38,920 nucleotides of DNA from Sphingomonadales bacterium (GTDB taxonomy: Bacteria; Pseudomonadota; Alphaproteobacteria; Sphingomonadales; Sphingomonadaceae), in the NCBI GenBank assembly GCA_025360285.1, contig JANYCM010000283.1:1-38920 (forward strand), in the 5' to 3' direction. Shown in pieces: positions 1 through 38,920 of this stretch (within the stretch, counting starts at the first letter, position 1; every line of letters starts with the position of its first letter). Under the pieces are notes generated by a model that was given only the letters and a program-made list of their open reading frames with translations, was not told the origin of the DNA and searched no databases. The position numbers and the translations under genes were made by a program.

Positions 1-291
1 GATTTCAATGTGCTGGCGGAGAAATCGCGCTGGGCGCGCATCAAGTCGGCGATCACCGGGGCGCTGCTGGGGCCAATCTACGCCTTTTCGCGGGCCTTCA
101 TGCCGATTCTGCCGCTGGCCGGCCTGTTGCACGTCACCCGAGATGCCCAGGTGCGCGATATCTTGTTGCGGCCTGATGATTTCCGCACGCCCTTTGGTCC
201 TGAAATGGCCGAACTGTCAGGAGCGCAACCTTCCTGCTTGGTCTTGATGGCGCCGAACATGACCGGCTGCACGCCATCTTGCAGCAGGTGA
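1..291 (+). CDS. N-terminal fragment of cytochrome P450 (5' end outside window), frame 1; appears to belong to the next ORF but is separated by a frameshift near 219-230
   Basis: Frame 1 is open from base 1: DFNVLAEKSRWARIKSAITGALLGPIYAF...VTRDAQVRDILLRPDDFRTPFGPEMAELSG, typical P450 N-terminal region; continuation FLLGLDGAEHDRLHAILQQV is found in frame 3 from ~228. Confidence 0.7.
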   Translation, partial: DFNVLAEKSRWARIKSAITGALLGPIYAFSRAFMPILPLAGLLHVTRDAQVRDILLRPDDFRTPFGPEMAELSGAQPSCLVLMAPNMTGCTPSCSR

Positions 292-3200
292 TCCGGCGGG
301 ACGATGGCGCGCTGATCGCCGGGCTTTCGACGCGTTTTGCTGGGGCGCTGCTGGAAAACAGCGCCGGGCGGATCGATGTGGTTGGAGATCTGTTGAAGCG
401 CGTGCCGGCCGAAATCTGCCTGCGCTATTTCGGGCTGAAATTTGATGATGTCGATGCGCTCGGCGACTGGACAATGGCCATCTCGGCGCTGTTGTTCGGC
501 GATCCCTATGGCGTGCCCGAAACCCGCGCGCTGGCGCTGAATGGCACGCGGCGGCTGCGCTTTGTCATCGATGATGCGCTGGCGCGCACGCAATTGCTGT
601 GCCGGCAGGGCAAGCTGCCCGCAGAGGGCGAGACGCTGATCGAACGGCTGGTGCTTCTGCAGCAGCAAGGCGCGGTCACCGATGCTGAAATCCGCGCCAT
701 TCTCGTCGGCCTGGCGACGGGCTTCATCCCGACCAACACACTGGCGGCGACGCGGATGTTGCAGGTGTTGCTCGATCGGCCCGAGGCAATGGCAATGGCG
801 CGGGCGGCGGCGCTCGCCGACGATCTGCCCACTATGCGCCGGATCGTGCTGGAGGCCGGCCGGCTGAGCCCGGCGCTGTCGCCCGGCCAATGGCGTTACT
901 GCCCGCAGGACACCAGCGTGATGGTCGATGGGCGGGCCAAGACCATCAAGGCGGGGTCAACGCTGATCGTTTCGACCATGTCGGCGATGCGCGATCGCCG
1001 CGCCGTGACGGAACCCAAACGTTTCTGGCCGGATCGTACCGGCGCCGATGGTCAATGGCAGGAACCCGATCTGGTGTTTGGCATCGGGCCCCACACCTGC
1101 ATGGGCAAGCATCTGGCGATCGAACAGATTACCGCGCTGTTCACGCTGCTGTTGAAAACACCGGACTTGCAGGTGGCCAGGGGCAAGGCTGGCCGGATGC
1201 AGTGGACAGGGCCGTTCCCGCGCCACCTTATCATGACATTCGCCACCCCGGCGGCGGAACAGTCGATGTTCCTGATCATCGCTCGCGCGGCGCCTGGCGT
1301 GACAAAGGCGGCGATCGACGCCCAACTCGCTGCATTGGGCAATCCCGCCGGCGCCGCCATGCGTGCGGCACTGGATGCCACCGGCATTGTGCATTTTTCA
1401 TCGCTTGCCAGCATCGAACATGAAGCCGGGGTCGATATCGTCTGGGAATTGAGCGTTGACGGTACGCAAGCCGCGGCCGTCGCCCTGTTGGCGCGGGAAA
1501 CGGCAGCGCTGCTGACGCCGATCTGGGCACAATGCGGCTTTGATAAGGCCGGCGATCTGACAACCTTCCTTGCCGACCATATCGTCGATCTACACGGCAA
1601 GCCCTGGGGAGCGAACGGCCTCAACTATAATGGCCTTGCCGAATTCCCGGTCGCGGCGGTGGCCAGGCAGGCGCGGTTTGCCAGCTTTGTCGAACGTGTG
1701 CTGGCCGATTTCCTGACCAGCGAAGCCGCGCGAGGCAGCCATGCCATGCTGGCGCTGACCTATGTGCGGCGCATCCTCAGCCAGGACCGCAGCCTGGCGC
1801 TGACCGCGACACCGTCACAGCGTGCGCTGTTGCAGGAAGCCGCCGACGAGCAGTTTGACGGCTTTCGCCTGAAGCCGACGGCCGCCGAACTGAAACTCGC
1901 TGACTTCCGCCCGAAAACCTATCTTGGCACGCTGATGGCGTTTCTGGCGTCGCGCGAAGGGTTGATCGTCACGGTCCCGGCGCTGGCGCTGCTGGCGTGG
2001 TTCTGTTGGGTATTTGCCAGCCATGATCCCAGCGCCGGGCTGTTGTGGCGCTACACCGGCACCGGCCTGCGCGCGCTGCTGGCGACCATTATAGTGATGA
2101 TCATCCCGCCGGTCCTGTTCTTCCTGCTCATCCGCCGCGCCGAAAAGCGCGATTGGATCGATCCGGCCCAGGCGCCGCTCGATCATATCGCCGCCATCGC
2201 CCGGATGGAGGATGCCCCCGGCTTTGCGCAGAACCATATATTGGCGCTGGGCGAGATGAAGCCCGGTTTGTTGCGCGCCTTCGCTCATGCCTTTGCGCTG
2301 TGGGCCAACCGGATGATCATCGCGTTTTTTTACCGGCCCGGCTTCATTATCAACATGGGCACCATCCATTATGCGCGCTGGTGGCGGGTGCCGGGGACCA
2401 ACAAGGCGGCATTTTATTCCAACTTCGACGGCAGTTGGGAAAATTACCTCGAAGACTTCATCACCCGCACCCATTGGGGCCAGACCGCGGTGTGGAGCAA
2501 TTGGCAGGGCTTTCCTGAAACGCGTTACCTTGCCTTTCTGGGTGCCGAACAGGGCGATAATTTCAAGCGCTGGGTGCGCCTGCATCAACAGATCTTGCCG
2601 TTCTGGTACAGCCGCTTTCCGGCACTGACCACTGATCAGATCCGTAACAATGCGCTGATCCACAGCGGCGTTGCCCGGGCCCGATCGAACAGCGAGGCCG
2701 AGGAGTGGTTGCGCTGTTTCGGATCAATGCCGCGCGTCGATAACCGCATCGAAACTGACGAAATCCAGGCGGTGGTGTTCAGCGGCCTTAAAAAGCTGGC
2801 CTTTTCCACCTGCCTGGTGCTGCAACTACCCAGAGCCGAGGCACTGGGCGAATGGCTGGGCTGGATCAGGGGCACCACCCTGGCGCTCGACAGCGATGAG
2901 GCCAGCGATAGCGGGACGATGCTGGGCGGCCTGCTGGCGCAAGGGGTCATAGTGCCGAATTATGGCCATGACGGCACGGTCAATGGCTACAGCCTGGCGC
3001 ATTCGCTCACCCTGACTTTCGGTGATCGCCCGCTGGTCGGCGATGCGTCGGAGTATGATACAGCGCCGCAGCCGGTCGATACGTTGGACGGCGATAGCGA
3101 TCCGGTCGTGCTGGGCAAGTCCGACGCGCGTAATGCCACGCGGCGCGCGGTGTTTCTTGGCTGTTCGGCCGCCGGCCTCGGGCAATTCCCGGTGCCCAAT

Positions 3201-4529
3201 GCCGAACCCGACGCACTGTTGCAGGGCTTTCCCTACCCGTTCCGGCTTGGCATGCACCAGCGCGGCCGGACATTGGGTGATCTTGGCCCGCAGGATGCCG
3301 CCCAGTGGCGCTGGCACGATGGCACTGCCGAAGCGATTCTGTTTGTCTATGCCGAAACGCCGGATGATCTGGCCTTTGCGGCGCAGGTTCACCGCAGCCT
3401 GGTTGAAAACCATGGCGGCACGGTCATCGCCCAGACCGATTGCGCCCCCGCCGATATGGCCCGGCCGGATTTTGAACATTTCGGTTATCGCGATGGCATT
3501 TCGCAACCAGTGATCCGCGGCACCCAGCGATCGACACGCGATGTGCCGGCGCGTGATCTGTTGGAACCCGGTGAATTCATTCTGGGCTACAAGGACGGCC
3601 AGGGCTTTTTCCCGCCCAGCCCCTTGTTGCCGGCCGAAGCCGATCTGGCACTCGAACTGCCGATCCTGTCGGATGGCGATTTCGGCCGTTTTCCGGATTT
3701 TGGTGACAAGAGCCTGGGTGCCGCCCCGCGCGATTTCGGCCGCAACGGTGCCTTCATCGTCATCCGCGAGCTGGTGCAGGATGTTGACGGGTTTGAGGCT
3801 TTTACCGCGCGCAAGGCTGCCGAACTGCTCGGTGACGCCCCTGGCGCTAGCCAGACGGCATATCGCGACCTGTACAAGCTGATCGGGCAGTTCCCGGACA
3901 AGGATTGGATCAAGGCCAAGCTCATGGGGCGCTGGCCGAACGGCCGGCCGCTGATCGGCAATCCCGTCAACCGGGACTCCGCCGCGCCTGGCGATCCTGA
4001 CTGTCTTGCCGCCGAGACCGACAATGATTTCACCTATGGCAGCGATGATCCGCAGGGGCTGGCCTGCCCCTTTGGCGCCCATATCCGCCGCAGTAATCCG
4101 CGCGACAGCAAACAGCCAGGTGATGCCAAGGAACAGATCATCACCAACCGCCACCGCCTGTTGCGGCGCGGCCGGGCCTATGTGCGCCAATCAGCTGACG
4201 GCACCACCGAAAAGGGCCTCGTGTTTGCCGCCGTGTGCGCCGATCTGGAGCGCCAGTTCGAATTCGTCCAGCAGGCCTGGGCCAATGCTTCCAGCTTTCA
4301 TGGCCTGACCAACGAGCCTGATCCGATCTTTGGCGCCGATTGCCCTGATCCGGTAACTAGTGCGACGATGCCGCGTGATTTCACCATCCCGACCCCGGCC
4401 GGTCCGATCAAGCTCAATGGCATGCAAAGTTTTGTAACCGTGAAAGCCGGCGGCTATTTCTTCCTGCCCAGCCGCTCGGCACTCACCTGGCTGACCGATG
4501 CGGCGCTGCACGCGGCAGCGGCCCGATGA
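279..4529 (+). CDS. Cytochrome P450 - two-TM linker - DyP-type peroxidase fusion protein
   Basis: P450: ExxR-type EAGR, heme loop FGIGPHTCMG (~1077-1106). Hydrophobic pair ~1930-2130. C-terminal DyP: GYRDGISQP (GxxDG motif, ~3483) and AHIRRSNPRD with proximal His (~4080). ORF-track start is TTG at 279; the coding frame is open further upstream to ~219. Confidence 0.88.
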   Translation: MQQVIRRDDGALIAGLSTRFAGALLENSAGRIDVVGDLLKRVPAEICLRYFGLKFDDVDALGDWTMAISALLFGDPYGVPETRALALNGTRRLRFVIDDALARTQLLCRQGKLPAEGETLIERLVLLQQQGAVTDAEIRAILVGLATGFIPTNTLAATRMLQVLLDRPEAMAMARAAALADDLPTMRRIVLEAGRLSPALSPGQWRYCPQDTSVMVDGRAKTIKAGSTLIVSTMSAMRDRRAVTEPKRFWPDRTGADGQWQEPDLVFGIGPHTCMGKHLAIEQITALFTLLLKTPDLQVARGKAGRMQWTGPFPRHLIMTFATPAAEQSMFLIIARAAPGVTKAAIDAQLAALGNPAGAAMRAALDATGIVHFSSLASIEHEAGVDIVWELSVDGTQAAAVALLARETAALLTPIWAQCGFDKAGDLTTFLADHIVDLHGKPWGANGLNYNGLAEFPVAAVARQARFASFVERVLADFLTSEAARGSHAMLALTYVRRILSQDRSLALTATPSQRALLQEAADEQFDGFRLKPTAAELKLADFRPKTYLGTLMAFLASREGLIVTVPALALLAWFCWVFASHDPSAGLLWRYTGTGLRALLATIIVMIIPPVLFFLLIRRAEKRDWIDPAQAPLDHIAAIARMEDAPGFAQNHILALGEMKPGLLRAFAHAFALWANRMIIAFFYRPGFIINMGTIHYARWWRVPGTNKAAFYSNFDGSWENYLEDFITRTHWGQTAVWSNWQGFPETRYLAFLGAEQGDNFKRWVRLHQQILPFWYSRFPALTTDQIRNNALIHSGVARARSNSEAEEWLRCFGSMPRVDNRIETDEIQAVVFSGLKKLAFSTCLVLQLPRAEALGEWLGWIRGTTLALDSDEASDSGTMLGGLLAQGVIVPNYGHDGTVNGYSLAHSLTLTFGDRPLVGDASEYDTAPQPVDTLDGDSDPVVLGKSDARNATRRAVFLGCSAAGLGQFPVPNAEPDALLQGFPYPFRLGMHQRGRTLGDLGPQDAAQWRWHDGTAEAILFVYAETPDDLAFAAQVHRSLVENHGGTVIAQTDCAPADMARPDFEHFGYRDGISQPVIRGTQRSTRDVPARDLLEPGEFILGYKDGQGFFPPSPLLPAEADLALELPILSDGDFGRFPDFGDKSLGAAPRDFGRNGAFIVIRELVQDVDGFEAFTARKAAELLGDAPGASQTAYRDLYKLIGQFPDKDWIKAKLMGRWPNGRPLIGNPVNRDSAAPGDPDCLAAETDNDFTYGSDDPQGLACPFGAHIRRSNPRDSKQPGDAKEQIITNRHRLLRRGRAYVRQSADGTTEKGLVFAAVCADLERQFEFVQQAWANASSFHGLTNEPDPIFGADCPDPVTSATMPRDFTIPTPAGPIKLNGMQSFVTVKAGGYFFLPSRSALTWLTDAALHAAAAR

Positions 4530-5215
4530 GCGCCGACGATGACGAACTGGCAATGCTGTTGCCCTTTTACGTCAACAGGACATTGGGACCGGCGGACGCG
4601 GCACGTGTCGAAGTCGCCTTGGCACGATCGTCAGAGCTTCGGGCTGAACTGTCGATAATTCATGATCTGGCACAAAAACTTAAAGCAGGGGGCAGGGAAG
4701 TGACCATTCAGCAGGAACCGGACGACCATCGGCTGGCGGCCGTTCTCGGCCGGATTGATGACAAGCCAGCGGCGGTGGTCGCTGCCCCGCCTGCCCGCCC
4801 CGGCCTCGGCAAGCTGCTGGCGTTTCTCAATCCGCAGCGCTGGCACCCGGCCGTTGCCTTGTCGCTGATGCTGGCGGTGGGCGGGCAGACGGTGTTCATC
4901 GGCAATCTGGCGGCGACGAAGCGCAGCAACAGCCAGGAGATTGCCAGCCTCAACAAACAGGTCGGTGATCTTCAGTACGCGCTCGCCTCCGGGCCGGAAG
5001 GGGTTCACCCCGGCAATGTCGTGGTGCAGTTGCGCCCTGATGCGGGCTGGGCGGCCGTTGCGGCGTTGCTCGGCAAGGAAGGCCTGACGATCGTCGGCGG
5101 GCCAAGCGATGGCACGCTCACCCTGTCGTCGGACGCCAAGGGGGCGGCGCTGCAAGCGCTGATCACCCGGCTGCGCGCCTCGCCGCTGGTGACGGCTGCG
5201 GATAAGGCCGCATGA
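4526..5215 (+). CDS. Anti-sigma-factor-like single-pass membrane protein lacking zinc ligands
   Basis: N-terminal LLPFYVNRTLGPADAARVEVALARSSELRAEL resembles anti-sigma domains (LPWYVNGTL..EERARVEAHL); one TM segment (AVALSLMLAVGGQTVFIGNL); 4-nt ATGA overlaps with both neighbours; no Cys in the protein. Confidence 0.65.
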   Translation: MSADDDELAMLLPFYVNRTLGPADAARVEVALARSSELRAELSIIHDLAQKLKAGGREVTIQQEPDDHRLAAVLGRIDDKPAAVVAAPPARPGLGKLLAFLNPQRWHPAVALSLMLAVGGQTVFIGNLAATKRSNSQEIASLNKQVGDLQYALASGPEGVHPGNVVVQLRPDAGWAAVAALLGKEGLTIVGGPSDGTLTLSSDAKGAALQALITRLRASPLVTAADKAA

Positions 5216-6480
5216 AGCGGGTTATCACCGCCGGCGTGGCGGCGCTGCTTGCTACGGCGGCTTTGGCGCAGGCGGGGCCCAACGGGCAAGCAGCACCAAG
5301 GAGCGGAAACACCGCCGCTGGCATCGGCATCGGTATCGGCATTGGCGTCGCGCTGGGCGCCTTGAAGAAACTGAAAGGTGCGGCGCCTGCGGTGCCGACG
5401 CTGGAAATGCGCGACGCTGTCATTGCCGATTATCTGCCCGGTCAGATCATCTTCCTGATGGCGCCGGGCGCGGCGGGCGCCGATCGTGTGGCCCGCGCTG
5501 CCAAAGTCGTCATCATCGAAACCGCGCTGCTGGACGAGGCCGGGCTGGTGATGGTCGTCGCCCAATTGGCGCCCGGGGACAGCGTGCCGGCGGTCAAGGC
5601 CAGGCTGGAGGCGCAGCGCGGCGTCCTGTGGGCGCAGCCTGATTACCAGTTTCAATTGCTCGGCCAGAGCTTTCCGAAACGCTTTGCCCTTCATGCCATT
5701 CCCGAAAAACAACCGACGGTGTCGGGCGCAATCGTGATGATCGATGCGCCGGTCGATCTTGGCCACCCCAATCTCGCCGGCGTGCTGGTCACCCAGAGCA
5801 GTTTCGGTGTTGACCCGGTGCCCGCCGTACATGGCACGGTCGTTGCGGCGCTGCTGGTTGGCACCGGCGCCTATCCGGGGACGGCGCAGGGGGCATCTCT
5901 GACCAGCCTCGCCGCCTTCGGGCCGGCGGCCCAAGGAACGGCGAATGGCGCGTCGCTATCGCGCACATCATATCTCGCCAAGGCGATGAACGAGGCGTCG
6001 CGGCTGCGGCCTGATGTGCTCAACCTATCGTTCGGCGGCCCGGAAGACCGGCTGCTCGGGGTGATGCTTGATACGATCCACAAGAATGGCGTGTGTGTAT
6101 CGGCGGCGGCGGGCAATGCCGGTCCGACGGGCCATGTGCTGTTTCCCGCCACCCATCCGGCCAGCCTGGCGGTGACAGCGGTCGATGAAAATCTGCGTGG
6201 GTATCAATTCGCTTCGCAGGGTGATCGGGTCGATGTCGCCGGCGTCGGCGTCGGGCTGAATGCGGCGGTGCCGGGCGGCCGGCGCGCCGTCTCGGGCACC
6301 AGCTTCGCCACGGCTGTCATCTCCGGCGCGCTGCTCCGCATGCCGGCCTGCCACGGCGGGCGTGACCCTGACGCGATGAAGGCCCAGGTCGCGGCGGCGG
6401 CGAAGGATTTGGGCGTGCCGGGCCGCGATTCCGTGTTCGGGGCAGGGCTGTTTCGGCTTACCGCGGCGAAGAAAAACTGA
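5212..6480 (+). CDS. Exported S8 family (subtilisin-like) serine peptidase
   Basis: Signal peptide MKRVITAGVAALLATAALAQA; catalytic motifs VMIDAPVDLGHPNL (Asp), VHGTVVAALLVG (His), SGTSFATAVISGAL (Ser), oxyanion AAAGNAGP. Confidence 0.88.
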   Translation: MKRVITAGVAALLATAALAQAGPNGQAAPRSGNTAAGIGIGIGIGVALGALKKLKGAAPAVPTLEMRDAVIADYLPGQIIFLMAPGAAGADRVARAAKVVIIETALLDEAGLVMVVAQLAPGDSVPAVKARLEAQRGVLWAQPDYQFQLLGQSFPKRFALHAIPEKQPTVSGAIVMIDAPVDLGHPNLAGVLVTQSSFGVDPVPAVHGTVVAALLVGTGAYPGTAQGASLTSLAAFGPAAQGTANGASLSRTSYLAKAMNEASRLRPDVLNLSFGGPEDRLLGVMLDTIHKNGVCVSAAAGNAGPTGHVLFPATHPASLAVTAVDENLRGYQFASQGDRVDVAGVGVGLNAAVPGGRRAVSGTSFATAVISGALLRMPACHGGRDPDAMKAQVAAAAKDLGVPGRDSVFGAGLFRLTAAKKN

Positions 6481-6565
6481 CGGCTGATTGAACCATTGCT
6501 CGCTGCGAAACGACTGGGATTGTCTGCTCATGATGACGCAGATTTTCTTAAATTCGGAGATGGCA

Positions 6566-7297
6566 ATGATGATCACCACAGTGCGTTTCGGTTTCAATTC
6601 GCTGCTGTTGGCGGCAAGTATCTTCTCAACGGCGGCCCTGGCGCAGGATGCAATCAGGCCGCTGCCCTCGCGCAATGAAATTGTGCTGCCATGCTGCCGC
6701 TGCATCGATGGCAAAGTCGCGGCGATCGACGTCAGCACCGGCACGGCGCCCTGGCAGGTCAACAGCAGTATACCGGGCGCGACCGGCAGCTTCACTCCCG
6801 GTGCGATCAGCGTTCCGCATCCAGCCTGGACGTCCACGCCGGCACTCGGTTCGGCGAAATGGCTGCAGCCTTCGACCTCGACCACCATGCAGAATTTCCA
6901 GAACGGCTTCGCCACCTACACGCTGAAGATCCGCGTGCAGCAATGCACCATCCCGCAAAAGGTGATTATTTCCGGCAAGCTGGCAGGGGACGACGTCGCT
7001 TTTGCCTATATTGATAACCCCAGCTCGCCTCCCAGCACCACCACGATAAACAGCGGTGGCGGGGCCAATTTCCCGCTGGCGGGAATCAAGTCGATCAATG
7101 GCGCCCTCGGCACCGGGCCGTTTACAGCGCCCGGCGTCTATACCTTGCGCGTCGTAATGCAAAATACCGGTCAGGGCCCCGCGGCGATAATCCTCAACGG
7201 ACAGATCACCAGCGTCTGCAAGGACCGCTATGCGCCGACCGACACACGGCCGATCGACACGCGCGCGGCGACACATATCGAGCCTGTCTCGCGCTGA
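6566..7297 (+). CDS. Secreted protein of unknown function with CCRC motif
   Basis: Start chosen at ATG 6566 with GGAG upstream; signal peptide MMITTVRFGFNSLLLAASIFSTAALAQ; mature start with EIVLPCCRCIDGKVAAIDVSTGTAPWQV. Confidence 0.6.
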   Translation: MMITTVRFGFNSLLLAASIFSTAALAQDAIRPLPSRNEIVLPCCRCIDGKVAAIDVSTGTAPWQVNSSIPGATGSFTPGAISVPHPAWTSTPALGSAKWLQPSTSTTMQNFQNGFATYTLKIRVQQCTIPQKVIISGKLAGDDVAFAYIDNPSSPPSTTTINSGGGANFPLAGIKSINGALGTGPFTAPGVYTLRVVMQNTGQGPAAIILNGQITSVCKDRYAPTDTRPIDTRAATHIEPVSR

Positions 7298-7361
7298 AGC
7301 CGGGCGTTCTGCCGTCGCCGAAATGATGTACTTGTCTGGCGGCCGCACGTCTTGATTGCAT

Positions 7362-7390
7362 TCCCTCCCCGTCGACGCTGCGGGGAGGGA
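7362..7390. terminator. 10-bp perfect hairpin downstream of 6566-7297 CDS, candidate terminator
   Basis: TCCCTCCCCG-TCGACGCTG-CGGGGAGGGA; no clear U-tract. Confidence 0.4.
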
Positions 7391-7682
7391 GCCATTTCAA
7401 GCTTACCGCAATCGAGTCTGGGGGGTCTGGAGCCAGGCCGACGGCGGAATTTACCGCTGAGGAGCTTGGGCTGTCCTACACAGGCTGTCTGTGCTATCAA
7501 TTCGCCCGTCGGCTCTTTGACATCGCAAATCCGCAGAAGGCGCCAACACTTTCGAATTACTGACAAATCCTACACCAACAAATCCTGGACAAGAAATTCG
7601 TCCAAAAGTCCGTCACCTGGGATCTGTGTGACTTTTGGGACTTTCGGTAGCTTGCACCACCGCCCGGCGGAGCGTGAATGCG

Positions 7683-8579
7683 CTATGCCTCGCCCAGAAA
7701 GCCGCGTAATTCGGCGATAAAGTCAGCCGTGCGGTCATGGTGCACCCAATGGCCGGCGTTCTGGTACAGCGACACCCGCGCCGTTTTGAACAGCGCCAGC
7801 CGGCCATCAACTGCCGGGTTTGAAGCCCAGCTTTCGGCGCCATAGACCAGCAGGGTGGGGCACGTGATGCGACCCCACAGGCCCTCCAGCTCCTCATGGG
7901 TGATGTCCACCGAACTGAACGAGCGGACATAATTGTCGAATTTCCAGCTGTAGCTGCCGTCTTCATTCTGCAGCATGCCATGGATCGTCAGGTGGCGGGC
8001 CTGTTCCGGGTTCAGATGGCGGTTTTCGGCCTGCATCCGCGCCAGCGCCTCATCCATGCTGGCATAGCGTTTCGGCAGGCGGTGGCTGAGCGCCCGCTGT
8101 TCATCGATCCAGCCACGCAACCGGTTCGCGGCGCTCACCTCGCCGCGTTCGGCGCGCTGTTTGGGGGAGGGGCCAAGGCCTTCGATGGCGACCAATTTGG
8201 CGACATTTTCCGGGTAGAGCCCAGTGTAGCGCAGCGCGATATTGCCGCCCAGCGAATGCGCGACGATGGTCAGTGGTGCCAGTTTTTGCTGATGGATCAG
8301 TTGCGCCAGATCATAGACGAAGGCCGCCATCGAGTAATTGCCATCAGGCGACCAGGCGCTGTCACCATGGCCGCGCAGATCGGGGGCGATAACATGCCAG
8401 TCGCGGGCCAGATCGGCCGCTACCCAGTCCCAGTTTCGGCAATGGTCGCGGCCGCCGTGGAGCAGCAACAGGGGCGGTGCGTCGGCATTGCCCCAATCGA
8501 CATAATGCAGCCGCAGGCGCTGCGAAATGAAGCTGTTGGAGGTGGGGCCTGCCAGGGCAGGCGGACGGGGCAGGACCAT
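7683..8579 (-). CDS. Alpha/beta fold hydrolase
   Basis: LLLLHGGRDHCRNWDWVAADLARDWHVIAPDLRGHGDS, nucleophile elbow AHSLGGNIA, C-terminal GHWVHHD. Confidence 0.85.
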   Translation of the reverse strand: MVLPRPPALAGPTSNSFISQRLRLHYVDWGNADAPPLLLLHGGRDHCRNWDWVAADLARDWHVIAPDLRGHGDSAWSPDGNYSMAAFVYDLAQLIHQQKLAPLTIVAHSLGGNIALRYTGLYPENVAKLVAIEGLGPSPKQRAERGEVSAANRLRGWIDEQRALSHRLPKRYASMDEALARMQAENRHLNPEQARHLTIHGMLQNEDGSYSWKFDNYVRSFSSVDITHEELEGLWGRITCPTLLVYGAESWASNPAVDGRLALFKTARVSLYQNAGHWVHHDRTADFIAELRGFLGEA

Positions 8580-8581
8580 GG

Positions 8582-9487
8582 TCAGGCCGGCCCCGGCCCG
8601 ACACCATTGGCCTTGAAATGTGCCAGCAGCCGCGCCCAGCCATCGGCCGCTGCCTTTTCATTGTAACTGGGACGATAATCGGCGTGAAAACCATGTTCGG
8701 CATCGGGATAGACGATGATCTCGCTCTTGCTGCCGGCAGCCTTCAGGGCGGCGCGCATGGCCTCGACATCGCTCAGGGGAATCCCCCTATCGAGCCCGCC
8801 ATAAAGTCCGAGCACCGGCGCGTTGAGTTCGCCGGCCAGTTCCAGCGGATATTTGCGCTCATCCGTAACCGGCTCGCCCGGTTTGGGCGGTGCCAGCCGG
8901 CCATACCAGGCCGTGCCGGCCTTCAACAGCGCGAAACGGGCCACAGCCATCCAGGTGACAGCGCCACCCCAGCAGAAGCCGGTGATGGCGAGGCGCTTCT
9001 TGTCAACAAAGCCCTGGGCTGTCAGCCAATCGAGCGTAGTGCCGACATCGCCCATTACCTGTTCATTCTTGGCGGCACCGACAATGCGGAAGATTTCCTT
9101 GAAATCCATGGTCTTGGCGAGCGTCCGATCCGGATCATTGCGGTAGAAGAATTCCGGCGCGATGGCGACATAGCCGGCGCGGGCGAAGCGGCGGCAGATG
9201 TCACGGATATATTCGTGCAGCCCAAAGACTTCATTGACGACAATCACCGCGGGATAGCGCCCCTTGCCCGCCGGCCGCGCCATATAGCCGGGCAGGCCGC
9301 CGGTCATGACGACGCTGTCGATGGCCAGGCCGTCGGTGCTGGTAGTGATTGGTGCGGCATTGGCACCAACGGCGATGGCGGCGTAGCCGGCGGCGACCAG
9401 CCCGGCCAGGCTGCGGCGTGACAGCAGCAGGTCCTCGGGCGGCGTGCCTTCAGGGCGGGTCAAGTTGGTCATGCCGGAAACTCCCAA
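8582..9487 (-). CDS. Dienelactone hydrolase family protein with N-terminal twin-Arg-like signal
   Basis: RRSLAGLVAAGYAAIAVGANA; GYVAIAPEFFYR; GFCWGGAVTW; DAEHGFHADYRPSYN. Confidence 0.85.
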   Translation of the reverse strand: MGVSGMTNLTRPEGTPPEDLLLSRRSLAGLVAAGYAAIAVGANAAPITTSTDGLAIDSVVMTGGLPGYMARPAGKGRYPAVIVVNEVFGLHEYIRDICRRFARAGYVAIAPEFFYRNDPDRTLAKTMDFKEIFRIVGAAKNEQVMGDVGTTLDWLTAQGFVDKKRLAITGFCWGGAVTWMAVARFALLKAGTAWYGRLAPPKPGEPVTDERKYPLELAGELNAPVLGLYGGLDRGIPLSDVEAMRAALKAAGSKSEIIVYPDAEHGFHADYRPSYNEKAAADGWARLLAHFKANGVGPGPA

Positions 9488-9518
9488 GGTGCGCTGCGCG
9501 GCAACCTAGCGGCGCGGC

Positions 9519-10889
9519 ATGGCGATGCAAACCCCGGTGTTTGCGGACTTGTCGCCGCGCTTGCCGCCCGGCATGAAGACGGGAACAGTTGGGGGAACCG
9601 TCATCATCACGCCCACACCGGTGATCGTGCGCCGCCCGTTGTGGCGGCAGCTTTATGTGCAGGTGCTGCTGGCGATCCTGATCGGCGGTGCCATCGGCCA
9701 TTTCGCCCCGGCGACCGGCACCGCGATGAAGCCGCTGGGGGATGCCTTCATCAAGCTGGTCAAGATGGTCATCGCGCCGGTCGTGTTCCTGACCATAACC
9801 ACCGGCATTGCCGGCATGCGTGATCTGGGCTCGGTTGGCCGTGTCGCTGCCAAGGCCTTTGCCTATTTTCTGACATTTTCGACTCTGGCGCTGGTCGTCG
9901 GGCTGGTCGTTGGCAATCTGATCAAACCGGGGGCCGGCCTGAATATCGATCCGGCCAGCCTGTCGGCGACGGAAGTCAGCGGCTATGTTGCCAAGGCGCA
10001 TGACGCCACCATTGTGGGCTTTCTGGCAGCGATCATCCCCGACACCGTGGTGGGGGCCTTTGCCGAAGGCAATCTGCTGCAAATCCTGTTCTTTTCGATC
10101 AGCTTCGGCATCGCGCTGGCGTTGGTTGGCGCGCCCGCACAACCCCTGGTGGCGGTGCTCGATGCGGCTACAGCGGCGGTGTTCCGGCTGGTGGCGATCT
10201 TCATGGCGGCGGCGCCGATCGGCGCGTTGGGAGCCTTTGCCTTTACCATCGGCAAATATGGGCTCGGCACGGTCGCCAATCTGGCAGCGCTTGTCGGCAC
10301 CTTCTATCTGACGGCACTGATCTTCGTCCTCGGCGTGCTCGGGCTGGTGGCGCGGGCGGCGGGATTTTCGATCTTCCGGTTGATCGCCTATCTGCGTGCC
10401 GAATTATTGCTGGTGCTGGGCACCAGTTCATCGGAATCGGCGCTGCCCAGCCTGATGGACAAACTGGAAGCGGCGGGCTGCCCCAAGCCCATTGTCGGCC
10501 TGGTCGTGCCGACGGGGTATTCGTTCAACCTGGATGGTACCAATATTTACATGACGTTGGCGGCGCTGTTCATCGCCCAGGCGACCAATATCCATCTGTC
10601 ACTTGGCGAACAATTGCTGCTGCTTGGCGTGGCGATGCTCAGTTCTAAGGGCGCTGCCGGTGTAACGGGGGCCGGATTCATCACCCTGGCCGCGACATTG
10701 TCGATCGTGCCCAGCATCCCGGTAGCGGGCATGGCGCTGATCCTGGGGGTCGATCGTTTCATGTCAGAATGCCGGTCACTCACCAATTTCATCGGCAATG
10801 CGGTCGCAACGATCGTCGTGTCGCGTTGGGAAGGCGGCATTGATGAGGAACGTTTCACCCATGTGCTGGGCGGCGGGACACGATCATAA
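9519..10889 (+). CDS. Dicarboxylate/amino acid:cation symporter (DAACS family)
   Basis: [82 protein letters not shown]. Exact start uncertain. Confidence 0.92.
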
Positions 10890-12152
10890 TGATGCGAACA
10901 TTACGCCCGATGCCAGCGCCATAAGCGCCGTCGCGGCCCAGCCGAAGCGGCTGGTCCAGCCTTTCAGCGCGAAGATTCCCATCACTGCCGGGCGCTGGGC
11001 CAGCAGCATGATGACGACCATCACCGGCACGGCGACGACGCCATTGACCACGGCGCTCCAGAACAACGCCTGCATCGGATCGACATGGGCGAAATCCAGC
11101 CCGATAGCGGCGAGGGTGGCGAGGCTGATAACCCCATAGAAATGCAGGGCCTGTCGCGGTTTCAGCGCCAGCCCGGTGCGCCAGCCCATGACTTCGGACA
11201 GGGCATAGGCAGCCGAGCCGGCCAGAACCGGAATCGCCAATAGCCCGGTGGCGATGATGCCGGTGGCGAACAGCGCGAAGGCCAGATCCCCGGCGATCGG
11301 CCGCAGCGCCTTGGCCGCATCGGCGGCGGTGGCGATATTGGTCACCCCGGCATTGTGCAGGGTGACGGCGGTGCCGAGCATGATGGCGAGCGCGATCAGG
11401 TTGGAGAACGCCATGCCGCCCCAGGTATCGATGCGCAGGCGGCGGAACTCGGCGGGGGCGCTGATCCGGTCATGCTTCAGCGGGCGGCCCTGGCGGGCGG
11501 CGATGTCTTCCACCTCCTGCGCCGCCTGCCAGAAAAACAGATAGGGGCTGATGGTGGTGCCGAAGATAGCGACGATCATCGTCGCAGCAGCGCCGGTCAT
11601 CGGCAGCCCTGGCCAGACCAGCGCCACCACCACTTGGCGCCATGGCACATCGACCAGCAGCACGACACCGACATAGGCGAACAGTGACAAGGTCAACCAT
11701 TTCAATATCTTGACATAGCTGTGATAGGATACAAAAATCTGCAGCGTGAGCGAACCCAGCGCAAAAACGATGGCAAAGTTGCGCCGTGACAGGCCGGTGA
11801 CGAGTTCCGCTGCGGCACCCATGGCGGCAATATCGGCGGCAATGTTGAGCGTGTTGGCGATCAGCAGCAACACGACGACGCTGGCCGCCACCCAGGCCGG
11901 GAAGCTGCGCCGCATGTTGGCGGCAAGGCCGCGGCCACTGATCCGGGCGATCTGGGCGCAGATCAACTGGAATACCGCCATGAACGGATAGGTCAGGAAC
12001 AGCGTCCAGAGCATCGCCAGACCAAAACGTGCGCCGGCCTGCGAGTAGGTGGCAATGCCCGAAGGATCGTCATCGGCGGCACCGGTGACAAGGCCCGGCC
12101 CCAGCGCCGTGAACGGGTTGAAACGCCGGGGCTGGGGAGGTATTTTTTCCAT
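10884..12152 (-). CDS. NRAMP family divalent metal transporter
   Basis: [27 protein letters not shown] hallmark; multiple TM helices. Confidence 0.9.
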
Positions 12153-12153
12153 A

Positions 12154-13062
12154 TCAATCAGCGCGATAGCGGATCAAACCTTCCTGCATGACGCTGGCAA
12201 TCTGCGCGCCGGAACGCGTGTAGATCAGTCCGCGGTTGAGGCCGCGGCCGCCGCCGGACACCGGCGAATCCTGGTCGAACAACAGCCAGTCATTCATGTC
12301 CGGCGTGGCGTTGAACCAGATGGCATGGTCCAGGCTGGCGGCTTGCAGGCGGGGGTTGGTCCAGGCGATGGCATGGGGCAGCAGGCAGACATCGAGCATG
12401 GTCATGTCGCTGGCATAGGCGAGCAGGGCGCGGGCGACGGGGGGGGCGACGCTGACCGGGGCGGCGAGGCGGCACCAGTGGTGGTTGCGAGGCGGGTGAA
12501 CCTTGGGCTTGAACGGGTCGAGATGTTCGACGGCGCGGAATTCGATCGGGCGTTCGCGGGTTTTCCACAGTGTTTTGAAGGGCTCAGGCGCCTTGTCGGC
12601 GTGGCGCGCCATCAATTCGCCTTCGCTGGTCAATTGTTCCGGCGGTGTTACCTTGGGGTGTGAGAAGCTGTGTTCAAGCCCTTGTTCCTGCAACTGAAAA
12701 CTGGCTGTCATGTTGAAGATCGGCCGGCCGTGCTGGATGGCGATGACCCGGCGGGTGGTAAAGCTCTGCCCGTCACGGTCGCGTTCCACCCGGTAGACAA
12801 TCGGATGGGCCGGATCACCCGGACGCAGAAAATAGCTGTGCAATGAATGACATAGCCGGTCGGGCCGGACAGTTTTTGAGGCCGCCATCAGCGCCTGCGC
12901 CACGACCTGGCCGCCATAAACCCGCATCCAGCCGGCGTTGGTCGATTGGCCGCGGAACAGATCGGCCTCCAGCGGCTCGACATCGAGCAGCGCCAGCAAA
13001 CGGGCGACACTTTCGGCCGGATCGATCGGAGATTTCGGGGTTTCAGCGGTCATTTGCGGCAT
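12154..13062 (-). CDS. tesB: Acyl-CoA thioesterase II
   Basis: FRGQSTNAGWMRVYGGQVVAQALMAAS; LHSYFLRPGDPAHPIVYRVERDRDGQSFTTRRVIAIQHGRPIFNMTASFQ; ASLDHAIWFN. Confidence 0.9.
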   Translation of the reverse strand: MPQMTAETPKSPIDPAESVARLLALLDVEPLEADLFRGQSTNAGWMRVYGGQVVAQALMAASKTVRPDRLCHSLHSYFLRPGDPAHPIVYRVERDRDGQSFTTRRVIAIQHGRPIFNMTASFQLQEQGLEHSFSHPKVTPPEQLTSEGELMARHADKAPEPFKTLWKTRERPIEFRAVEHLDPFKPKVHPPRNHHWCRLAAPVSVAPPVARALLAYASDMTMLDVCLLPHAIAWTNPRLQAASLDHAIWFNATPDMNDWLLFDQDSPVSGGGRGLNRGLIYTRSGAQIASVMQEGLIRYRAD

Positions 13063-13254
13063 GACTAGCGGGCGTGGCGGGCGCTGTCATCCCCGTTGGC
13101 CGGGATTCGCCGGTAGTGCGGCCGGTCATGGCGGGGCAAAACCCGGCTGTCGCGTGGGTTTGTGTCGATCGGCAACTGTCTCTTATAACGGAATCGCCAC
13201 CGATCGCTTGACAGGCACCGGGCCGCTGCCTATCCCGCCGCTTCCGCATCGCTT

Positions 13255-13331
<77 letters not shown>

Positions 13332-13342
13332 TGCGTTTATTG

Positions 13343-13446
13343 TTGTTGGCAAGTCGGTGCCAGCCCGCACTCCCGCCGGGCCACCCACTTCAATATGCTA
13401 TCGCTGGGTGGACGGGCGGGGGTGCGGGCTGGCACCAACTCAACAA
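13343..13446. repeat. Long imperfect inverted repeat (stem ~37 bp with a 15-bp perfect core) after tRNA-Asp
   Basis: GGTGCCAGCCCGCAC (13356-13370) vs GTGCGGGCTGGCACC (13422-13436), CCCGCC/GGCGGG, CCACCCA/TGGGTGG; loop CTTCAATATGCTATCGC. Confidence 0.75.
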
Positions 13447-13451
13447 GCAAC

Positions 13452-13754
13452 CTATCCCCGCAGCCGGTCCCATTCCGCCAGTTCGTAAGCGATCGAAGCT
13501 TCGACCAGCCTTTCCCACAAATCCGCCGCCAGCCCGGCCGGCAACCCCGCCGCCACTGCCGCTGCTTCGGCATTGGCGATCACCTGCGCCTTGCGGGCTT
13601 CATCGCGCACGGCGCCGCGGTCGGGCTTGATGCGCGCCGCCGCTGCCATATAGGCAAAGCGCCGCGCCAGCAGCGCCACCAGATCGGCATCCAGCGCATC
13701 GACCCCGGCACGCACTTCGGCCATCGTCATGCAGGCATCCGCTGCCAAGGTCAT
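13452..13754 (-). CDS. Chorismate mutase (AroQ type)
   Basis: MTMAEVRAGVDALDADLVALLARRFAYMAAAARIKPDRGAVRDEARKAQVIANAEAAA...LWERLVEASIAYEL. Confidence 0.85.
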   Translation of the reverse strand: MTLAADACMTMAEVRAGVDALDADLVALLARRFAYMAAAARIKPDRGAVRDEARKAQVIANAEAAAVAAGLPAGLAADLWERLVEASIAYELAEWDRLRG

Positions 13755-13990
13755 CGCGGTGCATCCTTGCGGGTCCAATGCCCGGTGTTCATCCACAGGA
13801 ACAGCGGTCGCAGCGGCAGCACCCAGGCGACGCCGGCCACGGCATAGCCCAGCACCATCACTGCCATCGGCAGCGTCGCCAGCGCAGCGGCACAGGAGGC
13901 CACCAGCCCGGCATAGAGCGCCAGATAGGCCAGCAGGCCGAGTATGCCGACGGGTTTGCGCCACGAGGGTTCAGGAGGGACAGCAGCCAT
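13751..13990 (-). CDS. DUF2842-type small membrane protein
   Basis: WRKPVGILGLLAYLALYAGLVAS...VAWVLPLRPLFLWMNTGHW; 4-nt overlap with the chorismate mutase start. Confidence 0.75.
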   Translation of the reverse strand: MAAVPPEPSWRKPVGILGLLAYLALYAGLVASCAAALATLPMAVMVLGYAVAGVAWVLPLRPLFLWMNTGHWTRKDAPR

Positions 13991-13999
13991 GCCCGCCTG

Positions 14000-14572
14000 T
14001 TACCGGGCCTTGCGGCAATCCACCAGCCGTGTCGGTGTCGCGACCCAGTCGAGCGCCACGTCCCAGGGGTCCTGGGGCAGGGCGTCGGCGATCTGGACGT
14101 CCCAGGCCAGGCCAATGGTGGTGATGCGCCCCGTGGTGCCCAGCGCCGCCAGCGTCCGGTCATAATGGCCGGCCCCCTGGCCCAGGCGTGTGCCGTCAAG
14201 GGTCACGGCGACCAGAGGCACCAGCAGCACGTCCGGCCGCACGTCAGGCGCGGTGGCGGCGGGTTCCGGAATGCTGCCAAAGCCCGGCAGCAGATCGGGG
14301 AGCGCGGCGCTGTGGAAGGCCAGCGCCGCGCCGGTGACGCGGGGAAACGCCAGCCCGGGCCGCGCCGCCGCCAGCCAGCGCGGGTCGATCTCGTCGCCGC
14401 ACGCGGCATAGCTGGCGATGACCGCGGCGTCGGCAAGGGCTGGCAGCAATTGCGCCGCCAGCGCCTGTTCGAGTCGACTCCGCTCACCATCTGGCAAGTC
14501 GGCGACAAAGGCCTGGCGTTCGCGGCGGAAATGGCGGCGCAGCGCCGGCTTGGTTTCGTCGGACACGCGCAC
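14000..14572 (-). CDS. 5-formyltetrahydrofolate cyclo-ligase
   Basis: KPALRRHFRRERQAF...PDVLLVPLVAVTLDGTRLGQGAGHYDRTLAAL. Confidence 0.88.
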   Translation of the reverse strand: MRVSDETKPALRRHFRRERQAFVADLPDGERSRLEQALAAQLLPALADAAVIASYAACGDEIDPRWLAAARPGLAFPRVTGAALAFHSAALPDLLPGFGSIPEPAATAPDVRPDVLLVPLVAVTLDGTRLGQGAGHYDRTLAALGTTGRITTIGLAWDVQIADALPQDPWDVALDWVATPTRLVDCRKAR

Positions 14573-14624
14573 CTGATCGGGGAAAATGTCGGCGGGACCA
14601 CCATGGGCCGTTGCGAGAGGATCC

Positions 14625-14752
14625 TCTGACGCCGTTTACGTCAGGTGGGAGCCAGATAGGACGGACCAGGATCCGCCCAGGGCCAGCCCCCTAGGATAGT
14701 GAATCGCCTCAGGGATGCTCGATGCTCGTACCGGGCAGTACCCGCCTGGGGC
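14625..14752 (-). ncRNA. ssrS: 6S RNA (approximate ends)
   Basis: Lies between zapA and 5-FCL in the same orientation (classical 6S context). Minus-strand promoter TTGAGC-17 nt-TATATT just upstream; terminal hairpin CTGACG-TAAACGG-CGTCAG. Confidence 0.65.
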
Positions 14753-14801
14753 CAATATAGGCGCGGCGGCGGGGAAGCTCAACCGGCGTTTGAAGGGCGT
14801 T

Positions 14802-15104
14802 CTACCCCGCCAGCGCCGTCGCCAGTGCTTCGGCCTGGTCGGCCAGCCTTGCCAGGCGGGCGTCCTCGCCGGCGTCGCACGCCATCGGGACGATCTTGCC
14901 GGCGCGGACGTCATGGAGTTCGTCGGCGATCATCAGCGCCGCCATCAACAGCAGGCGCGCCTCGCTCATCGCGCCGAGTCCGGCGGTGAGTTTTTCGGCG
15001 CGGGCGGCGATATCGCGGGCCAGTGTCTGGAGATGCGCTTCTTCACCATCGCGGCACGACAGCGGATAGTTGCGGCCGCCGATTTCAACGATCACTTGTG
15101 CCAT
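14802..15104 (-). CDS. zapA: Cell division protein ZapA
   Basis: MAQVIVEIGGRNYPLSCRDGEEAHLQTLARDIAARAEKL...LLMAALMIADEL. Confidence 0.88.
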   Translation of the reverse strand: MAQVIVEIGGRNYPLSCRDGEEAHLQTLARDIAARAEKLTAGLGAMSEARLLLMAALMIADELHDVRAGKIVPMACDAGEDARLARLADQAEALATALAG

Positions 15105-15140
15105 GGCGGGGCCTTTCGGGTGGCGGGAGCGCGCTTTTTC

Positions 15141-15172
15141 CCCGTCATCCCAGCCTTCGCTGGGATGACGGG
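15141..15172. repeat. REP-like hairpin
   Basis: CCCGTCATCCCAGC-CTTC-GCTGGGATGACGGG, perfect 14-bp stem. Confidence 0.7.
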
Positions 15173-15200
15173 AGTGTTTTGGCCGCGTGTCATCGCTGGC

Positions 15201-15422
15201 CTAACCATCGCCGATGATCGCATCCAGCGCCGCCAGCGCCTCGGCGGCGGCGGCTTCGATCCGCTGGCTGCGTGCCATTCGCGCCGCGAATTCGGCTTCG
15301 CGGGCGTTTAGTTCGGCTTCGCGTGCCGCAAGGGCTGCCGCCCGCGCGGCCAGCCCTGTGCTGATCCGGGCCAGCGCGGCCTCGATACGGTCGGCGGCGG
15401 TGGCGATTTCGTGGCTCATCAA
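15201..15422 (-). CDS. Small coiled-coil protein
   Basis: Heptad-like ALAAREAELNAREAEFAARMARSQRIEAAAAEALAAL; located directly upstream of zapA. Confidence 0.6.
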   Translation of the reverse strand: MMSHEIATAADRIEAALARISTGLAARAAALAAREAELNAREAEFAARMARSQRIEAAAAEALAALDAIIGDG

Positions 15423-15493
15423 CCTCAGGCTAACACTGGCAACAGCCCAATCGATAGGGCAGGGCGGGGGCGTCGGTCAAATAGCCTGAAGGA

Positions 15494-16471
15494 TCAGCGC
15501 GCCGGGGCCACCGTCGCCAGCAGGTCCAGCACCGGCGCCAGCGACTGGTCCGGGGCTTCCTCCATCGGCAGATGGCCGACATGATCGAGGATGACCGCCT
15601 TGGCGCCGGGCAATTGCTGCTGGAACCAGGCGACGCATGTGACCGGGATCAACCGGTCATCGCGGCCCCAGACGATCAGCGTTGGCGCGGTGATGGTTTT
15701 CAGCAGCGCCGTATCATCCTGGCGGTGATAGCCGGCAAACCGATCCATTGTGGCGGCGCGATTGCCGGGGTAGCGCAGCAATTCCCAATAGCGATCGACC
15801 ATGGCCGGGGTGACCATGCTCTGCACGCTGACCGTCTGGTGCAGCGATTGTTCGATCATGCTGCGCGGCAATACCGAGGCGAGCAGATCGCGCAGCACCG
15901 GAATCCGCGCGATGCGAAAACCGATCGGCGGCGACGAATTGCCAGGCTCGGGCTGGCCGACGCTGTCCACCAGGATCAGCGCCGCGACCTTGTCCGGATG
16001 CGCCGCAGCATAATGCCAGGCGATACCGCCGCCCATCGAATTGCCAGCGATGGCAAAGCGCGTGAGGCCCAGCCGATCGACGATCTTTTCGGTGATACCG
16101 ACATAGGCGGCGCTGGAATAATCGCGCGACGGCACCGGGCCGGACAGGCCATGCGCCGGGAAATCGAAGCTGATGACGCGGTATTTTGGCGTCAGCCGCG
16201 CGACCCAGGGCTCCCAGGTGTTGAGCGAGGCATTGGAGCCGTGCAGCAGCACGATCGGGAAGCCGTCCTTTGGCCCTTCGTCGCGCATATGGATGACCGT
16301 GCCGGGAGCGACCTCGACATAGTGCGACGCCGCGCTGCCATATTTGGCGCGGAGCTGCGCCACCGGGATATCGGGCACCTGAAAGACGATGAACAGCCCG
16401 GCGATGACGAGAAGGATAACGCCAAGCCCGATGCCGAGGCGGCGCGGCCAGCGCCTTGTTGCAGCCGCCAT
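15494..16471 (-). CDS. Alpha/beta fold hydrolase with N-terminal TM anchor
   Basis: GIGLGVILLVIAGLFIVFQV; VLLHGSNASLNTWEPW; AGNSMGGGIAWHYA; DRLIPV; HVGHLPMEEAP. Confidence 0.88.
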   Translation of the reverse strand: MAAATRRWPRRLGIGLGVILLVIAGLFIVFQVPDIPVAQLRAKYGSAASHYVEVAPGTVIHMRDEGPKDGFPIVLLHGSNASLNTWEPWVARLTPKYRVISFDFPAHGLSGPVPSRDYSSAAYVGITEKIVDRLGLTRFAIAGNSMGGGIAWHYAAAHPDKVAALILVDSVGQPEPGNSSPPIGFRIARIPVLRDLLASVLPRSMIEQSLHQTVSVQSMVTPAMVDRYWELLRYPGNRAATMDRFAGYHRQDDTALLKTITAPTLIVWGRDDRLIPVTCVAWFQQQLPGAKAVILDHVGHLPMEEAPDQSLAPVLDLLATVAPAR

Positions 16472-16472
16472 C

Positions 16473-17852
16473 TCAGATTACCTCGATTCGCAAGGGCAGG
16501 CCATCCTTGGGTTTGGGGATCGGGAACATGTTGAATTCGCCGCGATACGAATCCGACAGCACGATGCGGTTTTCGGCGAGCAAATGGAAGAAGAAGGATT
16601 TGACCTGCATATAGGCAAAGTGCAGCCCCAGGCACATATGGCCACCGCCGCCGAACGGCACCCAGGCATATTTGTGCCGGCCCTTGGAGTTTTCGGGGGT
16701 GAAGCGCAGCGGATCGAAACGTTCCGGATCGGGCCAGACATCGGGCAGGCGGTGGGTCAGCATCGGGTTGATGCCGACGTGGCTGCCGGCCGGGATGACA
16801 TGATTCATGAAAACGAATGACTTGAGCGCCCGGCGCGGCATGGACGGCACCGGCGGGATCAGCCGCAGCGATTCCTTGAAGACCATTTCCAGCGTTTCCA
16901 TCTCGGCGAGCGCCGCATAGGTCAGTTCGCCGCCGGTCCTCGCCTTTATCGCCAGGATTTCGGCGCGCACCTTGTCCTGCCATTCGGGATATTGGCCGAG
17001 AAAATGCACCGTCGAGCTGATCGATGAGGTCGTCGTGTCATGCGCCGCCATCATCAGGAAGTTCATGTGATCGATGATGGCCTGGTCGCTGAGCGGCACG
17101 CCTTCATCATCGGTGGTGTTGCAGATCTGGGTGAAGATGTCGTCGCCGGCCTGGCCGAGGCGCTTGGGGATTTCGCGGCCGAAGAATTCGCACATGAATT
17201 CACGGCCCTTGACGCCGCGCCGCATGGCGGTGAGCGGCAGCGGTTTGCGGACCACGGCGACCGAGGCCAGCACCATATCGACAAAGGCCTTGTTGATCTT
17301 CTTGGCATCCGGGCCCCAGGGCACGCCGAGGAAAGATGCCGCGGCAAGATCCAGCGTCAAGGCCTTGATGGCAGGGTAGAATTTGAATTCCGGCTCGTTC
17401 GGCCAGGCGGCGATGCCGCGCGCGATACCGCCGTTCAGCTCGCCGAGATAATGCTGCATCGGTTCGGTCTTGAAGGCGACCGACAGGGCCTTGCGGTGGA
17501 TGCGATGTTCATCGAAATCCATCAGCATCAGGCCATGCGGGAACAGGTTTTCGAGGACAGGATTCCAGCCGAGCGAGGACGAGAAAATCTTGTCCTTGTT
17601 GAACAGCACCAGTTCATTGGCTTCCGGGCCGATCATCGACACGCCCCAGCCGCCGAAATCCTGGCGGCGGAACACCCGGCCATAATCATCATGCATCTGG
17701 TGGCTGCGGCCCAGCGGGTCCTGAAGGAATTTGATGGTGCGCAGCACCGGGATGCGCGCCGGCGTCATGCCGGGCAGGTGCGCCAGATCGGCGAATGTCG
17801 GTTCGGGCAGATCGGCGGGGATGAAGGCCTGGGCCTTGCTGTGAGCATTCAT
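16473..17852 (-). CDS. Cytochrome P450 (canonical)
   Basis: I-helix AAHDTTTSS, ExxR FKESLRLIPP, heme loop FGGGGHMCLG. Start moved to MNAHSKAQAF. Confidence 0.92.
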   Translation of the reverse strand: MNAHSKAQAFIPADLPEPTFADLAHLPGMTPARIPVLRTIKFLQDPLGRSHQMHDDYGRVFRRQDFGGWGVSMIGPEANELVLFNKDKIFSSSLGWNPVLENLFPHGLMLMDFDEHRIHRKALSVAFKTEPMQHYLGELNGGIARGIAAWPNEPEFKFYPAIKALTLDLAAASFLGVPWGPDAKKINKAFVDMVLASVAVVRKPLPLTAMRRGVKGREFMCEFFGREIPKRLGQAGDDIFTQICNTTDDEGVPLSDQAIIDHMNFLMMAAHDTTTSSISSTVHFLGQYPEWQDKVRAEILAIKARTGGELTYAALAEMETLEMVFKESLRLIPPVPSMPRRALKSFVFMNHVIPAGSHVGINPMLTHRLPDVWPDPERFDPLRFTPENSKGRHKYAWVPFGGGGHMCLGLHFAYMQVKSFFFHLLAENRIVLSDSYRGEFNMFPIPKPKDGLPLRIEVI

Positions 17853-17979
17853 GCGTGATCTCCTGTATGCGGAGCATTGATACGCAAATTTGCCGGGCGG
17901 AGCAACGGGGCGGCCCAGCAATAAGGCGAGACAAAGTGTCGGGCTTTCGCTGGCCTGAAAGCCCGCTTATGACGGCGGC

Positions 17980-19140
17980 GTGGACTTTGATATCATCCTT
18001 GCCGGCGGCGGCCTCGCCAATGGCCTTATTGCCTTGCGCCTGGCCCAGTTGCGCCCCGAGGTGCGGGTGGCGATCATCGAGGCCGGGCCGGTGCTGGGCG
18101 GCAACCACACCTGGTCGTCGTTCACCAATGATCTGACCGCCGCCCAGCGCGACTGGACGGCGCCGTTGTTCCAGTATCGCTGGGACGAATATGCGGTGCG
18201 GTTTCCGGCGCACAGCCGCACCCTGGCGGCGGGTTATGGCAGTTGCACGTCGGAATTGCTCGCGGCCGCTGTTACCGGGGCCTTGCCGCCGGGGCACATC
18301 CTTACCGGCATGCCGGTGGTGGCGCTGAGCCCGACAAGCGTGACCTTGGCCGACCAGCGCATGCTGACGGCGGCGGCGGTGATCGATGGCCGCGGCCAGG
18401 GGCCGACCAAGGCGCTCGACCTCAGGTGGCAGAAATTCCTGGGGCAGGAGATCGAACTGGCCGAGCCGCATGGGCTGACCGGCCCGGTGATCATGGACGC
18501 GACGGTGCCGCAGCGGGATGGCTATCGTTTTGTCTACACGCTGCCGTTCGGCCCGCGGCATGTGCTGATCGAGGATACCTATTACAGTGATGGCAGCGAC
18601 CTGTCGCCCGATCTGCTGCGCAGCCATCTCGCCGATTATGCCGTGTCGCAGGGCTGGACGATCACCAAGATCATCCGCGAGGAACATGGCATTCTGCCGC
18701 TCGGCATCGGCGGCAATATCCAGGCGTTCTGGGACGAGGGTGAGGCGGGTGTGCCGCGGGTGGGCCTGCGCGCCGGCATGTTCCACCCGGTGACGGGCTA
18801 TAGTTTCCCCGATGCGGTGGCGATCGCCGATCTCGTGGCCGGGTTGCCGGTGCTCGATGCCGCGACAATCTATCGCGCCGTCCGTGACCATAGTGTCAGT
18901 GCCTGGAAGGCGCGCGGCATGTACCGGCTGCTCAACCGCATGTTGTTTCTCGCCGCCTTGCCCGATGAGCGCTATCGTGTTCTGGAACGCTTCTATGAGC
19001 ATGACGAGGCGCTGGTCGGGCGCTTCTATGCCGCAAGGCCGGAATTGCGCGACTGGATGCAGATCTTGAGCGGCAAGCCACCGATCCCGGTGCTGCGCGC
19101 GATGACGACATTGTTGAAATATGAATTGGGCAGAGCGTGA
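17980..19140 (+). CDS. crtY: Lycopene beta-cyclase
   Basis: GTG start; [56 protein letters not shown]; followed by crtI and crtB. Confidence 0.92.
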
Positions 19141-19208
19141 CGACGGCGGCCGATCCTGCGACACATTCGGCTTTGAAGTCCTCCGGCGAACCGCGTAACG
19201 GCGGCGTC

Positions 19209-20846
19209 ATGAAACAGCAGCGAAAAACCGCCATAGTGATTGGCGCCGGCATTGGTGGCATCGCCTGTGCCATGCGCTTGCAGAGCCTGGGCTTTGATAC
19301 CCGCATCGTCGAGGCGCTCGATTCCCCCGGTGGCCGGGCCTATGTCAGGCGGGCGGAAGGCTTCACCTTTGACATGGGGCCGACGGTGCTGACCGTGCCG
19401 CACCTGATCGAAGAGCTGTTTTCGCTGGAGCAGGACCAGGCGATGCTGGGCGAGCCGGATTTCCCGGCGCATGTGCTGGGCGACGACAAGCGGATCTTGT
19501 CCGGGATCAGTGGCGGGCCGAACACCAGCCGCTATGTGGAGATCATTCCGATCCTGCCGTTTTACCGCATCTATTTCGATGACGGGACGTTCTTTGATTA
19601 TGATGCCGATCCGGTGCGGGTGCGGGCGCAGATCGCCCGGTTGGCGCCCGAGGATTTGCAGGGCTATGAGGATTTTCACGAAGCGGCGCGGGCGATCTTC
19701 AACCGCGGCTTCCTCGAACTCGGCTACACCTATTTCGGCAATGTCGGCCAGATGCTGGGTGTGGTCCCCGACCTGTTGAAGCTGGGCGCGGTGCAGCCGC
19801 TGTTTTCGCTGATCAAGAAATATTTCAAATCGGACAAGATGCGGCAGGTGTTCAGCTTTGAACCCCTGCTGGTCGGCGGCAACCCGATGAAGGTGCCGGC
19901 GATCTATGCGATGATCCACTTTGTTGAAAAGACCTGGGGGATCCATTTCGCGCGCGGCGGTACCGGCGCCCTGGTGTCGGCGATGGTGCGCAAGCTGGAG
20001 GAAATGGGCGGGGTTCTGCAACTGAACGCCAAGGTCGCCTCGATCGATGTGGTCAAGCGCGGCGGCAAGCGCGTGGCGACGGGCGTGACGCTGACATCGG
20101 GCGAGGTGATTGCGGCGGACGTGGTGGTTTCCAACGCCGATTATGCCACGACCTATATGCGGCTGATCCACAAGGCACATCGCCGGATCAACCGCGATTT
20201 TGTGGTGAAATTCCGCAAGCAGTCGATGTCGCTGATGGTGATCTATTTCGGCTACAAGAAAGCCGAGGGCGACCCGGATTTGCAGCACCACAACATCATC
20301 CTGGGGCCGCGTTACGAGGAACTGCTGACCGATATTTTCGAGCGCAAGATATTGGGGCCGGACTTTTCGCAATATCTGCATATCCCGACGCTGACTGACC
20401 CCAGCCTGGCGCCGGAAGGCCATCATGCGGCCTACACGCTGATCCCGGTGCCCAACAACCAGAGCGACCTGGATTGGAGCAAGATCGGCGAAGGCTTCAA
20501 GGATGTCGTGCTGACCTTCCTGGAAGAGCGCGGCTATATCCCAAATCTGAAGGAACGGCTGGTTTATCAAAGCTTTGTGACGCCAGATTACTTCGAACAG
20601 ACGCTGGGTTCCTATCTTGGCAATGGTTTTGGGGTCGAGCCGGTGCTGACCCAGACGGCGTTTTTCCGGCCGCATAACCGCAGCGAGGACGTGTCGAACC
20701 TCTATCTGGTGGGCCAGAGCACCCAGCCCGGTGGCGGCACGCCATCGGTGATGATGTCGGCCAAGATGACCGTGCGCGAGATTGCCCGGGATTTCGGCAT
20801 CCCCGCTTCGGTGGTCAACGGCGTGCCGGGCCGGGCTGCCGCCTGA
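19209..20846 (+). CDS. crtI: Phytoene desaturase
   Basis: [40 protein letters not shown]-terminal [22 protein letters not shown]. The alternative GTG at 19137 overlaps the crtY stop. Confidence 0.95.
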
Positions 20847-20924
20847 CGTTCACGCCGGCCCCCGGGATTTCGCCGGCGGCAGCTTGCGCTTGACCCCTTG
20901 GTTGCCGCGGTGGAGAGGGGTGGC

Positions 20925-21860
20925 ATGACCGACGTCCTCCGCCATGCCCAGGCCGCCATCGCCCGCGGTTCCAAAAGCTTTGCGATGGCGTCGCAATTGT
21001 TCGATCCCGTCACCCGTGACCGCGCGATGCTGCTTTATGCCTGGTGCCGGCATACTGATGATGTGATCGATGGCCAGATATTGGGGCAGGGCCGTAATGA
21101 CGACAGGCGCCCGCCCGCCGAGCGCCTCGCCGAGGTTGAGCGCCTGACCGAGAGGGCGCTGGCCGCGCAGCCGACGGGGGACCCGGCCTATGAAGCGCTG
21201 GCGCAGGTGGTGCGCGAAACCGGCATGCCGGCGCGGTATCCGCGTGATCTGGTGCATGGTTTCCGTATCGACATGGAGGAACGGGCGTTCCTGACCTTCG
21301 ATGATACTTTGGCCTATTGCTATCATGTCGCCGGCTGTGTCGGCGTGATGATGGCCATCGTCATGGGGGTGGCGCCCGATGACCGCGCCACGCTCGATCG
21401 TGCCTGCGATCTCGGCATGGCGTTTCAGCTCAACAATATTGCTCGCGACGTGATGGAGGATGCCGCCAATGGCCGGCGCTATATTCCCGATGACTGGCTG
21501 GCCAGCGTCAATCTGGAGCCGCGCAGCTTCGCCTTTCCGCCCAATCGCCGGCAATTGTCACGGCTGGTGACGCGGTTGGTCAATGCCGCCGAGGAATATG
21601 AAGCATCGGCGCGTTTCGGCACCCCGGCGCTGTCGTGGCGGGCGGCCTGGGCGGTGCTGGCGGCGGCACGCATCTATGGCGGCATCGGCCGCAAGGTGCG
21701 CGATGCCGGGCCAGAGGGGCTCGATACCCGGATGAGCACGACCAAGCCGCAGAAATTGCAGGCGGTGGCGGCGGCGCTGGGGGAAACGCTGCTGCGCCGG
21801 CAACGCTGGCCGGCGCCGGGGCCAGCGCGGGTTGGCCTGTGGACCATGCCGCCCGGCTGA
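20925..21860 (+). CDS. crtB: Phytoene synthase
   Basis: ARGSKSFAMASQLF, YAWCRHTDDVIDGQ, LAYCYHVAGCVGVMMAIVMG, LGMAFQLNNIARDVMEDAANGRRYIP. Confidence 0.95.
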   Translation: MTDVLRHAQAAIARGSKSFAMASQLFDPVTRDRAMLLYAWCRHTDDVIDGQILGQGRNDDRRPPAERLAEVERLTERALAAQPTGDPAYEALAQVVRETGMPARYPRDLVHGFRIDMEERAFLTFDDTLAYCYHVAGCVGVMMAIVMGVAPDDRATLDRACDLGMAFQLNNIARDVMEDAANGRRYIPDDWLASVNLEPRSFAFPPNRRQLSRLVTRLVNAAEEYEASARFGTPALSWRAAWAVLAAARIYGGIGRKVRDAGPEGLDTRMSTTKPQKLQAVAAALGETLLRRQRWPAPGPARVGLWTMPPG

Positions 21861-21947
21861 TCATCGTCATGTCGCCGCCGTATGATAGTCATGCGCCGAT
21901 TGGTGATGATTGTGCCCCCGGAACGGCGTATTTTGAGCCTGGGCAAA

Positions 21948-22178
21948 ATGCATACCGATGACCATCGCTTCGTCGCTGTCGTTATCGCCATTGTGGCGGT
22001 GACAGGCGCAGCGTGGCTGCTGCTGTTTGTCGGCCCGCATTTGCTTAACGCCCATCGCGACGATGCCGCCATGCTCGCGCTGTTGCTTTATCTGGGCGTT
22101 CCCTCGGGCCTGGCCTGGGGCGGTATCAGGCTGGGCCGGCTGTTCGATCCAAAGGATCACGACAATGAGTTATACTGA
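21948..22178 (+). CDS. Small two-TM membrane protein, function unknown
   Basis: MHTDDHRFVAVVIAIVAVTGAAWLLLFVGPHLL...AMLALLLYLGVPSGLAWGGIRLGRLFD; 14-nt overlap with the next CDS. Confidence 0.55.
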   Translation: MHTDDHRFVAVVIAIVAVTGAAWLLLFVGPHLLNAHRDDAAMLALLLYLGVPSGLAWGGIRLGRLFDPKDHDNELY

Positions 22179-23052
22179 TGGCGATACCCTTGACCGGTAT
22201 CGCCCCCGCCGCACCCGGATCGTCTGGGCAATCGGCGCTGTTCTGCTGCTGGCGCTGTCCGCCGCCTTTCTGCAACAGGCGTTCTTCCGCGTCCTGCCCG
22301 GCTATGTCGGTATCCGCGTCAACAATATCGGTTCCGATGCCGGTGTCGTCTCGCGCGCTTTGCCGGTGGGCTGGTATTTCGCGCCTCCCGGCGTGAATAT
22401 CTACGAATATCCGGTGTTTACCCGCACCTATACGTGGACGTCATCGATCCACGAACAGAATGATATCGACGAAAGCTTCAACTTTCAGGACAAGAATGGC
22501 CTGGGGCTGCACGCCGATATCGCCGTTGCCTATCATGTCGATCCGCTGCGCGCGCCCATCCTGTTCCAGCGGTATCGTGCCGATATGGACGCCATCATCG
22601 CCGGCCCGCTGCGCAATGCCATCCGCAACGCCATCGTCGAGCGCGCCTCGCGATTGGGGGTTGAGGAAATCTATGGCCCGCAAAAGGCAGCGCTGGTCAA
22701 TGCGGCGCTGGCCGATGTGCAGCGCTATTTCACCCCCGTCGGCCTGCAGGTCGAACAGCTCTACTGGGCCGGCAATATCATCGTTCCCGATGCCGTGCTG
22801 GCGCAGATCAACGCCAAAATCGCCAATGAACAGGCGGCGCTGGCGGCGGCAGCGAATGTCGCCACGGCTCGCGCCAATGCCGAAGCGCGGGTGGCGCGCG
22901 CCGAAGGCGATGCGAGAGCAATGACGGTGGAGGCACAGGCGATCCGCACCAACCCTGAAATCGTCACGCTGCGCGCCGTTGAAAAGTGGAACGGCCAGTT
23001 GCCGACATATACAGGCGGCAATGCGCCGCTGCCGTTCATCGGCGTCAAATAG
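22165..23052 (+). CDS. SPFH/band-7 domain membrane protein
   Basis: N-terminal TM; prohibitin-like [29 protein letters not shown]..., [20 protein letters not shown], Ala/Glu-rich C-terminal helix. Confidence 0.82.
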
Positions 23053-23122
23053 GTTTATCCACACAAAGATGATGCGCGCCCTCTGGCGCAATCCAACTGA
23101 ACCGGGCTATGGCTTTTCTCCC

Positions 23123-24751
23123 ATGACCCGGTTCATTTTCATCACCGGCGGCGTGGTCTCTTCGCTTGGCAAGGGCCTGATGGCCGCCGCGCTCGCCGCT
23201 CTCCTTCAGGCGCGTGGCTACAAGGTCCGCATCCGCAAATTCGATCCCTATCTCAACGTCGATCCGGGCACGATGTCGCCCTATCAGCACGGCGAGGTCT
23301 ATGTGACCGATGACGGGGCGGAGACCGATCTCGATCTTGGCCATTATGAACGTTTCACCGGCGTTGCCTCGCGGCAATCGGACAATATCACCTCGGGCCG
23401 GGTCTATCAGGACATCATCACCAAGGAACGCCGCGGCGATTTCCTGGGCGCCACCGTCCAGGTCATCCCGCATGTCACCGATGCCATCAAGCATTTCGCC
23501 CGCGCCGAAACCGAAGGGCTGGATTTCGTGCTGTGCGAAATCGGCGGCACCGTCGGCGATATCGAATCGCTGCCGTTCCTCGAGGCGATCCGGCAATTGA
23601 GCGCCGATGTCGGCCGCGCCAATGCCGTCTATATCCATTGCACCTTGGTGCCCTATCTGGCGGCGGCGGGCGAATTGAAGACCAAGCCGACCCAGCACAG
23701 CGTTGCCGAACTGCGCGGCATCGGCATCCAGCCGCATGTTCTGGTCTGCCGGTCCGAACATCCGCTGCCCGATAGTGACCGCGCCAAGATCGCGCTGTTC
23801 TGCAATGTCGCCAAGGAAGCCGTCATCGCCGCACTCGATGCACCGAGCATCTATGACGTGCCGCTGCAATATCATGCCGAGGGGCTGGACGATCAGGTGC
23901 TCGCGGCGTTCGGCATCCATGATGCGCCGGCGCCGAACCTGGCGCGCTGGACGGGGATTTCGGCTGCGCTGCACAACCCCGAAGGCGAAGTCACCATCGG
24001 CGTTGTCGGCAAATATACCGGCATGAAGGACGCCTATAAGTCATTGACCGAAGCGCTGGTGCATGGCGGCATCGCCAACCGCGTCAAGGTCAACATCCGC
24101 TGGCTTGATGCCGAGGAATTTGAAAACGACGATATCGCGGCGCGGCTGGAACCGATGCACGGCATATTGGTCCCGGGTGGTTTTGGCGAGCGCGGGTCGG
24201 AAGGCAAGATCGCCAGCGTGCGCTTTGCCCGCGAACGCGACGTGCCGTTCTTCGGCATCTGTCTTGGCATGCAGATGGCCTGCATCGAGGCGGCGCGCAA
24301 CCAGGCCGGGGTCGCCGCGGCCGGCACCACCGAATTCGGGCCGACCGCCGAGCCGGTTGTCGGCATGATCACCGAATGGATGAGCGCCGCCGGGTTGCAG
24401 ACGCGGTCCGAGGGCGGCGATCTGGGCGGCACCATGCGGCTGGGCGCCTATGAAGCGCGGCTGGCCGGCAACAGCGTCGCCGCCGCCCATTATGGCGCCA
24501 GCACGATCAGCGAGCGGCACCGTCACCGCTATGAAGTCAATGTCCATTACCGCGACCGCCTGGAAGCATCCGGGCTGTTGTTCACCGGCATGTCGCCCGA
24601 CGGCCTGCTGCCCGAGATTGTCGAACGACCGGATCATTCCTGGTTCGTCGGCGTGCAGTTCCACCCCGAATTGAAAAGCAAGCCGTTCGATCCGCACCCT
24701 TTGTTCAAGGGTTTCATTGCGGCGGCGATGCGGCAGAGCCGGCTGGTTTAG
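23123..24751 (+). CDS. pyrG: CTP synthase
   Basis: [78 protein letters not shown]; glutaminase [12 protein letters not shown]. Confidence 0.98.
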
Positions 24752-24773
24752 CGGGGCTCATTTTGATTGAACC

Positions 24774-24800
24774 GTCATTCCGGGCTTGACCCGGGATGAC
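24774..24800. repeat. REP-like hairpin between convergent pyrG and kdpE
   Basis: GTCATTCCGGG-CTTGA-CCCGGGATGAC. Confidence 0.7.
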
Positions 24801-24809
24801 AAGGCAGAT

Positions 24810-25481
24810 TCAATCCATCAACCGATAGCCAACCCCCGGCTCATTCCGGATCAGCGTCGGCGCCGCCGGATCGGTCTCCAGTTTGCGGCGCAGGCTGCGC
24901 ACTGTGACGCGCAGATATTCGACATCTTCGGCATGGGCGTCGCCCCAGACGGCGCGCAGCAGTTGCGCATGGGTGATGACACGGCCGGGATGGCGGGCGA
25001 GTTCGGCGAGCAGCGCGAATTCCTTGCGGGTGAGCGCCACCACCACGCCGTCGCGGCGGACTTCGTGGCGCAGGCTGTCGATGCTGATTCCGCCGGTGTT
25101 GACGATGCTGCCGGCGCTGGTGCCGCGGCGGCGCAGCGCGGCGCGGACGCGGGCGAGCAGTTCCTCGCTGTCAAAGGGCTTGACCACATAATCATCGGCG
25201 CCGAGATCCAGCGCCGCAACCTTTTCGGCGGTGACGTCACGGGCGGTCAGCACGATGACGCCGCGATCGAGCTGCTTCAGCAGCGGTATCAGCTCCAGCC
25301 CGTCGCGGTCGGGCAGCCCGAGATCGAGCAGCACCAGCTCGCACCCTGTGCGCCGCGCCAGCGCCAGGCCATCGGCGGCGGTGCCGGCATCGGCGACCTT
25401 GTGCCCGGCGCGTTCCAGCGCGGCGCGCACCAGCCGGCGGATGGCGGGTTCATCATCGATGATCAGCACCGGCTCGGTCAT
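24810..25481 (-). CDS. kdpE: Response regulator KdpE
   Basis: VLIIDDEPAIRRLVRAAL; LVLLDLGLPDRDGLELI; winged helix LRAVWGDAHAEDVEYLRVTVRSLRRKLE. Confidence 0.92.
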   Translation of the reverse strand: MTEPVLIIDDEPAIRRLVRAALERAGHKVADAGTAADGLALARRTGCELVLLDLGLPDRDGLELIPLLKQLDRGVIVLTARDVTAEKVAALDLGADDYVVKPFDSEELLARVRAALRRRGTSAGSIVNTGGISIDSLRHEVRRDGVVVALTRKEFALLAELARHPGRVITHAQLLRAVWGDAHAEDVEYLRVTVRSLRRKLETDPAAPTLIRNEPGVGYRLMD

Positions 25482-28123
25482 GCGCCGGCGCTGCTGCTGC
25501 GGCGGACCAGGGCTTCGGGCCAGGCCAGGCTGAACATGGCGCCGGGGCCATCGCTGCGGTTGGCGGCGGTGGCGGCCAACCCCATCGCCTGGGCAAAGCC
25601 TTTGACGATGGCGAGGCCCAGGCCGGTGCCGCCGCTGCGATCATCGCCTTCGACGCGGGCGAAACGATCGAACAGGGTCGCCTCGCGCCCCGGCGGCAGG
25701 CCGGGGCCATGATCCAGCACCGACAAGGTGACACCGGCGGCGGTGCGGCGCCCGGCGATGGTGATCGCGCTGGCTTCCGGCGCGAATTTGGCGGCATTGC
25801 CGATGAGGTTGATGAGGATGTGGTGGAGCAAGCGCGGATCGGCTTCGACCAGCGGCAGCGACGGCGGCACATCGAGTACAAGACGGTGGTGGAGGAGATC
25901 GATCTTCAGGTCATGCACCGCGCCGCCGATGGCATCAACCAGATCGGTGGCCTCGGTCTTCACCGGCACGGCGCCGCTGTCGAGCCTGGTCATTTCAACG
26001 AGATCATCGAACACGCGGCGCAGGCGGCGGGCTTCGGACTTCAGCGTCGCCGCATTGGCGCCGCCGCCTTCGGCCGCGAGCGCTTCGGCGGCAGCCACCA
26101 CCGAGGTCAGCGGTGTCTTGAGATCATGGCCGATCGAGGCAAGCAGGGTGACGCGCAGTTCGTCGCGTTGTTTCATGGCGCCGAGCTCGCGGGCATCGGC
26201 CTCCAGCCGGATGCGTTCATGCGCCAGCGCCGCCTGGCCGATCAGCGTGGTGAACAGCAGCCGCCGGTCACCGGGGATGGGGTCGCGGTGATCGGGCCGG
26301 GCGACGCCAAGGATAGCGAGCACGCCGAGCGCCGTCACCAAGGGCTGGAACTGCCACTCGCTCGCCGTCAGCGTCGCCGTGTCGGCACCGGCGGCTTCGC
26401 CGCGGTCCTGGGCCCATTCGGCCGCCGCAATGTCGATGGGGCTGAGCACCGGGCCGGCCGGGCTGGCGGCGACGATGCTCAGCCGGCCGTCGCGGCGGGC
26501 GAGCAATACTGTCTGCACCCCAAGCAGCCGCGCCACTTCATCGCAGACGGCGGTGGCGGTGCCGGTTTCATCAGCCATGGCGGCAAGGCGCTGGCCAAAG
26601 GCGGCGAGCGCGGCATTTTCATGCGCGGCGCGGGCGCCGACATTGGCCTCGCGCTTCAACCGGCCCGCCAGTTGCGAGGCGGTGGTGGCAACGCCCATCA
26701 GCACCAGCAGCGTCACCACATTCTGCGGATCGGCGATGGTGAAGGTGTAAAGCGGCGGCAGGAAGAAGAAATTATAGGCCAGCGCGGCGGCCAGGCTGGC
26801 GATCAGTGACGAGCGCAGGCCATAAAGCGTGGCGGCGGCGACGACGGGCACGAGATAGAGAAGATCGACGCTGTTGACGCCAACCAGCGGCAGCAGCAGC
26901 CGCGCCAGTAGGGTGGTGGCGGCAACCATGGCCAGCGCGATGCCAGTGGCGGCCCAGGGCCAGGGCGAAGGCGGGCCGCGCGGATCGGGTGCGGCGACGG
27001 CATGGGTGGGCACGACATGGACGGCGATATCGGCAAGATCGCGCACCAGCGTATCGACGACTGAGCGGTGGCGGACTTCGAACCACCAGGACCGCGTGGT
27101 CTTGCCGATCACCAGCGTTGTCGCCCTGGCTTCGCGCAGATAGCCGATCAGGCCCGAGATGACGCTGGCGGCGGGCACGACGGCGATGGTGCCGCCCAGC
27201 GTTCCCGCCAGCTTCAGCGCCGCCGCCACCCGGTCCCGCGCCGCCACCGACAGGCTGGCATCGCGCGGGGTTTCGACGACCAGCGCCGTCCAAGGCGCAT
27301 CGAGCGCGTCGGCGAGCCGCTTGGCAGTGCGCACCAGCGTGTCGGCGCCGGGCTGATCGCCGATGGCGACGACGATGCGGTCGCCGGCAGCCCATTGCCC
27401 GGCGGCGCCGATGCTGCGGACATGATCGAGCATCTGGCGATCGACCGTGGCGGCGGCACGGCGCAGCGCCATTTCGCGCAGTGCCGACAGGTTGGATTTG
27501 GAAAAGAAATGCCCCAGCGCCCGGCTGGCTTCATCGGGAATATAGATTTTGCCGGCTTTCAACCGCTCGATCAGTTCGTCGGGGGGCAGATCAACGAGTT
27601 CCAGCTCGGCATCATCGAGCACGGCATCGGGAACGGTTTCACGCACCCGCACCTGGGTGAAGCTGGCGACGATATCGTTGAGGCTTTCGACATGCTGGAC
27701 GTTGACGGTGGTCAGCACATCGATGCCGGCGTCGCGCAACTCCTCGATATCCTGCCAGCGCTTCGGGTGGCGGCTGCCCGGCGCATTGGAGTGCGCCAGT
27801 TCATCGACCAGGGCCACCTGCGGCTTGCGCGCCAGCAGCGCGTCAATATCGAGCTCGGTCAGCACATGCGGACCATGGCTGATCTGGCGGCGCGGCAGGA
27901 TTTCGAACGGCGCCACCAGCGCCTGGGTATCGGCGCGGCCATGGGTTTCGACGATGCCGATGACCACGTCGCGCCCGGCAGCCGCAAGTTCGGCACCTTC
28001 GCGCAGCATTTCGAAGGTCTTGCCGACGCCGGGGGCGGCGCCGAGCAGGATCTTCAACCGGCCGCGGCTTTCCCGCCGGGCGGCGCGCAGCAACAGTTCG
28101 GGCGAGGGGCGATCGTCGGTCAC
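25478..28123 (-). CDS. kdpD: Sensor histidine kinase KdpD
   Basis: GRLKILLGAAPGVGKTFEMLREG N-terminal domain; H-box SIGHDLKTPLTSVVAAAEAL; overlaps kdpE and kdpC by 4 nt. Confidence 0.95.
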   Translation of the reverse strand: MTDDRPSPELLLRAARRESRGRLKILLGAAPGVGKTFEMLREGAELAAAGRDVVIGIVETHGRADTQALVAPFEILPRRQISHGPHVLTELDIDALLARKPQVALVDELAHSNAPGSRHPKRWQDIEELRDAGIDVLTTVNVQHVESLNDIVASFTQVRVRETVPDAVLDDAELELVDLPPDELIERLKAGKIYIPDEASRALGHFFSKSNLSALREMALRRAAATVDRQMLDHVRSIGAAGQWAAGDRIVVAIGDQPGADTLVRTAKRLADALDAPWTALVVETPRDASLSVAARDRVAAALKLAGTLGGTIAVVPAASVISGLIGYLREARATTLVIGKTTRSWWFEVRHRSVVDTLVRDLADIAVHVVPTHAVAAPDPRGPPSPWPWAATGIALAMVAATTLLARLLLPLVGVNSVDLLYLVPVVAAATLYGLRSSLIASLAAALAYNFFFLPPLYTFTIADPQNVVTLLVLMGVATTASQLAGRLKREANVGARAAHENAALAAFGQRLAAMADETGTATAVCDEVARLLGVQTVLLARRDGRLSIVAASPAGPVLSPIDIAAAEWAQDRGEAAGADTATLTASEWQFQPLVTALGVLAILGVARPDHRDPIPGDRRLLFTTLIGQAALAHERIRLEADARELGAMKQRDELRVTLLASIGHDLKTPLTSVVAAAEALAAEGGGANAATLKSEARRLRRVFDDLVEMTRLDSGAVPVKTEATDLVDAIGGAVHDLKIDLLHHRLVLDVPPSLPLVEADPRLLHHILINLIGNAAKFAPEASAITIAGRRTAAGVTLSVLDHGPGLPPGREATLFDRFARVEGDDRSGGTGLGLAIVKGFAQAMGLAATAANRSDGPGAMFSLAWPEALVRRSSSAGA

Positions 28124-28722
28124 GCCGGCGGTTTAGCAGCTTTCGGCGCTGAAATCCTTGCCAGTTCGCGATTAATCGCCAGCACATTGACGCGGGGTTC
28201 CCCCAGCATGCCAAGCAGCGGCGGCTGCACCTGCGCTTCGACGAGCGCGGCGGCTTCTGCGGGGTCAAGCCCGCGTGCCTTGGCGACGCGCGGCACCTGC
28301 AACCGGGCGGCTTCGGGGCTGATATCGGGATCGAGGCCGGAGCCCGAGGTGGTCACCAGGTCAACGGGGATTTCGCCCTTGACGCCGTCCTTGCGCAAAT
28401 CGGCAACCGACTTGGCGATGCGGTCGGCCAGGTCCTTCGACCCCGGCCCCAGATTTGAGCCTGATGACGAGGTGCCGTCATAGCCCTTGCCGGCGGCGGA
28501 CGGGCGCGGGTGGAAATAGCCCGCCGCGCTGAAGTCCTGGCCGATCAGCGCGGAGCCGATGATCGTGCCGTTTTCGGTGATCAGGCTGCCATTGGCCTTG
28601 GCCGGCAGCAGGCCTTGCGCGATGCCGGTCATCGCCAGAGGATAGGCCAGGCCAAGCAACAGGGTGAAAGCGGCCAGCAGGGCGAGGGAGGGCCGCAGGG
28701 CGGAACGCAGGTCAGTGAGCAT
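28120..28722 (-). CDS. kdpC: K+-transporting ATPase subunit C
   Basis: LGLAYPLAMTGIAQGLLPAKANGSLI; IGQDFSAAGYFHPRPSAAGKGYDGTSSSGSNLGP. Confidence 0.95.
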   Translation of the reverse strand: MLTDLRSALRPSLALLAAFTLLLGLAYPLAMTGIAQGLLPAKANGSLITENGTIIGSALIGQDFSAAGYFHPRPSAAGKGYDGTSSSGSNLGPGSKDLADRIAKSVADLRKDGVKGEIPVDLVTTSGSGLDPDISPEAARLQVPRVAKARGLDPAEAAALVEAQVQPPLLGMLGEPRVNVLAINRELARISAPKAAKPPA

Positions 28723-28733
28723 GGGTGCAATCC

Positions 28734-30770
28734 TCAGGCGAGGTGGAGGCCGGTGACGGCCATATCGATGATCTTGATGCCGATGAACGGTGCCACCAGT
28801 CCGCCCAGGCCATAAACGGCGAGGTTGCGGGCCAGCAGGTCACCAGCCGGGGCCGGACGGTAACGCACCCCCTTCAGCGCCAGCGGCACCAGCGCCGGGA
28901 TGATCAGCGCGTTGAAGATGATCGCTGACAATATGGCGCTTTCGGGACTGTGCAGCCCCATGACGTTGAGCGCGCCCAGCGCCGGATAGAGCACGATGAA
29001 GATCGCCGGCAGGATGGCGAAATATTTGGCGACATCATTGGCGATCGAAAAGGTCGTCAGCGCGCCGCGCGTCATCAGCAACTGTTTGCCCAGGCCGACG
29101 ATCTCGATCAGCTTGGTGGGATCGCTGTCGAGATCGACCATGTTGCCGGCCTCACGCGCCGCCTGGGTGCCGGTGTTCATGGCGACCCCGACGTCGGACT
29201 GGGCCAGCGCCGGCGCGTCATTGGTGCCATCACCGCACATGGCGACAAGCTTGCCGCCAGCCTGTTCCTTGCGGATCAGCGCCAATTTGTCCTCGGGCGT
29301 CGCTTCGGCGAGGAAATCATCGACACCGCTTTCGGCGGCGATGCTGGCGGCGGTCAGCGGGTTGTCGCCGGTGATCATAACCGTGCGGATACCCATGCGG
29401 CGCAGTTCACCAAAGCGGGCGCGGATGCCGGCCTTGACGATGTCCTTCAACTGGACGACGCCGAGCAGCCGGGCACCATCGGCCACCGCCAGCGGCGTGG
29501 CGCCGGCGCGGGCGATATCGTCGGATATCCGGCGCAGCGCGGCAGCCGTCCCGGCATCGGCACGGTCGCCCAGTCGTTTCAGCACGGCATCAACGGCGCC
29601 CTTGACGACTTCGCGCTCACCGATCAGCACCCCCGACACGCGGGTCTGTGCGGTGAAGGCGATGGGCTGCGCCCCGGCGGGCAGCGGATCACCACCACCG
29701 GCGAGCACGACGATCGAACGGCCTTCCGGCGTTTCATCGGCCAGGCTGGCGAGGCGGGCGGCAGCGAGCAATTCGCCTTCGGAAACCCCCGGCACCGGCA
29801 GGAAGGCCGTCGCCTGGCGATCGCCCAGCGTGATGGTGCCGGTCTTGTCGAGCAGCAGCGTATCGATGTCGCCGGCGGCTTCCACCGCGCGGCCCGATTT
29901 GGCCAGCACGTTGAAGCGCACCAGCCGGTCCATGCCGGCAATGCCGATGGCCGAGAGCAGCGCGGAGATTGTCGTGGGGATCAGCGTCACGAACAGCGCC
30001 ACCAGCACCGGCACGGCGATGCCGCCGCCGGCATAGGCGGCAAAGCTGGGCAGCGAGGCCACGGCGATCAGGAATATGAGCGTCAGCCCGGCGAGCAAAA
30101 TGGTCAGCGCGATTTCATTCGGTGTCTTCTGCCGGCTGGCACCTTCCACCAGCGCGATCATGCGATCCAGAAAGCCCTGGCCGGCGGCGGCGGTAACGCG
30201 CACGGTGATGCTGTCCGAAATCACCCGCGTGCCCGCCGTCACCGCCGACCGGTCACCGCCGGCTTCACGGATGACAGGGGCGCTTTCGCCGGTAATGGCG
30301 GCTTCGTTGACGCTGGCGACGCCGGCGACGACTTCGCCATCGGCCGGGATCAGATCGCCGGTTTCGACCTGGACCAGGTCGCCGACCTGCAACTGGCTGG
30401 CCGGCACATTGCTCCAGGCGCGGGCCAGGGCACCATCGGGGCCGGCCAGCCGCTTGGCGACCAGATCGGCCTTGGTGGCGCGCAGGCTGGCGGCCTGGGC
30501 CTTGCCGCGGCCTTCGGCGAGGCTTTCGGCGAAATTGCCGAAGATCACCGTCAGCCACAGCCAGAACACCAATTGGCCTTCAAAGCCTGGTTGCCCGGTG
30601 CCGGTGGCGAGGCCCTTGACCCACAATATGGTGGACAGGGCAGCGACCAGCGCGACGGTGAACATCACCGGGTTCTTGGCCAGCGTGCGCGGGTCGAGCT
30701 TGATAAAACTGTCCTTCACGGCCGTGCCCATCAGGGGGCCGGTGAACAGCGAGGCGGGGACGTTGGACAT
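28734..30770 (-). CDS. kdpB: K+-transporting ATPase subunit B (P-type)
   Basis: [14 protein letters not shown] phosphorylation motif, [35 protein letters not shown]. Start set at MSNVPASLF. Confidence 0.97.
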
Positions 30771-30781
30771 CGAACGATTCC

Positions 30782-32485
30782 TCAAAAGGTCTTGCCGGCG
30801 GCGACCTGGAACTGGTCGGCGATCGGCCCCAGCGCCAGGCTGGGCAGGAAGGTCAGGCCGCCAACAATGATGATGACGGAAATCAGCAGGCCCACCCACA
30901 GCGCGCCGGTGGTCGGGAAGGACCCGGCGCCAAAGGGCACCGGGCGCTTCACCGCCAGCCCGCCGGCAATCGCCAGCGCCGGCAGCAGCACGCCGAAGCG
31001 GCCGACGAACATCGCGATGGCGAGCAGGACGTTATAGAAGGGCGTGTTGCCCGACAGGCCGCCAAAGGCGCTGCCATTGTTGCCGGCGGCGCTGGTGAAG
31101 GCATAAAGGATCTCGCTGAAACCATGCGGACCCTTGGCCAGCGGCCCGGCGAGGCCCGCCGTGGTAACGGTGGCGATGGCGGCCAGGCCCAGGATCAGCA
31201 TCGGCGGCACCAATATGGCGATCACCGACAATTTCATCTCGCGCGCCTCGATCTTCTTGCCGACATACTCCGGCGTGCGGCCGACCATCAGCCCGGCGAT
31301 GAAAACCGCGAGGATGGCGTAGATGAGGATGGCATAGAGCCCCGACCCGGTGCCGCCGATGACCAGTTCACCCAATTGAATGTTGAACAGCGGCACCAGG
31401 CCACCGATCGGCGTGAAACTGTCGTGCATGGCGTTGACGGCGCCGGTTGAGGTGGCGGTGGTGGCGGTGGCATAAAGCGCGCTGGCGGCGGTGCCGAAGC
31501 GGACTTCCTTGCCCTCCATATTGCCGCCCACCACGCCGGCGGCGTGCTGCAGCGGGTTGCCGCCAGCCTCGGCGGTGTAGCAGACGGCCGCACCGACAAT
31601 AAAGATCGCGACCATCGCGGCGAGCAGCGCCCAGCCCTGGCGGGTCTTGCCGACCGCCTTGCCAAAGGTCCAGGTCAACCCGGCGCCGATGAAGAAGATC
31701 GACAGTAATTGCACAAAGTTGGCCAGCGCCGTCGGGTTTTCAAAGGGATGCGCCGAATTGGCATTGAAGAAGCCGCCGCCGTTGGTGCCGGCCTGCTTGA
31801 TGGCCAGCTGCGAAGCGACCGGCCCCATGGCGATGATCTGCTGCTTGCCCTCGATCGTCGTCGCGGTGACATTGGCACCCAAAGTCTGCGGCACGCCTTG
31901 GGTGACGAAGAACAGCCCGAGGACAATGCTGATCGGCAGCAGCACATAAAGGGTGATCCGCGTCAGATCGGCCCAGAAATTGCCAATTCCGCTGGTTTCA
32001 CGCCGGGCAAAACCGCGGATCAGCGCAAAGGCGGCGGCGATGCCGGTGGCGGCCGAGGCGAAATTCTGCACGGTAAAGCCCGCCATCTGCGAGAAATACG
32101 ACATGGCGCTTTCACCGCCGTAATTCTGCCAATTGGTATTGGTGACAAAGCTGACTGCCGTGTTGAAGGCGAGCAGGGTTTCGACGCCGGCAAAGCCCTG
32201 GGGATTGAAGGGCAGGGCGCCTTGCAATTTCAGGATGGCGAACAAAAGGACGATGCCCAGCACATTGAACAGCATCAGGCTGGCGGCATAGGCCTTCCAG
32301 CCCTGTTCCTGGTTGGGGTTGATGCCGGCGAGGCGGTAAAAGCCGCGCTCGACGGGGCCGATGACGGCGGCGAGCGGCATTTTTTCGCCGGTATAGACGC
32401 GGTACAGCCAGACACCCGCCGGCTTGGCGAGCGCGATGAAAACAAGCGTGTAAGCGAGGATCAGACCCCAGCCAGCGACAGTCAT
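30782..32485 (-). CDS. kdpA: K+-transporting ATPase subunit A
   Basis: [62 protein letters not shown]. Confidence 0.97.
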
Positions 32486-32496
32486 GTCAGCGCCTT

Positions 32497-32586
32497 TCAG
32501 AAACGTTCGGGGCGCGCCAGCACGGCGAGCAGATAGACAAGGATGATGGCGCTGACGATCGCGCCCAATATCAGATCAAGATTCAT
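32497..32586 (-). CDS. kdpF: K+-transporting ATPase subunit F (29 aa; not in the supplied ORF track)
   Basis: Minus-strand translation [29 protein letters not shown], directly upstream of kdpA. Confidence 0.88.
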
Positions 32587-32670
32587 GGTTGTGGCCCAGG
32601 CAGTGATGGCAATGCTGAGCTTTGATCATGATCGCCCGTCATGGCGCGCCGGGGAAAAGCCAGACATGGC

Positions 32671-32690
32671 GTAAAGATCACATAAAAATT
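32671..32690 (-). promoter_or_regulatory. Candidate KdpE operator upstream of kdpF
   Basis: Minus strand AATTTTTATGTGATCTTTAC; AT-rich, resembles the E. coli kdp operator ATTTTTATACTTTTTTTAC; ~85 nt upstream of the kdpF start. Confidence 0.4.
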
Positions 32691-32773
32691 CGTGTTGCTA
32701 CCCGTAGATGACGCGCGATTGTCACACACAAGATATAGATACTCCCCATCTGAGGCAGGGCGAAGGCCGGGGC

Positions 32774-33715
32774 ATGGCAAGTCTCCCGTTGGAAATCGGG
32801 ACAGAAGGCGATTTATGGGAGCCCGAGGCGCGGGCGCACGGCGGGGATCCGCCGCCACCGCCGGCGCGCTCCGTGCCCGGCAAGCGCCACTGGCAGGATG
32901 AGGATGAGCTGACGCCGCGCGGCAAGCTGAAATTCCGCACCGTCTGGATCAGCGATACGCACCTCGGCACATCGGGCTGCAACGCCGAATTGCTTCATGA
33001 CTTCCTGCATTCGATCAAACCCGAAACCCTGTATCTGGTCGGCGACATCATCGATGGCTGGCGCTTGAAGCGCGGCTGGTATTGGCCGCAGCGTCACAAT
33101 GACATCGTGCGCCGGGTGCTCAAGCTGGCCAACAAGGGCACACGGGTCATCTATATTCCCGGCAATCATGACGAGGCGGCGCGGGATTATACCGGGCTGG
33201 CCTTCGGCGGCGTCGAGATATGCCCCGAGGCCATTCACACCATGGTCGATGGCCGGCGGCTGCTGGTGCTGCACGGCGATGAATTTGACGGGGTGGTGCT
33301 CTATACCCGCTGGCTGGCGTTTTTAGGCGATATTGGCTATTCTATCCTGCTGAAATTGAACGTCTATTTCAACAAGGCGCGGCGGCGGTTCGGCCTGCCC
33401 TATTGGTCGATTTCGGCCCATATCAAGAAGCGGGTGAAGAACGCCGTGGCGTTTATTTCCCGCTTCGAGGAAGTCGTTGCCCATGCCGCCCGTGAACGCT
33501 GCGTCGATGGCGTCGTCTGCGGCCATATCCATTCGGCCGAGATCCGCGATTTCGATGGCATCCTCTACATGAACGATGGCGACTGGGTGGAAAGCTGCAC
33601 GGCGCTGGTCGAACATCATGACGGCCGTATCGAAATCCTCGATTGGGCGGCGCGGACGGCGGCGCTGGCAGCCATGGCTTCGCCGCGTCGCAGCACCACC
33701 ATGGCGCCGGCCTGA
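32774..33715 (+). CDS. Metallophosphoesterase, UDP-2,3-diacylglucosamine pyrophosphatase-like / PlcP-like
   Basis: VWISDTHLGT, LYLVGDIIDGWRLKR, IPGNHDE, VLHGDEFD, VCGHIHSAEI. Alternative start 32708. Confidence 0.87.
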   Translation: MASLPLEIGTEGDLWEPEARAHGGDPPPPPARSVPGKRHWQDEDELTPRGKLKFRTVWISDTHLGTSGCNAELLHDFLHSIKPETLYLVGDIIDGWRLKRGWYWPQRHNDIVRRVLKLANKGTRVIYIPGNHDEAARDYTGLAFGGVEICPEAIHTMVDGRRLLVLHGDEFDGVVLYTRWLAFLGDIGYSILLKLNVYFNKARRRFGLPYWSISAHIKKRVKNAVAFISRFEEVVAHAARERCVDGVVCGHIHSAEIRDFDGILYMNDGDWVESCTALVEHHDGRIEILDWAARTAALAAMASPRRSTTMAPA

Positions 33716-34773
33716 TGCGCATCACCCTGGTCAGCGATGCCTGGATGCCGCAGGTCAATGGCGTTGTCCGCACCCTGTCCACCGTCACTGATATCGCCAC
33801 GGCGCGTGGGCATCTGGTGCAGACCATCACGCCGGATCGCTTCCTGTCGGTGCCGATGCCGAGCTATCCCGAAATTCGCCTGGCACTGACGACGCGGCGG
33901 CGGGTGGCGACGACGATCGCGGCCTTTGATCCCGATGCCGTGCATATCGCCACCGAAGGCCCGCTCGGCTGGCTGGCGCGGAGCTGGTGTGTGGCGCGCG
34001 GCGTGCCCTTCACCACCAGCTTTCACACGCGCTTTCCGGATTATGTCGCGGCGCGCACCGGCCTGCCGCCGGCGCCATTCTGGCGGCTGCTGGAACGTTT
34101 TCACCGATCGGCGCAGCATATATTGGTGGCGACGCCGCGCCTTGCCGCCGAACTGGCGGCGCATGGCCTGACGCGGACCCGGCCGTGGACGCGCGGCGTT
34201 GACCTGAAGCTGTTCACCCCGGACCGGCCGGCGCATCCGGCCTTTGCCGGCCTGGCGGGACCGATTGCGCTGCATGTCGGTCGGGTGGCGGTGGAAAAGA
34301 ATATCGAGGCGTTTTTGCAGGCCGATTGGCCGGGCAGCAAGATCGTCGTCGGTGATGGCCCGGCGCTGGCCGATCTGCGGGCGCGGTTTCCGGCGGTGCA
34401 TTTCCTGGGGGCCCTGCATGGTGAGGCGCTGGCCTCGGCCTATGCCGGCGCCGATGTGCTGGTCTTCCCCAGCCGTACCGATACGTTCGGGCTGGTGATC
34501 ATCGAGGCGTTGGCGTGCGGCACCCCGGTCGCCGGCTATCCGGTGCCGGGGCCGCTCGACATATTGGGGCCGGACGGGTGCGGGCCGGATGGCGGCGGCG
34601 CGCTGGTCGGGGCGGTTGATGATGATTTGGCGGCGGCGATGCAGCGGGCGTTGACGGCCCGGCGTCGTGATTGCGCCGATTATGGCGCGCAGTTCAGTTG
34701 GGACCGGTCGTGCGACCAGTTTCTGGCGGCGCTCGCCGAAGTCGATCAGCCGTTGGCCGATCTGGCGGCATAG
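33715..34773 (+). CDS. Glycosyltransferase family 4 (GT-B)
   Basis: MRITLVSDAWMPQVNGVVRTL; LHVGRVAVEKNIEAFL; PSRTDTFGLVIIEALACGTPVAGYPVPGP; 1-nt overlap with the upstream MPE stop (TGATG). Confidence 0.9.
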   Translation: MRITLVSDAWMPQVNGVVRTLSTVTDIATARGHLVQTITPDRFLSVPMPSYPEIRLALTTRRRVATTIAAFDPDAVHIATEGPLGWLARSWCVARGVPFTTSFHTRFPDYVAARTGLPPAPFWRLLERFHRSAQHILVATPRLAAELAAHGLTRTRPWTRGVDLKLFTPDRPAHPAFAGLAGPIALHVGRVAVEKNIEAFLQADWPGSKIVVGDGPALADLRARFPAVHFLGALHGEALASAYAGADVLVFPSRTDTFGLVIIEALACGTPVAGYPVPGPLDILGPDGCGPDGGGALVGAVDDDLAAAMQRALTARRRDCADYGAQFSWDRSCDQFLAALAEVDQPLADLAA

Positions 34774-34867
34774 GCGCCGCAATTTCATGCGTAATAGGGC
34801 GTGGCTCGGACCCGTGCACTTGGGGGCTGCGCCGCGCCGTCCTATGCTGGCGGCGAGGGAGGCAGCC

Positions 34868-35329
34868 ATGGTTGTGACGGGGCAGGACACTGAGATCAGG
34901 CAGCTCGCGGCGGTGAACGACGTGATCGCTGCGCCAATGGCCAATGTCTGGGCGGTGCTGACCGATTTCGCCAACCCGCAGCGTCTGGCAGCCTCGATTG
35001 ACAGCTGCACCGTGTCGGGCAGCGGCGTCGGGGCGATCCGCATCGTCGGATCATCGCGCGGTCTGACGATTCATGAACGCCTGCTCGAATGCGACTTGGC
35101 GACCGGCCGCTATCGCTATGAAGTACTGCCCGAAGGGGACATGCCGTTCGCCGACGTCACCAGCTATGAATGCACGGTCATCTTGTCGGCGCTGCCGGAC
35201 GGTGCAACCCGGATTGTCTGGTCAACCTTTGGCGGGGTCAGGGGGCCTGTGGCGCCGATTACCGAATTCCTGGGGCCGCTCTACCAGCGGGCGACCGACC
35301 GGATTCGCGCCGAGGTCACGCCGCGCTGA
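34868..35329 (+). CDS. SRPBCC family protein (polyketide cyclase/START-like)
   Basis: NDVIAAPMANVWAVLTDFANPQRLAASIDSCTV...RIVGSSRGLTIHERLLECD...YECTVILSALPDGATRIVWSTFG. Confidence 0.75.
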   Translation: MVVTGQDTEIRQLAAVNDVIAAPMANVWAVLTDFANPQRLAASIDSCTVSGSGVGAIRIVGSSRGLTIHERLLECDLATGRYRYEVLPEGDMPFADVTSYECTVILSALPDGATRIVWSTFGGVRGPVAPITEFLGPLYQRATDRIRAEVTPR

Positions 35330-35822
35330 GCCCGGCATAGGACGGATCGCTGCGATCGCGGCGACTGGGCTGAAGATTGTCGCCCAGCCACAAGCCCTCG
35401 ATCGTATCGACCTTGTTCGAATCGGCCAGCACCACGCGCTTCGTGATACGCCATTCGCCATCGCGGCGCTCCAGATGGTCAACATAGCGGACATTGGCGA
35501 TCAGGTCGGCGGCGGGCGCATCGGCCGCCGCGGGCCGGCGGTGGAAGACGACGGCATAATGTTCGGCCCAGGCGCTGTCGCTATCGACTTGGACCAGCTG
35601 GTTGCCGGTGAAGTGCGTCGTCGATTCAAAGCGCGGCAAACCGGCCGCCGCCCAGGCGATGAAGCCTTCGATGCCGCCCTTGTAGCTGCCATGATCATCG
35701 GTGCCATCGGGATGATAGCAGGACCGAACGAGGTCCCAGTCCAGCCGGTCGACACCGCGGCAATAGCGGATGTGCAGCTTTTTGATCGCCGCTTCATCGA
35801 GCAGGGTCTGGATGTCCATCAT
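35316..35822 (-). CDS. Nuclear transport factor 2 / SnoaL-like family protein
   Basis: AAIKKLHIRYCRGVDRLDWDLVRSCYHPDGTDDHGSYKGGIEGFIAW...RYVDHLERRDGEWRITKRVVLAD. Confidence 0.82.
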   Translation of the reverse strand: MMDIQTLLDEAAIKKLHIRYCRGVDRLDWDLVRSCYHPDGTDDHGSYKGGIEGFIAWAAAGLPRFESTTHFTGNQLVQVDSDSAWAEHYAVVFHRRPAAADAPAADLIANVRYVDHLERRDGEWRITKRVVLADSNKVDTIEGLWLGDNLQPSRRDRSDPSYAGLSAA

Positions 35823-36958
35823 CACGCTGCCAGCCGCGACAATTCCGCAAAGCGCTGGCGCTGCCAGGCCGCATTGCCATAGGCCTGATCGAGCATCATC
35901 TGGCGCTTGAGATGATGGCTGACGATCAGTTCGGCACTGACCCCCAGCCCGCCATGCAGCTGGATCGCCTGGCGCGCCGCGTAAAGCCCGCATTGCCCGA
36001 TGCGAGCCTTGGCCGCCGCCACCGCCGGGCCGCGCATGGCGGGGTCGGCGGCCAGGCTGGCGGTGGCATAATAGACCATCGACCGCGCTTCCTCACAGGC
36101 GATGTTGATATCGACCATGCGGTGCTGCAGCGCCTGGAAACTGCCGATCGGTTTGCCGAACTGCACGCGGGTCTTGATATATTCCAGCGCGATTGCCGCC
36201 ACCGCCTCCATCGATCCCAGCGCTTCGGCCAGGTGCGCAACGATGGCGCGGTCAACGGCGGCTTCGATGACCGGCAGCGCCGCATCGGGCGCGCCGACAA
36301 GCGCCGCGCGGCCGATGATGACCTGATCGAGGTGCAGCCGGGCGTGGCGGTGATGATCGATGCTGCGATAGCGCTCGACCGTCAGCCCCGGTGCATCGCG
36401 GTGGACGAGGAAGAGCGAGATGCCATGCCGATCGGCGACGCTGCCACTGGTCCGGGCGGGGATGGCAAACCAGTCGGCATCGGCGCCGTCGATGACGTGC
36501 TGCTTCAGGCCCGACAGACGAAACCCGGTATCAAAACGTTCAGCGATGGTGGCGACATGGTTGAGGGTGAAGCCCGCCGCCGGTTCGCCCAGCGCCAGCG
36601 ATACCGCCATGCTGCCATCGGCAATGCCGGGCAGCAGCGCCGCCGCGTCGCCGGCACTGCCTTCGAGCAGGGCCGGGGCCAGCACCGCATGGGTGACATA
36701 GGGTTCCAGCATCAGATGCCGCCCGAAACCTTCGGCCAGGGTCATGATATAGCCATCGTTGACCGGCGAACGCGCGCCGCCATCTGCAAGTCCGAGATCG
36801 AGCCAGCCAAGCTGGGCCATCTCGCGCCAGCGGTCCCGGCGCGCTTCCGGGCCGGCGCGCAGCATGTCGAGCCGCGCCGAGGGGGGACAATGCCGGGCGC
36901 CGAACAGATCGACACTGTCGGCCAGCATCGCGTCTTCATCGCTGAGTTCGAAGTTCAT
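35822..36958 (-). CDS. Acyl-CoA dehydrogenase family protein
   Basis: MNFELSDEDAMLADSVDLFG...; EYIKTRVQFGKPIGSFQALQHRMVDI; AIQLHGGLGVSAELIVSHHLKR. Confidence 0.88.
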   Translation of the reverse strand: MNFELSDEDAMLADSVDLFGARHCPPSARLDMLRAGPEARRDRWREMAQLGWLDLGLADGGARSPVNDGYIMTLAEGFGRHLMLEPYVTHAVLAPALLEGSAGDAAALLPGIADGSMAVSLALGEPAAGFTLNHVATIAERFDTGFRLSGLKQHVIDGADADWFAIPARTSGSVADRHGISLFLVHRDAPGLTVERYRSIDHHRHARLHLDQVIIGRAALVGAPDAALPVIEAAVDRAIVAHLAEALGSMEAVAAIALEYIKTRVQFGKPIGSFQALQHRMVDINIACEEARSMVYYATASLAADPAMRGPAVAAAKARIGQCGLYAARQAIQLHGGLGVSAELIVSHHLKRQMMLDQAYGNAAWQRQRFAELSRLAA

Positions 36959-37204
36959 GATCAACTCCCCATCGGCATCTTTTCGGTGCGCCGCGATCAG
37001 CCTGACCGCATGCCGCACCGGTGTGGAAACAGGCGGGAAGCTCCTGTGACAAATATTGCATATGTGCTATGGTTCGCGCGATACGCCGGCAAACTCGACG
37101 CCGGATATCCCGTATGGAATTTGAAGCGGGACACAACACAGGCGGTTTCGTCTCCAGTCACGGCGCAAGATCGTGGCGGAGCGCCTGAAAATGGGGAGCA
37201 GACC

Positions 37205-38017
37205 ATGCGCAGACCCGTCGTCAAATCGGCATCCCGCGCCCTTGAGGTGCTGGAATTGTTCAACGAACAGCGCCGGCCGCTGAAGCTTCAGGAAATCTAT
37301 GAACTGCTCGGCTATCCGCAGTCGAGCGCCACCCATCTGATGAAAACCCTCGTTCACATGGGCTATATCAACTATAATCGCGCCACGCGCTCCTATGTGC
37401 CGAGCTGCCGTGTCCGCGGTCTGGGCATCTGGATGTCGAGTGCCATGTATGGCCAGCAGCGCTATCAGCGGCTGGTCGAAACGCTGCAGGAACGCACCGA
37501 TGAAACGGTCGCCCTGTCGATGCAGAATGACCTGTTCATCCAGTATTTCATCATCAAGACGCCCGACCATGAATTCAAGGCACCGCCCACCGAAGGCAAT
37601 ATGCGCCTGTTGTCGGATTCTACCTCCGGCATGGCGTTGCTCAGCCGGATGAGTGACCGCCAGGTCGACAAGATCTGCCGCAATATCAACTATTATGAGC
37701 GCGATCCGGGCCAGCGGGTGGAGCCGGCCGAAGTGATCAAGGAACTCAACTGGGTCCGCCACGTCGGCTATTGCTATCGCGAGAATGCGCCCAGCCCCGG
37801 CGTCTCGTCGATGGCATTTCCGCTCGATGAAACCGTCTATGGCATTCCGCTGGCCCTGGGCGTCGGTGGCACTACCGACCGGCTGGCGCGCGGCAAAAGT
37901 CGCATCACCCAGGCGGTGCGCGCCACCATTGCCGAATTCAGCGCCGAATTGCGCGACGAGGCGCCGATGCGTGCGCCAGAGCCGGAGCCGTTTTACGAAT
38001 TGCAGGGCGCTGCCTGA
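37205..38017 (+). CDS. IclR family transcriptional regulator
   Basis: RRPVVKSASRALEVLELFNEQRRPLKLQEIYELLGYPQSSATHLMKTLVHMGYI; C-terminal effector domain with SSMAFPLDE. Confidence 0.82.
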   Translation: MRRPVVKSASRALEVLELFNEQRRPLKLQEIYELLGYPQSSATHLMKTLVHMGYINYNRATRSYVPSCRVRGLGIWMSSAMYGQQRYQRLVETLQERTDETVALSMQNDLFIQYFIIKTPDHEFKAPPTEGNMRLLSDSTSGMALLSRMSDRQVDKICRNINYYERDPGQRVEPAEVIKELNWVRHVGYCYRENAPSPGVSSMAFPLDETVYGIPLALGVGGTTDRLARGKSRITQAVRATIAEFSAELRDEAPMRAPEPEPFYELQGAA

Positions 38018-38091
38018 AAGGCAGAAATCAGACCCCGATCGTTTCACACTGACACACAATAAGGCTTATTTGGACAGCCCGACAAAAGGGT

Positions 38092-38110
38092 CTGGGGCCC
38101 GCGGCCCCAG
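38092..38110. terminator. GC-rich hairpin between convergent IclR and SDR genes
   Basis: CTGGGGCC-CGC-GGCCCCAG; no U-tract. Confidence 0.4.
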
Positions 38111-38146
38111 CCGCCGGAGGCCCTGCCGCCAACCGCCCCGGCACAA

Positions 38147-38878
38147 TCAGGCCGTTATGAAGATTCCGCCATCGACGGCGAGCGCCTGGCCGGTGACATA
38201 ACCGCTGTCGGCCGAGGCGAAGAACAGCGCGACGCGGGCGACGTCCTCGGCGACGCCCAATCGCCGCAAGGGGGCGCGTTCGGTCCAGCGCGCGGCGCTT
38301 TCCGGTGTCATGTCGCGGGTGATGCCGGTGATGATCGGGCCGGGCAGGATGACATTGGCGGTGATGCCGGCCGGCCCCAGTTCGAGCGCCATCGCGCGGG
38401 TCAGTGCGATCATCCCGGCCTTGGCGGCGGCATAGGCGGTCTGGCCGGGCAGCGCGCGCAGCGCGGCCATGCTGGCAGTGGCAATGATCCGCCCGGCGCC
38501 CGATTGTTCGAGCAAGGGCACAAAGCCGCGTGCGATGCGGAAGCCGGCGCGCAGCGAGATGGCGAACATTTCGTCCCATGCGGCATCTGTCGTATCGGTG
38601 AAGGCGGCGCGGCGTTCGATGGCGGCATTGTTGAACAATATATCGGCACCGCCCAGCCATTTTGTGGCGGCCGCGACCAGCCGCGCCGGTGTGTCGTCGG
38701 CGGCCACATCGGCGGCAAAAGGCATGATTGCCTCGGTTGAAAAATTACAGGCGACGCCGGGCAGATCGACCGCCAGTACGCGCGCGCCTTCACGGGCGAA
38801 CAGTTCGGCGCTGGCATGGCCGATGCCCGAGGCGGCGCCAGTGATGATGGCGCGCCGCCCTTTCAGTCGATCACCCAT
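38147..38878 (-). CDS. Short-chain dehydrogenase/reductase
   Basis: GRRAIITGAASGIGHASAELF, NNAAIERRA, YAAAKAGMIALTRAMALELG, DGGIFITA. Confidence 0.92.
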   Translation of the reverse strand: MGDRLKGRRAIITGAASGIGHASAELFAREGARVLAVDLPGVACNFSTEAIMPFAADVAADDTPARLVAAATKWLGGADILFNNAAIERRAAFTDTTDAAWDEMFAISLRAGFRIARGFVPLLEQSGAGRIIATASMAALRALPGQTAYAAAKAGMIALTRAMALELGPAGITANVILPGPIITGITRDMTPESAARWTERAPLRRLGVAEDVARVALFFASADSGYVTGQALAVDGGIFITA

Positions 38879-38920
38879 GTCGCGGTCTCCTGGCTCAGCT
38901 GATGGTGTCACGGGCCAGGC

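Follow-up and report, generated by a model that had tools for sequence, protein, structure and literature searches.

A giant membrane-anchored cytochrome P450–DyP fusion protein widespread in soil and water bacteria

A giant membrane-anchored protein, in which a cytochrome P450 is fused to a DyP-type peroxidase, is widespread in many soil and water bacteria, and one copy of it lies at the beginning of the window analyzed here, a stretch of 38,920 nucleotides of Sphingomonadales DNA (contig C133 of a draft genome of 412 contigs that is 82% complete). The modules of the protein follow one another in a fixed order, P450 – domain A – transmembrane (TM) hairpin – domain B – DyP, which is found in finished plasmids as well as in 59 of 86 related loci, and this architecture is near certain. 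Judged from the sequences, the fusion is both real and old. Both heme domains keep their ligands, the fused P450s have lost the acid of the I-helix, and the same modules occur in distant relatives as neighboring genes. As the full explanation that accounts best for these features, we propose a cytoplasm-facing, membrane-anchored, peroxide-using tandem oxidation enzyme, a proposal to which we give about an even chance of being right.

Architecture of the fusion protein

The P450 domain, apart from its N-terminal end, occupies positions 204–1250 of the window (+ strand, frame 3), and is matched by PF00067 at E=1.1e-11 and by the family profile at 9e-150; the P450 alignment profile also finds EryK-type structures in the PDB at E=1.7e-30. 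The features of the P450 superfamily are present, namely a Cys heme loop (FxxGx[RH]xCxG), the K-helix ExxR and the P450 fold. The heme loop FGIGPHTCMG lies at 1077–1106 (+; Cys ligand at 1098–1100), and its Cys, Gly and His are found in all 60 fused rows of the alignment, as is the Arg of the K-helix motif EAGR (852–863, +), the Glu of which is kept in 59 of the 60. The fold was modeled on the nearest complete relative (L052, 67% identical over B–DyP), not on the truncated P450 of the window, and the AlphaFold model (pLDDT 93) gave 1652 PDB matches at E<=0.001, with TM-scores of up to 0.85 on P450s of the PDB. In the I-helix, the window reads G-F-I-P-T (720–734, +), with Pro (729–731) at the acid position and the Thr (732–734) retained. 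G-x-x-P-T is present in 59 of 59 readable fused P450s, so that Pro replaces the proton-delivering acid, Thr is retained, and the acid–alcohol pair canonical for O2/NAD(P)H monooxygenases is absent from every one of them. The register was set against canonical P450s of related genomes (AGNETT or GGVDTT); some pairwise alignments by HMMER move it by one position, and with either choice there is no acid. Val, Ile, Ala, Thr and similar residues precede the Pro in the fused P450s, and Arg never does in the main counts. Most unfused partner P450s also have Pro (GAIPTT, GGPPQP), and one clade of them (L093, L103, L120, L124, L128 and L130) keeps the acid–Thr pair as GAIDTT.

The C-terminal part of the protein (2760–4526, +) is a DyP peroxidase domain resembling class C/D. 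It is reached by TIGR01413 of NCBIfam at E=7.5e-25, below the curated cut-off, and by the DyP C-terminal domain PF20628 of Pfam barely above the cut-off, and the DyP alignment profile matches PDB entry 8re3 at E=1.6e-72, as well as DyP2 and Alr1585. Along with this match over the domain, the residues that mark a DyP are in place: the catalytic Asp (3492–3494) of the GxxDG motif GYRDG (3483–3497, +), found in 88 of 90 members, the proximal heme His in AHIRRSNPRD (4080–4082, +), also found in 88 of 90, and the Arg cluster NRHRLLRRGRAY (4146–4181, +), which includes the distal Arg and the arginines of which are conserved in 87–88 of 90. The initial annotation had located the heme loop at 1077, hydrophobic segments at about 1930–2130, GYRDG at 3483 and AHIRRSNPRD near 4080, and all of these landmarks lie where it put them; its view that both heme centers keep their ligand motifs extends to the family, and the profile matches given above speak for two genuine heme domains. 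The two-heme, membrane-associated enzyme that it predicted is supported by the intact ligand sets and by a conserved hairpin.

Domain A (1257–1781, +; profile 1e-63, model pLDDT ~95) and domain B (2202–2828, +) are uncharacterized, and neither matched any Pfam family or PDB sequence. Both are ferredoxin-like in the model; A has invariant His, Glu and Asp residues, and B, with the motifs TIHYARW and SNFDGSWENYLEDFI in the window and TIHFARW and SNYDGSWESYLEDFITKA at family level, is conserved more strongly than any other part of the protein. They are joined by a TM hairpin of two helices (1962–2132, +), placed at 1962–2018 and 2076–2132 by hydropathy and at 1962–2024 and 2040–2147 by AlphaFold, and the number of hydrophobic segments between A and B is exactly two in 67 of 88 members. 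The density of Lys and Arg exceeds that of the loop on the N-terminal side in 60 of 66 members and on the C-terminal side in 63 of 66, as in the positive-inside pattern, and from this enrichment outside the hairpin both heme domains are predicted to be cytoplasmic. In the AlphaFold model, computed from 60 sequences with four rows of the plasmid collection left out of the alignment (pLDDT 90, pTM 0.86), A and B have an identical order of strands and helices, beta-alpha-beta-beta-alpha-beta, with two long helices between them. This order fits that of dimeric alpha+beta-barrel proteins, and the sole meaningful relative of A–TM–B in Foldseek was Abx(+)O (9ltx), with a probability of 0.99 and a TM-score of 0.52 on the target, but E=0.06. 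A and B are probably internal duplicates, because the B profile matches the A region of distant members (L140, L141, L143) at about 1e-7 to 1e-8, though the two profiles give a weak match when compared directly (probability 4%, E=0.01). The idea that A/B might be another heme barrel, akin to DyP, was rejected, as the B and DyP profiles gave no match, and a fold search among viral proteins yielded no usable match. In Reyranella-type and Hellea members (L062, L065, L066, L068, L069, L071, L078, L129), a polytopic membrane region of about four to eight helices replaces the A–B hairpin; for the Reyranella forms, its interpretation as a heme-b or ferric-reductase domain was dropped, since there was no match in Pfam and no histidine pattern by eye.

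The window copy itself is incomplete. The frame from 204 to 4526 (+) is open over 1441 codons and comprises P450, two hydrophobic helices and DyP with both heme-ligand motifs intact. Positions 1–4529, initially reported as one continuous frame, are nevertheless not all in this one: positions 1 to about 222 are in another frame, and, as the contig begins inside the fusion gene, the true start is off the contig edge and outside the window. This N-terminal part of the P450 (1–222, +; frame 1, ~74 codons, translated as DFNVLAEKSRW...PEMAELSG) is split from the main frame (frame 3) by a one-base shift near 222 (222–230, +), where the window has one base less than sister contig C245 of the same assembly (G000; locus L038). 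When window positions 1–432 are compared with L038 by blastn, the gap falls at 222/223, L038 being one base longer, and identity is 92% over 432 positions, a single mismatch falling within the first 131 bases. On C245 (4449–5000) the N-terminal part of the P450 is open and unshifted, the protein starts with MPQVKYFAG, and the contig terminates in the P450 N-terminus of the fusion. The two contig ends, nearly identical and then diverging to ~92%, suggest that the assembly graph forked between two strain variants, which are probably both present in this assembly, and C245 thus probably holds the true upstream neighbor of the window. A strain variant and an assembly error would both fit the frameshift, and the window copy could be a broken allele.

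Distribution, unfused counterparts and neighboring genes

Nine plasmid records were recovered by tblastn with at least 80% of the protein covered, at 32–38% identity. They include the copy on pNL2 of Novosphingobium aromaticivorans (1443 aa), which bears the name Dyp-type peroxidase domain-containing protein, and those of Pararhizobium qamdonense and Sulfitobacter pontiacus, both named cytochrome P450. These homologues, in finished replicons, align from end to end, far more than chance would give. Scanning genomes with the B domain gave 80 loci, mostly of Alphaproteobacteria, and the P450 is in the same frame in 57 of 81 frames that hold A, B and DyP. On a tree of 86 rows, 59 fused, 12 split and 15 P450-less forms are strongly clustered, with 9 changes of label versus 25 in shuffles. 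Four of the split or P450-less labels (L053, L069, L041, L064) look like frameshifts or contig edges, L107 and L129 also carry a weak P450 match, and the remaining split and P450-less forms fall mostly into one group on the tree. Many A–B–DyP proteins of Rhizobium and Ensifer have no P450 beside them, which suggests that A–B–DyP works without a P450 there. In Rhizobium, Sinorhizobium and Ensifer loci L035, L037, L106 and L117, the P450-less A–B–DyP genes adjoin endonuclease genes; L035 has a trypsin-like-peptidase/DNA-RNA endonuclease fusion and a gene of the endonuclease/exonuclease/phosphatase type, and both have counterparts in L037. Membership of the fusion in anti-phage defense was considered and set aside, as PADLOC gave no match for it.

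In distant relatives, the same modules are encoded by separate adjacent genes. In a phylum sample of 399 genomes, 26 have B, and DyP adjoins B in all 20 loci examined. A P450 gene lies within 109 bp on the same strand in 7 of 17 unfused B/DyP loci, for which the probability is about 1e-5 given an assumed chance rate of 5% per locus, and four-gene rows of B, A-like, DyP and P450 genes are found in L162–L165, and in L163 and L164 the A-like gene includes a TM hairpin; A-likeness in these rows was judged partly by eye, with hmmsearch matches to B of 1e-5 for L165 and L166. Both the P450 adjacency and the four-gene rows argue that the parts belong together. The place of the P450 is taken by a catalase-like gene in three loci (one over the Pfam cut-off, one weak and one by likeness only), by a tyrosinase in one locus and by a GMC oxidoreductase in one. 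As the tree is unrooted, either the fusion amounts to an operon condensed into one protein, or the operons descend from it by splitting. In L153 (5118–11300), A–B and DyP genes stand in a row with genes for a GMC oxidoreductase, an alpha/beta hydrolase and a ~190-aa protein, a likely homologue of which also precedes B in L047.

A TPR protein gene is located directly upstream of the fusion in 58 loci, including C245. Of the proteins scanned, 15 of 52 have a guanylate/adenylate cyclase domain, and the others have a SARP/OmpR-like N-terminus, which Pfam detects in few. In sphingomonads an ECF sigma gene is found upstream, and anti-sigma-like and S8 protease genes downstream as in the window, in which the anti-sigma factor-like gene (4526–5212, +; NCBIfam antisigma E=5.3e-07, below the cut-off) overlaps the stop of the fusion and is followed by the S8 subtilisin-like protease gene (5212–6477, +; PF00082 E=2.2e-16); the former family is conserved here in 9 sphingomonad loci, and the latter is at the equivalent place in 8. 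In Rhizobiales a Crp/Fnr gene comes after the fusion, and an apparently conserved rhizobial neighbor cluster (cluster 4) was discarded, as it consists mostly of antisense frames of a Crp/Fnr gene. No redox-partner gene, whether for a ferredoxin or a reductase, recurs among the neighbors of the fusion. These regulators, together with domains A and B and the unfused operon relatives, go beyond what the initial annotation had described.

Several other P450 and DyP loci were seen. A second P450 of the window (16476–17921, −), with the canonical I-helix AAHDTT, adjoins a carotenoid cluster of lycopene cyclase, phytoene desaturase-like oxidoreductase and phytoene synthase genes (17980–21857, +). In L043 (G019:C44), a P450 is fused, in a 940-aa frame at 6344–9163, to part of another P450 and to a carbon-nitrogen hydrolase, and the frame is preceded by a SARP-TPR regulator of the same kind as at the fusion loci. 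L045 (5435–9535) and L048 (5193–8747), from the same genus as the window, encode otherwise uncharacterized proteins of 1185–1367 aa with DyP domains in mid-protein, flanked by apparent adenylate cyclase and Crp/Fnr genes.

Proposed mechanism and competing explanations

According to the proposal, one membrane-anchored protein would unite four modules that elsewhere are separate neighboring genes. A and B would form an intramolecular pair at the membrane surface that keeps the two heme sites together, and would probably present or shield a hydrophobic substrate. The DyP domain could generate one-electron oxidized products with H2O2 or a hydroperoxide, and the P450 would itself use peroxide or hydroperoxide, in the manner of a peroxygenase or a hydroperoxide isomerase, instead of working as an efficient O2/NAD(P)H monooxygenase. 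DyP would supply or remove the oxidant or act next on the product, and a lipophilic compound would be oxidized in successive steps by the two domains together. Expression would probably be controlled by the upstream TPR regulator, and in sphingomonads also by the set of ECF sigma factor, anti-sigma factor and protease.

Peroxide chemistry is suggested by the Pro at the acid position in all fused P450s and in most unfused partners, together with the retained catalytic residues of DyP. The replacement of the P450 by a catalase-like gene in three loci, or by a GMC oxidoreductase in one, points in the same direction, and GMC oxidoreductases often make H2O2. The lack of a recurrent redox-partner gene among the neighbors also agrees with it but counts for little, because bacterial P450s often rely on partners whose genes lie at other sites in the genome. 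The loss of the I-helix acid fits hydroperoxide or lipid chemistry and falls short of proof. The Thr retained in the fused P450s would allow a slower monooxygenase cycle, and the clade of unfused partners with an acid–Thr pair indicates that a standard P450 can also serve in this system. A more specific version, in which the protein represents a new class of self-contained two-heme oxidase with chemically coupled peroxidase and P450, one heme making or activating a (lipid) peroxide and the other consuming it at the membrane surface, with A/B as a new substrate-holding barrel, is put forward tentatively, as a possibility that we would not expect to hold. If true, bacteria would have evolved, independently, a counterpart to the Ppo/prostaglandin-type tandem heme enzymes.

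The P450 may instead be a standard monooxygenase with a built-in scavenger, which would be served by unlinked ferredoxins and, with the acid missing, leak H2O2 that DyP destroys or re-uses. DyPs use and consume H2O2, Thr is kept in 59 of 59 fused P450s, and some unfused partners keep the acid, all of which would suit such an enzyme. Disruption of the acid–alcohol pair is known to end normal O2 coupling and to divert the reaction to H2O2 (PMC9112060), which likewise favors it and counts for the peroxide proposal as well. However, no ferredoxin or reductase recurs beside the fusion gene, a scavenging partner does not call for an invariant Pro, and the catalase-like replacement of the P450 in three loci is left unexplained; we consider this explanation rather unlikely. 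It is also conceivable, and in our judgment distinctly unlikely, that the domains belong to one pathway or stress response with no chemical succession between them, and that fusion fixes only their stoichiometry and placement at the membrane. The variety of partners beside B/DyP (P450, catalase-like protein, tyrosinase, GMC oxidoreductase or none) and the rhizobial A–B–DyP that stands without a P450 are in line with such loose co-expression, but the P450 is fused in a large and stable group with a fixed order, and the Pro tracks the association. Finally, an assembly artefact or pseudogene, whether misjoined genes or a dead gene, for which the fragmented draft of 412 contigs, the start at a contig edge and the one-base shift might speak, is highly improbable, and is refuted at the family level: finished plasmids and dozens of genomes encode the protein at full length, its ligands are conserved, and its N-terminal frame is intact on C245. 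On this point the fusion noted at the outset is upheld.

Comparison with known systems

A search confined to the open-access literature yielded no description of a P450–DyP fusion. The family as such is not new, as public databases have for years listed the fusion by the name of one of its halves, "cytochrome P450" or "Dyp-type peroxidase domain-containing protein"; only its recognition appears to be new. The other half goes unnamed because the DyP part is barely within range of the Pfam and NCBIfam models, and no model exists for A or B; the fusion thereby exposes an annotation blind spot. To our knowledge, the natural substrates of DyP peroxidases are mostly unknown, and a P450 partner would point to their role. 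The fusion may also offer a peroxide-driven biocatalyst.

The self-sufficient CYP102 and CYP116B share with the fusion a P450 as the N-terminal module, but their partner is an electron-supplying reductase, whereas here another heme enzyme takes that place, and Pfam and NCBIfam showed neither a flavin nor an iron-sulfur domain in the fusion. The DyPs of class C/D (8re3, DyP2 4g2c, Alr1585 5c2i) share the whole DyP domain with its GxxDG motif, proximal His and conserved Args, but are stand-alone proteins, whereas here the domain is fused to B, the membrane hairpin and a P450. For A–TM–B, the best meaningful fold match is with the dimeric alpha+beta-barrel proteins, such as Abx(+)O decarboxylase (9ltx); the function of the latter is not transferable to A/B, as the E-value of 0.06 is weak and sequence identity is 6%. 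The CYP152 fatty-acid peroxygenases (P450BSbeta, OleT) likewise have an altered acid–alcohol pair, peroxide use being a proposal in the case of the fusion. CYP152 has Arg-Pro in the I-helix in place of the acid and Thr, whereas the fused P450s have a hydrophobic or small residue, Pro and then Thr, so that they lack the CYP152 signature, and no CYP152 entry is among the best PDB sequence and fold matches listed.

In the Ppo enzymes of fungi, the P450 handles the hydroperoxide produced by the other domain. These linoleate diol synthases (CYP6001–CYP6005 fusions; PMC4420034, PMC4486971) likewise combine a heme peroxidase/dioxygenase and a P450 in one polypeptide, and the likeness suggested by the initial annotation holds as an analogy only. 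The Ppo peroxidase is N-terminal, eukaryotic and of the peroxidase-cyclooxygenase superfamily, and no A/B domains or TM hairpin have been described for it, whereas the bacterial protein has a C-terminal DyP; no An_peroxidase N-terminal to the P450 was found in it, only P450 and DyP families match, and the order is reversed. The order is shared by the oomycete CYP5619 fusions (PMC4486971, PMC5919972), with an N-terminal P450 and a C-terminal heme peroxidase/dioxygenase. Their peroxidase is not a DyP, and their heme loop is described as highly degenerate, whereas that of the bacterial fusion is intact. Fungi and oomycetes are the described sources of P450–peroxidase fusions, in which the peroxidase is of the cyclooxygenase type. 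A P450–DyP fusion widespread in bacteria, with unnamed membrane domains and a second heme site that is intact, would represent a separate origin of a tandem heme enzyme.
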